Source: Tunturiibacter gelidiferens | GTDB taxonomy: Bacteria > Acidobacteriota > Terriglobia > Terriglobales > Acidobacteriaceae | DNA: 64,000 nucleotides | Assembly (NCBI RefSeq): GCF_013410115.1 | Contig: NZ_JACCCV010000002.1 | Coordinates: 620,001 to 684,000, forward strand | Direction: 5' to 3' | Shown here: positions 1-64,000 of the stretch, piece by piece | Layout: the number at the start of each line of letters is the position of its first letter | Position numbering within the stretch: the stretch's first letter is position 1 | Program-made: the position numbers and the translations under genes | The notes under the pieces: generated by a model | Databases searched by the model: none | Told to the model about the DNA's origin: nothing | What the model saw: the letters and a program-made list of their open reading frames with translations, nothing else

Positions 1-480
1 CTGCGCCAGCAGCCCACTATGAAACTTCAGCAATCCGCTTCCATTACTCGTCGTCCCCTCAGGAAAAAACACCACCGGTAATCCCGCGTCCATCGCCGCC
101 TGCATTCCCGCCCGCGCCTTCATGGCCGACCCGCCATGCCCCCGCTCGACATAAACTGTTCCCGACATCGTCGTCATCCACCCCACCACCGGCCAACTCC
201 TGATCTCCGCCTTCGACACAAACACACACGGATGCACCGCCGCATACACCACGATATCCAGATAACTCAAGTGATTCGAGATCACCGCTCCACGCTTCGG
301 AAAGCTCCCCGAAACCTTGATCTCAATCCCCATCCCGCGCATAGCTCTCGCACAAAATCGATGCAGCCAATCCGCCCTCTGCTCCCGCGTCTCCGGCTGC
401 GTCACTGCCAGTTCGACACCCGCCACCACAAACATCCCCACCAGCCGAACACTCCGCCCCGCAGCCCGAAAAAAGTTCAC
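1..480 (-). CDS. 1-acyl-sn-glycerol-3-phosphate acyltransferase (PlsC family), C-terminus cut by window edge
   Basis: This is an acyltransferase of the PlsC/LPLAT family, which transfers an acyl chain to lysophosphatidic acid at the inner membrane during phospholipid synthesis. The minus-strand translation from a GTG at 480 shows the family block NHLSYLD (NHxxxxD, catalytic His and Asp) and further on FPEGTTSNGSG, the substrate-binding FPEG block. An in-frame TGA lies 12 codons before the GTG, so the start is confined to TTG 489 or GTG 480. GTG 480 has GAGG about 10 bases upstream. The frame is open for 160 codons and runs off the window, so the C-terminal part is unseen. It is divergent from the DUF2062 gene, 74 bp away. 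The family is secure; the exact acyl acceptor is not (ornithine-lipid acyltransferase OlsA has the same motifs). Confidence 0.88.
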   Translation of the reverse strand, partial: MNFFRAAGRSVRLVGMFVVAGVELAVTQPETREQRADWLHRFCARAMRGMGIEIKVSGSFPKRGAVISNHLSYLDIVVYAAVHPCVFVSKAEIRSWPVVGWMTTMSGTVYVERGHGGSAMKARAGMQAAMDAGLPVVFFPEGTTSNGSGLLKFHSGLLAQ

Positions 481-554
481 CAGATCCAATCCTCACTCGC
501 CTGAAGCAGGCCCCCGCTCAACGAAGCCTCATCGCGCAGTCTATCCTGTCAGCA

Positions 555-1118
555 GTGCAGTCCCGCGAATCCAATCTCAGTGAACCGAGCGAAGTCCCCG
601 CTCCCGTCCATCACAACTGGGTATACCGCCGCGTAGCCCTCCCCGTCCTCGCGCTCCTCCGAATGGGAGCGTCTCCGGAAAAACTAGCCTGGAGCCTCGC
701 CGTTGGCCTCCTCATCGGCATCAACCCCATCCTCGGCAGCACCACCGTCCTCTGCCTCGCCGTAGCCTTCCTCCTGCGCCTCAACATAGCCGCCTCACAG
801 CTAGGCAACCACATCGTCTATCCGCTCGAAATCGTTCTCGTCATCCCGTTCATCCGTCTCGCCAGCCGCGTCTTCCACACCGCACCCATGCCCCTCTCGG
901 CAAACGAGCTGCTTCACGCCGCCCGCGAGCGTCCCCTCGCCCTCTCCTGTCAGCTCTGGCTATGGGAGTGGCATGCCTTCATCCTCTGGGCCATCTTCGC
1001 CGCAATCGCAATCCCAGTCATCGCGCTCGCACTTACCCCACTCCTCCGAAGACTCCTCAAGCGCGTCGAGCACCATCAGTACCCACTTCTCTCATCACCG
1101 ACACAGCCCGAAAAATAG
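555..1118 (+). CDS. DUF2062 domain membrane protein
   Basis: A 187-residue protein with the DUF2062 pattern: a basic N-terminus (VYRRVALPVLALLRMGASPEKLAWSLAVG), then hydrophobic segments around residues 48-95 with the family's GLLIGINPILGSTTVLCL and QLGNHIVYPLEIVLV stretches, and a final transmembrane segment near residues 140-165. DUF2062 proteins are small inner-membrane proteins of unknown function, often next to lipid or cell-envelope glycosyltransferase genes. The divergent acyltransferase neighbour fits a lipid context. The start is a GTG, and an internal ATG at 663 would remove the conserved N-terminal block, so the longer form is preferred. No function is assigned. Confidence 0.8.
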   Translation: MQSRESNLSEPSEVPAPVHHNWVYRRVALPVLALLRMGASPEKLAWSLAVGLLIGINPILGSTTVLCLAVAFLLRLNIAASQLGNHIVYPLEIVLVIPFIRLASRVFHTAPMPLSANELLHAARERPLALSCQLWLWEWHAFILWAIFAAIAIPVIALALTPLLRRLLKRVEHHQYPLLSSPTQPEK

Positions 1119-1167
1119 CTTTGACCAGAGCGGCTGTCGTATAGATGTAGATGGAAAGGGGAAAGCC

Positions 1168-1203
1168 TGTCATTCTGAACGCAGTGAAGAATCCCTGTAT
1201 TTC
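1168..1203 (+). repeat. Short dispersed repeat, family C copy 1
   Basis: The stretch reads TGTCATTCTGAACGCAGTGA followed by AGAATCC. It matches a short repeat seen several times in this window (near 5186, 9609, 10337, 54134 and 56677) with the shared core GTCATTC-n-GCAGCGAAG-GAATC. It sits between the convergent DUF2062 and nuclease genes. Related strings are common between genes in acidobacteria and several other phyla. No hairpin of note is visible. Confidence 0.6.
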
Positions 1204-1250
1204 GTCTCTTGCTTTTGCTTTTCTCTGCCGCAAATACGAAAAGCGACCCC

Positions 1251-2186
1251 CTAATTCTCGTACTTCGAAGACGGCAACAGCTCTGCACTCTTCACCCACG
1301 CCGAATAGATCATGTCCCGCAGCTCCGTCGCTCCCGCCGCCAGCCTCTCTTCGGCAAACGCCTTCCCCTCCGACGTTCCCGCGCCAACAAACGCTCCCGC
1401 CTTCTCGAGTTGATACGTCTTCTCCACCAGCGAGTTCGTATGCCGCAGGTAAGCCATGTAGTCGGTAAACACATCCCCCAACACCACCGGCTTCTCCGCA
1501 ATCAATGGAGCCACCTCTTCCGGCTTCACATTCGCAGACACAAAAGTCGATTCGAACAGCGCATGAATCCTATGCTCCGTCGTATATCCCTTCGGATTCG
1601 GCCCCGTCCATCCGTTGTACTGAATCGTCGTATGCAGCGGCTGCGAACCATCCGCCACATAATGCCCCAGCCACCCGGCCAGAAACACGATCTCACACTC
1701 CGAAGGCTTCGTATCCTTGTGGTCTTCTTTCAGCTTCCGATAGTCCCGCATAGCACTCTTCAACCGCTCCCACACCTCGACAGTTACATAAGGCTGCAAC
1801 CCCACCTTCTCCGGCGTCAGTGCCAGATCCAGGTGAGACTTCTGTGCAAACTCGAGTGCGCGCACATAGTCATACCGCCGCCTTGGTAGCTCCCCAACCA
1901 GGTCCGCCCACTCCAGATCGATATAGTGTTCCGGGGAACCCGCCGCATTCAGCTCCGGCTCCAACGGCGACTTCCAACGGTCCGGCTCCGGCCCGTAGTA
2001 TTCCAGCGCATCCAGCGCCTGCTTCGATCGCAAAAACTCAGGCACATCCGACGGCAGCGCCGCTCCCGCCAACCGGTTAATCATCATGTGCCCGTCCCGC
2101 CCCCACGCCACACTCTGCTGAACCAGCATCACCGGCAACAAAGCAACTGCTGCCGCAACCCGAACCGAGCCCATCCATCTCTTCAT
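1251..2186 (-). CDS. S1/P1-type nuclease, secreted
   Basis: A zinc-dependent single-strand nuclease of the S1/P1 nuclease-phospholipase C superfamily, 311 residues. It starts at the ATG giving MKRWMGSVRVAAAVALLPVM, a Sec signal peptide. Cleavage before the Trp of WGRDGHMMINRLA would expose the Trp that, in this family, binds zinc through its N-terminus. Further expected zinc ligands are the His of that block, the His-Asp pair in GHYVADGSQPLHTT (about residue 190) and HYIDLEW (about 95). An upstream in-frame extension of 26 residues has no signal-peptide character, so the internal ATG is chosen. It probably degrades RNA or single-stranded DNA in the periplasm for phosphate or nucleoside scavenging. 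Specificity cannot be read from sequence. Confidence 0.87.
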   Translation of the reverse strand: MKRWMGSVRVAAAVALLPVMLVQQSVAWGRDGHMMINRLAGAALPSDVPEFLRSKQALDALEYYGPEPDRWKSPLEPELNAAGSPEHYIDLEWADLVGELPRRRYDYVRALEFAQKSHLDLALTPEKVGLQPYVTVEVWERLKSAMRDYRKLKEDHKDTKPSECEIVFLAGWLGHYVADGSQPLHTTIQYNGWTGPNPKGYTTEHRIHALFESTFVSANVKPEEVAPLIAEKPVVLGDVFTDYMAYLRHTNSLVEKTYQLEKAGAFVGAGTSEGKAFAEERLAAGATELRDMIYSAWVKSAELLPSSKYEN

Positions 2187-2269
2187 GCAAAAAAGTATAC
2201 GTGGCTCGCACCAACAAAAAAATGACGCGCCGAGCAACGCGAGGCCAACAACCTCACGCGCCAACTAAA

Positions 2270-2324
2270 GGTATACAAGTCACGAAGTGACCGCGTCGCG
2301 CGCAGCGAGCCCGGCCGGCAGGCC
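2270..2324 (+). repeat. Three-hairpin element, family A copy 1
   Basis: Begins GGTATACAAG. H1 is GTCAC-GAA-GTGAC (2279-2291), H2 is TCGC-GCGCA-GCGA (2296-2308) and H3 is GGCC-GGCA-GGCC (2313-2324). Compared with the other copies, both arms of H2 and H3 have changed together while the loops are unchanged. It lies 3 bp beyond the stop of pncB and could form the 3' end of that mRNA, read from the opposite strand. Confidence 0.85.
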
Positions 2325-2327
2325 ACC

Positions 2328-3632
2328 TCAAACCACAACCAAAGCACCCTCCACAGCCACACTCCCAAACACTCGTCGATACCGCGCAATCTCCGCCGCC
2401 GGCCCGGTCGCCTTCCGCGCGTTGTCCGACAGCTTCACCGCCGGCCTCCCCTCCACCGTCATCAGCTTGCAAACCAAACTGATCGGCTCAAGCACAGTCT
2501 CCCCCCTCGGATGGCACCCACGAAAATCATTCGTCAGCAACGTCCCCCAACCAGCGCTAAACCGTATCCGTCCATGAAAGTACTCATGCAGCCGCAGAAT
2601 ATCTTCCACATCCAACCCATCGGACGCGATCAGCCGCTTTTTCTTCGCATCTCTTCCCCTCTCCGTCAACCACGCGATGTACTCATCCCCCGCAACAAAC
2701 GGATCTTTGCTGTCACATCGCTGCCCCGTCCAATCCGCCACCCAATCCGGAGCTCCCTCCAAAAACTGCGTCGTACCAAACGTATCCGGCAACATAATCA
2801 ACAACTCGCCGCCATAGCTCTTCTGCCAAAGCTCCAGCACGCGATACTGCGAAGCATGCAACTCCTCATCATCCTTTGCAAGCGCCGCCATCGCCATCGG
2901 CAGCTCATGCGCATTGGTCCCCATGGCTTCCAAATCATGCTTGTAGGCAAGAAAAGTATTCGAAGTTCCCGACAGACTAGCCCCCAAAGCCACCCGCATC
3001 ACCTGCACGACATACTCCTGCCACAAAAAACTATGCCGCCGCCTCGTTCCGAACTCCGAGATTCTCACCTCCGGCAGCCCCCGCAGCCGTTCGATCTTCT
3101 CCCAAAGCTTCGTCTTCGCCCTCGCGTACAAAACATCCAGCTCAAGCTCGCTCAGTGTGCTCAGCGCGGCCCGCGTCTTCATCTCGCTCACCAGCGCCAG
3201 CCCATAGACCTCCCACATCGTCACCTCGGTCCACAGCCCTTCAAAGCACACCACAACCTGCCCATCCTGCTCTGTCACCGTGTAATCCGACAACCGAAAG
3301 TCTTTCTCCAGCCACTCCAGAAACGCCGGCTCGAAGATAGTCCGGGTCCCATAAAACGTATTTCCCGCCAGCCAGATAATCTCCGACCGTCGAAACCGAA
3401 GCCCCCGTACATGCTCCATCTGGTCCATCAGCATCGCCATCGGGATCTCCTCCGACAGCCGCACCGACACCGTTCTGTTTGTAACCTCCGAGGTAACATG
3501 AACCCTGGGAAAGTTCTTCCAGATAAACTGCAGCATCAGCAGCTTGTAAAAATCCGTATCCAGCAGCGATCGCACAATCGGATCCAGCTTCCAGTTATGG
3601 TTATGGGCCCGTTCCGCAAAGTTGACGTTCAT
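2328..3632 (-). CDS. pncB: Nicotinate phosphoribosyltransferase
   Basis: PncB joins nicotinate to PRPP to give nicotinate mononucleotide, the entry step of NAD salvage (Preiss-Handler route). The 434-residue product opens with SLLDTDFYKLLMLQF, the N-terminal signature of bacterial PncB, and continues with EVTNRT, FGTRRRHSFLWQ (the autophosphorylated-His region), TSNTFLAYKHDLEAMGTNAHEL and, near the C-terminus, FSAGWGTLLTNDF. The ATG at 3632 is chosen because it puts the conserved DTDFYKL block about 20 residues in, as in known PncB; a longer form from 3725 adds 31 residues without family character. The gene stands alone, divergent from the phosphatase fusion gene. Confidence is high. Confidence 0.95.
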   Translation of the reverse strand: MNVNFAERAHNHNWKLDPIVRSLLDTDFYKLLMLQFIWKNFPRVHVTSEVTNRTVSVRLSEEIPMAMLMDQMEHVRGLRFRRSEIIWLAGNTFYGTRTIFEPAFLEWLEKDFRLSDYTVTEQDGQVVVCFEGLWTEVTMWEVYGLALVSEMKTRAALSTLSELELDVLYARAKTKLWEKIERLRGLPEVRISEFGTRRRHSFLWQEYVVQVMRVALGASLSGTSNTFLAYKHDLEAMGTNAHELPMAMAALAKDDEELHASQYRVLELWQKSYGGELLIMLPDTFGTTQFLEGAPDWVADWTGQRCDSKDPFVAGDEYIAWLTERGRDAKKKRLIASDGLDVEDILRLHEYFHGRIRFSAGWGTLLTNDFRGCHPRGETVLEPISLVCKLMTVEGRPAVKLSDNARKATGPAAEIARYRRVFGSVAVEGALVVV

Positions 3633-3803
3633 CCCAACAGTCTCGCCTCCAACTCGGCTCAAAGCAACTCTCTTTCCACCGCCTTCTGTTGAGTCGACAA
3701 GTGGCCCTGTACATCGAATCGGCAAAGGGTTGATGATGGTCTCGCAAACCCAGCGACAGACCCGCGCAGTTGAAAGCCTCTAGACCTCAAAGGGAGCTAA
3801 CCC

Positions 3804-5138
3804 GTGAAGCCCGAACCTCAGGCAACCTCTTCCCCCCGCATCTTCGCCGAACTGGCGGAGCGCGAGTGTCCAGAGTGCCCCTATCTGCGTATCTTCAAAT
3901 CCACCGTCTACGTCCGCGACCACGAAAAGAGCCTCAAGTTCTACATCGACCAGCTCGGTTTCAGCATCGTCGCCGACGCCCGCTTCGACTTCGACGGCCG
4001 CTGGGTCGCCATCGCTCCTCCCGACGGCTCCGCCGTCCTAGCCCTCATCGCGCCCAAGCGGGGCTCCGAGAACTACAAGCTCATCGGCCGCAATACCCAA
4101 ATCGGCTTCATCTCTGAGGACATCAACACCACCTACGAGCTTTGGCAAAGACGCGGCGTCCGATTCCACCACCCGCCCCAGCAGACCATCTTCGGAGCCA
4201 CCGTCGCCGGCTTCTACGACATCGATGGCAACTCCTTCGAACTCCTCGGCTCCGACCAGATCAGCCGCGAGATCGAGCGCCAGCGCCGCGACGCCACCGA
4301 GAAGATCGAGTCCGAGCGCCGCGCCGCGCAAGAGCTCGAGATCGCCAGACAGGTTCAAGCCCGTCTCTTTCCCCAGACACTACCCCCGCTTGAGACCCTC
4401 GACTACGCCGGCATTTGCATCCAGGCCCGCCACGTCGGCGGCGACTACTACGACTTTCTCTCGCTCGGTCACGGTCGCCTCGGTCTCGTCATCGGCGACA
4501 TCGCCGGCAAAGGCATCGCCGGCGCCCTCCTCATGGCAAACCTCCAGGCCAACCTCCGCAGCCAGTTCACCCTCGCCCGCGACGAGCCCCACAGCTTCCT
4601 GCAATCCGTCAACCGCCTCTTCTACCAAAACACCACCGACAGTGCCTACGCCACGGTCTTCTTCGCCGACTACGACGACAGTGCCCGCCTCCTCCGCTAC
4701 GCTAACTGCGGCCACCTCTGCGCCATCCTTCTCCGCCACAATGGATCCATCGAACGCCTCCACTCCACCACCACTGTCCTCGGGCTCTTCGAAGAGTGGC
4801 ACTCCCCCATCGTCGAATGCCAGCTCGCCCCAGGCGACCTCTTCACCCTCTACACCGACGGCGTAACCGAATCCTTCAACGAGTCCGAAGAGGAGTTTGG
4901 CGAAGACCGTCTGATCGCCGCCCTCCAGCGCAACTCCGATCTCCCGCCCCAGGCCCTTCTATCCGCCATCGTCGACGAGATAAAAATCTTCAGCCCCCAC
5001 GAGCAGCACGACGACATCACACTCATCGTCGCAAAGTGCACTCCCGCCCGACTGAAACAGCAGCAGATCCCACCCGCCGTCCGAACGACAACCCTTTCGA
5101 AGAGTCGCTCCAAAGTACGAACCGCAAAACTCACATAA
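3804..5138 (+). CDS. Fusion: VOC (glyoxalase-fold) domain plus SpoIIE/RsbU-type PP2C phosphatase
   Basis: A 444-residue two-domain protein. Residues about 28-145 look like a VOC/glyoxalase-bleomycin-resistance fold (STVYVRDHEKSLKFYIDQLGF ... GFYDIDGNSFELL). Residues 150-185 are a charged helix (REIERQRRDATEKIESERR) of the coiled-coil type that often precedes SpoIIE phosphatases. Residues about 188-425 are a SpoIIE/RsbU phosphatase with HVGGDYYDF and VIGDIAGKGIAGALLMA (metal-binding Asp), ANCGHLCAILL, LFTLYTDGVTE and QHDDITLIVAK. RsbU-type phosphatases dephosphorylate anti-anti-sigma proteins. The VOC domain takes the place of the usual PAS or GAF sensor, so it may bind a small ligand (inference). 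The start is GTG with AGGGAG about 8 bases upstream. No STAS or anti-sigma partner is nearby. Confidence 0.9.
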   Translation: MKPEPQATSSPRIFAELAERECPECPYLRIFKSTVYVRDHEKSLKFYIDQLGFSIVADARFDFDGRWVAIAPPDGSAVLALIAPKRGSENYKLIGRNTQIGFISEDINTTYELWQRRGVRFHHPPQQTIFGATVAGFYDIDGNSFELLGSDQISREIERQRRDATEKIESERRAAQELEIARQVQARLFPQTLPPLETLDYAGICIQARHVGGDYYDFLSLGHGRLGLVIGDIAGKGIAGALLMANLQANLRSQFTLARDEPHSFLQSVNRLFYQNTTDSAYATVFFADYDDSARLLRYANCGHLCAILLRHNGSIERLHSTTTVLGLFEEWHSPIVECQLAPGDLFTLYTDGVTESFNESEEEFGEDRLIAALQRNSDLPPQALLSAIVDEIKIFSPHEQHDDITLIVAKCTPARLKQQQIPPAVRTTTLSKSRSKVRTAKLT

Positions 5139-5185
5139 ACCCGAGTTCCCCCAATCGGACCCTGTATCAGTCCGTGCCGCACCTA

Positions 5186-5260
5186 TTTGTTGTCATTCAG
5201 CAGCGAAAGCGTTTGTTGTTATTCCGCAGCGAAAGCGAAGGAATCCGCTGTCTAGTTGCT
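5186..5260 (+). repeat. Dispersed repeat, family C, two tandem units
   Basis: Two adjacent degenerate units, TTGTTGTCATTCAGCAGCGA and TTGTTGTTATTCCGCAGCGA, the second followed by AAGCGAAGGAATCCGCTG. They lie in the 225 bp gap between the phosphatase fusion gene and the hydrolase gene. No open frame or promoter is convincing here. Confidence 0.6.
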
Positions 5261-5363
5261 ACTTACCGTTGCAACCACCCGCACCATGACATCTGTCACC
5301 CCACTTCCATGACGCAGAACACTGGCCGTAACGCAACCCGCACCGCACACTGAGGTAGTTCCA

Positions 5364-6302
5364 ATGGACCGCCCAAGGAGCCTCCTGATGACTACATCCC
5401 GCACCGCTCTTCGCATCGTCGTCCTTCTCCTCCTCCTTGCCGGCGTCCTGCTGCTGCGAAAGCCTCTCTGCAGCCAGGCCATCACCGCCGCACCCACGCG
5501 CTTCTCTGTCATCATCGAAGGCGTAGCCCCCGGCAAAGGCCCCGACGTCCTGATCATCCCCGGCCTCGCCAGCTCCCGAGACGTCTACGCCGCCGAGGCC
5601 AGACTCCTCACCGCCACCTACCGCCTTCACCTCATCCAACTGGCAGGCTTCGCCGGAGAGCCCGCCGGCCCCAACGCCACCGGCCCCATCTTCGGCCCCG
5701 TGGTCGAGCAGCTTCACCAATACATCTCAGACAACCACCTCCAGCCGATCCCCGTCATCGGCCACTCCATGGGCGGCCTTCTCGCACTCATGCTCGCCCA
5801 GGCCCACCCCGAAGACGTCGGCAAGCTCCTCATCATCGACACCCTCCCCTTCTACGGTCTCGTCTTCAACCCCGCCGCAACCGTCGAAAGCGTCGCGTCG
5901 CAGGCCAAAGCCACGCATGACCAGTTCATCGCCCTGCCCAACGACCAGTTCGCCGCATCAGCCCCCTCCTATACCAACCGCCTCGTCAAAGATCCCGAAG
6001 GGCAGCGTCAGGTCACGGCCTCTTCCATCTCCTCCGACCGCACGGTCTTCGCCAATGCCATGCTCGAAGACCTCGGCACCGACCTTCGCCCCCAACTCGC
6101 CGCCATCAAAACCCCGATGACCCTTCTCTATCCCTATGAAGCCGCGGAGGGTCCAGCCGACCAGGTCACCGCCCTCTACACCACCGCCTACGCCGCCAAA
6201 CCCAACCTGAAGATCACCCGCATCGACGACTCCCGCCACTTCATCATGTACGACCAGCCCATCGCCTTCGACAAAGCCGTCCAAACCTTCCTCAAGCCCT
6301 AA
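5364..6302 (+). CDS. Alpha/beta hydrolase, membrane-anchored or secreted
   Basis: A 312-residue alpha/beta-hydrolase. An N-terminal hydrophobic run (ALRIVVLLLLLAGVLLL, residues 15-31) is a signal peptide or anchor. The nucleophile elbow is GHSMGG with Ser about residue 135. The catalytic His lies in DDSRHFIMYDQP near the C-terminus, and the oxyanion-side block is VLIIPGLASSRDVY. Two starts are possible: ATG 5364 with GAGGTAG, or ATG 5388 with AAGGAG seven bases upstream. The second has the better ribosome site and would give 304 residues. Substrate unknown; esterase, lipase or haloperoxidase-like activities are all compatible. A family A element follows 52 bp after the stop. Confidence 0.85.
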   Translation: MDRPRSLLMTTSRTALRIVVLLLLLAGVLLLRKPLCSQAITAAPTRFSVIIEGVAPGKGPDVLIIPGLASSRDVYAAEARLLTATYRLHLIQLAGFAGEPAGPNATGPIFGPVVEQLHQYISDNHLQPIPVIGHSMGGLLALMLAQAHPEDVGKLLIIDTLPFYGLVFNPAATVESVASQAKATHDQFIALPNDQFAASAPSYTNRLVKDPEGQRQVTASSISSDRTVFANAMLEDLGTDLRPQLAAIKTPMTLLYPYEAAEGPADQVTALYTTAYAAKPNLKITRIDDSRHFIMYDQPIAFDKAVQTFLKP

Positions 6303-6354
6303 AAATCTCCCCTCCGACCAAAGGGAGGCCCCAGCGGCCCATCCCACCCAGACC

Positions 6355-6409
6355 GGTACACAAGTCACGAAGTGACCGCTCTCCGCGCAGGAGGCCCGTC
6401 CGGCAGGAC
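6355..6409 (+). repeat. Three-hairpin element, family A copy 2
   Basis: Begins GGTACACAAG. H1 is GTCAC-GAA-GTGAC, H2 is CTCC-GCGCA-GGAG and H3 is GTCC-GGCA-GGAC (6398-6409). About 30 bp upstream (6315-6331) is CGACCAAAGGGAGG, a module that precedes several other copies. It lies directly downstream of the alpha/beta hydrolase gene on the same strand, so it is likely part of that gene's 3' untranslated region. Confidence 0.87.
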
Positions 6410-6481
6410 ACCAGCGTCTCATACAAAATTCACACAAAAACCCGCGTCAGTACTGGCTAAAGTTGATATCCTGTAAAGGCC

Positions 6482-7549
6482 ATGCCTACAAAAAAAGAAC
6501 TCCTCGACCGCCCCATCCAGCACCTCGACATCAAGCAGCACAATGTCGTGCCCCTCGTTGAAGCGATGGCACACATGGCCTACAGCTCGCGCGACACCTA
6601 CCGCGCCGCCTCCATCTACGACATGATGCTGCGCGACACCGACTGTGGCGTCATCCTCTGCATCGCCGGATCAATGATCTCCGCCGGTCTCAAGCAGATC
6701 TTCATCGACATGATCCGCAACAACATGGTCGATGCCATCGTCGCCACCGGAGCCAACATCGTCGATCAGGACTTCTTCGAAGCTCTCGGCTTCAAGCACT
6801 ACATCGCCGACGACCAGTACAAATATGGCAACGAAGACGCCGTCCTCCGCGAGCTCGCCATCGACCGCATCTACGACACCTTCATCGACGAGGACGAGCT
6901 CCGCATCTGCGACGAGGTCACCCACCAGATCACCAACTCCCTCGAGCCCCGCCCCCACAGCTCCCGCGAGTTCATCCGCGAGATGGGCGCCTACCTCCAG
7001 CGCGAAGGCAAGACCCCGCAGGCCGGTGGCGTTGACTCCGTCATCCTTGCCGCATACGAGAAGAACGTCCCCATCTTCGTTCCGGCCTTCTCCGACTGCT
7101 CCGCCGGCTTCGGCTTCGTAGCCCACCAGCACGCACGCCAGGGCAAGCCCATGGTCTCCATCGACTCCGCCAAGGACTTCTACGAACTGACCCAGCTGAA
7201 GATCGCCAATCCCTCCACCGGTCTTCTCATGCTCGGAGGCGGAACCCCCAAGAACTTCGCGCAGGACATCGTCGTCTCCGCCGAAATCCTCGGCGTAGAC
7301 GCTCCCATGCACAAGTACGCCATTCAGATCACCGTAGCCGATGCCCGCGACGGCGCCCTCTCCGGTTCCACCCTCAAAGAGGCCTCCAGCTGGGGCAAAG
7401 TCGACCTCACCTACGAGCAGATGGTCTACTCCGAGGCCACCCTCGCTCTCCCCCTGATTACCGGTTATGCCTTCCACAAGAACGCCCACTCTTCCCGAAA
7501 AGGGAAAAAATGGACCAGCATTCTCGATCAGGTTGCCGTAACCGCCTAA
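6482..7549 (+). CDS. Deoxyhypusine synthase-like protein (homospermidine-synthase-type candidate)
   Basis: A 355-residue member of the deoxyhypusine synthase family, an NAD-dependent spermidine-cleaving fold. The C-terminal EASSWGKV block matches the region holding the active-site Lys of the eukaryotic enzyme; here it is Lys306. Other family blocks are GSMISAGLKQIFIDMIRNNMVDAIVATGANIVDQD, NVPIFVPAFSDCSAGFG and GGGTPKNFAQD. Bacteria lack eIF5A, so the protein must act on something else. Some bacterial members are reported to make homospermidine or related polyamines, which is the best guess. The ATG at 6482 has no strong Shine-Dalgarno site. The gene is monocistronic, with a clear terminator 19 bp after the stop. 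Confidence 0.88.
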   Translation: MPTKKELLDRPIQHLDIKQHNVVPLVEAMAHMAYSSRDTYRAASIYDMMLRDTDCGVILCIAGSMISAGLKQIFIDMIRNNMVDAIVATGANIVDQDFFEALGFKHYIADDQYKYGNEDAVLRELAIDRIYDTFIDEDELRICDEVTHQITNSLEPRPHSSREFIREMGAYLQREGKTPQAGGVDSVILAAYEKNVPIFVPAFSDCSAGFGFVAHQHARQGKPMVSIDSAKDFYELTQLKIANPSTGLLMLGGGTPKNFAQDIVVSAEILGVDAPMHKYAIQITVADARDGALSGSTLKEASSWGKVDLTYEQMVYSEATLALPLITGYAFHKNAHSSRKGKKWTSILDQVAVTA

Positions 7550-7567
7550 ACCCGATAAAACCCAATG

Positions 7568-7603
7568 AAAGCCGCCTTTTCCCCGTGAAAAAGCGGCTTT
7601 TTT
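7568..7603 (+). terminator. Intrinsic terminator of the deoxyhypusine synthase-like gene
   Basis: AAAGCCGC pairs with GCGGCTTT across a loop and is followed by a run of T (TTTTTT to 7603). This is a textbook rho-independent terminator 19 bp beyond the stop codon. Confidence 0.92.
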
Positions 7604-7699
7604 AGGTCAATTCTCGACCTAAGTGCTTTGTCTCCAATGTTGTCATCTCTGATAACCCACCGACGTGTTATTCCCACTACAACTTACTTTCTGTCATTC

Positions 7700-7728
7700 T
7701 CAGCGTGAAATCAGAATTTTTACGCTGA
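7700..7728 (+). other. Hairpin in the kinase upstream region
   Basis: TCAGCGT (7700-7706) pairs with ACGCTGA (7722-7728), and the inner AAAT/ATTT bases extend the stem, leaving a short loop. No T-run follows. It lies about 140 bp before the hybrid kinase start and may be a leader structure or a protein-binding palindrome. Confidence 0.45.
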
Positions 7729-7810
7729 CAGATAGGGGTTCCTGAAATCTCCAGCCGAGCCCCCCATCCGAACTGCGCTTTAACACGTACGTGCTATAAA
7801 GCTTCCAACG

Positions 7811-7861
7811 GTTACCAAATAAAGTTACCGACAAGTAGCATAAGAGTTACCATAGGTCACC
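7811..7861 (+). promoter_or_regulatory. Four direct GTTACC/GTCACC repeats before the hybrid kinase gene
   Basis: GTTACC occurs at 7811, 7824 and 7846 and the variant GTCACC at 7856, ending 7 bases before the ATG at 7869. Spacings are 13, 22 and 10 bases, so three of the four lie roughly on one helical face. About 25 bp upstream are the palindrome CACGTACGTG and a TATAAA that could be a -10 box. No purine-rich ribosome site is visible. This looks like a regulator-binding array or an mRNA leader motif. Confidence 0.5.
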
Positions 7862-7868
7862 GGCAAAA

Positions 7869-9572
7869 ATGCACATTCTTCCTCTACTTGGCTATCTCTC
7901 GCTCCTGACAACCTCCGCAGTTTTGCTTGTCGCCTTTTTGCGCGTCCAACGTAGCTGCCGTGAGATGACCGACCAGCTGAACCAGGCCCGGGAGCAGCAA
8001 CACCAGCACACCCTTCAACTCACGCATCGCTCCGAGCTCGACACTCTCAAAGACGAGTTCATCTCCACCGTCTCGCACGAGCTCCGCACTCCCCTCACCA
8101 GCATTCGCGGCGCACTCGGCCTTCTCTCCTCCGGCATCATCGGCGACGTCGATGCCAAAGCCCTCAACCTGCTCCGCATCGCCGTCACCAACACCGACCG
8201 ACTCATCCGCCTCATCAACGACATCCTCGACCTCGAGCGCATGGAGTCCGGCCGCGCTCCCCTGCAGATTCGCCGCTGCTCCTTGCGCGACCTCGCCCAG
8301 CAGGCCATCGACACCATGACCGCCATGGCCGACGCCAACACTGTCCATCTCGCGCTCGAGCCCTCCACCGTCGCCCAGGCCGCCTATCCCGAAGCTCTCT
8401 TCTTCGACGGCGACGCCGACCGTATCCTCCAGGTCCTCACCAATCTCCTCTCGAACGCCATTAAGTTCTCCCCCGCCGCCTCCACCGTTCGCATCCACAC
8501 CGAAGCCGCCTCCGACTCCATCCTCCTCAAGGTCGTCGACGAAGGCCGCGGCATCCCCGCCGACAAACTCGACACCATCTTCGACCGCTTCCAGCAGATC
8601 GAACCCTCCGACGCCCGCCAGAAGGGCGGCACCGGCCTCGGTCTCGCCATCTGCCGCAGCATCGTCCAGCAGCATAGCGGCTCCATCTGGGCCCAGCGCA
8701 ACCTCGGCCCCGGCACCACGCTCTACATGATGCTTCCCCGCACCACCCGCGCCACCGACGTCGCCGTCCCCTCCCAGCTTCCCCCGCGCGGCGAAGGCGC
8801 CATCCTGGTCTGCGACGACGACGCAGGCATCCGCACCGTAGTCTCCGAGCACCTCACCCGCCAGGGCTACACCGTCGTCGAAGCCAGCTCCGGCGAACAG
8901 GCCCTCGTCCTCGCCGCCGAGCATCACGTCGAAGCCATCCTCCTCGATCTCTATATGCCCGGCCTCAGCGGATGGGAGACCCTGCAGCGTCTCCGCAATA
9001 ACCCCATCACCGCCAACATCCCTGTCGTTGTGCTCAGCGTTCTCTCCTCCACCCTCCGCCCGCAGCTCACCGGCGACGCGCAAGGCTGGGTCCAGAAACC
9101 CTTCAACGAAAATCTCCTCTTCGCCGAACTAGGCCGCGTCCTGCATCAAGGCGAAGGCCCCGCCTACGTCCTCCTCGTCGAAGATGACGAAGACCTCGCC
9201 AGCGTCCTCACCGCCAGCTTCCAGGACGCAGCCGTCCACGTCGATCACGCTGCCACCCGCCAGCAGGCCATCCGCCAATGCATCACGCGCCCGCCCGACC
9301 TTCTCATCCTCGATCTCACCCTCCCCGACGGCGACGGCTTCTCCCTCGTCGAGTGGCTCCGCCAGCAACCCACCCTGCGCACCATGCCGCTGGTGGTCTA
9401 CTCCGGCCGCGAGATGTCTGAGACCGAGATGGCCAAGCTCCGCCTCGGTCCCACCGAGTTCCTCACCAAGGCCAAGGTCCAGCCCCAGGAGGTCGAAGAA
9501 CTCGTCCTCTCCATGGTCCACCGTCTCCGCACCAAATTCTCCGACCTCGCCGCCGCAGGCCCCGCAGCCTAA
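7869..9572 (+). CDS. Hybrid sensor histidine kinase with two C-terminal receiver domains
   Basis: A 567-residue membrane-bound hybrid kinase. It has one N-terminal transmembrane segment (residues 4-24) and a short Gln-rich linker, then HisKA with FISTVSHELRTPLTSIRG (phospho-His about 70), then HATPase_c with LSNAIKFSP (N box), DEGRGIPADKL and GGTGLGLAICRSIVQQHSG (G boxes). Two receivers follow: REC1 about 310-425 (DDD, LLDLYMPG, acceptor Asp about 360, Lys in QKPF) and REC2 about 432-550 (EDDED, LILDLTLPDGDG, acceptor Asp about 482). REC2 ends with LTKAK instead of the usual KPF. There is no periplasmic or PAS sensor, so input must come through the membrane anchor or a partner. A lone receiver and a lone Hpt gene follow, suggesting a multistep phosphorelay. 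Confidence 0.95.
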   Translation: MHILPLLGYLSLLTTSAVLLVAFLRVQRSCREMTDQLNQAREQQHQHTLQLTHRSELDTLKDEFISTVSHELRTPLTSIRGALGLLSSGIIGDVDAKALNLLRIAVTNTDRLIRLINDILDLERMESGRAPLQIRRCSLRDLAQQAIDTMTAMADANTVHLALEPSTVAQAAYPEALFFDGDADRILQVLTNLLSNAIKFSPAASTVRIHTEAASDSILLKVVDEGRGIPADKLDTIFDRFQQIEPSDARQKGGTGLGLAICRSIVQQHSGSIWAQRNLGPGTTLYMMLPRTTRATDVAVPSQLPPRGEGAILVCDDDAGIRTVVSEHLTRQGYTVVEASSGEQALVLAAEHHVEAILLDLYMPGLSGWETLQRLRNNPITANIPVVVLSVLSSTLRPQLTGDAQGWVQKPFNENLLFAELGRVLHQGEGPAYVLLVEDDEDLASVLTASFQDAAVHVDHAATRQQAIRQCITRPPDLLILDLTLPDGDGFSLVEWLRQQPTLRTMPLVVYSGREMSETEMAKLRLGPTEFLTKAKVQPQEVEELVLSMVHRLRTKFSDLAAAGPAA

Positions 9573-9608
9573 CGAAACTCCTCGAGCTGTGGCACCAAAC
9601 GAAATTAT

Positions 9609-9660
9609 TGTCATTCTGCCATGAGCCCGCCGAAGGCTGGAAAGAACCCGCATTTCGCCT
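9609..9660 (+). repeat. Dispersed repeat, family C/B-like fragment
   Basis: GTCATTCTGCC begins a family C-like unit and runs into AAAGAACCCGCATTTCGCCT, which matches the 3' end of family B. With family B copy 1 it fills most of the 316 bp between the kinase and the receiver gene. I see no gene in that gap. Confidence 0.55.
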
Positions 9661-9700
9661 TTGTTGTTGTCTGTTCTTATTTCATCCTTCCTATAAGAAG

Positions 9701-9780
9701 CGTCATCTCGACCGAAACAGCAGACAGTTTCATCGTTTGCTGTGCAGTGGAGAGACCCCCGCATTTCGCCTTTGTTGTTG
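9701..9780 (+). repeat. Variable-stem element, family B copy 1
   Basis: Flanks CGTCATCTCGACCGAAAC and GCAGTGGAGAGACCCCC enclose a hairpin whose arms are AGCAGAC and GTTTGCT (one G-T wobble) around the loop AGTTTCATC. The arms differ from those of the other two copies while the flanks and loop are nearly the same. It ends GCATTTCGCCTTTG. Confidence 0.8.
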
Positions 9781-9888
9781 CTTGTTTTTTTCTCTTATCC
9801 AACTCCAGGCAGCCTACCCACCCATTCGCAGGCGAAGCCACTAAGACAACTCCACCAACTCGCGCCGCATGAGAGAATAAACTCGCTC

Positions 9889-10263
9889 ATGCGACGCATT
9901 CTCATCATTGACGACGAAGATGACATTCGCGAAGTAGCCGCGCTGTCCCTCGAAGCAACCGCAGGCTGGGAGATTCTCACCGCCAGTTCCGGCGCCGAAG
10001 GCATCGACATCGCCTCCGCCGAACAACCCGATGCCATCCTCATGGACGTCATGATGCCAGGCGTCGACGGCCCCACCACCTTCGCCAGGATGCAGCAGAC
10101 GCCCGCCATCTCCCACATCCCCGTTCTACTGCTCACCGCCAAGGTGCAGGGAGTCGACCAGCGACGTTTCGCCGGCCTCGGTCTCGCCGGAATCCTCTTC
10201 AAACCCTTCGATCCCCTCACTCTCGCCGATCAGATCTCCACGGCGCTCGGCTGGGCAAACTAG
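9889..10263 (+). CDS. Single-domain response regulator
   Basis: A 124-residue stand-alone receiver of the CheY/Spo0F type. It has IIDDEDD (acidic pocket, residues 7-12), LMDVMMPG (phospho-Asp 53), LLLTAK (Thr of the switch) and LFKPFDP (Lys105). No output domain follows, so it should pass phosphate on or act by protein contact. The start ATG at 9889 gives MRRILIIDDED, as expected for a receiver; an upstream extension runs through the repeat region and is rejected. It lies between the hybrid kinase and the Hpt gene, which supports a role as a phosphorelay intermediate. Confidence 0.93.
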   Translation: MRRILIIDDEDDIREVAALSLEATAGWEILTASSGAEGIDIASAEQPDAILMDVMMPGVDGPTTFARMQQTPAISHIPVLLLTAKVQGVDQRRFAGLGLAGILFKPFDPLTLADQISTALGWAN

Positions 10264-10722
10264 CACCCTCGTCTCTAAAAGAAGCACCACAACTGCCCAC
10301 TCAAGCCTGAGCTATCATCCGCACTAAAGCCTTTGCGGTCATCCTAAGCGCAGCGAAGGATCCCGACGACCCAACCCACCCTGACCGCTCGTCCCTTTAA
10401 ACCCACTCTCTCCCGCCTTCGCCGTTGTCTGTCCTTCATTTCACCTGCAAGAGGCCGCTCCCCCAACGCAGTCCTTATTTGTGTCGTGAAACTCTTGTGT
10501 CGTGAACTTCAGACGAAGGGCGATACAGTCCTCGGCCGAAATTACTCGCGCACCCAAGAGCACTTCCCTCGCCGCCTCCCATTACCTCCGTATCATATTG
10601 CAACATCAGGACATGACATTCGTTCCACCCCGTCCGCACAATCCGCAGTAAACTACCGGCATGCTTTGCTCACCGAACCGCATTCGATCATTCACCGAAG
10701 CTCCACACCAAAGCCCTTCTGC
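10264..10722 (+). other. Gene-free spacer between receiver and Hpt genes
   Basis: 459 bp without a supportable gene. It holds one family C unit (10337-10366, GGTCATCCTAAGCGCAGCGA) and a short tandem duplication of TTGTGTCGTGAA near 10480-10515. Frames that cross it lack coding character. A promoter for the Hpt gene is possible but not identifiable. Confidence 0.5.
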
Positions 10723-11043
10723 ATGAAGAAAGCACCAGACAAGATCGACGATCTCCTTGCCAGTCTCTGGAAGAAAAATCTTCCGACCCTGCGCGAACGT
10801 CTCGACCTGCTCGATCGCACCGCCTCCATCGCCGCCTCCGGCAACCTCGCCGACGAGCCTCGCCTCGAGGCCTACAGCATCGCCCACAAACTCACAGGCT
10901 CTCTCGGCATGTTCGGCTACCAGCAGGGCACCGACATCGCCCGCAAGATTGAGCAAATTTTAAAGGCGCCCACCCCCACCCAACTCACTACCCTCCCCGC
11001 CCTCGCGAAAGACCTTCGCACCTCCCTCTCCGCCGGCCTCTGA
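10723..11043 (+). CDS. Hpt (histidine phosphotransfer) domain protein
   Basis: A 106-residue stand-alone Hpt domain, all-helical, with the phosphorylated His in SIAHKLTGSLGMFGY (His55). Such proteins shuttle phosphate between receiver domains. The ATG at 10723 (MKKAPDKIDDLLASLWKKNL) begins the first Hpt helix; a longer frame reaching back to 10486 runs through repeat-like sequence and is not used. Two genes upstream is a hybrid kinase that carries receivers but no Hpt of its own, so the two are natural partners (inference). A family A element follows 5 bp after the stop. Confidence 0.9.
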   Translation: MKKAPDKIDDLLASLWKKNLPTLRERLDLLDRTASIAASGNLADEPRLEAYSIAHKLTGSLGMFGYQQGTDIARKIEQILKAPTPTQLTTLPALAKDLRTSLSAGL

Positions 11044-11047
11044 GAAT

Positions 11048-11240
11048 GTCCTGCCGGACGGGCGCCCTGCGCGGGCGGCGGTCACTTCGTGACTCGTAAT
11101 TGCTTCGCGAGGCGCTCTGGTTGGTCGCAGGCTGAAGTCCGTGCCGACCAGCGGGAGGACCCGAGCAGCAGACCAACCCAAGGCCGGTACACACGTCACG
11201 AAGTGACCGCCCCGCGCGCAGCGGGCCCATCCGGCAGGAA
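11048..11240. repeat. Head-to-head pair of three-hairpin elements (family A copies 3 and 4)
   Basis: Copy 3 (11048-11100) is inverted: GTCC-TGCC-GGAC, then GTCACTTCGTGAC at 11081-11093. Its middle stem reads CGCCC-GCGCA-GGGCG on the other strand. Copy 4 (11186-11240) is direct: GTCACGAAGTGAC, then CCCGC-GCGCA-GCGGG, then a weakened third hairpin, ATCC-GGCA-GGAA. Between them are GGTTGGTCG and CGACCAGCGGGAGGAC, which partly pair, so the whole 190 bp unit is an imperfect palindrome. It fills the gap between the convergent Hpt and collagen-like genes. Confidence 0.85.
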
Positions 11241-11248
11241 AAACCAAA

Positions 11249-14200
11249 TCAGTTACAAGCCAACGCCATCCACATCCCCGTAGCCGTCCCGCTCGCTCCC
11301 GTAACCGTGAAGTCCACAAAGTTCCCCGCCGCCACCGTCACGTTGCCCTCCTGCGTACACGCCGCGCCCGGCGCGACCGAACAAGCCAGTAATGTATTCG
11401 CCATACTCCCCGGCGTCCCCTGCCGCAAAATTACATTCACCGTGTTCGTCGTCTCACGCGAAAACACACTCAACTGTGTCGCCGTGCACCCCGCCGGAAC
11501 CCAGGTCAGCACAGCATCAGTCTCCGTCGACGCATCCGTGGAACTATTCACCGAATGAAACAGCAGATTGAACGAGACGGAGTGATAGATCGAAGCAAAC
11601 GGTATCCCACTCGTCCCCCCTCCACCGCCACTGCCGCCCGTCCCATTCGCCCCCGCGGCTCCCTGCGGAATCGTAAAGTTCAACACCGCGGCATTTGCAC
11701 TCCCAACATTGGTTACACTCGCCTGCGTTCCCGCCGCGCCGGTCGTCACCGTTCCCACGCTCACCGTAGCCGCCGCACCAGCCGGCCCCGTGGCCCCAGC
11801 GCTTCCATCCTGTGCCAGCACCCCCCACACCGCTGGCGAGAGATCCGGCTCCGCACCGACCGACCCGGTAGCCGCCAGGTACGTCGCCCCACCAAAGCTG
11901 ACCACATCATTCGCACGGTAAGTGGCCGCAACTCCCCACGGCCCGCGAAACGTCACGCCCACCGCGCCCGCCGGTCCAGCCGGACCCGCCACACCTTGCG
12001 GACCCTGCACACCCGCCGTCCCTTGCGCGCCCGTCGCCCCGGTAGCTCCCGTGGCGCCAGCCGCACCCTGCGCCGCCAACAAACTCCACATTGAAGGACT
12101 TACATTAGGTGCATTCCCGAAGTTGCTAGCAACCAAAGAGATATAACTCGATCCAAGATAGCTCACCGCATCGTTCAACCCATAGTTAATACCTGAAGAG
12201 TAGCTCCCCCGATAAACCATCCCCGCCGGTCCCGCAACTCCCACGGATCCCGTAGCACCCTGAGGCCCAGCCGGCCCCATCGCCCCGGTCAAACCCGTGG
12301 GTCCCGCCGAACCCGTAGGTCCCGTAGGCCCCGCTGGCCCCTGGGCACCAGGAAACCCTGTCGGCCCCTGCAGACCGGTAGCGCCCTTAGCACCCACTGG
12401 CCCCTGCGCTCCCGCCTGGGCAAGCACCCCCCAAAATGTCGGACTCACATCCGGCTGTCTTCCACTATTCGCCGCCAGCGCAATGTAACTCGACCCACCA
12501 AAGCTCACCGCACCGCCAACAGAATAGCTGGTTCCCACCAGCCATCCCCCCAGAAAACTAACCGGCGGCCCCTGCGGCCCGACCGCTCCATCGGCCCCCG
12601 CTGGCCCCATAGCCCCAGCAGGCCCAGAAGGTCCCGCCGCACCAGCGGGTCCAGCAACTCCCTGCGCCGCCAGCACCGCCCACTGCCCCGGACTCAGCGA
12701 AGGTGTATTCCCAACATTCCCTGCCAGCAGCGAGACGTAAGTCGATCCACTGAAGCTCACCGCATCATGCAGCGCATAGTTTGTCGACGAGACATAGTTC
12801 CCCGTATAGTTCGCCACCGGAGGCCCCTGCGGCCCCGTAGCTCCCGTCGCTCCCTGCGGCCCAGCCGTCCCAGCCTGTCCCGGCACACCAGGCACACCCT
12901 GAGGCCCCACTGGCCCGGCAGGCCCCTGCGCCCCCTGCGATCCCGTCGCAAACAGGGACCACAGCGCCGGGCTCAAGCTCGGAGTATTCCCAAGATTCCC
13001 CGCGACCAGCGAAACGTAAGCCGACCCGCCAAACAGCACCCCATCCGCCAGCGCATAGTTCACCGCCGAAGAGTACGTCCCGCGAAACGTCATCCCCACC
13101 GGCCCCACAGGCCCCTGCGGACCCATGGGCCCACTCAGCCCTTGAGCGCCCGTAGCTCCCGTCAAACCCTGCGCCCCAGCCTGCCCCGGAATCCCCTGCA
13201 ACCCCTGAGGCCCCGGCGGCCCATTCGGCCCCACAGACCCCGGCAATCCCTGCGGCCCCGCCACCCCCTGTGCCCCCTGCGCTCCCGTAGGCCCCGCCGG
13301 TCCCTGCGCCGTCAGCACTCCCCACTGTCCAGGGCTCGCACTCGGCGTATTTCCATGATTCCCATTCAGCAGCGAAGCATAACTAGCCCCCTGCCAAAGC
13401 ACCACATCTCCCAGCGCATAGTTCGTCATCGAAGAGTAGTTCCCTTGATAAACCAACCCCGGCAGCCCCGGAGCACCCGCCGCCCCAGCCACCCCCGTCG
13501 GCCCCGCAGCCCCCGTCGGTCCAGCCGGTCCGGTCAACCCCTGAAGCCCTTGAGCCCCTGCCGGTCCCGCTGGCCCCTGAATCCCAACCGCCCCCAACGC
13601 CAACACACCCCATTGCCCCGGACTCAACCCCGGTGTATTCCCATGGTTCGCCACAATCAGCGAAACATAGCTCGACCCCTGATACGTCACCACATCATTC
13701 AGCGCATAGTTCGTAGCCGAAGCATACGTCCCCTGATACGCCAACCCCGCCGTCCCCCCGCTACCACCTGAACCCGTCCCACCCTGCGCCAACACCGACC
13801 ACTGAGCCGCGATTCCCGGCGTATTCCCCCGGTTCCCTCCTGTCAGCGAGACAAAACTCGACCCCGAATAAGTCACCACATCATTCAGCGCATAAGTCGA
13901 CCCCGCCGCATAAGCTCCCTGAAAGCTCAACCCCGGCGCCCCCGCCGCCCCAGCAGGCCCCGTAGCCCCTGTCGCTCCAGCCGGCCCCGCAGGCCCTGCA
14001 GGCCCCGCCGGCCCGGTGGCTCCCGGCGCTCCACCCGAAGCCAGCGCTACATCCAGCACCGCCGCATGCCCCGTCAGGTCGTTCTCTTTGCTATCGAACT
14101 GCACCACCGCAGTCCCCGTCGTCAGGGCCACCCCATTATTGGTCGCCGGAGCACTCACCCATCCCTGCACCAGCCCCGTCACATCCACCACCACATAAAC

Positions 14201-14605
14201 TCCAGCCTGCCCCACCGATACCGTCTTCGCCGCACTCCCCAGCGCCGGCAGCGTCCCATACGTCACGCTGTACTCCCCCCAACTCCCACTCACCGGCTGC
14301 ACACTCACCAACCCCGCCGTATCTACCCGATTGCAATACAGCCGCAGCGTCGCCCGCGACACCTGCGCCGCCGTAGTCCCCGCCGGCAGCATCGAAAGAT
14401 CAAACTGCAGAAGCGCCGTATACCCGCCGCCCACATTCAAGTTTGAGATCGTCCCGCTATTCACCGCTGGCCGCGCGCTGTTCACATGAGCGTCCGCCAC
14501 CAGCGTCGCCTCCACCGCAGACGCCGGCAAAGCCGCGGCCCACAGCCCCGCAAGCCCCACCCCGTGCAGCAGAATCCGACGTACCTGGCCCATCCAACCC
14601 CTCAT
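11249..14605 (-). CDS. Large secreted collagen-like protein with eight inserted carbohydrate-binding-like modules
   Basis: About 1118 residues from the ATG that starts a Sec signal peptide ([20 protein letters not shown]...ALPASA). Alternative starts are ATG 14650 and TTG 14665. Residues about 30-185 resemble a DNRLRE-type domain ([49 protein letters not shown]), common at the N-terminus of secreted adhesive proteins. Then collagen-like Gly-X-Y blocks ([19 protein letters not shown]) alternate with eight copies of a module of about 45 residues, such as [20 protein letters not shown] ... SYVSL ... [11 protein letters not shown]. The module's aromatic, Gly and Trp spacing recalls CBM5/12. A Gly-rich linker and a C-terminal region of about 120 residues with four Cys finish the chain. 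It is probably a surface or matrix fibre that binds glycans (inference). Confidence 0.87.
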
Positions 14606-14883
14606 GGACAGGTCCCGCTGCGCACCCTCCGCGTCAACTAGACCAGCCATCGTTCCACGATTCAAACTCTACGGCGCACGTCGAAGGCAGCTAGAAAGCG
14701 GCCCAGCAGTGTTCCAAATCAAAACAAACAACCCGGATCATTCCCGTTTTAGGCTAACCGCACCCAAAACACAAGCACCTTCCACTGCGACTTCCGTGTC
14801 AAGCCAAGTCCTCCCCGCTCCCCACCAACCCCATGACCAACTCCACCCTCCACCCTAAGAACCTGTCCAGAAACTTTATAGAT

Positions 14884-14962
14884 CGTCATCTCGACCAGAG
14901 CCGTGCGGTCTTATCGCACGGCGCAGTGGAGAGACCCCCGTATTTCGCCTTTGCAGTTGCTT
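14884..14962 (+). repeat. Variable-stem element, family B copy 2
   Basis: CGTCATCTCGACC, then arms CCGTGCG and CGCACGG around the loop GTCTTAT, then GCAGTGGAGAGACCCCC and GTATTTCGCCTTTG. The seven-base stem is perfect and shares no sequence with the stems of copies 1 and 3. Confidence 0.83.
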
Positions 14963-14995
14963 GTTCTCACTGAAATCAGGTCACAAGCCCGGATA

Positions 14996-15037
14996 GCTCT
15001 TACAAGATCTCTTGAACTTCTGGACAGCTTTCTAAGA
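14996..15037 (+). repeat. Left copy of a direct repeat of about 42 bp flanking a composite element
   Basis: GCTCTTACAAGATCTCTTGA begins a stretch that recurs at 15259-15299 with three substitutions and one indel. The pair brackets about 220 bp holding family A copies 5 and 6. Overlapping its end, TCTGGACAGCTT (15019-15030) pairs perfectly with AAGCTGTCCAGA (15037-15048). Confidence 0.75.
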
Positions 15038-15052
15038 AGCTGTCCAGAGACT

Positions 15053-15245
15053 GTCCTCCCGGACGGGCCCACTGCGCGTGGAGCGGTCACTTCGTGACGT
15101 GTGTACCTTGTTTGGGTGAGGTTAGCTGCTTCGGTCCTCCCGTTGGTCGGAAGGAAGTTGATTCCGACCAACGGGAGGACCACGCGAAGCAGTAAGAATG
15201 CGTGCGAACGCCCGCCCTCCGCGCAGGAGGCCCGTCCGGCAGGAC
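15053..15245. repeat. Composite palindromic element with family A copies 5 (inverted) and 6 (partial)
   Basis: Copy 5 (15053-15107, inverted) has GTCC-TCCC-GGAC, CCAC-TGCGC-GTGG and GTCACTTCGTGAC. Copy 6 (15211-15245) has CCTCC-GCGCA-GGAGG and GTCC-GGCA-GGAC but lacks the GTCAC hairpin. Between them a perfect 20-base inverted repeat (15133-15152 with 15162-15181, loop of 9) extends, past a small bulge, through CTGCTTC/GAAGCAG. Confidence 0.85.
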
Positions 15246-15258
15246 AGTTTCTGGACAG

Positions 15259-15299
15259 GCTCTTACAAGATCTCTTGAATTTCCGGACACCTTCTAAGA
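15259..15299 (+). repeat. Right copy of a direct repeat of about 42 bp
   Basis: Partner of 14996-15037, again beginning GCTCTTACAAGATCTCTTGA. Just before it, AGTTTCTGGACAGG (15246-15259) is the exact inverse of CCTGTCCAGAAACT at 14862-14875, so outer inverted and inner direct repeats overlap here. Confidence 0.75.
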
Positions 15300-15395
15300 C
15301 CGATATTTCCCACACCACCCGCATCCCATATAGTGTCAAAGGGTCAGAGCAGAGGTCACAACAATCGAAGGCAATCGAAGAGGGACGTGAACGGC

Positions 15396-17051
<1,656 letters not shown>

Positions 17052-17163
17052 CCAATCCCTCACGTCATTGAACCCTTCGCCCGGATTCACGAATCGCTAA
17101 CATCGACCGACTAGAGTCCTCTTCGTATCAGAGAACGTAAATCTCACTGATCCGGAGACACGA

Positions 17164-18858
17164 ATGACTTCCCCCTTCACCAAAACAGGCAAGACAAGCT
17201 CTTGGCCTCTTCTCGCAAAAAGCTTCGCAGCTCTCTCCCTGACCACCCTCGCCGCCAGCATTCCCGCCAGCGCACAGGACCACGACCGCGACGCTGATAT
17301 TCACTTCTACCCCGGAAATCTCGTCGTCTCTCGCAGCGTCTACGACAACAACCCCAACAACGTAAAGGTAGGCGCGCTCCTCCCGCCAAACTGCGCCAAC
17401 ACCACCGTTCCCTGCGTCGCCGCGACCAACGACGGCACCTTCCCCTTCGTCTTCAACAACGTCCTCGCCGATGGCAGCTTCGGTATCACCTCCAAGGTCT
17501 ATCTCGACCAGATCACCCCCTTCGGCTTCCTCCTCGACAGCCTCGAAGTGCCCAACAGCTCCCAGCGCAACATCCGCTCCGAGAGCAATCAGCTCGTCAC
17601 CAGCTTCAGCTCGAAGTCTGAAGAAGCTCTCAACCTCTCCACCGACGGCAAGCTGCTCACCTTCGTCGACTACGTCGCTCCCGTCAACACCATCGACGTC
17701 TCCAACTCCAACACCCCCGGCGTCATCGATCCCACCAACCCCGTCGGCGTGGCTTACTATCGTGCCGTCGCCACCGTCAACCGCTCCGGCAAATTCACCT
17801 TCACCGAAACCAACGCCTACAGCGGCAACAACGGCCGCGCCGCCATCTTCAACAACACCAACGGCGCCAGCTTCTTCTACACCTCCGGCAACGCCGGCAA
17901 TGGCAGCAACCCCCAGCCCAACGGCGTCATCCTCGGCGCTGGAGCCCAGATCATCGACCCCGCCAATGCACCGGAAAGCTTCCAGAACCCCGGCGCCCCC
18001 ACCCCTGTCGCCAGCTTCTCCGTTACCCTGCTTGGCGATAAGGCCGACAAGATCGGCAAAGACGACAACTTCCGCGGCCTGACCGTCTTCAATAACGTCC
18101 TCTACTTCACCAAAGGCAGCGGCGGCAACGGTGTCAACACCGTCTACTTCGTCGACACCACCGGCACCGCCTGCCCCAACGGCGTAGGCGTCCCCGCCGT
18201 CGGAGCAACGCTCCCCATCTCGCCTCTTGCCTACGACCCAACCAAGCTCCAAACCTCCGGCCTGCCCAGCAACATGTGCATCCTCGCTGGCTTCCCCACC
18301 GCCCTCGCCAAGACCGCCAACCCTCTCGCCTTTCCCTTCGGCATCTGGTTCGCCAATGCTGACACCCTCTACGTAGCCGATGAAGGCGACGGCTTCGCCA
18401 GCGACACCACCCTCTACACCCACGCCGCCGCCCAAACCAGCGCAGGCATCCAGAAGTGGATCTTCAACGCCTCCACCAAGACCTGGAGCCGCGCCTACAC
18501 CCTGCAGACCGGCCTCGAACTCGGCGTCCCCTACACCGTCAACAAGTACCCCACCGGTACCAACTCAGCCACCAGCCTTCCCTGGTCGCCAGCCACCGAC
18601 GGCGTCCGCAATCTCACTGGCAAAATCACTGACGACGGCAAGGTCACCCTCTACGCCATCACCTCCACCGTCAGCGGCAGCGGAGACCAGGGCGCCGATC
18701 CAAACCGCCTCGTAGCCGTCACCGACGATCTATCCAACACCGACGCCGCCAAAGTCGCCAAGGAGAAGTTCACCATCCTCCGTAAAGCCGACTTCGCCGA
18801 GGTCCTCCGTGGCGTCTCCTTCACTCCCGGCACACGGCCAGATCACGATCGCTGGTAG
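17164..18858 (+). CDS. Secreted protein of unknown function, possible beta-propeller
   Basis: A 564-residue exported protein with a Sec signal peptide (residues 1-38, ending ASIPASAQ). The mature part is rich in Asn, Thr, Gly and Ser and has repeated beta-strand patterns, including LVVSRSVYDNN, LSTDGKLLTFVDY, NFRGLTVFNNVLYFTKGSGG, FGIWFANADTLYVADEGDGF and KVTLYAITSTVSGSGDQGADPN. These resemble blades of SMP-30/NHL-like propellers. A short His-Asp stretch (DHDRDADIHF) follows the cleavage site. No catalytic motif is evident. The gene lies 112 bp downstream of pgm and ends at a strong hairpin. Secreted proteins with an ADEGD-type motif recur in acidobacteria (recollection, unchecked). Confidence 0.8.
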   Translation: MTSPFTKTGKTSSWPLLAKSFAALSLTTLAASIPASAQDHDRDADIHFYPGNLVVSRSVYDNNPNNVKVGALLPPNCANTTVPCVAATNDGTFPFVFNNVLADGSFGITSKVYLDQITPFGFLLDSLEVPNSSQRNIRSESNQLVTSFSSKSEEALNLSTDGKLLTFVDYVAPVNTIDVSNSNTPGVIDPTNPVGVAYYRAVATVNRSGKFTFTETNAYSGNNGRAAIFNNTNGASFFYTSGNAGNGSNPQPNGVILGAGAQIIDPANAPESFQNPGAPTPVASFSVTLLGDKADKIGKDDNFRGLTVFNNVLYFTKGSGGNGVNTVYFVDTTGTACPNGVGVPAVGATLPISPLAYDPTKLQTSGLPSNMCILAGFPTALAKTANPLAFPFGIWFANADTLYVADEGDGFASDTTLYTHAAAQTSAGIQKWIFNASTKTWSRAYTLQTGLELGVPYTVNKYPTGTNSATSLPWSPATDGVRNLTGKITDDGKVTLYAITSTVSGSGDQGADPNRLVAVTDDLSNTDAAKVAKEKFTILRKADFAEVLRGVSFTPGTRPDHDRW

Positions 18859-18892
18859 TCGCAGTTCACCCGAAACACCTGTCCACCCACAA

Positions 18893-18929
18893 CGCATCGC
18901 GGCGGAAATTCATCTCCCGCCGCGATGCG
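18893..18929 (+). terminator. Strong hairpin after the secreted-protein gene
   Basis: A perfect 13-bp stem (18893-18905 with 18917-18929) around an 11-base loop lies 34 bp beyond the stop, followed by TTCCGTCTTT. The T-tract is weak, but the position between convergent genes supports a terminator, possibly acting both ways. Confidence 0.8.
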
Positions 18930-19017
18930 TTCCGTCTTTGAGAGCTACGTTTCTTGATTCACCGGTCTATCGGTACGCGCGCTGGCGTCTGTGCCGCCGC
19001 CAGTCCCACTCGAAAGA

Positions 19018-19593
19018 TCAAAAGCTCCGCAAAAGAAGCTCTCTGGCACTCGCCAGCACTTTCTCTCGCATCACGGGCTCTGGCAGCATCCGGGCGATTT
19101 CAATCGCCCCCACCATCGTTGAAAAGATCGAAAAGAAAGCCCGCTCTTTATCGGCAGTCCGCCGGCCAGGCATAAACGGAAGCATTCGGCTCCTGTATTT
19201 CTTCAGTTCCTCAAAGATCCGGGGCTTCATCGCCTTATCCACCCTCGCCATCTCGGGCGCAAGAGCAGGCAAGGGGCATCCGTACTCGACGTGATCGCAA
19301 TATTCCAGGCTCAGGTAGGTCTTTACGATCGCCTTCCACGCCGTCTCGGGTTTGGACTGCTCGCCGACTTGAGCAAGGCGGTCGGCTATCTCCTGGAAAG
19401 CCTCGCTCAGCGATTCCATAAGCAACTCCTCCTTGCTTTCGAAATGCTTGTAAAAGCCTCCATGGGTCAAGCCGGCGTCCCGCATCACAGCTGAAACCGC
19501 GGCGCCGTTAATGCCTTCGGTACGAACGCGCCGCGACGCATCTTTCACAATCTTCTGATGGATTTCAACCTTGTGTTCGGGCCTGTAGCGCAT
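19018..19593 (-). CDS. TetR/AcrR family transcriptional regulator
   Basis: A 191-residue TetR-type repressor. The N-terminal helix-turn-helix is KIVKDASRRVRTEGINGAAVSAVMRDAGLTHGGFYKHFESKEELL, with the family's GLTHGGFYKHF recognition helix (residues 41-51). The rest is a helical ligand-binding domain containing the Cys-Pro pair YGCPLPALAPE, as in the C-terminal domain of several regulators of oxidative or electrophile response. It is divergent from a two-gene unit (small membrane protein and NmrA-like oxidoreductase), which it most likely represses. An inverted repeat, CATAGGAT-N10-ATCCTATG, lies in the 125 bp between them, and another TATAGGAT lies beside its own start. Confidence 0.93.
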   Translation of the reverse strand: MRYRPEHKVEIHQKIVKDASRRVRTEGINGAAVSAVMRDAGLTHGGFYKHFESKEELLMESLSEAFQEIADRLAQVGEQSKPETAWKAIVKTYLSLEYCDHVEYGCPLPALAPEMARVDKAMKPRIFEELKKYRSRMLPFMPGRRTADKERAFFSIFSTMVGAIEIARMLPEPVMREKVLASARELLLRSF

Positions 19594-19675
19594 CGTTCAT
19601 TATAGGATGCTGGCGATCATCTCACGGTGCAATCCGTCAGCCGCCCAGGCCCCATCCAAAGAAAAACTCTGAATC

Positions 19676-19701
19676 CATAGGATGATTAACGTAATCCTAT
19701 G
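19676..19701. promoter_or_regulatory. Candidate TetR operator
   Basis: Perfect inverted repeat CATAGGAT-N10-ATCCTATG, centred about 30 bp before the ATG of the membrane-protein gene. A further half-site, TATAGGAT, lies at 19601-19608 next to the TetR start. A dyad of this size between a TetR gene and its divergent partner is the usual arrangement for autoregulation. Confidence 0.7.
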
Positions 19702-19718
19702 CGTACAGGAGGCCTCAA

Positions 19719-20243
19719 ATGTCGCCACAAACGCTCTTCGAAACCCATCTCGTTTTAGGTTATGTCGCGTGCCTGCTTTGCTTCAGCGTGTATGTTCTGC
19801 CCCGGCTCAGGTCGATGGAACGGGTTGAAGCGCAACGCGTCATCGCCACTGTGCACAGCTTCCGCTTCTTCGGGCTCGTCTTTATTCTCCCAGGCGTTGT
19901 CGGCCCCAATCTGCCGGCTGGCTTCGCCAACTTCGCCGCTTACGGCGACTTTGCAGCCGGAGTCCTCGCCCTGTTGGCTCTTCTTACGGTAAGGGTCCGT
20001 CCGCTCTTTTGGTTCTTCGTCGTCGCCTTCAATCTCGTGGGAACAGTCGACATCCTCATCGACTACTATCACGCGGTCAGGCTCGGTCTTCCTGTGGTGG
20101 CCGGGCAGTTGGGTGCCGCATACGCGATCCCGATCCTCTATGTGCCTTTGCTGATGATCACGCACGTTGTCGCTCTCTATTGGCTGGTGCGTCCGCACCC
20201 CAGGGCCGCCTCTGTCCTCATCGGCGATGCGACCGCATCCTGA
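19719..20243 (+). CDS. Small multi-pass membrane protein
   Basis: A 174-residue protein with about five hydrophobic segments: LVLGYVACLLCFSVYVLP, FFGLVFILPGVVGP, FAAGVLALLALLTV, LFWFFVVAFNLVGTVDILIDYYHAV and ILYVPLLMITHVVALYWLV. I do not recognise a named family. Similar small membrane proteins are often found beside TetR and NmrA-type genes. The ATG at 19719 follows AGGAGGCC about 10 bases upstream, a good ribosome site. It is probably cotranscribed with the NmrA-like gene 69 bp downstream and controlled by the divergent TetR. Confidence 0.75.
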   Translation: MSPQTLFETHLVLGYVACLLCFSVYVLPRLRSMERVEAQRVIATVHSFRFFGLVFILPGVVGPNLPAGFANFAAYGDFAAGVLALLALLTVRVRPLFWFFVVAFNLVGTVDILIDYYHAVRLGLPVVAGQLGAAYAIPILYVPLLMITHVVALYWLVRPHPRAASVLIGDATAS

Positions 20244-20312
20244 TTCATATCAACTCCGCACCAATCGTTTTCTAAGAAACCTCACGACCACATGTCACGA
20301 AGGAGAAGAACA

Positions 20313-21248
20313 ATGTCTAAACCTATCCTTGTCACGGGTGCGTCTGGCGGATCCCAGGGCTCCACAGGACGCCGAATAACAGCTCTTCTGCTCGAAAAGG
20401 GTATTCCGGTTCGTGCCTTCGTCCATAAGCTGGATGCAAGGTCCGATGCTCTCGCTGCACTCGGTGCGGAAGTTGTGCAAGGGGATCTGTTGGACCCAGA
20501 CTCCGTCCGCGCTGCTCTCAAAGGGATAAAACGGGCTTACTTTACCTACCCCGTAACGGATGGGCTGCTGGAGGCTACAACGATCTTTGCTACCGCCGCA
20601 CGCGAAGCGGAGACCGAGTTCGTCGTCAACAATTCGCAACTCCAGGGCGCGCGCAAAGCACCGAGCTTTCGCAATATGCAACATGGATTGGCAGATCGCA
20701 TCTTCGATTGGGCAGAGGTGGGAGCGGTTCATCTGAATGCGCCGCCGTACTTTGAAAACGTGCGCGCGCTGGTGAGAAAGAGTGTCGCCGAACAGAGCGC
20801 GGTGTTTCTGCCATGGGGCGACGGGAGCGCCACAATTTCCCTGGTAGGCGCAGAGGACGTGTCTCGTGTGGCGGCCACGCTGCTGGCTCATTCAGAGACG
20901 CCTTCCGCCAGCTCGTATGATCTGGTCGCTGCAACACCCACAGTGAAGCAGATATTCGACACACTGAGCGCCGTACTTCAGCGCCCGATACGGTATGTCA
21001 GCATCACGGATGAGCAGTGGACCGACGCCATGAGAGATCATATTAATTCTCACGCGCTCGATCATCTGTCCCATCTCTGGCGATACTTTCGATCGACCGA
21101 AGGACGAACTGAAGAGGCTCGCAAAGTTACCGATACAATTCGCACCGTCACGGGAAGCCGCGCGCAGACTCTGGAGGACTTCTTCAAAGTCAACGCAGCA
21201 GAATTCGGAAGTGTTCCTGAATTTCTCAGAGCAGCCCAAAACATCTAA
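20313..21248 (+). CDS. NmrA-like NAD(P)-binding oxidoreductase or sensor
   Basis: A 311-residue Rossmann-fold protein of the atypical short-chain dehydrogenase/NmrA type. The nucleotide loop is LVTGASGGSQGSTGRRI (residues 6-22), and the core contains LGAEVVQGDLLDPDSVRAALKGI and YFTYPVTDGL. The loop is longer than the usual GxxGxxG. It resembles QOR2-like quinone reductases and NmrA redox sensors, and it lacks a clear YxxxK catalytic pair. The start ATG at 20313 has GAAGGAG upstream; an upstream ATG at 20292 adds only seven residues (MSRRRRT) in front of the ribosome site. It forms a likely TetR-controlled unit with the preceding membrane protein, perhaps a redox or electrophile response (inference). 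Confidence 0.85.
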   Translation: MSKPILVTGASGGSQGSTGRRITALLLEKGIPVRAFVHKLDARSDALAALGAEVVQGDLLDPDSVRAALKGIKRAYFTYPVTDGLLEATTIFATAAREAETEFVVNNSQLQGARKAPSFRNMQHGLADRIFDWAEVGAVHLNAPPYFENVRALVRKSVAEQSAVFLPWGDGSATISLVGAEDVSRVAATLLAHSETPSASSYDLVAATPTVKQIFDTLSAVLQRPIRYVSITDEQWTDAMRDHINSHALDHLSHLWRYFRSTEGRTEEARKVTDTIRTVTGSRAQTLEDFFKVNAAEFGSVPEFLRAAQNI

Positions 21249-21304
21249 CAGCTCTCAAAAAGTTTTGCACAGCCTCGCAGCTAACCAGCCGAAATAGCCG
21301 GCCA

Positions 21305-21352
21305 CTTCTCTCTTACCTGATGCGTCTAACCTCGCAGGCAAGAGAGAAGGAG
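21305..21352 (+). promoter_or_regulatory. Leader hairpin covering part of the ribosome-binding site of the HPF-like gene
   Basis: CTTCTCTCTTACCTG (21305-21319) pairs with CAGGCAAGAGAGAAG (21335-21349) with a single mismatch in 15 positions. The Shine-Dalgarno AAGGAG occupies 21347-21352, so its first three bases lie in the 3' arm. When folded, the structure should limit ribosome access to the ATG at 21361. Confidence 0.65.
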
Positions 21353-21360
21353 TTTAACGA

Positions 21361-21741
21361 ATGCAGATTCAGATCAGCAGCGATAAAAACATCTCCATGC
21401 ACAACAAACTCTCCAACTTGATCGAATCAGATCTTCACCGCATCCTGAACCGATTTAAACACCAGCTAACTCGTGTTGAGGTCCATCTCAGCGACGAAAA
21501 CGGAGACAAGTCCGGAGCGCAGGACAAACGCTGCCGCCTCGAAGTCCGTCACAAACATCACCAGGCACTCGCCGTCACCAACGACTCCTCCGACATCCCA
21601 ACCGCAGTCACCGGTGCCGCTGCCAAGATGCAACGACTCCTCGTAAGCACCTTCGGTCGCATCGAAGACAAAAACCGTGCCCTCACCACGAGAGCAAGCG
21701 GCCAGGGTCAAAACCTGGTCCTCAAACCCGAAGCCATCTAA
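21361..21741 (+). CDS. Ribosome hibernation promoting factor/RaiA-like protein (short form)
   Basis: A 126-residue protein of the HPF/RaiA (sigma-54 modulation) fold: MQIQISSDKNISMHNKLSNLIESDLHRILNRF, then RVEVHLSDENGDKSG, then CRLEVRHKHHQALAVTNDSSDIPTAVTGAAAKMQRLL. This matches the family's beta-alpha-beta-beta-beta-alpha plan. Such proteins bind the 30S decoding centre in stationary phase and inactivate ribosomes. It lacks the C-terminal dimerisation domain of long HPF, so it is the short type. The residues are divergent from E. coli HPF, so its exact effect (70S inactivation or 100S formation) is open. A 15-base-pair hairpin overlaps its ribosome site, and a GC-rich hairpin follows the stop. 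Confidence 0.85.
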   Translation: MQIQISSDKNISMHNKLSNLIESDLHRILNRFKHQLTRVEVHLSDENGDKSGAQDKRCRLEVRHKHHQALAVTNDSSDIPTAVTGAAAKMQRLLVSTFGRIEDKNRALTTRASGQGQNLVLKPEAI

Positions 21742-21748
21742 GAAGACC

Positions 21749-21775
21749 TCCGCAGGGGGAGCCACCCCCTGCGGA
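21749..21775 (+). terminator. GC-rich hairpin after the HPF-like gene
   Basis: TCCGCAGGGGG (21749-21759) pairs perfectly with CCCCCTGCGGA (21765-21775), with loop AGCCA. It lies 7 bp after the stop. There is no T-run, so it may stabilise the 3' end rather than terminate alone. Confidence 0.65.
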
Positions 21776-21896
21776 ACCGCCACGACTCGCCCCCGAAGAC
21801 AAGTCGACTCGACCGAACCAACGGAATCCACCCCTACGTTCGAACCTTCCAGCCCAATCACAACCGTCGCATCCCTTTCCTCAAAGCGCCCCACTC

Positions 21897-22166
21897 AAAA
21901 ACCTGTCAAGCCCTCAGACCTCACATCTCCTTGCCAGACAAGGACTTTCGCGTGGCGCATTAGTTTCCACCAACAAGCTAAAATAGAAGCAGGCCAGTAA
22001 AGAGCCCCAGGACATAAGCCGGGGCTCTACACTGTGGCTATCACATTGATTCTAAGTATTTTGTGCACAAGTCTTTCTTTTGCAATATTTTGCAGACATT
22101 ATCCCTCCGCAAACCCTTGATAAAAATAGACTTGCGTGCAGGATACCCCGGGGGGAGGGGGGCCCC
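21897..22166 (+). repeat. Two-copy intergenic element, copy 1
   Basis: Starts AAAACCTGTCAAGCCC; CGTGGCGCATTAGTTTCCACC follows, its GTGGCG exactly 51 bases after ACCTGTC, then GCTAAAATAGA. A hairpin, AGAGCCCC/GGGGCTCT (22001-22028), follows. The element ends in a G-rich palindrome near 22142-22166 (CCCCGGGGGGAGGGGGGCCCC). Copy 2 at 41768-42046 keeps the same order and the same 51-base spacing. It occupies most of the 483 bp between the HPF-like and lyase genes; I see no coding frame in it. Confidence 0.7.
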
Positions 22167-22224
22167 GCGACGCCTTCATCGCAAACCTCGTGGTACCCTT
22201 GCCGCCGAAGAGGCTTCAAACACC

Positions 22225-23571
22225 ATGGCCGTCACCCGCCGCACCTTCTGCTCCCAAGCCGCCACCCTCCTCCTCTCCCCCAGTCTCCTCCGCGCCCGGA
22301 CCCAAAGCACCCAGACCCAAAGCTCTCAGAACCCGAGCTCTCAGACCCAGCCCAAACCCACCGCCCGCCCCGACGTAGCCACCATCGACCACGACCGCAT
22401 CCTCGCCCAGGCCAACCGCTACCTCACCCAGCCTCCCGTCCCCCTCACCACCCTCCCCTCCCCCCGCAACCCCAGCACCCCAAACGACTTCTACTCCGAA
22501 CCCGAAGACTACTTCCCCGACCCCGCCAACCCCAACGCGCCCTGGATCCAACACGCGGACGGCACCCCCAATCCTGACGCCTTCACCTCCCACCGCGACG
22601 CCCTGCTCAACCTCAGCCTCTACGTCCCCGCCCTCGCCGCCGCCTTCCTCTTAACCAGCGACCCACGCTACGCCCAGCAAGCCGCCGCCCACCTCCGAGC
22701 CTGGTTCATCAACCCCGCCACCCGGATGACCCCAAGCCTCCAGTACGCTCAGACCATTCCCCCCTCAAAAAGCGGACGCCTCGAAGGCGTAGTCGAAGTA
22801 GTCCACCTCGCCGAGGTTGTCCAATCCCTCCCCTTCCTCATCAGCTCCGAGGCCTTCACTTCTGAAGAACTCACCGCCCTCACCAAGTGGTTCACCGACT
22901 ACTTCGACTGGCTCAACACCTCACGCCTCGCCGGCCTCGCCCGGGACAACAAGAGCCACCACGGAACCTCCTGGCTCCTTCAAGCCTCCGCCATCGCTCG
23001 CCTCACCGAGCTAACCGACGACCGCCCCCTTACCACCCTCCGCCACCAGTACAAGACCTCCACCCTCCGCGCCCAGATCGTCGCCGACGGCACCTTCCCC
23101 CACGAACTCACCACCCCAAACCCTTACCGCAACACTCTCTTCAACCTGGACATGCTCACCGCCATCTGCCTCCTCCTCTCCACCCGCTTCGAGAGCGTCT
23201 GGGAGTATGAGCTACAAGACGGCCCCGGCATGCACACCGTCATCGCCCGCCTCTACCCCTACCTCGTCAACCGTGGCACATGGCCCTACCGTGCTGACGC
23301 AGCCTACTTCACGGCCCTCCCCATCCGGCCGCCCAGCCTCCTCTTCGCCGCCCGCGCCTACGACCGCCCCGAGTACGCCGCCCTCTGGAAGACGCTGTCC
23401 CCCGACCCGCCCAACATGGAGCTGCAGCGCACCTTCCCCATCCGCCAGCCCCTCCTCTGGGTCACCCGCCCAAAGCCCTGGCTACCCACCGACACCCCCC
23501 AACAAACTAAGCCTTCTGCTTCAAACGAAACGCCCGCACAATCTCCAGATACTTCCGCGCAATCTCGGTGA
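22225..23571 (+). CDS. Alginate lyase-family (PL5-like, alpha/alpha fold) secreted protein
   Basis: A 448-residue exported protein matching the alginate_lyase (PF05426-type) pattern. It has a Tat-like leader MAVTRRTFCSQAATLLLSPS, then DFYSEPEDYFPDPANPNAPW, FLLTSDPRYAQQAAAHLRAWFINPATRM, ARDNKSHHGTSWLLQASAIA (the Asn-His-His segment expected at the active site) and FPHELTTPNPYRNTLFNL. Such enzymes cleave uronate polymers by beta-elimination, giving the 4,5-unsaturated ends that feed KduI/KduD. The true substrate may not be alginate. The ATG at 22225 is chosen for the leader. Its last 65 bases overlap the 3' end of the convergent eda gene and encode a tail rich in Ser, Gln and Pro. Confidence 0.83.
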   Translation: MAVTRRTFCSQAATLLLSPSLLRARTQSTQTQSSQNPSSQTQPKPTARPDVATIDHDRILAQANRYLTQPPVPLTTLPSPRNPSTPNDFYSEPEDYFPDPANPNAPWIQHADGTPNPDAFTSHRDALLNLSLYVPALAAAFLLTSDPRYAQQAAAHLRAWFINPATRMTPSLQYAQTIPPSKSGRLEGVVEVVHLAEVVQSLPFLISSEAFTSEELTALTKWFTDYFDWLNTSRLAGLARDNKSHHGTSWLLQASAIARLTELTDDRPLTTLRHQYKTSTLRAQIVADGTFPHELTTPNPYRNTLFNLDMLTAICLLLSTRFESVWEYELQDGPGMHTVIARLYPYLVNRGTWPYRADAAYFTALPIRPPSLLFAARAYDRPEYAALWKTLSPDPPNMELQRTFPIRQPLLWVTRPKPWLPTDTPQQTKPSASNETPAQSPDTSAQSR

Positions 23572-24163
23572 TCACCTCTGGCCTTCCATCCGCAATCATC
23601 TTCGCCGACACCAGATCCGAGCCCACACCAAGCGCAAACGCACCAGCCTCCAGAAACTCCGCAGCCGTCCCCAACATCACGCCGCCCGTAGGAATCATCT
23701 CGATATGTGGCAATGGCCCCTTGAGCGAAGTAAGATACTTCGGTCCACCCATCGCACCCGCCGGAAACACCTTCACTACATCCGCCCCCGCTTGCCACGC
23801 AGTCACAATCTCAGTCGGAGTCAGCGCTCCCGGCAGCACCGCCACCGAATACCGATGACACATCTCGATCGTCGCCACATTCAACGCCGGACTCACCACA
23901 AACTGTGCCCCCTCCAGGATGCACATCCGCGCCGTCTCCGCATCCAGCACCGTCCCCGCCCCAATCAGGATCTCCGGCCGCTGCTCCGCCAACCGACGCA
24001 TCACCTCGATCGCCCCCGGCACCGTCATCGTCACCTCAAGCACCGTCACCCCACCCGCGGCAATCGCATCAGCCAGCGCCAGCGCCTGGTCGACCGAATC
24101 CGCCCGCAGCACCGGCACCAGCCCAATCTCCCGCAACTCCCGCAGTACCGCAGTCTTCTCCAT
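23507..24163 (-). CDS. eda: 2-keto-3-deoxy-6-phosphogluconate aldolase
   Basis: KDPG aldolase splits 2-keto-3-deoxy-6-phosphogluconate into pyruvate and glyceraldehyde-3-phosphate, the last step of uronate degradation and of the Entner-Doudoroff route. The 218-residue class I aldolase has VPVLRADSVDQAL, VLEVTMTVPGA (catalytic Glu43), GAGTVLD, FVVSPALN and VVKVFPAGAMGGPKYL (Schiff-base Lys131), and it matches the usual family length. The ATG at 24163 has AAGGAG upstream. It is the last gene of the minus-strand set cupin-kduI-kdgK-eda, 20 bp after kdgK. Its 3' end overlaps the lyase gene by 65 bp. Confidence 0.95.
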   Translation of the reverse strand: MEKTAVLRELREIGLVPVLRADSVDQALALADAIAAGGVTVLEVTMTVPGAIEVMRRLAEQRPEILIGAGTVLDAETARMCILEGAQFVVSPALNVATIEMCHRYSVAVLPGALTPTEIVTAWQAGADVVKVFPAGAMGGPKYLTSLKGPLPHIEMIPTGGVMLGTAAEFLEAGAFALGVGSDLVSAKMIADGRPEVITEIARKYLEIVRAFRLKQKA

Positions 24164-24183
24164 AAATCTCCTTGATCTCAACT

Positions 24184-25284
24184 CTACCGCTGCACTCCCG
24201 CCGCCCCACCCGCCATCAACCGCTCCACCTCACTCAGCGTCGCCATCGAACTGTCTCCTGGAGTCGTCATCGCCAGAGCCCCATGCGCCACTCCGCAATC
24301 GAGAGCCCACTGCATTCCCTTCGCATCCAACAACCCGTAAATCAAACCTGCAGCAAAGGAATCCCCACCCCCAACACGGTCGAATACCTCAAGATCATCA
24401 AATCGAATACTCTCGTAAACTTTTCCCTCGGCATAACCAAAAGCCGCCCAGTCATTCCGGTTCGCGGTCTTTGGCCTCCGCGTAGTTGTCGCAATCACCT
24501 TGATATTCCTAAACTCGCCGCACACCCGCGCCGCCATCTCTCCATAGCTCTCAAAGCTATGCCACGGCGCGCCTTGGGAAGATTCGCCAAGCACCGCCGC
24601 CAAATCTCCCTCATGCCCAAACATCACATCCACAAACGGAGCGAGCAAACGATTCACATCGCTCGCCCCCTCCCGCCCACCGGCACTCTTCCAGAGCGAA
24701 GGCCGATAGTTACAGTCATACGACACAACCACCCCATGCCCCTTCGCCGCCACCATCGCCTCTCGAGCAACCGCCGGAGCCTCCGCCGACAACGCACACA
24801 TCACGCCACCCGTATGAAACCAGCGCACGCCTTCTCCGCCAAAGATCGCATCCCAATCCACCTGCCCAACCTTCATCTGAGAGATCGGCGTATGTCCTCG
24901 ATCCATCATCCCCATCGCACCACGCAATCCAAATCCACGCTCTAAAAAGTAGATCCCATTGCGCGCCTCTCGCCCAACCCCGTCATACTCCATCCAGCGG
25001 AGATGTGACAGATCGACGCCGCCCTGCAGCATCAGATCCTCCAGCAGTCGGCCCACCGGATTATCCGCAAGCGCCGTCACAATCGACGTCCGTTTCCCAA
25101 AGCATCGACGCAACCCCCGAGCAACGTTGTACTCGCCGCCACCCTCCCACACGCGAAAGTTTCGCGCTCCCGCAATCCGCTCTTCGCCCGGATCAAATCG
25201 CAGCATCACTTCGCCGAGACTCAACAGGTCCCATCTGCATTCACTCGCTATACGAATCGTCAAACCGGCCGAGGTATCACTCAT
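24184..25284 (-). CDS. kdgK: 2-keto-3-deoxygluconate kinase (PfkB family)
   Basis: A 366-residue PfkB sugar kinase. It has the N-terminal LLSLGEVMLRFDPGEERI, the substrate block GGGEYNVARGLRRCFG, and the catalytic DRVGGGDSFAAGLIYG with base Asp308 and the anion-hole Gly run. The usual GAGD reads GGGD here. Phosphorylation of 2-keto-3-deoxygluconate is inferred from position: its ATG overlaps the kduI stop in an ATGA, and eda follows 20 bp later, giving the order KduI-KdgK-Eda. At 366 residues it is somewhat longer than the typical 310-340. Sugar specificity is assigned from context. Confidence 0.9.
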   Translation of the reverse strand: MSDTSAGLTIRIASECRWDLLSLGEVMLRFDPGEERIAGARNFRVWEGGGEYNVARGLRRCFGKRTSIVTALADNPVGRLLEDLMLQGGVDLSHLRWMEYDGVGREARNGIYFLERGFGLRGAMGMMDRGHTPISQMKVGQVDWDAIFGGEGVRWFHTGGVMCALSAEAPAVAREAMVAAKGHGVVVSYDCNYRPSLWKSAGGREGASDVNRLLAPFVDVMFGHEGDLAAVLGESSQGAPWHSFESYGEMAARVCGEFRNIKVIATTTRRPKTANRNDWAAFGYAEGKVYESIRFDDLEVFDRVGGGDSFAAGLIYGLLDAKGMQWALDCGVAHGALAMTTPGDSSMATLSEVERLMAGGAAGVQR

Positions 25285-26111
25285 CTCAGATCCGCGATCG
25301 CGACAGGATCCATATCGTCATAAGCCTGGTTCTCCCCACCCATCCCCCAACAGAACGCATAGTTCTTTGTCCCAACCCCAGCGTGGATCGACCACCCCGG
25401 CGACACCACCACTTCTTTATCCGCCACCACTAAGTGACTCGTAGCGTCCGGCGGCCCCATCAAATGCAGTACCCGGTGCGCAGGATCCACATCGAAATAA
25501 AAATACACCTCACTCCGTCTCATATGCGTATGCGGAGGCATAGTATTCCAGTTACTCCCCGACTCCAACAACGTAAAACCCATCACTAACTGGCAACTCT
25601 TGATCCCGTCCCTATAAATAGTCTTATAAATAGTTCGCTTGTTACAAGTCTCCGCAGCTCCTAGCTGCGTCCCCTGAAGATCAGCGAACTTCACCATCGC
25701 AGTCGGATACTCCGTATGAGCCGGGTAACTCAATAAATAAAAATAAGCCGGATCATTCACACTCTTACTGGAAAAAGTAACTACCCTACTTCCTCGACCT
25801 ACATACAAACAGTCCAGCTTACCCATCTCGAAGCTTTTTCCATCTACCACCACCGAACCCGCTCCCCCTACATTCAAAACTCCAAGCTCGCGCCTTTCCA
25901 GAAAATAATCCGCGCGCAGCTCTGGCTCCGTCTCAAGTGTCAACTCCTCGCCGGCAGGAACCGCCGAACCAATCACAGTCCGGTCAAGATCCACGTAGGC
26001 CAATTCGATCTCTCCAACTTCAAACATCCCCTCCAGCAGAAAGGTCTCCCGCAACTCCTCGGTATTCATCAACCCGTAGCGCACCGCATCTGCCATCTGA
26101 TAAAGCCGCAT
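25281..26111 (-). CDS. kduI: 5-dehydro-4-deoxy-D-glucuronate isomerase
   Basis: KduI isomerises 5-keto-4-deoxyuronate to 2,5-diketo-3-deoxygluconate after unsaturated uronates are released from pectin, glycosaminoglycans or similar polymers. The 276-residue product contains LRETFLLEGMFEVGEIELAYVDLDRTVIGSAVP, FYLLSYPAHTEYPT, TLLESGSNWNTMPPHTHMRRSEVYFYFD (metal-binding HTH plus Glu) and SPGWSIHAGVGTKNYAFCWGMGGEN. These are the hallmark blocks of the family. The ATG at 26111 is preferred because it gives the usual length (about 278); ATG 26168 would add 19 residues. It shares four bases with the kdgK start, so the two should be translationally coupled. Confidence 0.95.
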   Translation of the reverse strand: MRLYQMADAVRYGLMNTEELRETFLLEGMFEVGEIELAYVDLDRTVIGSAVPAGEELTLETEPELRADYFLERRELGVLNVGGAGSVVVDGKSFEMGKLDCLYVGRGSRVVTFSSKSVNDPAYFYLLSYPAHTEYPTAMVKFADLQGTQLGAAETCNKRTIYKTIYRDGIKSCQLVMGFTLLESGSNWNTMPPHTHMRRSEVYFYFDVDPAHRVLHLMGPPDATSHLVVADKEVVVSPGWSIHAGVGTKNYAFCWGMGGENQAYDDMDPVAIADLR

Positions 26112-26183
26112 TCCGATCTCCCATCCCCTATCGAATTCAATAAATCCAAGAGCCCCTGGCGACTCCATACACCAAAAACCTGA

Positions 26184-26723
26184 CTACCTCGCTGCCACGT
26201 TTGCTTCTACCGCTGGCTTCTGCACTTTGATGACGAAGATAGTAATCGTCTGTCCCGGAGCTTCAATCGCCTGATGCGGTGTCCCCGCCGTAATGTGAAG
26301 AATATCTCCCTTATGCAGCGAATGGGCCGTTGCACCCTCCAAGCGCACCCCCCGAGTCTCTCCATTCTCCCCTTCCTTCGGATCGACCACGGTGCCGCCA
26401 GTCAGTTCCGTCCCCTCGCCATCTACAACAATCAGAAAGTCCGAAAAGTTTGCATGCACCTCGGCGCCACCGCTTTTCGCCCGTGCCGTAATCATCGTGT
26501 AATGCCCCGGATACTTCGCCAGCGTCGCGCCAGAGCTTCCACTGGCGCTCGCCTTCGCCCTCTCCAGCTGTTCCGCCCCCTGGGCCGCGACATCCTTCGG
26601 TGTCAACAGATCTACCAGCCCGATCTGCGCCTGCGTGGTAGCCCCTGGCGTCACCGCCTGCGACCACCCCAACGACGCTCCGCTCATCAACACTACCGCC
26701 ACCCAGTTCCTCATGGACCGCAT
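26184..26723 (-). CDS. Secreted cupin-domain protein
   Basis: A 179-residue exported protein. The signal peptide is MRSMRNWVAVVLMSGASLGWSQA. A single cupin barrel follows with HYTMITARAKSGGAEVHANFSDFLIVVDGEGTELTGG and LHKGDILHITAGTPHQAIEAPGQTITIFVIKV. The His pattern (EVHANF, GTPHQ) could hold a metal ion. The ATG at 26723 has GAGGAGAG at good spacing. It is the first gene of the minus-strand uronate set, 72 bp before kduI, and is divergent from kduD. A role in binding or processing a released sugar is likely but not shown. Confidence 0.85.
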   Translation of the reverse strand: MRSMRNWVAVVLMSGASLGWSQAVTPGATTQAQIGLVDLLTPKDVAAQGAEQLERAKASASGSSGATLAKYPGHYTMITARAKSGGAEVHANFSDFLIVVDGEGTELTGGTVVDPKEGENGETRGVRLEGATAHSLHKGDILHITAGTPHQAIEAPGQTITIFVIKVQKPAVEANVAAR

Positions 26724-26827
26724 ATAGTTCTCTCCTCGAACAATCACCCAACCATACGAAACCATCCCCTTCCCGTCAACATCCACATCAGTTGTCTCGC
26801 CGAGACCCTCCGCGTACATTGACCATA

Positions 26828-27613
26828 ATGCCAATCACCTCAGCAAACATCTTCGAAAGCTTCCGCCTCGACAACAAAGTAGCACTCGTTACCGGCTCGG
26901 CCAGCGGGCTCGGCGCAGCCATCGCCATCGCACTCTCGCAAGCGGGGGCCGCGGTCGCCTGCCACGGCAATCGCCGCGCCGCCACCGAGACCGCCGAAGC
27001 CATAGGCAAAAATGCCGCAGCCTTTCGCGCCGATCTCTCCTCCACCAGCGGAGCCGAAGATCTCTTCACCCAAGTCAAGCAGAGGTTCGGACGCGTCGAC
27101 ATCCTGATCAACAACGCTGGAACTATCCTGCGCGCCGCCGCCGAAGAGGTCACCCTCGAAGATTGGCAGCAAGTCCTTCAGGTCAATCTCACCAGTGTCT
27201 TTCAACTCTCCCAGCTCGCGGCCCGCGACATGATCCCGCGCGGCGGCCTTGGCACAAGCTGCGGCAAAATCGTCAACATCGCCTCCCTCCTCAGCTTTCA
27301 GGGAGGCATTCGCGTACCTGCCTACGCCGCCAGCAAAGGCGGAGTCGCCCAGCTCACAAAGGCGCTCGCCAACGAGTGGGCTCCCAAAGGCATTCAGGTC
27401 AACGCCATCGCACCCGGCTACTTCGCCACCACCAATACCGAGGCCCTTCAGGCCGACGAAGCCCGCAACCGCCAGATCCTCGAGCGCATCCCCGCCGCCC
27501 GCTGGGGCCAACCCGAAGACATCGCCGGCGCCGCCCTCTACCTCAGCTCTCCCGCCAGCAACTACGTCACCGGCACTGTTCTCACCGTCGACGGCGGCTG
27601 GATGGGCAGATAA
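26828..27613 (+). CDS. kduD: 2-dehydro-3-deoxy-D-gluconate 5-dehydrogenase (SDR family)
   Basis: KduD reduces 2,5-diketo-3-deoxygluconate to 2-keto-3-deoxygluconate with NAD(P)H. The 261-residue classical SDR has the cofactor loop TGSASGLGAAIA, NNAG (residues 95-98), and the catalytic set Ser153, Tyr166 and Lys170 in NIASLLSFQGGIRVPAYAASK. It also has the KduD-typical stretches LANEWAPKGIQVNAIAPGYFATTNTEAL and ILERIPAARWGQPEDIAGAALYL, and ends VTGTVLTVDGGWMGR. ATG 26828 fits the family length. It is divergent from the cupin-kduI-kdgK-eda set across 104 bp and supplies the one step missing there. Confidence 0.94.
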   Translation: MPITSANIFESFRLDNKVALVTGSASGLGAAIAIALSQAGAAVACHGNRRAATETAEAIGKNAAAFRADLSSTSGAEDLFTQVKQRFGRVDILINNAGTILRAAAEEVTLEDWQQVLQVNLTSVFQLSQLAARDMIPRGGLGTSCGKIVNIASLLSFQGGIRVPAYAASKGGVAQLTKALANEWAPKGIQVNAIAPGYFATTNTEALQADEARNRQILERIPAARWGQPEDIAGAALYLSSPASNYVTGTVLTVDGGWMGR

Positions 27614-27665
27614 CACCTACTCCACCCTGACGCGAACACGCATCCAACAAAGCAAGGAGCACATA

Positions 27666-27863
27666 ATGCCGCAAAGCCCGCACGACCGCGCCGCCGAATA
27701 TCACAACAAAGCAGCCCACGCCCACCAGGCCGCAGCAACTGCGCACGGCAAAGGCGATCACCTTACCGCCCACGAGCTCTCCAAACAAGCCCAAGAGCAC
27801 TCTACCAAAGCCTTCGAGCACTCGAAGGAGACAGTCGACCAGGCCCCAGCCAACAAGAACTAA
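27666..27863 (+). CDS. Small His/Ala-rich helical protein
   Basis: A 65-residue protein beginning MPQSPHDRAAEYHNKAAHAHQ with about nine His and many Ala, Lys and Glu residues, predicted as amphipathic helix throughout. ATG 27666 has AAGGAG seven bases upstream, a strong site, and the codon pattern matches the neighbours, so it is very likely a real gene. Small proteins of this appearance (repeating AAEHH-type pattern) are widespread in proteobacteria and acidobacteria and are uncharacterised. It sits between kduD and the YiaK-like gene on the same strand. Function unknown; a stress or metal-binding role is only a guess. Confidence 0.8.
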   Translation: MPQSPHDRAAEYHNKAAHAHQAAATAHGKGDHLTAHELSKQAQEHSTKAFEHSKETVDQAPANKN

Positions 27864-27939
27864 GCGTCTGATGCGCCGCCAAATCCGCGGCCAACTCTTA
27901 TCGACGGAAGACAAATTAGACAAGCTCTAAACTAGAGCC

Positions 27940-28953
27940 ATGCTTCGAGTCCCGTTCGACGAACTCCACGCGGCCCTCCGCCGCGCCATGCAGCAACTCG
28001 GCCTCACCGAAGACCGCGCCGCCCTGTGCGCCCGTCTCTTCGCTGAAACCACACGCGACGGCGTATATACCCACGGCCTCAATCGATTTCCCCGCTTCGT
28101 TGAAACCATCCGCAACGGCAGTATCCACATCCACGCCGAACCCACCAAAACCACCGGCATCGGAGCCATCGAGCGCTGGGAAGGCCATCGCGGCGTGGGC
28201 AATCTAAACGCCCACGCTTCCATGCAGCGAGCCATCACCCTCGCAAAACAACACGGCATAGGCGCAGTAGCCCTCGCCAACACCAACCACTGGATGCGCG
28301 GCGGAACCTACGGCTGGCAGGCCGCCGAGCAAGGCCTCTTCGCCCTCTGCTGGACCAATACCCTCGCCAACCTCCCCGCCTGGGGAGCCACCACACCCAC
28401 CCTCGGCAACAACCCGTTCGTCATCGCAGTTCCTCGCCCCGGCGGTCACGTCGTTCTCGACATGGCAATGTCGCAGTTCTCCTACGGCACACTAGCCGCC
28501 TACAGCAAACGCGGACAACCTCTCCCCGTCGACGGCGGCTTCGACACCGCAGGCAATCTCACCCGCGATCCAGCAGCCATCGAGTCCTCCCAGCGCGCCC
28601 TCCCCGTCGGCTATTGGAAGGGCTCAGGCCTCTCCCTCGTCCTCGACATGCTCGCCGCGATGATCTCCGGCGGCCTGGCCACCCACCAGATCCCCCGCGA
28701 TCCACTCCGCGAGTCCGGCCTCTCCCAGGTCTTCCTCGCCATCGACCCCACCACCATCGCCGATCCGCAAGAGCTCTCCCAAATCGCCGACGCCATCCTC
28801 GACTCGCTCCATCAGGCAACCCCAGCCGACCCCGGCAAACCCATCCGTTACCCCGGCCAACAGACCCTGCAACTCCGCGAAGAGAACCTACGCCTCGGCG
28901 TCCCGGTCGATCCCGAAATCTGGCATCAGCTAAACCCCTTCCAACTCTCCTGA
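27940..28953 (+). CDS. Malate/L-lactate dehydrogenase-family reductase, YiaK-like (2,3-diketo-L-gulonate reductase type)
   Basis: A 337-residue NAD(P)-dependent 2-oxoacid reductase of the Ldh_2 fold, which is distinct from Rossmann dehydrogenases. It has DGVYTHGLNRFPRF (catalytic His), ANTNHWMRGGTYGWQAAEQG, LGNNPFVIAVPRPGGHVVLDMAMSQFSYG and ALPVGYWKGSGLSLVLDMLAAMISGG. These follow YiaK of E. coli closely, which reduces 2,3-diketo-L-gulonate. Beside kduD and the uronate operon it may handle a related keto-acid released from the polymer or a side-chain sugar acid. The substrate is inferred from family only. ATG 27940 opens on the family's first helix. Confidence 0.87.
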   Translation: MLRVPFDELHAALRRAMQQLGLTEDRAALCARLFAETTRDGVYTHGLNRFPRFVETIRNGSIHIHAEPTKTTGIGAIERWEGHRGVGNLNAHASMQRAITLAKQHGIGAVALANTNHWMRGGTYGWQAAEQGLFALCWTNTLANLPAWGATTPTLGNNPFVIAVPRPGGHVVLDMAMSQFSYGTLAAYSKRGQPLPVDGGFDTAGNLTRDPAAIESSQRALPVGYWKGSGLSLVLDMLAAMISGGLATHQIPRDPLRESGLSQVFLAIDPTTIADPQELSQIADAILDSLHQATPADPGKPIRYPGQQTLQLREENLRLGVPVDPEIWHQLNPFQLS

Positions 28954-29070
28954 TTCCCCAGGCGAACGACCTCCACGTCAATCACTTGCCCCATTACATA
29001 TCCAACACCTGATAGCTTTACTGCATCCATTAAACGAAGCCCAACTTCTATGTGACTCTTCCTTTCTCTT

Positions 29071-30912
29071 TTGCAGTCTCACTTTAGGAGCGATTTGAAA
29101 GACCTTGTGAATGCTGAGAGTCCATGGCGTGATCGGATCAGCGCCCTTCGAAATATGCCGGCCGTCCTGCGCATCCTCTGGGAGTCAGGCCGTGCCGTCG
29201 TCACCTGGGGGCTCTTCCTTCGTCTCATCGTCGCTACTCTTCCGTTTGGTATCGCGAAGATCGCCGCATACATCCTGAATGACATCGCAGAGGTCATCCG
29301 CGGCCACGCCCTTGCCCCCAACTTCTGGAAGCTCGTCATCGCCGAGGTCGTCCTCAACGTCTCCCTCGGCCTCATCACCCGCGCCATCGATTACTCCGAC
29401 TCGCTCCTTGCCAACCGCTACACCCAGTACGTCAGCGTTCGAGTCATGGAGCAGGCCGCGCGTCTCGATCTCACCACCTACGAAGATCCCGTCTTCTACG
29501 ATCGCCTCGAACGCGCTCGTGTGCAGGCCACAGATCGCCTTGCGATGATCCAACAGCTGGGCCGCCTGATTACGCAGATCATCACCACCTTGGCTTTTTC
29601 AGCTGCCTTGGCGCTTGCCTCCCCATGGCTTGTCCTCCTGCTCGCGCTAGGCGTCCTTCCCTCCTTCCTTGGCGAAACCCACTATGCCTTCCTCGGCTAC
29701 GCCAAGAACTTCCGCCAGACCCCAGCCAAGCGGCAGATGGACTACCTCCGGCAGGTCGCCGGTAGCCGCGAAGGCGCAAAAGAAGTAAAGCTCTTCGGTT
29801 TGAATAAGTTCTTCACCGATAGATTTCAAACGCTCGCCAATCAGATCTACCTCGAAGACGTCACCTTATCCAGATCCAAGCTCATCGTCGGCGGTCTGCT
29901 CGGCATCATAGGCACGCTTGGCTACTACGGAGCTTACGTCTACGTCATCTGGCGCACCCTGCACGGCGCCTACAACATCGGCCAGTTCGGATTCCTCACC
30001 ACTGCCATTCAGCAAGCCAGCTCCAACCTCCAGCAGGTATTCTCCACCGCCTCCGGAATCGCCGACCAGGCCCTCTTCCTCACCGACCTCATCGCCTTCT
30101 TCGACATGAAGCCAACCGTCCTCTCCAACCCCGACGGCCTTCCCGCCCCAGCAAAAATTCAAAGCGGCTTCGAGTTCCGCAACGTCTCCTTCACCTATCC
30201 CGGCACCAACCGAACCGTCCTCAAGAACTTCAACCTCACCCTCTCCCCCGGAGAACGAATCGCGCTCATCGGCGAAAACGGCCAGGGAAAGACCACAGTC
30301 GTCAAACTCATCACGCGCCTCTACGATCCCACCGAAGGACAGATCCTGCTCGACGGCATCGACCTCCGCGAGTACAACCTCGAAGATCTGCACCGCAACA
30401 TAGGAGTCATCTTCCAGGACTTCATGCGCTTCGAGATGACCGCGCGCGAAAACATCGCCGTCGGCCGCGTCGATCAGCCCCATCAGGACAGCGACATCGA
30501 GGTTGCTGCCCACAAAAGCCTCGCCGACACCGTAGTCGACAAGCTCGCCGGCGGATACGATCAGATGCTCGGCCGTCGCTTCGAAGGTGGCGTCGAACTC
30601 TCCGGCGGAGAGTGGCAGAAGATTGCCCTGGCCCGCGCTTACCTCCGCGACGCCCAGCTCCTCATCTTGGACGAGCCCACCGCCGCCCTCGACGCACGCA
30701 GCGAACTTGAAGTCTTCGAGCGCTTCGCCGAACTCACCCTCGGCAAGATGGCTCTACTGATCTCGCACCGCTTCTCCACCGTACGTATGGCCGACCGCAT
30801 CGTCGTCCTCTCCGGCGGCCGGCTGATCGAAGAAGGCAACCACCAACAGCTCATAGACAAAAATGGACTCTATGCGAGCATGTTTGAGATGCAGGCCGCA
30901 AGCTACAGGTAA
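29071..30912 (+). CDS. ABC exporter, fused permease and ATPase
   Basis: A 613-residue half-transporter. Residues about 40-330 carry transmembrane helices (VVTWGLFLRLIVATLPFGIAKIAAYIL, FWKLVIAEVVLNVSLGLI, IITTLAFSAALALASPWLVLLLALGVLP, LIVGGLLGIIGTLGYYGAYVYVIW). Residues about 365-610 are the ATPase with GENGQGKTTVVKL (Walker A), LSGGEWQKIALARAYL (signature), LLILDEPTAALDARS (Walker B) and the switch His in LISHRFSTVR. The start is uncertain: TTG 29071 gives the longest form, while TTG 29095 (with AGGAG four bases before) and GTG 29107 are alternatives. Substrate unknown; this group includes lipid, peptide and drug exporters. It is followed 124 bp later by the glucan synthase gene, so glucan export is possible but unproven. 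Confidence 0.88.
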   Translation: MQSHFRSDLKDLVNAESPWRDRISALRNMPAVLRILWESGRAVVTWGLFLRLIVATLPFGIAKIAAYILNDIAEVIRGHALAPNFWKLVIAEVVLNVSLGLITRAIDYSDSLLANRYTQYVSVRVMEQAARLDLTTYEDPVFYDRLERARVQATDRLAMIQQLGRLITQIITTLAFSAALALASPWLVLLLALGVLPSFLGETHYAFLGYAKNFRQTPAKRQMDYLRQVAGSREGAKEVKLFGLNKFFTDRFQTLANQIYLEDVTLSRSKLIVGGLLGIIGTLGYYGAYVYVIWRTLHGAYNIGQFGFLTTAIQQASSNLQQVFSTASGIADQALFLTDLIAFFDMKPTVLSNPDGLPAPAKIQSGFEFRNVSFTYPGTNRTVLKNFNLTLSPGERIALIGENGQGKTTVVKLITRLYDPTEGQILLDGIDLREYNLEDLHRNIGVIFQDFMRFEMTARENIAVGRVDQPHQDSDIEVAAHKSLADTVVDKLAGGYDQMLGRRFEGGVELSGGEWQKIALARAYLRDAQLLILDEPTAALDARSELEVFERFAELTLGKMALLISHRFSTVRMADRIVVLSGGRLIEEGNHQQLIDKNGLYASMFEMQAASYR

Positions 30913-31036
30913 CCTCGCTCCCGCATCTCATCCAGTCAGCACCAGCGGACACATCGCCACCAGCAGATAAGTCAGCACAAGCAGATAATCGCACTCAGCA
31001 CCCGCCGCGGCGGGAGAACGGTTTGAGAAAGGCTCC

Positions 31037-34000
31037 ATGGCACCGTCTTCAGAGAATCCGGTCACCGCAGAACACGCTCTGCCACCCACTGCTCCGGCCC
31101 TGGAGATGCCGACTGCGGGTCTTCCCGAAAAGCCCTCTGTCTCAGACGCAGAGCTGAGACAGCGCGCCGATGCCATGAGCCGCCAGTGGGAGATGGTGCC
31201 GGCCAGCACAAAATCGGACGGCCTCTCGAAGCGACTCGAAAGCCTCAAGCAGCGCCTTACCGAGGTCCTTCGCACCTGCAAAAAAACCGCTTCCATCCAC
31301 GAACTCACCCCCGAACTCGAACTCCTCGAAAGCACCCGCATGCTGGAGTCCGCGCTCATCGCAGGAGACAACACCGCCGAAACCTTCGCCTCTCTTCCCC
31401 ACGTGCGTGTCGACAAAGAAAGCGAGTTGCCACGAGCGATCAACCTCACCGAGGGATACCTCGTCGCAGCCCGCGGCATCTGGTCCGACGAGTCCCTCAC
31501 CGTCTACGTCAACCAAGCCCAGCAGCGTGACGCGCTCCTGCTCGAAGAGATTACAGTCCTCCCCCAGGCCCTCAAGCTCGCACAGCTCGAATACATTCTG
31601 GACCGCGCCGAAGAGGCCTTCGCCGCAGGCCCGCTGCCACCTATCGAGCAATCTCCCTTCTCCGCCATCCTCCACAGCATGCGCAGGCTCAATCAGTTCG
31701 AGTGGCGCAACGTCCTCGAGCCCCTCATTGCCTTCGATTCCATTCTCCGCGAAGATCCCGCCTCCGTCTTCGCACGCATGGAGGACGAAACCCGCCACAA
31801 CTACCACATGCGTGTAGCTGAACTGGCTCACTACGCCGACGCCAGCGAAGTCGAAACCGCGAAGATCGCCCTCAACCTGGCACGCGAAGCTGCAGCAGCC
31901 TCCGACCACGATCCTCGCCTCGCCCTCAGAACCAGGCACATCGGCTACTATCTCTTCGCCGAAGGCCTGCCCGCGCTGAGCCAACGCATCGGGTACCATC
32001 CCCCGCCCATCGAACAGATCCGCCGCTTTCTGCGCCGCTACAACGAAGACTTCTACATCCTCGGCATCTTCACGCTTTCTTGTCTTCTCATCGTAGCCAT
32101 CATCGCTCCCCTGGTTCCGCACCACGCCTTCTGGCCCGTCATGGGAGCACTCCTGCTTGCTCTGCTCCCCGCAACCCAGGGCGGCGTAGACCTCATCAAC
32201 AACACAATCACCGCACTCATGCACGCGGAGTCTCTCCCGAAGATCGACCTCTCCAAAGGCGTCCCCGACGACGCCATCACCCTCGTCGTCGTCCCCACTC
32301 TCCTGCTCAACGAGATCCAAGTCCGCGAACTCTTCGACGAACTTGAAGCCCGCTACCTCTCCAACCAGGATCCCAACATCCACTTCGGTCTCCTCACCGA
32401 TCTTCCCGACACCAAGGCTCGCCCCCTCGACGAAGACTCCAACCCTCTCGCCAAACTCGCCGTCCAGTGCGTCGATCATCTCAACGAAAAATACCCGCGC
32501 ACCAAAGGCGGAGCCTTCTTCCTCCTCCACCGTTACCGCGTCTTCAACTCGCGCCAGGGCGTCTGGATGGGATGGGAGCGAAAGCGCGGCAAGCTCCTCG
32601 ACCTCAATAAATTCCTGCTGAACGAATTCGACAGTTTCCCCCTCAAGGCCGGTCCGCTCGACGCCCTTCATCACGTCCGTTACGTCATCACCCTCGACTC
32701 CGACACGCAGCTCCCACGCGGCACTGCTGCCCGCATGGTCGGAACCATGGCGCACCCGCTCAATCAGGCCATCGTCAACCCGCGCACTCGCATCGTCACC
32801 CAGGGCTACGGCATCCTGCAACCACGCGTCGGCGTCAGCGTCGCCTCGGCATCGCGCTCCCGCCTCGCATCCCTCTACTCTGGCGAGACCGGCTTCGACA
32901 TCTACACCCGCGCCGTCTCCGACGTCTATCAGGATCTCTTTGGCGAAGGCATCTTCGCCGGCAAGGGCATCTTCGAAGTCGCCATCCTCCACGAAGTCCT
33001 CGACCGCCGCTTCCCCCGCAACGCTCTCCTCTCGCACGACCTCATCGAAGGCTCCTACGCCCGCGCCGGTCTTGTCACCGACATCGAAATCATCGACGAC
33101 TACCCCTCCCACTACTCCGCCCACACCCGCCGCAAGCATCGCTGGGTCCGCGGCGACTGGCAGATTGCACGCTGGCTCTTCGCCCAGGTCCCCGACGAAT
33201 CCGGTAAGTCCGTTCCCAACCCCATCAACACCGTCTCGCGCTGGAAGATCTTCGACAACCTCCGCCGCAGCCTCGTCGAACCAGTCACCTTCCTGCTCTT
33301 CCTCCTCGGCTGGTTCATGCTCCCTGGCGGCGCACTCTACTGGACCATCGCCGGCTTAGTCCTCCTCCTCCTTCCAGTCCTCGTGCAACTCGGCTTCAAC
33401 CTCGGCAGAGCCCTGCTGAAATTCAGCTTCGTCGGCGCACGCGAGGGCGTCTTCACCTTCGCCACCTCCTTCGGCTTCACGATGCTCAACCTCACCTTCC
33501 TACCCCACCACATGTTCCTCGCCATCGACGCCATCGTCCGCTCTCTCAGCCGCACGTTGGTATCAGGTAAACACATGCTCGAGTGGGAGACCGCCGCGCA
33601 AGCCGAATCCGGCAAATCCCGAACGCCCCTCGACATCTACCTCCAACTCTCCCCCGTCGCGGCCGTCCTCATAGCCCTCGCCCTCGCCTTCCACAACATC
33701 CGGTCTCTCGTAGCAGCCTCCCCAGTTCTTCTTCTCTGGACCATAGCGCCCCTCGTAGCCATCTGGCTGAACTCGCCGCCTCGTCGCGAGGAGGGCCCCC
33801 TCACCTCAGAAGACACCCACTTCCTGCAGCAGCAGGCGCTCCACATCTGGCGCTACTTTCACGACTTCGGCGACGAAAAAAATCACTGGCTCATCCCCGA
33901 CAACGTCGAAGAACAAAACACTCTTCAGATCCGGAAGCTTTCGCCTACAAACCTCGGCATGCTCTTCAATGCTCGCCAGGCCGCGTACGAGTTCGGCTTC

Positions 34001-35536
34001 ACCACACTCCCAGAGTTTGCCCAGGCTACATTGGGAACCCTCAACACTTACGACAGCCTTGAGAAACAACGCGGCCACATCTACAACTGGTATGACATCG
34101 AGACCCTCCGCCCTATCCCACCGCACATCGTCTCCGCAGTCGACAGTGGCAATCTCGCTGCCTCTCTCTACACCCTCCGCACCGGTGCCCTCGATCTTCT
34201 CAAGCGCCCACTACTCGCCCCAGAGACCTTCGCAGGCCTGAAACAAACACAGCAACCACCCGTCAAAACGACAATCACCCTCACGCCCGCAGAAACTCCT
34301 TCATCCGCCATCAGATCGCATCTTCGATCCATCGCCCAACAAACCAAACCCACAGACAACCCTCCGCCGAACCAGAGTCAGGACAGCAAACAATGGTTCG
34401 CCAACGAGATCTCAAGCCGTCTCGCGGCGTTGTCTCAATTCGCCGAACAGTACACTCCCTGGCTCCTTCCCCGCTTCGAATCGCTCTTTGTCCCACCTCA
34501 ACTTGACGGCTCCGAACACAAAGCAATTCCGACGCTCCTCGACGCAGCCGAATACGTAACAGAATTGGAATCAAAACTTACCGGAACATCCCGCGACCTG
34601 CCAAAGGACTCCGCGCTCGCCACCGCAGCCGCCGAACTTTTGGCTCTCCTCCCCGCCACAAAGCAGCGTCTCGAACAGCTGAAATCCGACATCACGAAAA
34701 TCGCCGCCGAGGCAGAGCGCCACGCCGACGCCATGGAGTACGGATTCCTCCTCGTCGAAGCCCGCCAACTCCTCTCCATCGGCTACGACGGCATCACCCA
34801 CGAACTCTACTCCTCCTGCTACGATCTCCTGGCCTCAGAGGCCCGCATCGCATCCTTCATCGCCGTCGCCAAAGGCGACATCCCTCAGCAATCCTGGTTC
34901 CGCCTCGACCGCTCTCACGTCCTGGTCAACGGACGTGCCGCTCTCCTCTCCTGGACCGGAACCATGTTCGAGTACATGATGCCGTCACTATGGATGCGCA
35001 CCTTCCCCGACACCCTCATCGCACGCTCTCTCGAATCCGCCGTTCGCATACAAAAAGATCACGTCCGCAGCATCCCATGGGGAATCTCCGAGTCAGGCTT
35101 CTCCAAAAAAGATCCGCAAGGCCGATACGGCTACCAGGCCTGGGGCATTCCAAAGCTCGCGCTGAAGTACGGAGCCGAAGACGGTCCTGTCATATCACCC
35201 TACTCCAGCTTCCTCGCCATGCCTCTTCTTCGCAAAGACTCCATTGCAAATCTTCGCCGCATGGCATCGATGGATTGGATGGGCGCCTACGGCTTCTACG
35301 AAGCGGCCGACTACACCCAGGGCAATCAACCTGAACTGGTTCGCTCCTGGATGGCCCATCATCAGGGCATGTGCCTGCTCGCCGTTACCAACCTGCTCAA
35401 GAACAACATCGTGCAGGAGTGGTTCCACGGCACGCCTCGCGTCCGCGCAGCAGAACTCCTCCTCCACGAAAAAGCCCTGAGCAAGGAAACACTCAAGGAT
35501 CTTGAGAAGCAATCAAAGTTACAGGCAGCAGAGTAA
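31037..35536 (+). CDS. NdvB-like glucan synthase with GT84-type and glucoamylase-like domains but no GH94 phosphorylase domain
   Basis: A 1499-residue membrane protein related to cyclic beta-1,2-glucan synthase. The N-terminal 340 residues are helical and soluble (KSDGLSKRLESLKQRL, EGYLVAARGIWSDESLTVYVNQAQQRDALLLEEI). A transmembrane pair (about 345-400) precedes the glycosyltransferase region with VVVPTLLLNEIQVRELFDELE, YVITLDSDTQLPRGTA, RKHRWVRGDWQIARWL and FDNLRRSLVEPVTFLLFLLGW. More membrane helices follow (about 750-910). The C-terminal third is glucoamylase-like (FEYMMPSLWMRTFPDTLIA, GISESGF, SYSSF-type blocks, SWMAHHQGMCLLAVTNLL). Known NdvB proteins run to about 2800 residues and end with a GH94 domain, which is absent here; a terminator follows the stop. 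UDP-glucose use is inferred from family. Confidence 0.85.
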   Translation: MAPSSENPVTAEHALPPTAPALEMPTAGLPEKPSVSDAELRQRADAMSRQWEMVPASTKSDGLSKRLESLKQRLTEVLRTCKKTASIHELTPELELLESTRMLESALIAGDNTAETFASLPHVRVDKESELPRAINLTEGYLVAARGIWSDESLTVYVNQAQQRDALLLEEITVLPQALKLAQLEYILDRAEEAFAAGPLPPIEQSPFSAILHSMRRLNQFEWRNVLEPLIAFDSILREDPASVFARMEDETRHNYHMRVAELAHYADASEVETAKIALNLAREAAAASDHDPRLALRTRHIGYYLFAEGLPALSQRIGYHPPPIEQIRRFLRRYNEDFYILGIFTLSCLLIVAIIAPLVPHHAFWPVMGALLLALLPATQGGVDLINNTITALMHAESLPKIDLSKGVPDDAITLVVVPTLLLNEIQVRELFDELEARYLSNQDPNIHFGLLTDLPDTKARPLDEDSNPLAKLAVQCVDHLNEKYPRTKGGAFFLLHRYRVFNSRQGVWMGWERKRGKLLDLNKFLLNEFDSFPLKAGPLDALHHVRYVITLDSDTQLPRGTAARMVGTMAHPLNQAIVNPRTRIVTQGYGILQPRVGVSVASASRSRLASLYSGETGFDIYTRAVSDVYQDLFGEGIFAGKGIFEVAILHEVLDRRFPRNALLSHDLIEGSYARAGLVTDIEIIDDYPSHYSAHTRRKHRWVRGDWQIARWLFAQVPDESGKSVPNPINTVSRWKIFDNLRRSLVEPVTFLLFLLGWFMLPGGALYWTIAGLVLLLLPVLVQLGFNLGRALLKFSFVGAREGVFTFATSFGFTMLNLTFLPHHMFLAIDAIVRSLSRTLVSGKHMLEWETAAQAESGKSRTPLDIYLQLSPVAAVLIALALAFHNIRSLVAASPVLLLWTIAPLVAIWLNSPPRREEGPLTSEDTHFLQQQALHIWRYFHDFGDEKNHWLIPDNVEEQNTLQIRKLSPTNLGMLFNARQAAYEFGFTTLPEFAQATLGTLNTYDSLEKQRGHIYNWYDIETLRPIPPHIVSAVDSGNLAASLYTLRTGALDLLKRPLLAPETFAGLKQTQQPPVKTTITLTPAETPSSAIRSHLRSIAQQTKPTDNPPPNQSQDSKQWFANEISSRLAALSQFAEQYTPWLLPRFESLFVPPQLDGSEHKAIPTLLDAAEYVTELESKLTGTSRDLPKDSALATAAAELLALLPATKQRLEQLKSDITKIAAEAERHADAMEYGFLLVEARQLLSIGYDGITHELYSSCYDLLASEARIASFIAVAKGDIPQQSWFRLDRSHVLVNGRAALLSWTGTMFEYMMPSLWMRTFPDTLIARSLESAVRIQKDHVRSIPWGISESGFSKKDPQGRYGYQAWGIPKLALKYGAEDGPVISPYSSFLAMPLLRKDSIANLRRMASMDWMGAYGFYEAADYTQGNQPELVRSWMAHHQGMCLLAVTNLLKNNIVQEWFHGTPRVRAAELLLHEKALSKETLKDLEKQSKLQAAE

Positions 35537-35552
35537 ACTCAGCAACTCAACA

Positions 35553-35593
35553 AAGATCGGCAGTGGATTCAATCCCACTGCCGATCTTCCTTT
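35553..35593. terminator. Bidirectional terminator between glucan synthase and TonB receptor genes
   Basis: A perfect 14-bp stem, AAGATCGGCAGTGG (35553-35566) with CCACTGCCGATCTT (35575-35588), loop ATTCAATC, is followed by CCTTTG on the plus strand. On the minus strand the stem is followed by TGTTGAGTTG. It lies 17 bp after the plus-strand stop and 20 bp before the minus-strand stop. Confidence 0.88.
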
Positions 35594-35607
35594 GTTGCAT
35601 GCCTCCG

Positions 35608-38343
35608 TTAGAAGTGGAAGCCTACCTCCGCCGTCAAAGCGCGCGGCGTAACGTAGTGCGTACCGCTGAAGGTTGAAAGGAAGTTGTACAGCGCGACCTT
35701 GTTGGCGAGGTTAACAGCCGTCAGGCGGAGGCTCACCCGGTGTTTGTCACCGCCGAACAGATTGTCCTCACCGATTGAAGCGTCGAAGAGGCTGCGGGGT
35801 TTTACCCGCGAGGGGTTCTTATCGTCATTTTCAGTTCCTGGCGCTGGGATTGAGAGGAGGCTAGATGTAAGTTGCGTGGCGAGGCAAGGCGTCGGCAGCG
35901 GCGTTGTGGGCGTAGCTTTTACACCATTGCAGGAGAGTCCGGCTTCGAACTCCTGATCTGCGGTAAACCCGCTAAGATCGATTGCCGGCTGACCATTGAG
36001 AGTTGTCGAAACGCTCGCGCAGTGGCTGTTAGGGTCAGTGATGTTGTAGCAAGGGGTAGAAGCCGCGTTGAGGCCGCTATCGTATCTCCAGTTGAAGCCG
36101 ACCCAAGGGCCACGTTTGCCGGGAACCTGATATTGAACATGGGTCGTCTGGTTGAACTTCTCATCATGGTCGATGCGGAACGGATACCCGCTCTGTCCCA
36201 CAGTGGCTCCCGCACCTGCGCTCTGAGGCGGGAAGAAACGTGCAGCGACCGAAGACATCGAGACGAAGGCAGAGAAGTTGTGATAGTTCGGGAGATCAGC
36301 GTGGATCACAAAGCCCGGGATCTTCGAGTTGTGCCAGTCAATGGGGAAGAAGATGGGCGTGTTGCCGAGGATGGAGAAGTCGAACGCGCTATGCGTGTAC
36401 TTCCAGATGTAGTCGCCGCCGACGACGAAGTTCTTTCCGAAGCCCTGCTGGAATCCCGCATGAAACTCGTTCCGATATCCCGGCGTCACGACGTTCGATC
36501 CCCCCTGGCAGTTGAGCAGAGGAGCCAGAATGTCACTCGCGCAACCTTGACTCGAAAGCACAAGATTTTCATTGAACGGTGACTCCAGTGTCCGAGCATA
36601 GGAGACACGAAGCACAGTTCCAGTCTGTTTTACGCTGTAGGATATGCCAAGACGAGGCTCCGCCTGCCGCGCAACAGCTAACCCGTTGTACAGATCCCCG
36701 CGAATGCCGACGTTGAAGAGCCAGTTGCCCGCCTTGATCTGATCCTGAACGTACAGCGCAAGCTCTTTGATGTCGGTGTGACCGAAGTAGTTGAAGCTTG
36801 TGCCGCCGCGGGTAAGGTCGAAGGGAAGCAGGACCGGATTGAAGGTTCCCCCGACTGAGGGAGCATTGGAAAAGGCACCCGCCGCCGCACACTGTCCGGG
36901 ATCTGTAAAGCCGGGAAGAGGGTTGCCGCTGCCATCAACGCACGGCGAATTGAACGTGGAGTTGATCACGGCGATCGGATCTCTCTCCCGCAGAAATGTC
37001 TGCTGATAAAGAGCACCGATCTTGATGTTGTTTCTACCATACTGAACGGAGTAGTCGGACCGGACGCCGGCGTTCAGCAGGCTTCGGTTCTGGCTGATCG
37101 TCTGGCTCTGGATTGGACCAAGATCCGCAAAGGGGTTATTGCTCGGGTAGTAGTCGAAACCGTCTCTCCGAACGAAGCCGCCGAAGTTGAAGATCGCGTT
37201 CGAGCCGATCAGATGGGTGTAGAGCGGCGCGATGTCGAAGGTCTGAATCTTCGCGCGCTGATCGGTATTTCCTACGCTGCCAAACACAGGACTGCTGGTA
37301 GAGCCTCCACTGATCACATTCTGAACGTTCAGGTTGTCGAAGGTGTTCGGCGTCTGAAACCAAGAACGCGTGTAGTTGAAGTTGAGGTGTATCGAATCCT
37401 TCGGCGTGAAGCTGCGGTCGACGCGATCGAAGAAGTTGAGTTCGTTGCCCTTGTCGTGAAAGACGGCATACTCGGGGCCATCAAGAAAACGGCCGGTGTT
37501 CAGCCCGTCCACCTCAAAGAAGTTCCCCCAGTTCGTGCCGCCGTAGGAGAGATCGAAGCCCCCTGTCGCGGAGCCGAACGATCCATAGGAGGAGGTTACG
37601 CTTCCATGCGGAGTGGTCGAACCCTGGCCGGAGCGTGTAGTCACATTAATGATGAGGCTGGTCTTGCCACCGTATTCGGCGGTCGGGGCTCCAGGAATCG
37701 CCTCAATCGATTGGATCGCATTCGACGGGATCTGATTGGAGAACACCTTGCTCTGCTGATCGGTGATCGGCTGTCCGTCAATGGAAAACGAGTTCGAGGC
37801 GTGATCGCCAAGACCGTGGAAGAGGCCGTTGGAATCGGCCGCGACACCCGGCGAGGCTAGGGTCACGAGCGAGCTGAGTGAAGAAGACTGGCTCTCCAGC
37901 GGCAGCCTGTTGAACAAGTTCCGGTCCACATTGGTGTGTGCGAGCGGGTCATTGCTCACCAGGTCTTCCGCCTCAACGGTCACAGTGGTTGACGATCCCT
38001 CGACCTTCAGAGCGATTGTCATGGTCACAGGGATCGACGAAGTTATATGGGCATCCTGCGCAACAGAAGCGAACCCATTAGCAGTTGCCGTCAAGTGATA
38101 CGAGTTTAAGGGGAGATTTGTAAATTGGAAGTGCCCGGCCGAATCGGTCGACGCCGAACGGGAGTAGCCGCTGATAGGATTTGAGATTGAAACGACCGCA
38201 CCTGGGATCACGGCGCCAATGGGATCGGTTACGGTTCCACTGACGATCCCTGAGTTGGACTGCGCCAAGAGCGTCGAGACGGACGCGAGAATGGAAAAAA
38301 GGAAAACTAAAATATATACGGCACGACGCGAAGACGAGTGCAT
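35608..38343 (-). CDS. TonB-dependent receptor, Oar-like with carboxypeptidase-regulatory domain
   Basis: A 911-residue outer-membrane protein. It has a signal peptide (residues 1-28, ending TLLAQ). A carboxypeptidase-regulatory/beta-sandwich domain follows at residues 32-115 (GIVSGTVTDPIGAVIPGAVVSISNP ... GHFQFTNLPLNSYHLTATANGF). Then come a plug (FSIDGQPITDQQSKVFSNQIPSNAIQSIEAIPGAPTAEYGG) and a long beta-barrel rich in aromatic and Asn residues that ends in FHF, as outer-membrane barrels do. Such receptors are abundant in acidobacteria and take up oligosaccharides, peptides or metals. A small CxxC/His protein gene lies 46 bp upstream on the same strand and may share its promoter. Ligand unknown. 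Confidence 0.92.
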   Translation of the reverse strand: MHSSSRRAVYILVFLFSILASVSTLLAQSNSGIVSGTVTDPIGAVIPGAVVSISNPISGYSRSASTDSAGHFQFTNLPLNSYHLTATANGFASVAQDAHITSSIPVTMTIALKVEGSSTTVTVEAEDLVSNDPLAHTNVDRNLFNRLPLESQSSSLSSLVTLASPGVAADSNGLFHGLGDHASNSFSIDGQPITDQQSKVFSNQIPSNAIQSIEAIPGAPTAEYGGKTSLIINVTTRSGQGSTTPHGSVTSSYGSFGSATGGFDLSYGGTNWGNFFEVDGLNTGRFLDGPEYAVFHDKGNELNFFDRVDRSFTPKDSIHLNFNYTRSWFQTPNTFDNLNVQNVISGGSTSSPVFGSVGNTDQRAKIQTFDIAPLYTHLIGSNAIFNFGGFVRRDGFDYYPSNNPFADLGPIQSQTISQNRSLLNAGVRSDYSVQYGRNNIKIGALYQQTFLRERDPIAVINSTFNSPCVDGSGNPLPGFTDPGQCAAAGAFSNAPSVGGTFNPVLLPFDLTRGGTSFNYFGHTDIKELALYVQDQIKAGNWLFNVGIRGDLYNGLAVARQAEPRLGISYSVKQTGTVLRVSYARTLESPFNENLVLSSQGCASDILAPLLNCQGGSNVVTPGYRNEFHAGFQQGFGKNFVVGGDYIWKYTHSAFDFSILGNTPIFFPIDWHNSKIPGFVIHADLPNYHNFSAFVSMSSVAARFFPPQSAGAGATVGQSGYPFRIDHDEKFNQTTHVQYQVPGKRGPWVGFNWRYDSGLNAASTPCYNITDPNSHCASVSTTLNGQPAIDLSGFTADQEFEAGLSCNGVKATPTTPLPTPCLATQLTSSLLSIPAPGTENDDKNPSRVKPRSLFDASIGEDNLFGGDKHRVSLRLTAVNLANKVALYNFLSTFSGTHYVTPRALTAEVGFHF

Positions 38344-38389
38344 ATCATGACCCCCTGAATTGTTCAGTTACTCGCTTGTAAACGCAAAC

Positions 38390-38770
38390 CTACGAGAGAT
38401 AAGCGTCGACTGGTGGGGGTCGGGTGAAGAGTGCAAACGTCGAGAAAGTCTTCGTCCGCGTCAGCGGATCAAAGACCTCTGTCGCTGATACAACAGAAGC
38501 GACAAACAGCGTCACCGGCGGCTGAGCAACTTCTACAGCAACGTGAGCTGTAACGCAGAGCGCACAGTCCGCATGCGAGATGTCATCAACTGGGTGGGAG
38601 TGAACAGCCTGAATCGTTCCGGTCGCCAAAACCAGCAATACACAAAGCAGCGCGAGGAAGATCCTCCACGAGCCCTGCGTATTCGTCTTTGGCCTCAGGC
38701 TGAACACGATAAATCTAATATAGCGCAGTATCTTACGCGTAAAAGCGCCGCAAACCCGCGTCCAAACCAT
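38390..38770 (-). CDS. Small membrane-anchored protein with HADCALCxTAH motif
   Basis: A 126-residue protein with one hydrophobic segment (IFLALLCVLLVLATGTIQAVHSH, residues 37-59) followed by HPVDDISHADCALCVTAHVAV. The cluster of His residues with a Cys-x-x-Cys outside the membrane suggests metal binding. Short proteins of this layout (DUF2946-like or CopL-like) are associated with copper or other metal handling. The start is uncertain; internal starts would still keep the membrane segment. It precedes the TonB receptor gene by 46 bp on the same strand, so the receptor may be metal-linked. This is inference from motif and position. Confidence 0.62.
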   Translation of the reverse strand: MVWTRVCGAFTRKILRYIRFIVFSLRPKTNTQGSWRIFLALLCVLLVLATGTIQAVHSHPVDDISHADCALCVTAHVAVEVAQPPVTLFVASVVSATEVFDPLTRTKTFSTFALFTRPPPVDAYLS

Positions 38771-38854
38771 CTAAAACACCACGAGGCACTGCACTTCATT
38801 GAAAACTAAGGACAATCGCGCATTTTCGCTACTGCGAATTTATTCTTGATATCT

Positions 38855-40552
38855 TTAGACCAGCTGCACGCCGACCTTCTTCGCCTCGCGATCCAGCAAC
38901 GTTATCCGAAAGCTCCGAATCTGCCCCGCTCGAACCGGCTCCGCCTTCGTCTCGGCAGCGCTCGGTCCATTCTTCCACCGCGCCGCCAGCATCGAGCTGA
39001 ACGACGACAGATCAACCCCTGCCGACTTCGTCTCTTTCTTCGCCGCAGCCTCTGCAACCAGCCGCGCCCTCGCGCGAATCCCCTCGCCCAGCTCCACCGT
39101 CCCCTGCTCCCCCAAAACCTCGATCAGCCGCCCCGTCACTACATCCCCTTCGTTGTGCTCAGCGATATACTCATCCAAACCCGTCGGCACAAGCTGCTTC
39201 ATACTCAGCTTGATCTGCCTCTTCTCCATATCGAAATCGAGCAGCTTAGCCTTCACCACCTGCCCAACGCGCAGCACATCCTGCGGCCGCTCAAGCCTCT
39301 TCTCCGCGCTGATCTCGCTGACGTGAATCATCCCCTCAACACCCTCCGTCAGCTGCACAAACGCGCCGAACTTCGTAAAGCTCGTGACCGGCCCCTCCAC
39401 CTGCGAGCCCACCGAAAACTTCTCCGCAGCGTCCACCCACGGATCGCCCAGCGTCTGCTTCAACCCCAGCGACATCCGCCTCTCCGCCGCACTCACGCCA
39501 AGAATCATCACATCAACCACGTCCCCCGGCTTTACCAGGTCCCCTGGCTTCCTCACCTTCTTCACCCACGACATCTCCGAGATATGCACCATCCCCTCAA
39601 TGCCCGGCTCCAGCTCCACAAACGCGCCAAAATCAGTCACTCGCGTCACCGCACCACGCACCCGCTCGCCCGCCGCATACTTCCCTGCCACCGCGTCCCA
39701 CGGATGCGCCAACAACTGCTTCATCCCCAGCGAAATCCTCTTCCCCGCCGCCTCGACCTTCAGTACCTTCGCGTCAATCTGTTGCCCCACCGTCAACACA
39801 TCTGCCGGCTTCTCCACCCGCGCCCACGCAATATCGCTGATGTGCAGCAACCCATCCACTCCACCGATATCCACAAACGCCCCATAGTCCATCAGACTCC
39901 GCACCGTGCCCGACACCACATCACCCTCATTGATCTCCCCGAACCGCCGTTCCTTGGTCGAACGATCTTCCTCCTCCGCCACCGCCCGCCGATCGACAAC
40001 CAGGTCCTCCTCCGCAACATCCAGCTTGATGATCCGGCAGCGAATCTCCTGCCCCACCAGCTTCTCCATCTCCGCCGCATCGCGCGCCCCACTTCGCGAC
40101 CCCGGCATAAACGCCCTCACGCCCACATCCACCGTCAGGCCGCCCTTCACCACACCCGTCACCGTCCCCGCAATCACCGACTTATCCGCAAACGCCTGCT
40201 CCAGCGCGCTCCAATCCTTCGGCTGCTCCACCCGCATCCGAGACAGCTCGTAATATCCCTCTTCGTTGCGCCCCTTCACCGAAACCGACAGCTTGCTCCC
40301 CACTTCAACCGTCTCGCCCGCACTCTGAAACAGAGCCAGCGGCAGCACGCCCTCGGTCTTATACCCAATATCGACGAAAACAGAATCAGCCGACACCGCA
40401 ACCACTGTTCCCGCGATCTGCTTTCCGCCCTCAGCAGACCGTCGCGAATGGGTTCGCTCAAACTGCGAAAGAATCGCGTCAAACGATTCGGTGGACTCTA
40501 AGGTTTCAGGGGATTCGAACGATGTGGGCTCTGGTGCACTGGGGTTTGACAT
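38855..40552 (-). CDS. rpsA: 30S ribosomal protein S1 (six S1 domains)
   Basis: A 565-residue RNA-binding protein with six successive S1 domains: KQIAGTVVAVSADSVFVDIGY, KSVIAGTVTGVVKGGLTVDVG, GDVVSGTVRSLMDYGAFVDIG, GERVRGAVTRVTDFGAFVELE, GSQVEGPVTSFTKFGAFVQL and GDVVTGRLIEVLGEQGTVELG. S1 binds mRNA on the 30S subunit and helps start translation on structured or weakly Shine-Dalgarno-led messages. The first two and the last domains are the more divergent, as is usual. ATG 40552 (MSNPSAPEPTSF) is preferred over GTG/ATG forms up to 41 codons longer, which would run into the divergent peptidase promoter. A second S1 gene elsewhere in the genome cannot be excluded. Confidence 0.9.
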   Translation of the reverse strand: MSNPSAPEPTSFESPETLESTESFDAILSQFERTHSRRSAEGGKQIAGTVVAVSADSVFVDIGYKTEGVLPLALFQSAGETVEVGSKLSVSVKGRNEEGYYELSRMRVEQPKDWSALEQAFADKSVIAGTVTGVVKGGLTVDVGVRAFMPGSRSGARDAAEMEKLVGQEIRCRIIKLDVAEEDLVVDRRAVAEEEDRSTKERRFGEINEGDVVSGTVRSLMDYGAFVDIGGVDGLLHISDIAWARVEKPADVLTVGQQIDAKVLKVEAAGKRISLGMKQLLAHPWDAVAGKYAAGERVRGAVTRVTDFGAFVELEPGIEGMVHISEMSWVKKVRKPGDLVKPGDVVDVMILGVSAAERRMSLGLKQTLGDPWVDAAEKFSVGSQVEGPVTSFTKFGAFVQLTEGVEGMIHVSEISAEKRLERPQDVLRVGQVVKAKLLDFDMEKRQIKLSMKQLVPTGLDEYIAEHNEGDVVTGRLIEVLGEQGTVELGEGIRARARLVAEAAAKKETKSAGVDLSSFSSMLAARWKNGPSAAETKAEPVRAGQIRSFRITLLDREAKKVGVQLV

Positions 40553-40680
40553 GGAAACTAAGGCCTCATTCCTACTGATTCTGGCTAGAATATCACCGCG
40601 ACAACATCTCCGGCCCCACACGCCCCTGGCAACAATTTGCCTCACCACCAATCCGCTTTCTCCCATTACACTCACATCTC

Positions 40681-41583
40681 ATGCTCCGTGCGTTCGAACG
40701 AATTCTTATCCTCACCGCCGCAACGCTTCTCTCCCTCGCGCCTGTAGCTCACTGCGCCAACAAGCGCGACGACAACGCTATCCAGGTCTCCCCCGCTCCC
40801 TTGATGAACGGCTCGCCTTACCTCATCACAGTCTCACTCCCAAACGAAGCGCTCTCCGTCACTGGTGATTGGCAGACTCACCGCATCCTCTTCTTTTCCG
40901 ACTCCGATCACCGCACATGGTTCGCCCTCGCCGGCGTCGACGTCGAACTCGCACCAGGCAGCTATCCCCTCGCTGTCGAAGCCACTCTCAAAGATGGAAC
41001 CCACCAGACACTCCACCAGCAACTGACCATTGAGACCGCGCCCTATCTCCAGGTGCCTCTCACCGTTCCTGACAAATTCGTCGAACCCAATCCCAAAGCC
41101 CTCAAACAAATCGCCGCAGACCAGATCGTGAAAAACAAAGCCTTCGCAAGCTCCTCCCCCACACGGCTATGGTCCAGTAACTTTCTTCCACCTCTCCCAC
41201 TCGCGCCCGAGTCCGACTCCTTCGGCAACCAACGTCTCTTCAACGGAAAGGTAGCCAGCGTCCATCACGGCCTCGACTACCACGCGAAGCTGCACACACC
41301 GGTCGCCGCCATCAACTCCGGCCGCGTCGTTCTCGCCCGTCCGCTCTACTTCGAAGGCGGCTGCATCGTCATCGATCACGGCCTCGGACTCATGAGCGTC
41401 TACATGCACCTCTCGAAGATCGAAGTCGCCGTAGGCCGCCGCATCCGTCGCGGCCAGATCATTGCACTCAGCGGAGCCTCAGGCCGCGCCACCGGCCCCC
41501 ACCTCCACCTCGGCGTCCGCTGGCAAGGCACCTACATCGACCCCGCCAAACTATTCGAACTGCAAATGCCCAACGCCCACTAA
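40681..41583 (+). CDS. M23-family peptidase (LytM-type), secreted
   Basis: A 300-residue exported metallopeptidase. The signal peptide is about residues 1-25 (ending PVAHCA). A beta-rich N-terminal domain (residues 35-125) precedes the M23 domain at about 185-290. The zinc motifs are HHGLDYHAK (His and Asp) and GPHLHLGVRW (HxH). Enzymes with these motifs cut peptidoglycan cross-bridges or stem peptides; those with the full set, as here, are normally active. It is divergent from rpsA across 128 bp. It probably acts in wall growth or division; a partner amidase is not nearby. Confidence 0.92.
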   Translation: MLRAFERILILTAATLLSLAPVAHCANKRDDNAIQVSPAPLMNGSPYLITVSLPNEALSVTGDWQTHRILFFSDSDHRTWFALAGVDVELAPGSYPLAVEATLKDGTHQTLHQQLTIETAPYLQVPLTVPDKFVEPNPKALKQIAADQIVKNKAFASSSPTRLWSSNFLPPLPLAPESDSFGNQRLFNGKVASVHHGLDYHAKLHTPVAAINSGRVVLARPLYFEGGCIVIDHGLGLMSVYMHLSKIEVAVGRRIRRGQIIALSGASGRATGPHLHLGVRWQGTYIDPAKLFELQMPNAH

Positions 41584-41638
41584 TCCGCACCCGCACTTAG
41601 TTTTGGAGTTGTCGCATTTGCATTTGCTGAGTAAACAT

Positions 41639-41712
41639 CGTCATCTCGACCGAAGCCGTTCACGGTCTCATCGTGAACGGCGCAGTGGAGAGACCCCCGT
41701 ATTTCGTTTTGT
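41639..41712 (+). repeat. Variable-stem element, family B copy 3
   Basis: CGTCATCTCGACCGAA, then arms GCCGTTCAC and GTGAACGGC around the loop GGTCTCATC, then GCAGTGGAGAGACCCCC and GTATTTCG. The nine-base stem is perfect and differs from the other copies, whereas the flanks are identical. Confidence 0.85.
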
Positions 41713-41767
41713 CCTTCGGCAATTTCACAGCCGCCTCATGTCGCCCCAAACTCACTAACCGCCCCTA

Positions 41768-42046
41768 AAAAACCTGTCAAGCCCCCAAACCCCATAAATA
41801 ACTAAAAATAAACAACTTACCCGTGGCGTATCAGTTCCACCTAGATTGCTATACTAGACATAGACAAGAAAAAGCCCCAGCCAACCCTGGGGCTTTTTCG
41901 CGTCCACAGACCCACCGGACGGTAACTCCTTTGATAAGAATAATTTGCCTATAACTCATTTGTAATGAACAGTTTGCAGGAAGCAAAAAAATGCAAACCG
42001 CTGAAAACAAGCAGGTTGAGATGGGTAATGGGGGAGGGGGTACCCC
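41768..42046 (+). repeat. Two-copy intergenic element, copy 2
   Basis: AAAAAACCTGTCAAGCCC, then CCGTGGCGTATCAGTTCCACC (its GTGGCG 51 bases after ACCTGTC, as in copy 1), then GCTATACTAGA. Next is a canonical terminator hairpin at 41869-41898, and the element ends in the G-rich palindrome GGGGGAGGGGGTACCCC at 42030-42046. With family B copy 3 it fills the 463 bp between the peptidase and DUF4126 genes; no gene is seen there. Confidence 0.72.
41869..41898 (+). terminator. Intrinsic terminator inside the two-copy element
   Basis: AAAAAGCCCCAG (41869-41880) pairs with CTGGGGCTTTTT (41887-41898), a perfect 12-base stem with a six-base loop and a terminal T-run. A TATACT (-10-like) lies only 14 bases upstream at 41850-41855, so any transcript started there would be almost nothing but this hairpin. 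Confidence 0.85.
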
Positions 42047-42676
42047 TCATGGAAGCGGCTTCACCTGACTCCGGCTTTCTTCAAGATCAGTACCGAACAA
42101 CCGGCGCAGCGGTTTCTGTATCGCCCGAAGCAGCGCTCGCGCGGCCAGAAGCGCAGCCGCCAGACAGATCAAAGCAGCCGAAGCCGCAATCATCGGATGA
42201 TGCGTCGCAAACCAAGTCAGCCCAACCGCAACCACATCTTCCGAAGAGCTCAGCGCAATATTCGATACCGGCTCCGGGCTTGGCGTCACCGCAGCACGCA
42301 GCGCAGTCTTCGACCCATGCGCCGCCAGCGCCACCGCAGCGCCTATCGCTGTCGCCAGTATCTGCATCTGCGGCGACAACTGCGAGCTCGCGTGATAAGC
42401 CACCAGTGCAGCGATAGGAATGCGAACTACCGTATGCAAAGCGTTCCAGACCAGATCAACCGCCGGAATCTTGTCCGCTACGAACTCGATCGCAAACATG
42501 ATCCCGCACGCCACCAGAACCCAGGTGTGCCCCAACGAATCCAGCCCAGGAGGCAATGCAACCCACTGCGTACGCGCAAGCAGTCCGAGCGTCAGTACGG
42601 TGGCATAGATATTCAGACCAGCCGCAAAGCTGGCAGCAATCACCAGCGCCGTGATATTAGCCGGACTGAAGGTCAT
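42047..42676 (-). CDS. DUF4126 family membrane protein
   Basis: A 209-residue membrane protein with four to five hydrophobic segments and the DUF4126 pattern ALVIAASFAAGLNIYATVLTLGLL, VLVACGIMFAIEFVADKIPAVDLVWNALHTVVRIP and ATAIGAAVALAAHGSKTALRA. The charged FVADKIPAVD(L)VW block is the family's best-known signature. Function is unknown. It is the last gene of a minus-strand series, 61 bp after the dGTPase-like gene. Its stop codon abuts the G-rich palindrome of the two-copy element. Confidence 0.87.
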   Translation of the reverse strand: MTFSPANITALVIAASFAAGLNIYATVLTLGLLARTQWVALPPGLDSLGHTWVLVACGIMFAIEFVADKIPAVDLVWNALHTVVRIPIAALVAYHASSQLSPQMQILATAIGAAVALAAHGSKTALRAAVTPSPEPVSNIALSSSEDVVAVGLTWFATHHPMIAASAALICLAAALLAARALLRAIQKPLRRLFGTDLEESRSQVKPLP

Positions 42677-42737
42677 TTGGCTGAAAGTGTACCGCCTATG
42701 GAAAGCAGCGGCTCACATTTATTAATCGTCCGGTGCT

Positions 42738-43880
42738 CTACCGGCGAACAGCCCGCTTGATCTGCGCATACTGCAGCAGAATGAAGCTGTCCGTCATCCC
42801 GGCGATGTAGTCGGCCACCACGCGAGCCAGCCCCTGATTCTCCACCGCTTCGAAGTGGCTCACCGGCAGCTCCTCCGGATCGTTGATCCAGTAGTCAAAC
42901 AACGCCGTGACCACCTCTTCTGCCTTATCGTGCTCATGTTCGAGCGCCGGACAGGTGTAAAGAGTGTCGTAAAGATATTGCTTCTCCTGAAGACGCTGCG
43001 CTTCCACTGCAGGTGAAAACAGCGCGAGCCGGCTGGCGTGTTTGCGAACATCGGCCAGCGATTCCGCTTCAATCGCCAGCGTGTTTCGAGCGGTGTTTTC
43101 AATCAGGTCGTCGGTGAGAATGTTCTGCATAAGCTGCAACGCTTCGTTGAACAGAAACTTCTCATCAACACCAGCATGTTCTCGCTCAACCGTCTTATAG
43201 CAGCGCGCAACGATCTCCACATGCTCACAGATGTGGCCGATCTCAAGCAGCCCCGATTCGACGCCGTCATCCAGATCCGCCGTAAGATAAGCGATCTCAT
43301 CGGCCAGATCGATCAACTGCGCCTCGAGTGGAGGTCGTTGATCGAGCAGCAAGCCGACCAGGTCGGGATGCTTCTCGAAGCTGTAGTCACGCGAGTGCTT
43401 GATGATGCCCTCGCGAACACCCAGCGTCAGATTCAACCCACGATGCGCCGCGTACCGCTGCTCAAAGTGATCGACGATGCGCAGTGCATGGATGTTATGG
43501 TCGAAACCGCTGCCATGCCTCTTCAGGCACCGGTCAAGCGCGCGCTCCCCGGCATGCCCGAACGGAGGATGTCCGATGTCATGAACCAATGCCAGCGTCT
43601 CGGCCAGATCTTCATGCAGACCGAGCGCAGCCGCGACCGCACGTGCAATCTGCGCGACCTCAATGGTATGAGTCAGCCGGCTGCGAAAGTGATCCGACGA
43701 ACGACTGGTAAAGACCTGGGTCTTCCCTGCGAGTCGCCGGAACGCGCGAGCCTGCACAATCCGCTCCCGGTCCCGCTGAAACGGCGTCCGCGAAGGCCGA
43801 AAAGGTGCAGGGTACACACGAGTCAGCAGCAGATCGCCCGGATCGGCAACGACCGCGCAGCGATGAAGATCGATTGCCAT
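42738..43880 (-). CDS. dGTPase-like HD-domain triphosphohydrolase
   Basis: A 380-residue HD-superfamily phosphohydrolase of the dGTPase-like type, which converts dNTPs to nucleosides and triphosphate. It has SRLTHTIEVAQIA (His71), ALVHDIGHPPFGHAGE (His100-Asp101) and a second metal-side Asp in LIDLADEIAYLTADLDDG. The N-terminal RPSRTPFQRDRERIVQARAFRRLAGKTQVF is characteristic. ATG 43880 gives the family N-terminus; a start at 43937 would cross the hairpin at 43904-43936 and is rejected. It lies between the TPR protein and DUF4126 genes on the same strand. Its likely role is control of dNTP pools; nucleotide preference is not predictable. Confidence 0.92.
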   Translation of the reverse strand: MAIDLHRCAVVADPGDLLLTRVYPAPFRPSRTPFQRDRERIVQARAFRRLAGKTQVFTSRSSDHFRSRLTHTIEVAQIARAVAAALGLHEDLAETLALVHDIGHPPFGHAGERALDRCLKRHGSGFDHNIHALRIVDHFEQRYAAHRGLNLTLGVREGIIKHSRDYSFEKHPDLVGLLLDQRPPLEAQLIDLADEIAYLTADLDDGVESGLLEIGHICEHVEIVARCYKTVEREHAGVDEKFLFNEALQLMQNILTDDLIENTARNTLAIEAESLADVRKHASRLALFSPAVEAQRLQEKQYLYDTLYTCPALEHEHDKAEEVVTALFDYWINDPEELPVSHFEAVENQGLARVVADYIAGMTDSFILLQYAQIKRAVRR

Positions 43881-43903
43881 AGTCAACTCTAGTGTAAACG
43901 GCG

Positions 43904-43936
43904 TGAGGCTCCTCAAGATTCGCTCGAGGAGCCTCA
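43904..43936 (-). terminator. Hairpin between the TPR and dGTPase-like genes
   Basis: TGAGGCTCCTC (43904-43914) pairs perfectly with GAGGAGCCTCA (43926-43936) around an 11-base loop. It lies 19 bp after the TPR gene stop on the minus strand, with CGTTTACAC beyond. It probably terminates or attenuates before the dGTPase-like gene. Confidence 0.7.
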
Positions 43937-43955
43937 TACTTTCGCCGCTATGGCT

Positions 43956-46049
43956 CTATTTGACGGAGACGGTGCCGACCTTCGCCAGCTTCACGCGCGC
44001 GTTTTCGAGCTTATGCTGAACCTTCGCAACATCCGCAGGATCGGCATCCGCGGGCAGCGAGCGAGCATATTCAGTCATCGACCGCTCCCACTGCACCACA
44101 GCCATCTTCAGGTTCCCGGTCTTCTCATAGACCTCGCCGAGATGATCGTGAACCGTGGGGTCGGTGTTGATTCGCTCATTTGCCTTGCGCAGATTTTCCT
44201 CTGCCAAAGCATATTGACCCGACTTGTAGTAAACCCAACCGAGCGAATCCAGAAACGCACCATTCTGGGGATCGAGCTCAACAGCCTTGCGGATCAGCGT
44301 CAGAGCCTCCGGCAGTCGAACGCCGCGATCAGCCAGCATGTAGCCAAGATAGTTGAGAACCGTCGCGTTCTGCGGATCAATCGCAAGCGCCTTGCGAAAC
44401 TCTGCTTCGGCCAGATCATACTGTTTCTGCCGGTCGTAAAGCGCGCCGCGCAGAAACGCCACGTAGAGCTTCTCATCCGGCTTCGTCGCCAGTGCATCAG
44501 CGCTCGTCAGCTCAGCGGAAGCCTCCTGGTAACGCTTCAGGCGAGTGTAAATCTGGGCCAAAGCCAGATGCGAGTCACGCTCATCCGGAGTCCCCTTCGT
44601 TGCCGCGAACTGCGCATTCGCCAACGCGATTCCTTCATCAACCGAACCTGTATCGGCAAGCTGACCGGCATACATCAACTGAATCCCGTGATCGTTCGGC
44701 ATCAGCTTCGCGATCTCAGCGGCAGTCGCAGTAGCTTCCTTCCACTGATGAGCATCACGATAGGCATCGATCTGGCCTTGATAACCAGTCTTGACGTAAT
44801 CACCGCCTAGCGAAGCTATCTGCTTATAAGCAGCAGCAGCGTCTGCGGTTTTGTTCTCCTCGCGATAGATGATCGCCAGCCGATCGAGGAAGATCGAGCG
44901 ATTGGCCTTCTCTCCATCCGTGTACTTTCCATCCGGATGAGAAGAGTCAGCCACCAGCTTGGTCAGCACCCCAATCGCATCGTCATAACGACCCAGCGAG
45001 TCATAGATAAGTGCCTCATTGTAAGTAAGCTCGAGCGAGTCAGGAGCCAGCGGCTTTGCCTTATCCAGGGTCTTCAGCGCTTCATCGTAATGCCCTTGTC
45101 TCCGCTCGATCTCGGAGATATGGATCTGCGACTGGGCGTCCTGCGGCTCAGCGGCGACAATCCCATTCAGCACCTTGAGCGCCTCATCAAGTTGCCCATC
45201 GCCAAGCAACGCATTGGCAAGACCGCGCTCTGTATCCAGATTATCGGGCTCAGCATCGAGAGCCCGATGATAGGCAGCGATTGCGTCCTTATTTCTCTTC
45301 AGCTGCTCATAGCTCGCACCTAACGCAAACTCGACGCGCGGCGAACGATCGTCGACCGGAATCGCGCTGAGCACATCGGCGGCACGCTTCGGATCTCCCT
45401 GCTCGCTATAGAGCCGCGCCATATTGAGCGCAACCTCCTCCGAATTTGCGTCAATGCCCTGCGCTGCTTTGAACTGAGCCTCAGCCTTCCCCGAGTCGTG
45501 ATTCAGTCCATACAGCTGGCCCAACAAAAGATGCGTCTCTACGTCGTTCGGCTTCAGCTGAGCAAGCTTTTCGTACTCTGCAATCGCGAGTTGAAGCATC
45601 TGCCCCGACTGAGAGCTTTGCATATCTCCGAGCGAACGCAGATAGACCTTTCCCAGCAAGGTATGAGCTTCAACATCATCAGGATTCTTGGTCACCTGAT
45701 CCTGCGCAGCGGTCACAGCCTCACGAATGCGGCCAATCTTGAAGTAAAGGTCGGCCAGACCATCCTGCAGAAGGCGCGAATTCGGGTCAGCATCCAAAGC
45801 CAGCTTGTATTGCTCCACCGCCTGGGTCGCATAATCCGATCGCCCCGCATTGACCGCCATATCTTCATAGAGCCGCGCCAACCCATAGTGGTAGTACGAA
45901 GACGCGCGATCAGTTTGAACCGAAGTTGCAACCAACCCCTTTGAAGCGGCTGGAGCCTGAGCGATCATCGTGTGCGCAGCAAAAAGAAGTGACGCAGCCG
46001 GAATCAGCCGGAGATGGCGAATAGACGAGGCACGTAAAAGAAGTGTCAT
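43956..46049 (-). CDS. Secreted/periplasmic tetratricopeptide-repeat protein
   Basis: A 697-residue protein with a signal peptide (about residues 1-30, ending HTMIAQA). It is otherwise made of about 14-16 TPR units, for example AVEQYKLALDADPNSRLLQDGLADLYFKIGR, AIAEYEKLAQLKPNDVETHLLLGQLYG, AIAAYHRALDAEPDNLDTERGLANALLGDGQ, AEAEFRKALAIDPQNATVLNYLGYMLAD and ALTLIRKAVELDPQNGAFLDSLGWVYYKSGQ. It has no enzymatic domain. TPR solenoids of this kind scaffold protein complexes, often at the outer membrane; some are lipoproteins, but no lipobox Cys is seen here. It is in the minus-strand series after purH, with a 155 bp gap and a terminator-like hairpin after it. Partner unknown. Confidence 0.9.
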   Translation of the reverse strand: MTLLLRASSIRHLRLIPAASLLFAAHTMIAQAPAASKGLVATSVQTDRASSYYHYGLARLYEDMAVNAGRSDYATQAVEQYKLALDADPNSRLLQDGLADLYFKIGRIREAVTAAQDQVTKNPDDVEAHTLLGKVYLRSLGDMQSSQSGQMLQLAIAEYEKLAQLKPNDVETHLLLGQLYGLNHDSGKAEAQFKAAQGIDANSEEVALNMARLYSEQGDPKRAADVLSAIPVDDRSPRVEFALGASYEQLKRNKDAIAAYHRALDAEPDNLDTERGLANALLGDGQLDEALKVLNGIVAAEPQDAQSQIHISEIERRQGHYDEALKTLDKAKPLAPDSLELTYNEALIYDSLGRYDDAIGVLTKLVADSSHPDGKYTDGEKANRSIFLDRLAIIYREENKTADAAAAYKQIASLGGDYVKTGYQGQIDAYRDAHQWKEATATAAEIAKLMPNDHGIQLMYAGQLADTGSVDEGIALANAQFAATKGTPDERDSHLALAQIYTRLKRYQEASAELTSADALATKPDEKLYVAFLRGALYDRQKQYDLAEAEFRKALAIDPQNATVLNYLGYMLADRGVRLPEALTLIRKAVELDPQNGAFLDSLGWVYYKSGQYALAEENLRKANERINTDPTVHDHLGEVYEKTGNLKMAVVQWERSMTEYARSLPADADPADVAKVQHKLENARVKLAKVGTVSVK

Positions 46050-46204
46050 GTTGTAGTTTCCTGTGCCGACGGAATGGAAGTCGATGCTGCTCGACTAGAC
46101 ACTGGTTAGACGATGCCACCTGCGGATTGGATGCAGGGGGCCCAGACTAGCCGTTTGCGCAGCATGGCGGTGATTATATCCGTCATTAGCTCAAATCCGG
46201 AAGA

Positions 46205-47818
46205 TTATCCATGCCGAAAGTGCCTGACGCCGGTAAACGCCATCGCCACGCCCAGCCTGTCTGCAGCCTCGATCACCTCGGCATCCCGCACCGACCCACC
46301 GGGCTGAATCACCGCTGTGGCACCAGCCTGAGCTACAACTTCCAGGCCATCCGCGAAAGGGAAAAATGCGTCGGAGGCTGCAACGGTGCCGTTTAGCGGC
46401 AGTACGGCTTTCATTGCGCCGAAGCGAGCTGCATCCACCCGGCTCATCTGGCCCGCCCCGATACCGACCGTCTGGCCGTGGCCACCGCTGAAACGAGCGT
46501 AGACGATCGCGTTCGATTTGACGTGTTTGCATACTCGCCAGGCAAACAGCAAAGCACGCAACTCCTCCGCAGTGGGCGCTCGCTTGGAGACGATTTGAAG
46601 CTCTCCCTCCCTGATCCGCAACCGATCGGCATCCTGCACCAGCATCCCGCCTGAAACCTGCTTCAAGACGCGTGGAGTATCAGCGGGCGAAATCTCAAGG
46701 AGCCTGAGATTCTTCTTCGCCCCAAAACGTTCCAGCGCCTCACGGGTGAACGAGGGCGCGACGATAGCCTCGACGAACAGCTTCGCAATCTCCTCTGCTG
46801 CTGCGGCATCCACCTCGCGGTTTATCCCAATCACTCCGCCAAAGGCCGACACCGGATCGGCCTCAAGTGCCCGGCGATACGCTTCCGCAACTGTGGCTCC
46901 GGTCGAAGCTCCACAGGGGTTGGTGTGTTTGATAATGACAACCGCCGGCTCGTCGAACTCACTTACCAACTCCCAGCAAGCGTCAAGATCCACGATGTTG
47001 TTGTAGCTGAGTTCTTTCCCTTGTAGCTGCTTAGCATTCGCCACACCTTTGTCACTGCCGTCGGTATAAAGCGCAGCCTTCTGGTGTGGATTTTCCCCAT
47101 AGCGAAGCGATTTGAGAAGCGCATCATTGACCCGAATAGTTGTAGGTAACTGCTCTCGCGAAAAAATAGCCTTGCCGCTCGGAGTCTCGATGCTCTCCAG
47201 GGCGGTCGCTATTCCTGCATCGTATGCTGCGGTCACCGCGAAGGCTGTCTTGGCGAGCCTCCAGCGTGTCGCGTGACTCAGACCGCCCGAGTTCGCGGCC
47301 ATCTCATCCGCCAATCGAGAATAGTCCGCGACTGAGGTCACAATCGCGACGTCCGCGAAGTTCTTCGCCGCCGACCGGACCATCGAGGGTCCACCGATAT
47401 CAATATTTTCGATCACCTCCGCGAAACCAACCCCGGGACGATTGGCCGTGTTCTCGAACGCATACAGGTTCACCACCACCATATCGATCGGTTCTATCTG
47501 ATGTTCAGCGACCGAAGCCATATGTTCCGCGTTATCACGGATATGCAGAATTCCACCGTGAACCTTCGGATGAAGGGTCTTCACACGGCCATCGAGCATC
47601 TCGGGAAATCCGGTCAGGTCGCTAATATCGCGCACGGGCAGAGCCGCTTCTCGTAGCGCACGGGCGGTTCCCCCGGTTGAAACCAGGTCCACGCCGAACG
47701 ACGCAAGAACTCGAGCAAAATCAACAAGTCCTGTCTTGTCAGTAACAGAGAGGAGAGCGCGGCGGATCTGCCGAAGATCGGTAGGAACAGCTAAGGAAGC
47801 AACGTCGTGTTCAATCAT
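46205..47818 (-). CDS. purH: Bifunctional AICAR formyltransferase / IMP cyclohydrolase
   Basis: PurH performs the last two steps of purine synthesis: AICAR to FAICAR with 10-formyl-tetrahydrofolate, then cyclisation to IMP. The 537-residue product has the N-terminal MGS-fold cyclohydrolase (ALLSVTDKTGLVDFARVLASFGVDLVSTGGTARAL, TLHPKVHGGIL, VVVNLYAFENT) and the C-terminal transformylase (RYGENPHQKAALY, KHTNPCGAS, DPVSAFGG, KSNAIVYA, GAGQMSRVD, FFPFADGLE). ATG 47818 is used; a GTG directly before it at 47821 is equally possible. It follows pyrD by 39 bp on the same strand, so purine and pyrimidine genes are probably cotranscribed. Confidence 0.97.
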   Translation of the reverse strand: MIEHDVASLAVPTDLRQIRRALLSVTDKTGLVDFARVLASFGVDLVSTGGTARALREAALPVRDISDLTGFPEMLDGRVKTLHPKVHGGILHIRDNAEHMASVAEHQIEPIDMVVVNLYAFENTANRPGVGFAEVIENIDIGGPSMVRSAAKNFADVAIVTSVADYSRLADEMAANSGGLSHATRWRLAKTAFAVTAAYDAGIATALESIETPSGKAIFSREQLPTTIRVNDALLKSLRYGENPHQKAALYTDGSDKGVANAKQLQGKELSYNNIVDLDACWELVSEFDEPAVVIIKHTNPCGASTGATVAEAYRRALEADPVSAFGGVIGINREVDAAAAEEIAKLFVEAIVAPSFTREALERFGAKKNLRLLEISPADTPRVLKQVSGGMLVQDADRLRIREGELQIVSKRAPTAEELRALLFAWRVCKHVKSNAIVYARFSGGHGQTVGIGAGQMSRVDAARFGAMKAVLPLNGTVAASDAFFPFADGLEVVAQAGATAVIQPGGSVRDAEVIEAADRLGVAMAFTGVRHFRHG

Positions 47819-47857
47819 CACCTGACTATTCTAAAGCCAGCAAGCGACAGCATCTCG

Positions 47858-48796
47858 TCACAGCAGAGCCGAACCAGTCAGCGAGCTTACGTGCAGAACC
47901 TGGTGCGCGACACACCAGCGCTTGAGCCCATTCGCAACATTCTCGACGGCGCGAGGATCCGCGTAGCTGGCCGTCCCAACCTGTACCGCGGTCGCTCCAG
48001 CCATCATGAACTCAACCGCGTCCTCGGCCCGAACAACTCCTCCCATGCCAACGATAGGGATGGTCACATTCTTTGAAACCTCATGCACCATCCGCACCGC
48101 AATGGGTTTGATTGCGGGTCCGGAGAGTCCTCCGGTGATATTGGCGATGCGAGGCCGACGCGTCTCAACATCAATCGCCAAAGAGACGAACGTGTTGACC
48201 AGCGAGACCGCGTCAGCTCCACCATCCGCTGCTACGCGCGCCATCAATCCAATATCCGTAACGTTAGGCGAAAGCTTGACCATCAGGGGCCTGCGAGCCG
48301 CTGCCTTGCATCGTGCCACCAACTCCCAAAGCTGCGGCGGATCAGTCCCGAAGACCATCCCTCCATGGCTGGTATTGGGGCAACTCGCATTCAGCTCATA
48401 CATCGCAACACCGGGAGCATCGTTCAGGGCTTGAATAACCGCGACACAATCCTCGATGGTGAACCCAAAGACGTTCGCAATAATGACCGTGCCCGTGATC
48501 TTCCTCAGCTTGGGAAGTTTTTCTGCGATAAAGGCGCGAACCCCCATGTTCTGCAGCCCAATCGCATTCATCATCCCGGCGGCGGTCTCTATAATTCTCG
48601 GAGCCGGGTTGCCTGCCATCGGCTCGCGCGAGAGCCCTTTCGTGACCAGCCCTCCTATGCGATCCAAAGAAACAATATCTTCAAACTCGATCCCATAACC
48701 GAAGGTTCCGCTTGCCGCAATCACCGGCGAGCTGAACTCAACACCGGCGACGGTCACCCGCATGTCCGGACCTTTGGTTCGTGCAGTCGCGCTCAC
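47858..48796 (-). CDS. pyrD: Dihydroorotate dehydrogenase, class 1B catalytic subunit
   Basis: Oxidises dihydroorotate to orotate, the fourth step of pyrimidine synthesis. The 312-residue FMN enzyme has VIAASGTFGYG, GLVTKGLSREP, NAIGLQNMGV and the active-site ELNASCPNTSHGG with Cys139. A Cys base (rather than Ser) marks the class 1 cytosolic type. It also has VKLSPNVTD, NITGGLSGPAIKPIA and the FMN-phosphate loops VGMGGV and VQVGTA. Class 1B needs a PyrK iron-sulfur/FAD partner, which is not in this window. The start is GTG 48796 or ATG 48763. It is followed by purH. Confidence 0.94.
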   Translation of the reverse strand: MSATARTKGPDMRVTVAGVEFSSPVIAASGTFGYGIEFEDIVSLDRIGGLVTKGLSREPMAGNPAPRIIETAAGMMNAIGLQNMGVRAFIAEKLPKLRKITGTVIIANVFGFTIEDCVAVIQALNDAPGVAMYELNASCPNTSHGGMVFGTDPPQLWELVARCKAAARRPLMVKLSPNVTDIGLMARVAADGGADAVSLVNTFVSLAIDVETRRPRIANITGGLSGPAIKPIAVRMVHEVSKNVTIPIVGMGGVVRAEDAVEFMMAGATAVQVGTASYADPRAVENVANGLKRWCVAHQVLHVSSLTGSALL

Positions 48797-48854
48797 CGTC
48801 TCGATTCCGTTCCCATACCATCCAGTGTAGCGTTACCCCTCGATGCACAACGCG

Positions 48855-50105
48855 CTAGTGCTTCGACGCAGCGAGTCGATGCATCTCCGAGCCCGCCATC
48901 AGGAAACCGCCAACTCCATACACATAACTCGCCGAAGGCTTGAACTTGCCCGGCTGCCCATCGATCGGCTGGATCGAACCCAAGCGTCCATCCGCATAGA
49001 TATGCCCAAGCATCCCCTTCCACGACTTCTCCACCACCGGAAGATACGTCTTGCGATCGAGAATCTTCTCATTGATCCCATACGCAATCGCAAACGTAAA
49101 AAACGCCGACCCTGAGACCTCCGGCAGGTCATAAGACTCCGGGTCCAACAACCCCGATCGCCACAACCCATCCGGACTCTGAATCGCCGCCAGTTCCCCG
49201 GCCATCTCACGAAACTGCGCCACATACTTCGGTCGCGAAGGATAGTCCACCGGCATGATCCGCAGCACGTTGACCAGTGCACCCATCACCCAGCCATTGC
49301 CGCGCGACCAGAAGATCGGCTTGCCGTTCGCCTGTTTCTGCATAAAGTAGCGGCTGTCGCGAAAGTAAAGATGCTCCTCCTGGCTGTAGAGGCTCCCCGA
49401 CGTTAGCCACCACTCGTGATCCATGTAGTCGAGATACTTCCGGTCTTTCGTAATCGCATACATCCGCGAAAGCACCGGCGGCGACATGAACAGAGCATCG
49501 CACCACCACCAAAGCAGCTTATTGGGGTCGTCTTCACGCACAATCAGACGATCCATAATCGCCTTCGTGTCCGCCATCCGCACAGGTTGCGAGTCTTCGC
49601 GATAGAGGTCCATGTAAGCCTGCCCTAAAGCCTGATCATCTGCATGAGGAAACCGCGCATCGAGCAGCGTCCAGTCCGACCGCTCCGCCAGATGCAGTAC
49701 AGCATCGCGATACTTCAGATCACCAGTAGTCTTTGATGCCGCAAGCAATCCGTCATAGAGCGCAGCAAACGTCCACTGCTTATTGAAGTGCGGCTCCGCA
49801 TAAGCAACCTGCCAGTCGGCAACCTTCTTTATGGCCGCATCGATGGCCTTCGGCTTCAACTCCGTCGAGAGTCCCCTCGCCAGTGGACCAGGATCATCCG
49901 GAGCATCCCCCGCAGCGTTACCATCCACCGGCACCACCTTCGCTGTCCGAGCCACCTCCGGAGCAGTCTGCGCAAAGGCCCCCATCGAAACAGCCCCGAC
50001 CAGCAGAACAAGAGCAAAGCCACGCGAAGTTCTTGCCAGCAATCCAGTTCGAGAAACCCCACCGGATCCCCACTGCAGCGTCACAACATTCGAAAAAAAC
50101 ATCAT
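48855..50105 (-). CDS. GH105 unsaturated (rhamno)galacturonyl hydrolase, secreted
   Basis: A 416-residue GH105/GH88-type enzyme that removes 4,5-unsaturated uronic acid from lyase products by hydrating the double bond. It has DWQVAYAEPHFNKQWTFAALYDGLLA, FPHADDQALGQAYMDLY (the Asp that starts hydration is expected here), WWWCDALFMSPPVLSRMYAIT, YFRDSRYF, IFWSRGNGWVMGALVNVL and YDLPEVSGSAFFTFAIAYGI. A signal peptide lies at about residues 24-46 (ALVLLVGAVSMGAFAQ), after an unusually long N-terminal stretch. Its start is 2 bp after the stop of the ROK regulator, so the two are coupled. Its product feeds the KduI/KduD route encoded 22 kb away. Confidence 0.92.
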   Translation of the reverse strand: MMFFSNVVTLQWGSGGVSRTGLLARTSRGFALVLLVGAVSMGAFAQTAPEVARTAKVVPVDGNAAGDAPDDPGPLARGLSTELKPKAIDAAIKKVADWQVAYAEPHFNKQWTFAALYDGLLAASKTTGDLKYRDAVLHLAERSDWTLLDARFPHADDQALGQAYMDLYREDSQPVRMADTKAIMDRLIVREDDPNKLLWWWCDALFMSPPVLSRMYAITKDRKYLDYMDHEWWLTSGSLYSQEEHLYFRDSRYFMQKQANGKPIFWSRGNGWVMGALVNVLRIMPVDYPSRPKYVAQFREMAGELAAIQSPDGLWRSGLLDPESYDLPEVSGSAFFTFAIAYGINEKILDRKTYLPVVEKSWKGMLGHIYADGRLGSIQPIDGQPGKFKPSASYVYGVGGFLMAGSEMHRLAASKH

Positions 50106-50107
50106 CC

Positions 50108-51280
50108 CTAAACCAGACTCCCATTCATTACCAGTGCAACTGCACTCCGCAACCGCGCCGTGTTCCCTTCAAAGGCAGGCCGTAACCTCGGCGCCTTCGA
50201 AAGAGCATTCTGTTTGAGTTCAGACTCAACGATCGGCCCGAACAGATACCACGCAGCCGTAATATCCCCAACGACCACAATCTCACTCGGAGCCAGGGCA
50301 TTGGCAACCATCCTCAATCCCCGTCCAAGAAACGAAGACATCTTCTCAAGAGCTTTGACCGCATTGGCATCATGGGACTGCGCCATCTTCACCAGCGCTG
50401 CAAAGGTAGGCGGCGCGCTCGCCCCACTCATCTCTTCGTAGTAGCGCAGACCCGCGCGATTCGAGCCGACAGTCTCCCAGCACCCTCGCCCCCCACACCC
50501 GCACCGCGGTCCATTCATCTCCATCTGCACATGGCCAAACTCTCCCGCCATGCCGTTTGCGCCGCGAAGCAACTGCCCATTGGCAAAGATTCCCGTTCCA
50601 ATTCCCTCTGAAACATTCACCACCACCAGGTCATGCAAGCCATCGCTGTCGCCGAACCAGACCTCCGACAGCGCGCACGCATTTGCGACGTTATCCATCT
50701 CAACGCGCAGCCCCGTAGCTTTTTGAATACGCGACTTGATACTCGAGATGGGCCACTTCAAGTTCGGCGCAAAGATCGGCTCGTCGCGAAGCGGGTCAGC
50801 TCGACCCGGCAGACTGATGCCAATTCCGTCAAACGATTTGTCGCTATGCGCCGCGATCAGCTTCCGAATCGCAGAGATAATCGGCTGAATCGCCTTCTTC
50901 GGATCCTCCGGCAGCTCGACCACATTCTGCGCCACAATCTTCCCGCCAAGATCAGTCACCGCAACCGTCGTCTGCGACGGATGAATGTCCAGCGCAATCA
51001 CCGCCCGCTGATGATTCAGCTCTAAAAAAGTCGGCCTGCGACCGCGAGGTGGCCGGCCCGTCGAACCCTCCAGAATCCACCTCTCCTTGATCAAATCTTC
51101 GACGATCAGCGAGACCGTGCTGCGCTGCAAACCTGAGACGCGGGCAAGATCGGCACGTGAGAGTGGCTGACGAGTTCGAATCAGATTGAAGACAAGGTTC
51201 CGGTTGATCTGGCGAGGCGTTTTGTTCGACGCGCTCTGTCTGCGGGTAAAGGTGAACCGAGCCGAATGTGTGGTGGGCAT
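50108..51280 (-). CDS. ROK-family transcriptional regulator (NagC/XylR type)
   Basis: A 390-residue regulator. Its N-terminal winged helix is PRQINRNLVFNLIRTRQPLSRADLARVSGLQRSTVSLIVEDLIKERWILE (residues 20-70). A ROK sugar-kinase-like domain follows with VIALDIHPSQTTVAVTDLGG, the Asp of DNVANACALSEVWFG and the zinc block GEFGHVQMEMNGPRCGCGGRGCWE. DNVANA keeps the Asp but differs from the usual DNDANA. Such regulators sense a sugar or sugar phosphate. It is immediately upstream of GH105 and divergent from the GH2 gene across 258 bp, so it probably controls both. A palindrome TCGAACG-N9-CGTTCGA lies in that gap. Confidence 0.93.
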   Translation of the reverse strand: MPTTHSARFTFTRRQSASNKTPRQINRNLVFNLIRTRQPLSRADLARVSGLQRSTVSLIVEDLIKERWILEGSTGRPPRGRRPTFLELNHQRAVIALDIHPSQTTVAVTDLGGKIVAQNVVELPEDPKKAIQPIISAIRKLIAAHSDKSFDGIGISLPGRADPLRDEPIFAPNLKWPISSIKSRIQKATGLRVEMDNVANACALSEVWFGDSDGLHDLVVVNVSEGIGTGIFANGQLLRGANGMAGEFGHVQMEMNGPRCGCGGRGCWETVGSNRAGLRYYEEMSGASAPPTFAALVKMAQSHDANAVKALEKMSSFLGRGLRMVANALAPSEIVVVGDITAAWYLFGPIVESELKQNALSKAPRLRPAFEGNTARLRSAVALVMNGSLV

Positions 51281-51347
51281 CGTTAGCTTTCGTGTCTCAT
51301 AAAATCAATAGGCGAAACCATATCAAAACATACGAACTGGGCAAAAC

Positions 51348-51370
51348 TCGAACGTCGCACTGTCGTTCGA
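51348..51370. promoter_or_regulatory. Candidate operator for the ROK regulator
   Basis: TCGAACG (51348-51354) and CGTTCGA (51364-51370) form a perfect inverted repeat with a 9-base spacer, midway between the divergent ROK and GH2 genes. NagC-type proteins bind dyads of about this size. A second AT-rich stretch, TTTCGAAAACGTTATTAA, near 51465-51482 could be part of the GH2 promoter. Confidence 0.55.
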
Positions 51371-51538
51371 ATCAATCTTGAGCCGCCCATCGCTTGACAT
51401 CTTTGGCGACGAGTCTTTATATCACTGGAGATCAAGCATTTTGTAGATACTTTGAATTATTGTTTCGAAAACGTTATTAACACCCAGAAATCTTCCATTA
51501 AAACAACGCAAACCACCAATAGGAGAACGACAGCCACG

Positions 51539-54100
51539 ATGTACTCGCGACGAAATTTTCTAAAGACTGGCGCGACCGCCGTCGCAGCTTCGTGGCTCCC
51601 TGCTCTCCCCTTACAAGCCTCCATCGCAACCCTTGGCCGCAACACCAATCCAGCGGCCGACACACCCCACACGCGTCGGCTCAGCGAAGGATGGGAGTTC
51701 CTCCAGGGCTCTCTCGGCAGCCCATGGGAGGCATGGCACAGCGAAGAGGTCGCCGTCTGGCAGCCCATCGCCATGCCCCACTGCTTCAACGCCTACGACG
51801 GCTGCGACCCCGACATCCCCTACTACCGCGGCAACGGCTGGTACCGCAGCCACGTCCCCATCGCCAACCCCTTCCCCAACGGACGCACCCTCCTTCACTT
51901 CGAAGGAGCCGGCCAAACTAATACCGTCTATGTGGGTGAAAAATTAGCAGGAAAACACACCGGAGGCTACGACGAGTTCGTCTTCGATATCACCGACCTG
52001 CTCCCCGACGCCTCCCAGACAGCAGCAGATCCAGCTTCCGCTCCGACGAAACCAAAAGTTAAGAAGCCCGCAGGCATCCCCATCTCGATCCTCTGCGATA
52101 ACTCCCGCGATCAGGACCGCATGCCCTCCGACCTCAGCGACTTCAGTCTCTACGGCGGAATGTATCGCCATGTAAATCTCGTCTACGTTCCAGCGGTCTC
52201 GCTCGAGACGGTCCACATCCGCACCGATCTGCCCACACCAGGAAGTCCAGCGAAGATCACAATCCTCGGCTCTCTGCACAACCCCGCCAGTTCCTCCGAT
52301 CAACTCAATCTCTCCATAGAAGTGATCGACGCGAAGGGCACCCTGGTTCATCAGTCGACCCACAAGCTTCCACCCTGGCACGACACCGCCGAACTCACCA
52401 GCTTCACCATCGCAAAGCCTCAACTATGGAGCCCCGCCAACCCGCAACTCTACGAGTGCCACATCACCCTCCACGCCTCAGCAGCCAACAGCGCAGACGC
52501 CGACTACACAGCGCGCGAGACCTTCGGCATTCGCCACACCGAGTTCGTCCAGCACGGTCCCTTCAAATTCAACGGCGAGCGTCTCCTCCTCCGCGGCACC
52601 CATCGCCACGAAGATCACGCAGGCTTCGCCGCCGCCATGCCCGACGATCTCATCAACCAGGAGATGCAGCTCATCAAGGACATGGGCGTCAACTTCATCC
52701 GCCTCGCCCACTATCAGCAATCACGCCGCGTCCTCGAGCACTGCGACCGCCTCGGCATCCTAGTCTGGGAAGAGATCCCCTGGTGCCGCGGCGGCATCGG
52801 CAACGACACCTTCCAGGAGATGGGCCGCCGCACCCTCCGCAACATGATCGCCCAACACTACAATCACCCCAGCATCCTCCTCTGGGGCCTCGGCAACGAG
52901 GACGACTGGCCCACCGAATACCCGGACGTCAACCAGCAGGCCATCCGCACCTACCTGCAGGAGCTCAATACCCTCTCGCACCAACTGGATCCCTCACGCC
53001 TCACGACCATCCGCCGCTGCGACTTCGCGCGCGACATCCCCGACGTCTACTCGCCCTCCATCTGGGCCGGCTGGTATCGCGGCACCTACCCGGAGTACCA
53101 GAAGACCCTCGAAACCGAGCGTGAGCGCGTCAACCATCTCTTCCACGCAGAGTGGGGAGCCGACAGCCACGCCGGTCGCCACTCTGAAGACCCCGACAAA
53201 GTCCTCGGCAAAATTGTAACTGGTAAAGGTACAGATGAACGCGGCATGGACTATCTCCTCACGGGCGGCCAGACCCGCGTATCCAAAGACGGCGACTGGT
53301 CGGAGACCTACGCCTGCAACCTCTTCGACTGGTACCTCAAAACCCAGGAGACTCTCCCCTGGCTCACCGGCTCCGCCCAGTGGATCTTCAAAGACTTCAC
53401 CACTCCCCTCCGCGTAGAAAATCCCATCCCGCGCATCAACCAAAAAGGCCTCATCGAACGAGACATGACGAAGAAGGAGAGCTACTTCGTCTTCCAGTCC
53501 TACTGGACCGAAGTCCCCATGGCCCACATCTACGGCCACACCTGGCCCATTCGCTGGGGCACCGAAGGCGAACAAAAGATGGTCAAGGTCTACTCCAACT
53601 GCGACACCGCCGAGCTCTTCGTCAATGGCAAATCCGCCGGCACAAAACAACGCAGCAGCCAGGACTTCCCCGCCGCCGGCCTCCGCTGGACGACTCCCTT
53701 CGCCACCGGCAAAAACACCCTCCGCGTCGTAGCCACCAAAGCCGGTAAAACCATCACCGACGAAATCACCTTCATCTATCAGACAGAGCCCTGGGGCGCT
53801 CCCGCCGACCTAAAACTCACCGAAAGATCCCGCACCACCATCGACGGCAAAGAGACTGTCACCGTCGAAGCAAAGCTCTACGACGCAAAAGGCATCCTCT
53901 GTCTTGACGCCCGCAACCGCCTGCGCTTTACCATCGCCGGTCTCGGCACCCTCATCGACAACCGCGGCACCACCAAAGCCTCCCGCGTCGTAGAAATGTC
54001 CAACGGCCGCGCCGAAATCACCATCATCCGCAACAACAGCTCCTCCGTAGTCAGCGTCACAACCCCCGGCATGCAAGCCGCCTTCTACACCATCCCCTAG
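51539..54100 (+). CDS. Glycoside hydrolase family 2 enzyme (beta-galactosidase/glucuronidase type), Tat-exported
   Basis: An 853-residue GH2 protein with the Tat leader MYSRRNFLKTGATAVAAS. Domains in order are: sugar-binding jelly roll (RRLSEGWEFLQGS ... FNAYDGCDPDIPYYRGNGWYRSHVPI ... LLHFEGAGQTNTVYVGEKLAGKHTGGYDEFVFDIT), immunoglobulin-like domain, TIM barrel (RGTHRHEDHAGFA, DMGVNFIRLAHYQQSRRVLEHCDRLGILVWEEIPW) and C-terminal beta domains. The acid/base Glu is in LLWGLGNEDDW (Glu454), and the likely nucleophile is in FHAEWGADSHAG (Glu538). ATG 51539 is chosen for the twin-Arg motif. It is divergent from the ROK regulator. Substrate unassigned; side-chain removal from the polymer attacked by GH105 is plausible. 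Confidence 0.92.
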   Translation: MYSRRNFLKTGATAVAASWLPALPLQASIATLGRNTNPAADTPHTRRLSEGWEFLQGSLGSPWEAWHSEEVAVWQPIAMPHCFNAYDGCDPDIPYYRGNGWYRSHVPIANPFPNGRTLLHFEGAGQTNTVYVGEKLAGKHTGGYDEFVFDITDLLPDASQTAADPASAPTKPKVKKPAGIPISILCDNSRDQDRMPSDLSDFSLYGGMYRHVNLVYVPAVSLETVHIRTDLPTPGSPAKITILGSLHNPASSSDQLNLSIEVIDAKGTLVHQSTHKLPPWHDTAELTSFTIAKPQLWSPANPQLYECHITLHASAANSADADYTARETFGIRHTEFVQHGPFKFNGERLLLRGTHRHEDHAGFAAAMPDDLINQEMQLIKDMGVNFIRLAHYQQSRRVLEHCDRLGILVWEEIPWCRGGIGNDTFQEMGRRTLRNMIAQHYNHPSILLWGLGNEDDWPTEYPDVNQQAIRTYLQELNTLSHQLDPSRLTTIRRCDFARDIPDVYSPSIWAGWYRGTYPEYQKTLETERERVNHLFHAEWGADSHAGRHSEDPDKVLGKIVTGKGTDERGMDYLLTGGQTRVSKDGDWSETYACNLFDWYLKTQETLPWLTGSAQWIFKDFTTPLRVENPIPRINQKGLIERDMTKKESYFVFQSYWTEVPMAHIYGHTWPIRWGTEGEQKMVKVYSNCDTAELFVNGKSAGTKQRSSQDFPAAGLRWTTPFATGKNTLRVVATKAGKTITDEITFIYQTEPWGAPADLKLTERSRTTIDGKETVTVEAKLYDAKGILCLDARNRLRFTIAGLGTLIDNRGTTKASRVVEMSNGRAEITIIRNNSSSVVSVTTPGMQAAFYTIP

Positions 54101-54133
54101 CAGTAGGCCTCACTAAGCCGCAAATTCGGGACC

Positions 54134-54220
54134 TGTTGTTGCTTCTTTTTGTTGTCATCCCGTAGGGATCTGCTGTTGCATTTGTCTTTTGTTGCCATCA
54201 TGTAGGGATCTGCTCTTGCA
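54134..54220 (+). repeat. Dispersed repeat, family C, two tandem units
   Basis: TTGTTGTCATCCCGTAGGGA followed by TCTGCTGTTGCA, then TTGTTGCCATCATGTAGGGA followed by TCTGCTCTTGCA: two head-to-tail units after the GH2 gene. They are followed by a separate hairpin at 54237-54262. Confidence 0.6.
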
Positions 54221-54236
54221 AGTCTTTGCCGTAGGG

Positions 54237-54262
54237 GACCCCAAGGCTTTAGCCTTGGGGTC
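54237..54262 (+). terminator. Hairpin, possible terminator of the GH2 gene
   Basis: GACCCCAAGGCT pairs perfectly with AGCCTTGGGGTC (54237-54262), 12 base pairs with a two-base tip, followed by TCTCTG. It lies about 137 bp after the GH2 stop. The stem resembles common mobile intergenic palindromes, so a terminator role is only likely. Confidence 0.55.
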
Positions 54263-54352
54263 TCTCTGCGCCTCAAGACCGGTAGTGGGCTTCAGCCCCT
54301 GGCGTATGCCATCTTCTCCAACCCAGAAAGCCGCGCATGCTAGCCTGAAATC

Positions 54353-54994
54353 GTGGCGACCTACCTAGAGCAATCGCTTGCAAAGCTGAAAGAGTTCGAA
54401 GGCTGCGTCGGGTGGATGTATCGCGACACAGTCGGCAAAGTCACCGTCGGCGTCGGCCTCATGCTCCCCGACGCCAAAGCCGCCGAGTCCCTCCCCTTCA
54501 TCCTCGGCAGCCGCCCCGCCACACTACAAGAGATCGCCGCCGAGTACACACGCATCAACTCCCTTCCCCAAGGCCGAGCCGCCGCCTTCTACAAATCCCC
54601 CAACGGCCTCGAACTCCCCCAGCAGACCATCGACGCAAAACTAACCGCCGTCCTCCACAGCTTCGAAACCGACCTCCGCACCCACCTCCCCCACTACGAC
54701 ACCCTCCCCGATTCCGTAAAGCTCGCGCTTCTCGACATGACCTACAACCTCGGCCCCGCAGGCCTCTTCAAAGACTTCCCTCACCTCATCGCCGCCGTCC
54801 AGTCCGGCTCCTGGGCCGAAGCAGCAGCACGTTGCCTGCGCCGAGGCCCCAGCGCCGCCCGCAACAACTGGACACGCGAGCAGTTCCTCTCCGCCGTCGT
54901 AACCAGCATCCAGGCAGAGGCTGAGAGCCTGCTGAAGCAAATCTGGCGTGTCATACGTCAAATATGGAACGCCTTATTCGGCCCCCGGCAATAG
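54353..54994 (+). CDS. GH24 lysozyme (T4 endolysin type)
   Basis: A 213-residue lysozyme of the phage T4 fold. The segment LKEFEGCVGWMYRDTVGKVTVGVG holds the catalytic triad Glu16, Asp25 and Thr31, with exactly the spacing of T4 lysozyme (Glu11, Asp20, Thr26). Later blocks are LALLDMTYNLGPAGLFKDFPHLIAAVQSGSWAEAAARCLRR and NNWTREQFLSAVV. It lacks a signal peptide; the C-terminus is basic and aromatic (IWRVIRQIWNALFG) and could contact membranes. The start is GTG with no good ribosome site. No holin or other phage gene is near, so it is probably a domesticated or standalone muramidase rather than part of a prophage. Confidence 0.9.
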   Translation: MATYLEQSLAKLKEFEGCVGWMYRDTVGKVTVGVGLMLPDAKAAESLPFILGSRPATLQEIAAEYTRINSLPQGRAAAFYKSPNGLELPQQTIDAKLTAVLHSFETDLRTHLPHYDTLPDSVKLALLDMTYNLGPAGLFKDFPHLIAAVQSGSWAEAAARCLRRGPSAARNNWTREQFLSAVVTSIQAEAESLLKQIWRVIRQIWNALFGPRQ

Positions 54995-55055
54995 AGCCCG
55001 GCCCCGGGCTTCGATATAGTGGAACTCTTGACTCAAAAAAGTCTGCGGAGGGCTT

Positions 55056-56612
55056 TTGGTAAAGGTAAAACGTAGCATCGCCTCAATCGCGATCATCATC
55101 GCATGTGCAGTCGCTCTAGGCGTCACAGCGAAGGCACAGGACCTCGCAAGCTTCGAAAAGCGCACCACCGTCAAAGTTCTCCCTAACGGCCTCACCCTCA
55201 TCATCTGCGAGCGCCCAGAGGCCCCCGTCTTCAGCTTCTACACCCTCGTCGATGCAGGCTCCGCCGACGACCCCGACGGCGCCAGCGGCATCGCGCACAT
55301 GTTCGAGCACATGGCCTTCAAGGGCACCACCGAGATCGGCACCACAGACTACCCAGCAGAAAAGATCGCCCTCGCCAAAGTCGAAACCACCTACGCGGCC
55401 TACGACGCCGAGTACCGCAAACGTGTCGGCCAGAACGCCGAAAAACTCGCACAGCTCCTCAAAGCGTTTCAGGATGCTCAGGCCGAAGCGCAAAAGTACG
55501 TCATCCCCAACCAGTTCTCCCAGATCGCCGAAGAGAACGGAGCCGTAGGCATCAACGCGAATACCACCGAAGACTCCACCCAATATTTTTGGAGCATGCC
55601 CTCCAACCGCCTCGAGCTCTGGGCCTACCTCGAAAGCCAGCGCATCGCCCATCCCGTCGAGCGCGAGTTCTACAAGGAGCGCAACGTCGTCCAGGAAGAG
55701 CGCCGCACGCGCGTTGATTCCTCTCCCGTAGGCCGCATGGTCGAGCAGTTCCTCTCCACCGCCTATGTCGCGCATCCCTACCGCCGCCCCGGCGTCGGTT
55801 GGGAGAGCGAGATAAGCCAGGTCTCCGCCACCGAAGCCACCACCTTCCACGAAAAATACTACGTCCCCGCAAACATCGTCATCGCCGTCGTAGGCGACCT
55901 CAAAGCCTCCGAGACCATGCCCATCCTCGAGCGTTACTTCGCCCCCATCCCCGCCGCCCCGCGCCCCGAGCCCATGACCACCGTCGAGCCGCCACAAGTC
56001 GCCGAAAAATCCGTCACCATCCGCGAGGCCACCCAGCCCTTCTACATCGAGGGCTACCACCGCCCCGACTACCTCGACCCCGACGACTCCGCCTACGACG
56101 CCATCTCCGACATCTTCTCCAACGGCCGCACCGCTCGCCTCTATCGCTCTCTCGTCCGCGACCAGTCCATCGCTGCCGAGGCCCAGGGCTTCAGCGGCTT
56201 CCCCGGCGACAAGTACCCCGGCCTCTTCGCCGTCTACGCCGTCCCTCTCCCCGGCCACACACCTGAAGAGATGCGAACCTCTATTCACAAAGAACTCGAC
56301 CGCCTCAAGAGCGAAGACGTCACCGATGCTGAACTCGAACGCTTCAAGACCCGCGCCCGCGCCGACCTCCTCCGCGGCCTCGCCGACAACGAAGGTCTTG
56401 CTCATCAACTAGCCGAATATCAAACCCGCTTCGGCGACTGGCGCGAGCTCTTCAACCAGCTCCACAAGATCGACGCCGTCAACAAAGCAGACATCCGCCG
56501 CGTAGCCAACAAGATCTTCACCGACAGCAACCGAACCAGCGCACGAATCGAATTCGTCCCACCCCAACGCAAAGCTCCTCAGGTCCAACCAACCGCCGGA
56601 GGTGCTCAGTGA
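55056..56612 (+). CDS. M16 zinc peptidase, catalytic subunit, secreted
   Basis: A 518-residue pitrilysin/insulinase-family peptidase with the inverted zinc motif HMFEH (His81, Glu84, His85). A signal peptide is at residues 1-28 (SIAIIIACAVALGVTAKAQ). Typical blocks are VLPNGLTLIICERPEAPVFSFYTLVDAGS, GVGWESEIS, YVPANIVIAVVGDL and LGLAYS-like positions. The start appears to be TTG 55056, with GGAGGG four to six bases upstream; it gives the basic n-region MVKVKRS. The downstream M16 gene begins in an overlapping GTGA, so the two subunits should be made together. M16B pairs of active and inactive subunits form a closed chamber that degrades peptides, here probably in the periplasm. Confidence 0.93.
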   Translation: MVKVKRSIASIAIIIACAVALGVTAKAQDLASFEKRTTVKVLPNGLTLIICERPEAPVFSFYTLVDAGSADDPDGASGIAHMFEHMAFKGTTEIGTTDYPAEKIALAKVETTYAAYDAEYRKRVGQNAEKLAQLLKAFQDAQAEAQKYVIPNQFSQIAEENGAVGINANTTEDSTQYFWSMPSNRLELWAYLESQRIAHPVEREFYKERNVVQEERRTRVDSSPVGRMVEQFLSTAYVAHPYRRPGVGWESEISQVSATEATTFHEKYYVPANIVIAVVGDLKASETMPILERYFAPIPAAPRPEPMTTVEPPQVAEKSVTIREATQPFYIEGYHRPDYLDPDDSAYDAISDIFSNGRTARLYRSLVRDQSIAAEAQGFSGFPGDKYPGLFAVYAVPLPGHTPEEMRTSIHKELDRLKSEDVTDAELERFKTRARADLLRGLADNEGLAHQLAEYQTRFGDWRELFNQLHKIDAVNKADIRRVANKIFTDSNRTSARIEFVPPQRKAPQVQPTAGGAQ

Positions 56613-58267
56613 ACCCAAGTCTCCGCTTCTCTCACCTGTCATCGCATATCTCTCAGTTGTCATCTAGTTTTTTTTGGTTGTCATTCCGTAGCGCAGCGGA
56701 GGAATCTGCTGTTGTCTTCGCGGCTTCAAATTCCGTCTCATCGAAAATCCCCAACGCAACCCAGAGCCACAAATCACTAAGACCAGTGCCATTCACAAAG
56801 TACATCGCGACCATAGCCGCAGCAGCATTCCTAATACTCCCCATCTACGCCCAGACCGCAGCGCCAACAGCCCCCGCCACACAGGTACAACCGTGGAAGC
56901 AAATCCCCATCCCACCCCTTCCAGCCTTCAAACCCGTCCAACCCCACCGCGTCGAACTAGAAAACGGCATAGTCCTCTTCCTCCAGGAAGACCACGAGCT
57001 CCCCTTCATCAACGGCACCATCCTCATCCGAGGCGGCAGCCGCGATGAGCCCAACGCCAAGGTAGGCCTCACCTCCCTCTACGGCGAAACCTGGCGCACC
57101 AGCGGCACCGCAACCATCGACGGCGACAAGCTCGACGACGTCCTCGAAGCCAAGGCCGCCTCCATCGAAACCAGCGGTGGCACCGCCTCCACCTCCATGG
57201 CCTGGTCCAGCCTCAAAGGCGACTTCGACACCGTCTTCGCCTCCACCATCGACCTCCTCCTCCATCCCACCTTCAAAGATGACAAACTCCAACTCGCCAA
57301 GCAGCAGCTCGAGACCGGCATCGCTCGCCGCAACGACGACGCCGGCAGCATCGCCACTCGCGAAGCCGCGAAGATCGCCTACGGCCCCCACAACCCCTAC
57401 GCCCGCGAGCTCGAATACGCCACCGTAGACGCCGTCACCCTCGCCGACCTCAACGCCTTGCACACCCACACCGTCGTCGGCAGCAACATCATCGTCGCGC
57501 TCTCAGGCGACTTCGACTCCACCGCCATGGAAGCCAAGCTCCGCGCTGCCTTCTCGCCCATCCCACGCGGCCAGCGCTTCCAGTCCTTCAAAGCCACTTT
57601 CACCGACCCAAAACCCACCGTCAACTTCGTCTCCAAAGACGACGTCAACCAATCCAACGTCATCATCGTCGGCCTCGGTACCGAGCGCAGCAACCCCGAC
57701 TACTACGCTCTCTCCGTTATGAACCAGGTCTTCTCCGGAGGCTTCGGCTCCCGCGTCGTCCAGGACGTTCGCACCAAACTCGGCCTGGCCTACTCCGTCG
57801 AAGGCAACTACGGCGCCTCCTACGACCACCCCGGCATCTTCGTCGTCGAAGCCGCAACCAAGAGCGCCACCACCGTAGCCGCAACCAAGGCTCTCCTCGC
57901 CGAAATCGACCGCCTCAAAACAGAACCACCCACCCCCGCCGAACTCAGCAAGGCCAAAGACCAGGTCCTCAACTCCTTCATCTTCCACTACGACTCGCCC
58001 GACAAAACGCTAGGCGAGCAAGTCACTCTCGCCTTCTACGGCTATCCAGCCGACACCCTCGAAAAATACAAATCCGGCATCGAAAAAGTCACCTCCGCCG
58101 ACGTCTCCCGCGTAGCCAACAAGTACATCGACACCAGCAAACTCGCCGTCATCGTAGTAGGCAACGAGTCACAGATCACGCCATCGCTCGCCACCCTGGG
58201 ATTAGGCACCGTAAAAAACCTCGACATCACCATCCCGCCCCCACCCGGCGGCAAGCCAGCCGAATAA
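56609..58267 (+). CDS. M16 peptidase-like protein, non-catalytic partner subunit
   Basis: An M16-fold protein of up to 552 residues that lacks the HxxEH motif (the equivalent position reads LTSLYGETWRTSGT), so it should be the inactive half of the pair with the preceding gene. It keeps RVELENGIVLFLQEDHELPFINGTILIRGGS, HTHTVVGSNIIVALSGDFD, VMNQVFSGGFGSRVVQDVRTKLGLAYSVEG and SPDKTLGEQVTLAFYGYP. GTG 56609 overlaps the previous stop as GTGA and has GGAGG at ideal spacing, yet the signal peptide (FTKYIATIAAAAFLILPIYAQ) lies only at about residues 61-81. The 60 residues before it are partly encoded by a family C repeat. GTG 56786 is an alternative start giving a normal signal peptide but has no clear ribosome site. 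Confidence 0.9.
   Translation: MNPSLRFSHLSSHISQLSSSFFWLSFRSAAEESAVVFAASNSVSSKIPNATQSHKSLRPVPFTKYIATIAAAAFLILPIYAQTAAPTAPATQVQPWKQIPIPPLPAFKPVQPHRVELENGIVLFLQEDHELPFINGTILIRGGSRDEPNAKVGLTSLYGETWRTSGTATIDGDKLDDVLEAKAASIETSGGTASTSMAWSSLKGDFDTVFASTIDLLLHPTFKDDKLQLAKQQLETGIARRNDDAGSIATREAAKIAYGPHNPYARELEYATVDAVTLADLNALHTHTVVGSNIIVALSGDFDSTAMEAKLRAAFSPIPRGQRFQSFKATFTDPKPTVNFVSKDDVNQSNVIIVGLGTERSNPDYYALSVMNQVFSGGFGSRVVQDVRTKLGLAYSVEGNYGASYDHPGIFVVEAATKSATTVAATKALLAEIDRLKTEPPTPAELSKAKDQVLNSFIFHYDSPDKTLGEQVTLAFYGYPADTLEKYKSGIEKVTSADVSRVANKYIDTSKLAVIVVGNESQITPSLATLGLGTVKNLDITIPPPPGGKPAE
56677..56715 (+). repeat. Dispersed repeat, family C, inside the N-terminal reading frame of the second M16 gene
   Basis: GTTGTCATTCCGTAGCGCAG followed by CGGAGGAATCTGCTGTTG matches the family C consensus best of all copies. 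It lies downstream of the GTG start at 56609 and upstream of the signal-peptide coding region, in frame and without a stop. Confidence 0.7.
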
Positions 58268-58309
58268 ACCTAAATCCAACCCGCGACCAACGGGAGCACC
58301 AGGCGAAGC

Positions 58310-58364
58310 GGTACACAAGTCACGAAGTGACCGCCCCACGCGCAGTGGGCCCGTCCGGCAGGAC
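58310..58364 (+). repeat. Three-hairpin element, family A copy 7
   Basis: GGTACACAAG, then GTCAC-GAA-GTGAC, CCCAC-GCGCA-GTGGG (58335-58349) and GTCC-GGCA-GGAC (58353-58364). It is preceded at 58284-58300 by the accompanying module CGACCAACGGGAGCACC. It lies 42 bp after the second M16 gene on the same strand. Confidence 0.88.
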
Positions 58365-58462
58365 ACAAGCAAGCGTAACAAGTACTTGACTGACCCACCG
58401 TTTCTTCGCCTACCCTAAGGCAAGGACCTGTCTCGATAGTTGTCACCCTCGAAGAGTGAACA

Positions 58463-58990
58463 ATGAAACGAATCCTGATTCTTCTATTTGCGCTCTTGGG
58501 AGCAAACAATACCGCCTCTCGCGCTAGCCAGAAGACGCCAACTGAGCCACCAGCACGAAGGAGTTCAATGTCAAACGAGTCTGCAATAATAAGCCTCTTC
58601 GACCGATGGGAGCGGGTTTGGCACGAGGGCCAATACGACCTGGTACCGAGCTGCGTTGCAGAAGCCTATCTCCGACATGACCAAAAGGGCGACCGTACAG
58701 TAACCCGAGACGCCTACGCGGCGGAGATAGCCAAGATTCGCGAGGAGCGCCCGGGCATTCGCGTAGTTGTGTATGACCACACATTTGCAGGCGACCGCGC
58801 TTGGTTTCGCTTTGCATTTAAGTGGACAGATACAAAGACTGGCGAGGCGCACAGCCAAGCTGGCATGCAACTCTACCGGATCGAGGCAGGCAAGCTCGCA
58901 GAGACTTGGCTTACGATGGCGCCGCCAGGCTCGGCATGGCCGGACGCTGTTGCGCAGGAGCACTGGACAAGTCCGCCACCAGGTAAATAG
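58463..58990 (+). CDS. SnoaL-like (NTF2-fold) protein, exported
   Basis: A 175-residue protein with a short signal peptide (MKRILILLFALLGANNTASRAS) and an NTF2/SnoaL-like domain: IISLFDRWERVWHEGQYDLVPSCVAEAYLRHD, TRDAYAAEIAKIREERPGIRVVVYDHTFAGDRAWFRFAFKWTDT and GMQLYRIEAGKLAETWLTM. Members are polyketide cyclases, small-molecule isomerases or stress-related proteins, and sequence alone does not choose between them. An internal ATG at 58568 (MSNESAII) would give a cytosolic form without the leader and is a real alternative. The codon use is less GC-rich than the neighbours, which may point to later acquisition. It stands alone between the M16 pair and the DUF4965 gene. Confidence 0.78.
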   Translation: MKRILILLFALLGANNTASRASQKTPTEPPARRSSMSNESAIISLFDRWERVWHEGQYDLVPSCVAEAYLRHDQKGDRTVTRDAYAAEIAKIREERPGIRVVVYDHTFAGDRAWFRFAFKWTDTKTGEAHSQAGMQLYRIEAGKLAETWLTMAPPGSAWPDAVAQEHWTSPPPGK

Positions 58991-59121
58991 CGGACTGCTT
59001 TGGGTCAGCCAAGTAATTTGCTACCCAAGCAAGCAGTTCCTAATCGAGTTCTGAGCAACAGCCCCCTCAATGGGCACGATGGCGCTATCCTTGAAAAGCG
59101 TCATCGTCCCGGAGGTTCGTC

Positions 59122-61224
59122 ATAAAAAACCCGCACGCGTTCCTGCTAAGTGCTGCCTCTCTCCTGCTCACCGCTCTCCCCGCCTCAGCCCAGCAACGCC
59201 CTCCCGCCACTCCGCTCATCACGCACGACCCCTACTTTAGCGTCTGGTCCACCACCGACAACCTCACCGACTCCGACACAACCCACTGGACCGGCTCCCC
59301 GCAACCCATCACCGGCATCGTCCGCATCGATGGCAAGCCCTTCCGCTTCATGGGTCACAACCCAGACACCGTCCCCGCCGCCCAGCAGACAGCGCACTCC
59401 ATCACACCCACCCACACCCCCTACGAGTTCCGCCAAAACGGCATCACCCTCCGCCTCGTCTTCTTCACCCCCGCCATCCTCAGCGACCTCGACGTCCTCT
59501 CACGCCCCGTAACCTACCTCACCTGGACCGCCGAATCGACTGACGCCACACCTCACCAAGTCTCAATCCTTCTCGACGTAGACCCACTAATCGCCGTCAA
59601 CGACCGCAGCCAACAAGTCAACTCCTTCCGCAACCAAACTTCCTCCCTCAACGTCCTCTCCACCGGCTCTCAGGATCAAAAGATCCTCAACCGCTCCGGC
59701 GACGATCTCCGCATCGACTGGGGCTACTTCCATCTCGCCGTGCCGAAAGATTCGCACTACTCAACCTTCCTCGCCCCGCACGCAGCCACCGCCTTCGCCT
59801 CCACCGGCCAGCTCCCAACCACCGACACCATGGACATGCCCGAGCGCGCCGACCACTCCGCCTCCGCGCTCTCCGCCATCATCGACTTCGGCTCCGTTAC
59901 GGCGCAGCCCGTCACTCGCCACATCCTCGTCTCCTACACCGACGACTACGCCATCCAATATCTCCAGCGAAACCTCCGCCCCTACTGGCAGCGCAACAAC
60001 ATGCCCGTAGACCAGATGCTCGATCTAGCCGAACAGCAATATCCGGAGCTCGAAGCCCGCGGCACCGCACTCGACAAAGAACTCACCGCAGACCTCATCA
60101 AAGTTGGTGGTGAACACTACGCCTACATCGCCATCCTCTCGTACCGCCAGGCTATCGCCGCGCACAAACTCGTAGCCGACGCCAACAGCGACCCCATGCT
60201 CTTCGCCAAAGAGAACTTCTCCAACGGCTGCATCGCCACCGTCGACGTCCTCTACCCCTCAGCCCCCTTCTTCCTCTTCTTCAACCCAAAGCTCCTCGAA
60301 GCCCAGCTCCTCCCCGTCCTCGAGTACTCCTCCCTCGCACGCTCGAAGTTTCCCTTCTCTCCTCACGATCTCGGTCAATACCCCCTGGCCAACGGACAGG
60401 TCTACGGCGGCGGCGAAAAAACCGAAGAAGATCAAATGCCCGTCGAAGAGAGCGGCAACATGATCATCCTTGTTGACGCCGTAGCCCGCGCCGAAGGCAC
60501 GCCACAACTAGCCCAACGCTACTGGCCCCAGCTCACCAAATGGGCCGAGTATCTCAACGTCCACGGTCTCGACCCCGAAACCCAGCTCACCACCGACGAC
60601 TTCGCCGGCCACGTCGCCCACAACGCCAACCTCTCCCTCAAAGCCATCGACGCCCTAGCCGCCTACGCCGACCTAGCCCATCTCCTCAAGCAGGAAGCCG
60701 TCGCAAAGCAGTACCAATCCACCGCAAAAGAGATGGCCGCAAAGTGGATCACCATGGCCAAGGAAGGCGACCACTACAAGCTAGCCTTCAACAGCCCCAA
60801 CACCTGGAGCCAGAAGTACAACCTTGTCTGGGACAAACTCCTCGACTACAACCTCTTCCCCAACAGCGTCCGCGACAGCGAGGTCGCCTTCTACCTCACC
60901 AAACTCAACCTCTACGGCCTCCCCCTCGACAGCCGCGCCGACTACACCAAGCTCGACTGGTCCATCTGGACCGCAACCCTCGCCTCCAACCCCGACCAGT
61001 TCAACGCCATCATCGACCCCATCTACCGCTGGACCAACGAGACCCCAACCCGCGTCCCCCTCACCGACTGGTACGACACCAAAACCGGCAAACAAGTAGG
61101 CTTCCAGGCCCGCAGCGTCGTAGGCGGCGTCTTCATCAAAGCCCTCGCCGACAAACAACTCACCACCAAGTGGCGCGCCAAATCCACCTCACCCGAAATA
61201 ACCCAACTACCCGTCGTCCGCTAA
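59122..61224 (+). CDS. DUF4965/glutaminase A-like secreted protein, apparent AUA start
   Basis: About 700 residues. The N-terminal domain opens TPLITHDPYFSVWSTTDNL and continues TDSDTTHWTGSPQPITGIVRIDG, typical of the DUF5127-DUF4965-DUF1793 ('glutaminase A') family. The middle and end contain RAEGTPQLAQRYWPQLTKWAEYL, DPETQLTTDDFAGHVAHNANLSLKAI and TWSQKYNLVWDKLLDYNLFP. The frame opens after a stop at 59092-59094, and no ATG, GTG or TTG occurs before 59350, well inside the first domain. At 59122 there is ATA, with GGAGG six bases upstream, beginning IKNPHAFLLSAASLLLTALPASAQ, a complete Sec signal peptide. I therefore place the start at this ATA (read as Met), allowing for a sequencing error. 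The enzymatic role is unverified. Confidence 0.85.
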   Translation: MKNPHAFLLSAASLLLTALPASAQQRPPATPLITHDPYFSVWSTTDNLTDSDTTHWTGSPQPITGIVRIDGKPFRFMGHNPDTVPAAQQTAHSITPTHTPYEFRQNGITLRLVFFTPAILSDLDVLSRPVTYLTWTAESTDATPHQVSILLDVDPLIAVNDRSQQVNSFRNQTSSLNVLSTGSQDQKILNRSGDDLRIDWGYFHLAVPKDSHYSTFLAPHAATAFASTGQLPTTDTMDMPERADHSASALSAIIDFGSVTAQPVTRHILVSYTDDYAIQYLQRNLRPYWQRNNMPVDQMLDLAEQQYPELEARGTALDKELTADLIKVGGEHYAYIAILSYRQAIAAHKLVADANSDPMLFAKENFSNGCIATVDVLYPSAPFFLFFNPKLLEAQLLPVLEYSSLARSKFPFSPHDLGQYPLANGQVYGGGEKTEEDQMPVEESGNMIILVDAVARAEGTPQLAQRYWPQLTKWAEYLNVHGLDPETQLTTDDFAGHVAHNANLSLKAIDALAAYADLAHLLKQEAVAKQYQSTAKEMAAKWITMAKEGDHYKLAFNSPNTWSQKYNLVWDKLLDYNLFPNSVRDSEVAFYLTKLNLYGLPLDSRADYTKLDWSIWTATLASNPDQFNAIIDPIYRWTNETPTRVPLTDWYDTKTGKQVGFQARSVVGGVFIKALADKQLTTKWRAKSTSPEITQLPVVR

Positions 61225-61289
61225 TCTATCGAATCAACTAATCGGCCATTCGAAGTCTTCGAGCATTGCGACTAAGATTACCTCGTCTG

Positions 61290-62846
61290 CTAGAACACTA
61301 GGACGGAACGCGTCTTCTCTTCGACCGACTGCGTCCGCTGCACGACCTGCGGATGCTTCCAACTGCGCTGCACATTCGAGATCTCCGCTGGAACCACATT
61401 AGACCCGGTCCCCTGAACGAAAGAGCCACTCACTATATAAACCGCACCACCTGTCGTGCCGGGAGGCCCGAATTCATTCGATGTAGTAAACGCAAGTCCG
61501 TCCGTTCCCCAACGTATCAAGTGCGTCGGAGTTCCTACGACATTGTTGATCGTCAGAGTCGCTATGGGAGTGAAGTGTCGAATATCAAACGATTGCAAGG
61601 TGTAGGTGGAACTTCCGAAATTGTCAATGCTCTGACCCAGAAAGAACGCCATACCAAGCGAGCCGTCGGGAACCATAAGTCCCGACGCGTTAAACGTGCC
61701 AACCACCGTTCCGGAACCCGGGTTGATGATGCGGCCGTTGTCATCGTAGACATAAGTCGTCACTGCATCGTAGTGAATGTCTTGTCCAAATCCTCCAGCA
61801 AGACCACCGTAGTCTGTCACTTTTCCAAAACCGGCAGACGTCACCGGGATTGTATAAAAGTCGAATCCCGTGTCTTCATTGTTGGCTGCGAACATGGTGC
61901 TTCCATCTGAACTCCACTGAATCGAGTCAAACAAACCTGGGCTCGCGTTAAAGCACCCAGCTTGTATCCACCCACACAACGCGCTTGTACGCGCAGTCCC
62001 ATCGTCATAGATCACCACGCCACCTTCTTCCGCAGGGCTGAACCCTGGCGTGTCGCGGACGACCGCCACCGTCGCGTCAGAATTCGGGGCAGCTTGCATA
62101 TCCATCGCAGAAAAAGGGCCATCGAATTTATCCCCACCCAACGGGATCAAAATATCGAGACCCAGATTCGGGAGAGTCATCCGCTGCACGTTCGAAGCGC
62201 CATTCAGACTTACATAGAGATACTTACTATTAGCCGACACTGCGAGTAGATTAGGTTCGCTCCCCGCAAAGGTAGAGGCGCCCAGCGAGCCCGTCGCCGG
62301 ATCAAGCACCTGCACCGAATTTCCCGTGGAACCATCGACGCTCGGAAGCGAAAGATAAATCTTCTTGTTCACTGGATCCCATGCCAGGTCGTTCGCTTGG
62401 ATAGGAATAACCGTTGTCCCCTGCGTCGGAGCTGCGGTCACGGCGAATGAGATCGAGTTTGATGTCCCTCCGCCAGGTGCTGTGTTGACCACCGAAATGG
62501 AGTCGCTACCGACAACCTGCATATCCGCCCCACTCAGCTGTGCGGTCAAGGTCGTTGAATTCGTGTAGGACGTACTCAACGCAACTCCGTTCCACATCAC
62601 GGTAGAGGAGGAAATGAAGTTAGAACCCGTTACCGCAATGCTGATCGATGCGCTTCCAACTGTCGCTGTGGCTGGGTTGAGCGAACTCAAAGTCGGAACC
62701 GGATTCGAGGATGAGGAACCGGGAGGCGTCGATGATGTGGGCGGGGACGATGGGTCCGTTGGAGTGTTGCTCTTCGAACAACCGAAGAGGCCGAATGAAC
62801 CGAAAACTATGCAGGCAAAAAGTGAAACAGAAGAAAGGGAACGCAT
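61290..62846 (-). CDS. IPT/TIG-domain lipoprotein with propeller-like C-terminal region
   Basis: A 518-residue lipoprotein. The signal peptide ends FGSFGLFGCSKS with a lipobox Cys at about residue 23, followed by a Ser/Pro/Thr linker. Residues 50-135 are an IPT/TIG immunoglobulin-like domain (PTLSSLNPATATVGSASISIAVTGSNFISSSTVMWNGVALSTSY). The rest repeats strands such as DLAWDPVNKKIYLSLPSVDGSTGNSVQVLDPATG, LLAVSANSKYLYVSLNGASNVQRM and TIATLTINNVVGTP, as in YncE or WD40-like propellers. It should be anchored outside the cytoplasm and bind a ligand or partner. It is convergent with the DUF4965 gene and has its own promoter region (62847-63049) shared with glmU in the divergent direction. Confidence 0.87.
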   Translation of the reverse strand: MRSLSSVSLFACIVFGSFGLFGCSKSNTPTDPSSPPTSSTPPGSSSSNPVPTLSSLNPATATVGSASISIAVTGSNFISSSTVMWNGVALSTSYTNSTTLTAQLSGADMQVVGSDSISVVNTAPGGGTSNSISFAVTAAPTQGTTVIPIQANDLAWDPVNKKIYLSLPSVDGSTGNSVQVLDPATGSLGASTFAGSEPNLLAVSANSKYLYVSLNGASNVQRMTLPNLGLDILIPLGGDKFDGPFSAMDMQAAPNSDATVAVVRDTPGFSPAEEGGVVIYDDGTARTSALCGWIQAGCFNASPGLFDSIQWSSDGSTMFAANNEDTGFDFYTIPVTSAGFGKVTDYGGLAGGFGQDIHYDAVTTYVYDDNGRIINPGSGTVVGTFNASGLMVPDGSLGMAFFLGQSIDNFGSSTYTLQSFDIRHFTPIATLTINNVVGTPTHLIRWGTDGLAFTTSNEFGPPGTTGGAVYIVSGSFVQGTGSNVVPAEISNVQRSWKHPQVVQRTQSVEEKTRSVLVF

Positions 62847-63049
62847 CTCTCTAAAATGCTCCGAGCTCTATTGTTAGTAGCCAAGTTAAGCTACCCCGCC
62901 CCCAAGTACCGGTCAATGAACGTTAGTTGGGAACTCTTGAAAATTCCGGCTATTGACTTGCCACGGAAGTGGGATTGTCTTTTGCCAATTTGCAAGTGCG
63001 TTCAGTCGGTCTGCGATCCTCCAACCCAAACATGAGACGATAGTCCTCT

Positions 63050-64000
63050 ATGGTCTCCAACGAATTCGCCATCGCCATCATGGCTGCCGGCAAAGGCACC
63101 CGCCTCAAAAGCAAGCACCCCAAAGTCCTTCACGAGATCGGCGGCCGCGCCCTCCTCCTCCACGTCATCGCCGCCGCAGAAACCGTCGTGCGAGCCGACC
63201 ACATCTTCTGCATCATCGGCCACGAATCCGATCGCGTCCGCACAGCCGTCGCCGCCACCGGCGTCCAGTTCGTCCTCCAGCCCGAGCAGCGCGGCACCGG
63301 CCACGCCCTCCAGATGCTCAAGGCCGACTTCGAGCTCTCCGGCAGGCCAATCCCACAGCATCTTCTAGTCCTCTCCGGAGACGTCCCCCTCATCCGCCCC
63401 GAAACCATCGCCGCCGTCCGCGACACCCACCTCCGCGAGCACGCTGCCATGACCATCCTCACCGCCGTCCCCGCCGATCCCACCGGCTACGGCCGCGTCC
63501 TCCGCGCATCAGCAGATAAACCCGAAGTCACCGCCATCGTCGAACAAAAATCCCTCCGCTCCGACCAGCTCAGCGCCCCCGAAATCAACTCCGGCATCTA
63601 CTGCTTCGAAACCGCAGCCCTCTTCGCCAGAATCAACGCCCTCACCACCAACAACACCCACGGCGAGTTCTACCTCACCGACATCGCCGCCATGCTCGTC
63701 GCCGAAGGCAAGCGCGTCGTAGCCATCAAAGCCGACAGCGTCGACGAGGTCCTCGGCGCCAATACCATCGCCGAGATGATGCACCTCGACGCCGCCATGC
63801 GCCTTAGCACCGCCCACCGTCTCATGGCCCAGGGCGTCACCATCTTCCGCCCCGAAACCTGCGTCATCGACGCCCACGTCACAGTAGGCCCCGACACAAT
63901 CATCGAGCCCTACGTACAGCTCCTCGGCAACACCCACATCGGCAGCGACTCCCGCATCCGCTCCTACTCCGTCATCCAGAACTCGCGGCTCGGCGACAAC
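63050..64000 (+). CDS. glmU: Bifunctional UDP-GlcNAc pyrophosphorylase / glucosamine-1-phosphate acetyltransferase, 3' end cut by window
   Basis: GlmU acetylates glucosamine-1-phosphate and couples it to UTP, giving UDP-N-acetylglucosamine for peptidoglycan and lipopolysaccharide. The 317 residues in the window cover the uridylyltransferase domain: AIAIMAAGKGTRLKSKHPKVLHEIGG (nucleotide loop), VLQPEQRGTGHALQML, LVLSGDVPLIRP (metal-binding Asp), GYGRVL, IVEQK, EINSGIYCF, GEFYLTDIAAML. The start of the left-handed beta-helix also appears (TCVIDAHVTVGPDTIIEPYVQLLGNTHIG). The frame is open to the window end, so the acetyltransferase part is unseen. ATG 63050 gives MVSNEFAIAIMAAGKG, the expected start. 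Confidence 0.95.
   Translation, partial: MVSNEFAIAIMAAGKGTRLKSKHPKVLHEIGGRALLLHVIAAAETVVRADHIFCIIGHESDRVRTAVAATGVQFVLQPEQRGTGHALQMLKADFELSGRPIPQHLLVLSGDVPLIRPETIAAVRDTHLREHAAMTILTAVPADPTGYGRVLRASADKPEVTAIVEQKSLRSDQLSAPEINSGIYCFETAALFARINALTTNNTHGEFYLTDIAAMLVAEGKRVVAIKADSVDEVLGANTIAEMMHLDAAMRLSTAHRLMAQGVTIFRPETCVIDAHVTVGPDTIIEPYVQLLGNTHIGSDSRIRSYSVIQNSRLGDN

Follow-up and report, generated by a model that had tools for sequence, protein, structure and literature searches.

Repeat units of the window

The window (the whole stretch of 64,000 nt that was analysed, G000:C2:620001-684000 in the 5.29 Mb genome of a soil acidobacterium) carries seven copies of a dispersed, structured repeat. An earlier note on this DNA listed these copies, and all seven are real, as covariance model R1 recovered each of them (2270+, 6355+, 11047-11102 minus, 11186+, 15052-15107 minus, 15177-15246+, and 58310+); the copy at 15177-15246+ is a weak match (48 bits). 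Three copies are single units on the plus strand: 2230-2325 (rare 5' module CCGAGCAACGCGAGG, stem 2 TCGC/GCGA, stem 3 GGCC/GGCC), 6314-6410 (stem 2 CTCC/GGAG), and 58283-58365 (short mini-hairpin GCGAAGC, stem 2 CCAC/GTGG). The other four form two inverted pairs. In the pair at 11047-11241, the outer end of the left unit (11047-11128, minus strand, stem 2 GCCC/GGGC) lies 3 nt past a predicted gene ending at 11043, and the right unit (11144-11241, plus strand, stem 2 CCGC/GCGG, weakened stem 3 ATCC/GGAA) faces the stop of a predicted minus-strand gene at 11249-14593. This long predicted gene has 9-nt periodic repeats, and by eye its product resembles a Gly-X-Y collagen-like protein. The pair at 15052-15246 has a left unit at 15052-15150 (minus strand, stem 2 CCAC/GTGG) and a right unit at 15164-15246 (plus strand, stem 2 CTCC/GGAG) with stem 1 replaced by GCGT-GCGA-ACGC. 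Two copies of a second repeat, CTCTTACAAGATCTCTTGAAYTTCYGGACA, flank this pair (window 14990-15300), and the block is missing in genome G061 except for a remnant.

The unit is mostly 83 or 96-100 nt long. It begins with a 5' module (CCGACCAACGGGAGG or GCGACCAACGGGAGC) that is present in 145 of 150 copies and covaries too; units with this module are 82-101 nt long and have four to five hairpins. The CCGACCAACGGGAGG hairpin consists of CC/GG pairs, tandem G.A mismatches, and further CC/GG pairs around A-N-C. Next comes either a spacer of 21-27 nt or a shorter stretch, 8-11 nt long, that includes a mini-hairpin (GCGAAGC or CCGAAGG). The downstream order is GGTAYAC, stem 1 (GTCAC-GAA-GTGAC), CGC, stem 2 (NNNC-GCGNA-GNNN), CCC, stem 3 (GTCC-GGCA-GGAC), and A. 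Unit ends are CCGACC or GCGACC and AGGACA, and conservation drops sharply outside them in 150 copies aligned with their flanks.

The earlier note described a unit of three hairpins with a shared first stem and a covarying stem around a constant GCGCA loop. The three hairpins are present, but the unit is longer, its 5' part having been overlooked. The shared first stem occurs in six of the seven copies and is lacking in the one at 15211, and the copies at 11047 and 15052 lie on the minus strand, in inverted pairs with those at 11186 and 15211. The variable stem does covary, but its length is 4 bp (NNNC/GNNN), as the fifth, outer pair is not kept. GCGCA is the commonest loop, but the consensus is GCGNA: among 147 G000 copies there are 116 GCGCA, 21 GCGTA, 5 GCGAA, 2 GCGGA, and 3 others. 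The third-stem change from GTCC/GGAC to GGCC/GGCC at 2270 and the weakened stem of the 11186 copy are as described. Stem 2 types in the same 147 copies were CCAC (40), CTCC (38), GCCC (20), CCGC (19), TCCC (12), TCGC (3), and CGCC (3), and 12 had a mismatch or gap. CCCC, which is one pair away from most of these types, is absent from the 147 copies and occurs in 3/150 copies elsewhere.

Close units always stand in minus-plus order (36/36 and 29/29 pairs). In the 25 best G000 pairs, the starts are 135-159 nt apart and the pair measures 191-215 bp end to end. Inverted pairs have the terminal inverted repeats TGTCCTGCC and GGCAGGACA or close variants, which single units lack. Among the remaining 100 clusters, a partner module is recognisable upstream in 36, and there is none at the cut-off used in 64. 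Stem types within pairs do not match beyond chance (8 vs. 5.5 expected, p 0.15; 10 vs. 7.4, p 0.12).

Copy number, covariation, and switching of stem 2

Genome G000 carries at least 150 units according to a covariance model built from 26 copies. These are mostly beside stop codons, which supports the original proposal that a structured family resembling REP elements is dispersed over gene ends. The exact core pattern was found on both strands (52 and 102 matches, with some places counted twice) and the exact 5' modules gave 88 and 97 matches, while reversed-pattern controls gave none for either. The G000 copy set was the best 150 of 169 matches, reduced to 147 by removal of three duplicate rows, and the set from other genomes was the best 150 of 209 matches. 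Rfam 15 gave nothing at gathering score in the window, and nothing at E up to 1 in 10900-15400; no description of the repeat was found in openly licensed literature. In these sources, then, the element matches no described family, as the earlier note had supposed.

Covariation across the genome is far beyond that of shuffled alignments. The alignment was fitted to the model and drawn from the best 150 of 169 matches. Among 140 distinct G000 copies, 98.7% of cells pair (89.2% when shuffled), and 156 cells are changed on both sides compared with 40.6 in shuffles; none of 500 shuffles was as high, and slid controls gave 13 or fewer. In the 61 short-spacer units that align without gaps, both-side changes occur at 9 of 19 pairs, and 98.4% of cells pair (87.5% shuffled); such changes affect the outer pair of the 5' module in 13/61 and that of the mini-hairpin in 29/61. 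Stem 2 is perfectly paired in 135/147 G000 copies and in 133/150 copies elsewhere. Constraint on the stem 2 hairpin, as RNA or as DNA, or its repair, is therefore likely.

Predicted folding gives a different result for single units and for pairs. The free energy of single units was no better than that of shuffles (six RNA z values, +0.18 to -1.26; DNA z +0.18 to -1.89), while the one inverted pair that was folded is more stable than shuffled sequence (z -8.5). The predicted fold of 58283-58365 contains an alternative hairpin, GCGGTACAC/GTGACCGC.

At 36 orthologous loci (51 unit comparisons), stem 2 was identical in 21 comparisons (8.5 at random), differed only in two both-side pairs in 18, only in one such pair in 3, and only one-sidedly in 5; four were mixed (three with one both-side pair and one with two). 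The set behind these counts leaves out repeated segments and 10 of 73 hits whose flanks were <40 nt apart; stems could be parsed only where the loop is nearly intact, and some loci contribute more than once. By column, 44 changes were on both sides and 10 on one side. There are six times as many two-pair jumps as one-pair steps (19 against 6 once the mixed cases are added), which argues for block switching. At C1:1821018 the spacer and flanks are nearly identical and stem 2 is different, and in further alignments the changes are confined to the core while the locus-specific spacer and flanks are kept. At the 2270 place, relatives share the rare stem 3 GGCC/GGCC and, apart from small changes, the rare 5' module; stem 2 there is TCGC in G000, G061, G024, and G002, GCCC in G031, and CCGC in G028.

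In these comparisons stem 2 mostly switches between whole paired types, which suggests ectopic conversion. With the stem replaced as a unit by one of a few discrete types, the reshuffling of ready-made paired stems may account for much of the covariation. The covariation that had been read as selection on a fold is strong, and pairing is kept, but at orthologous sites stem 2 mostly switches as a block.

Distribution, fixed places, and strand polarity

The family is patchy in its distribution. Among 61 sampled genomes, 25 have matches, all in one genus; in that genus 12/37 genomes have no match and 12 more have only 1-4. With a core model that included a distant variant (E up to 1e-6), matches were found in 37/398 genomes and 4/79 genera of Acidobacteriaceae, and in 16/396 genomes and 1/210 genera of Acidobacteriota. 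Named carriers among the matches listed are Edaphobacter lichenicola, Granulicella spp., Acidobacteriaceae bacterium TAA 166, and MAGs labelled Terriglobus and Acidobacteriales; their loci were fetched by exact motif from among the matches listed, and so favour intact copies and persistence. The core is also conserved in G164 (distant genus g59), where stem 1 is GCCAC/GTGGC, GTCCC/GGGAC, or GTCAC/GTGAC and stem 3 is absent. In this related repeat family (L328-L335), some inverted pairs enclose a large terminator-like hairpin. Carriage by phages, plasmids, or viruses was considered and set aside, as the exact pattern had no match in IMG/VR and blastn gave none in plasmids and phages.

Copies persist at the same places across species. 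The five window places were compared in G061 (same species), G024, G031, G002, and G028. The unit at 2230-2325 has orthologous copies in all five relatives. The unit at 6314-6410 has them in three (G061, G024, and G031), with G002 and G028 not scorable. At 11047 the element is present in four of five, as a pair in three and as a single unit in G002; G028 has another repeat family there. At 15052 no scorable relative has an element, and the site in G061 holds only the remnant TGTCCTGCCGG. The unit at 58283-58365 is kept in G061, G024, G031, and G002 and is absent from the same gene end in G028. More widely, the state (pair or single) differs in at most 12/65 comparisons of orthologous places, since a degenerate partner may escape recognition, and the relative has no core in 5/65 comparisons. 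At L238 in a relative, a single unit retains the tail of a lost left unit.

Target-site duplications or mirror flanks had a mean length of 1.56 in pairs compared with 1.08 shuffled (p 0.04, longest 4 nt), singles gave p 0.31, and the longest shared string was 4.37 vs. 4.17 (p 0.02). Shuffling tests of pairs and singles found no clear target-site duplication or mirror flank, so transposition of the element is only putative. Two loci suggested by eye an insertion into palindromic targets, which shuffling did not bear out.

One conserved site lies in a gene row of terminase-like (Terminase_6C), HipA_2, and DUF3037 genes (L062 1-3056, L375-L404). Among 30 loci read, 12 have the element, or a clear part of it, between the terminase-like and HipA_2 genes, and five others are not scorable; in the low-copy genomes G001 and G022 the site accounts for 2/3 and 2/2 matches. 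The terminase-like gene was considered as founder or mobiliser, but it is found in 49/62 genomes of the genus, also where the element is missing, and is therefore a conserved neighbour and not the mover.

GC skew usually marks the replication strand, and here it served as a stand-in for replication direction. In the window it is extreme, ranging from -0.09 to -0.33 in 4 kb steps; SkewDB gives a skew of about 2.5% as typical (PMC8941118). The skew is set by strand and not by coding direction, as third-position skew is about 0.5 and its sign follows the strand. Single units have their sense strand on the C-rich strand in 55/57 cases in G000 and 56/61 elsewhere, compared with 39/90 and 44/89 for paired units. 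With another cut-off, the singles gave 60/64 in G000 and 54/54 in five genomes with at least five singles. Single-stranded DNA transposons of the IS608 type have an orientation rule that follows replication direction (PMC5371812). If skew marks the replication strand, the polarity of single units matches this rule.

The polarity is common to an unrelated control family, and so may be a property of the genome. Two motifs of that family are on the C-rich strand in 25/25 and 17/17 cases in the DNA scanned. Two further motifs are so in 6/7 and 17/19 cases, the latter being repeats with GGTGCCCCAT or CCCCATYCTTC (G000 stretches, L206-L307). Copies of the control family, in the form CGTCATCTCGACCG...GCAGTGGAGAGACCCCC...ATTTCG, lie in the window at 9694-9786, 14878-14965, and 41632-41724.

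Gene ends, possible mobilisation, and competing explanations

For gene context, we predicted genes with a simple codon model of our own, applied to stretches selected for the elements in them. Nearly all clusters (122/125) overlap predicted genes by 25 nt or less. Convergent gaps are enriched, making up 64/121 gaps with an element compared with 11/99 without. For single units in convergent gaps, the median distance to the stop codon is 14 nt from the 3' end and 33 nt from the 5' end; in tandem gaps, the end adjoining the stop codon is a median of 15 or 6 nt away. Median stop-codon distances are therefore 6-33 nt, with tails that reach hundreds of nt. Orientation relative to transcription is unbiased (17 co-directional, 14 anti-directional), which is a poor fit to a one-way terminator.

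Gene ends that carry an element less often have a strong canonical terminator (dG < -12; 3/128) than do those without one (18/199). At a dG cut of -8 the counts are 12/128 and 33/199, and outside convergent gaps no difference was seen at this cut (4/40 vs. 14/121). In some variant copies GGGCGTTCGCACGCC or a similar sequence takes the place of stem 1, and a T-rich stretch comes next as read inward from the outer end. There are 10 of these hairpin and T-tract variants in the G000 DNA scanned and eight in named genomes, with 4-5 T in the next 6 nt. TTGTAT or TTGTGT comes after 61 of the 139 exact standard stems in G000, and the sequence after the others is less T-rich. Replacement of a terminator at the 58310 gene looked convincing by eye, but our scan gave a strong terminator in only 4/25 element-free relatives. 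Position and the T-tract variants make a predicted 3'-end role plausible, and the position of the element is compatible with putative 3' mRNA stabilisation.

We give about an even chance to the reading of the element as a REP/BIME-like folded DNA repeat at gene ends that exchanges its core and spreads in step with replication, without a recognised Y1/RAYT in G000. The element would be a non-coding repeat of Acidobacteriaceae that acts as folded DNA, with four or five small hairpins in line in each unit and a palindrome of about 190-215 bp where two units are inverted. It would settle mostly behind stop codons and often be inherited there. Copies would exchange the hairpin core by ectopic conversion over tens of bases while spacer and flanks stay, so that stem 2 would switch among ready-made paired types. 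Spread and retention would be coupled to replication, the enzyme being other than a recognised Y1/RAYT of G000. Single units keep one orientation relative to the skew, probably because of insertion of the single-stranded DNA type or because pairs lose one of their units in a strand-biased way. A second role for the hairpins at gene ends is most likely that of a barrier or terminator at the 3' end of transcripts, and in some copies a hairpin and T-tract stand in place of stem 1. We rate as improbable a bolder form, a new class of mobile structured DNA moved as single strands at the fork by a non-Y1 enzyme, with preferential insertion behind stop codons; in it, stem 2 would be a block-swapped paired cassette (seven perfect types in G000) under a pairing rule, and the element a strand-polar marker of gene ends.

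Selection on transcripts could also have kept the pairing if the element is an RNA signal, such as a bidirectional terminator or a barrier to 3' exonucleases. We think this somewhat unlikely. The placement beside stop codons, the enrichment in convergent gaps, the scarcity of strong terminators at element-bearing gene ends, and the subset with a hairpin before T-rich sequence would all be expected of such a signal, as would the central terminator-like hairpin of some pairs in genus g59 and the retention of copies at the same gene ends across species. But standard units lack a proper U-tract, single units fold no better than shuffled RNA, and the terminator difference is not seen at -8 outside convergent gaps. 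A third of the sampled genus (12/37) does without the element and 12 more genomes nearly so, one gene end had a strong terminator in few of its element-free relatives, and orientation tracks strand skew and not transcription. Covariation could also arise in a neutral repeat, by template-switch (quasipalindrome) repair that copies one arm onto the other. Template switching can create and maintain hairpins, restore their arms, and produce multibase compensatory changes (PMC8794818), and stem 2 does tolerate many sequences, with one mismatch in 12/147 G000 copies. A simple switch leaves one arm intact, however, and in 18 of the 51 comparisons both arms had changed at two pairs. No inverted loop occurred in the 147 and 150 copies, though the model favours GCGCA loops, and discrete types recur between loci. 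An origin by such repair is thus unlikely in our view.

RAYT transposases are the mobilisers suggested in the earlier note, and as such they are disfavoured. PF01797 (Y1_Tnp) matched nothing in four genomes with at least 93 copies each (G000, G002, G027, and G028). In ten genomes that carry the element, the flanks of 22 Y1 genes, read for about 2 kb or as far as the contig end, contain no copy of it. A set of 12 Y1 loci, only one of them from a high-copy genome, also lacks the motifs. An ordinary REP family whose RAYT is too diverged, acts at a distance, or was recently lost is accordingly very unlikely, despite several likenesses. The element resembles REPs and REPINs in its hairpins, its inverted dimers, its position between genes, and its high copy number (PMC3733652, PMC6006769), and RAYT gene loss is suspected in some REP genomes (PMC6006769). 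Y1_Tnp matches also occur in 45/61 relatives, including three of the seven genomes with at least 93 copies (one in G005, two in G024, and three in G031), and the sole G010 copy (L424, G010:C37:56099-63425) is about 2.8 kb from one of eight Y1_Tnp matches. Against this stand the missing GTAG/CGTC tag and a unit of more than 80 nt, not 20-40. As the element lacks the tag, the size, and the transposase, we file it apart from the RAYT-linked REP family, as a dispersed palindromic repeat that is REP/BIME-like.

If the folded DNA repeat with core exchange is the right reading, a REP-like family can reach more than 150 copies in a genome that has no recognisable RAYT, and textbook covariation can arise from whole paired stems swapped between dispersed copies. 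Caution would then be warranted when selected RNA structure is inferred from repeat families. The near-absolute polarity of single copies, common to another repeat family, would give a handle on the entry or loss of small palindromes at replication forks, and the elements are candidate gene-end signals in acidobacteria.

MITEs such as ERIC and Correia elements are 100-200 bp, near-palindromic, intergenic, and non-coding. The element is similar in size and form, but it has no clear target-site duplication and no parent transposon was found. Bidirectional intrinsic terminators likewise have hairpins between convergent genes beside stop codons, but standard copies of the element have no proper U-tract and are near-identical across loci. 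REP, BIME, and REPIN elements with a RAYT are also high-copy, extragenic, palindromic, and found as inverted dimers at gene ends; the element differs in that each unit has several hairpins and lacks a GTAG foot, that no Y1 transposase was found in G000, and that no copies were seen flanking Y1 genes. The CGTC-tagged REPs of Di Nocera et al. (2013) share inverted dimers and the lack of an associated transposase gene, but have 8-9 bp stems, 4-5 nt loops, and the CGTC tag; the element has neither the tag nor the single-hairpin plan (PMC3733652). IS200/IS605-type elements (IS608, ISDra2) are alike in hairpin ends, and their orientation tracks replication direction (PMC5371812), as that of single units may if skew marks the replication strand; the repeat has no transposase gene or known ends, so this is a working likeness only. 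The TIR repeats of acidobacterial TIRYT genes are from the same phylum and flank Y1-type genes, whereas the element was not found flanking transposase genes; this comparison is by description and not by sequence (PMC3733652). Y1_Tnp loci in the relatives (L094, L096, L098, and L099) carry other palindromes (GGGCTGAAGGCCC, CCTGGGGCTTTGCCCCAGG, and GCGCCAAAGGCGC), which by eye are perhaps a REP family of their own.
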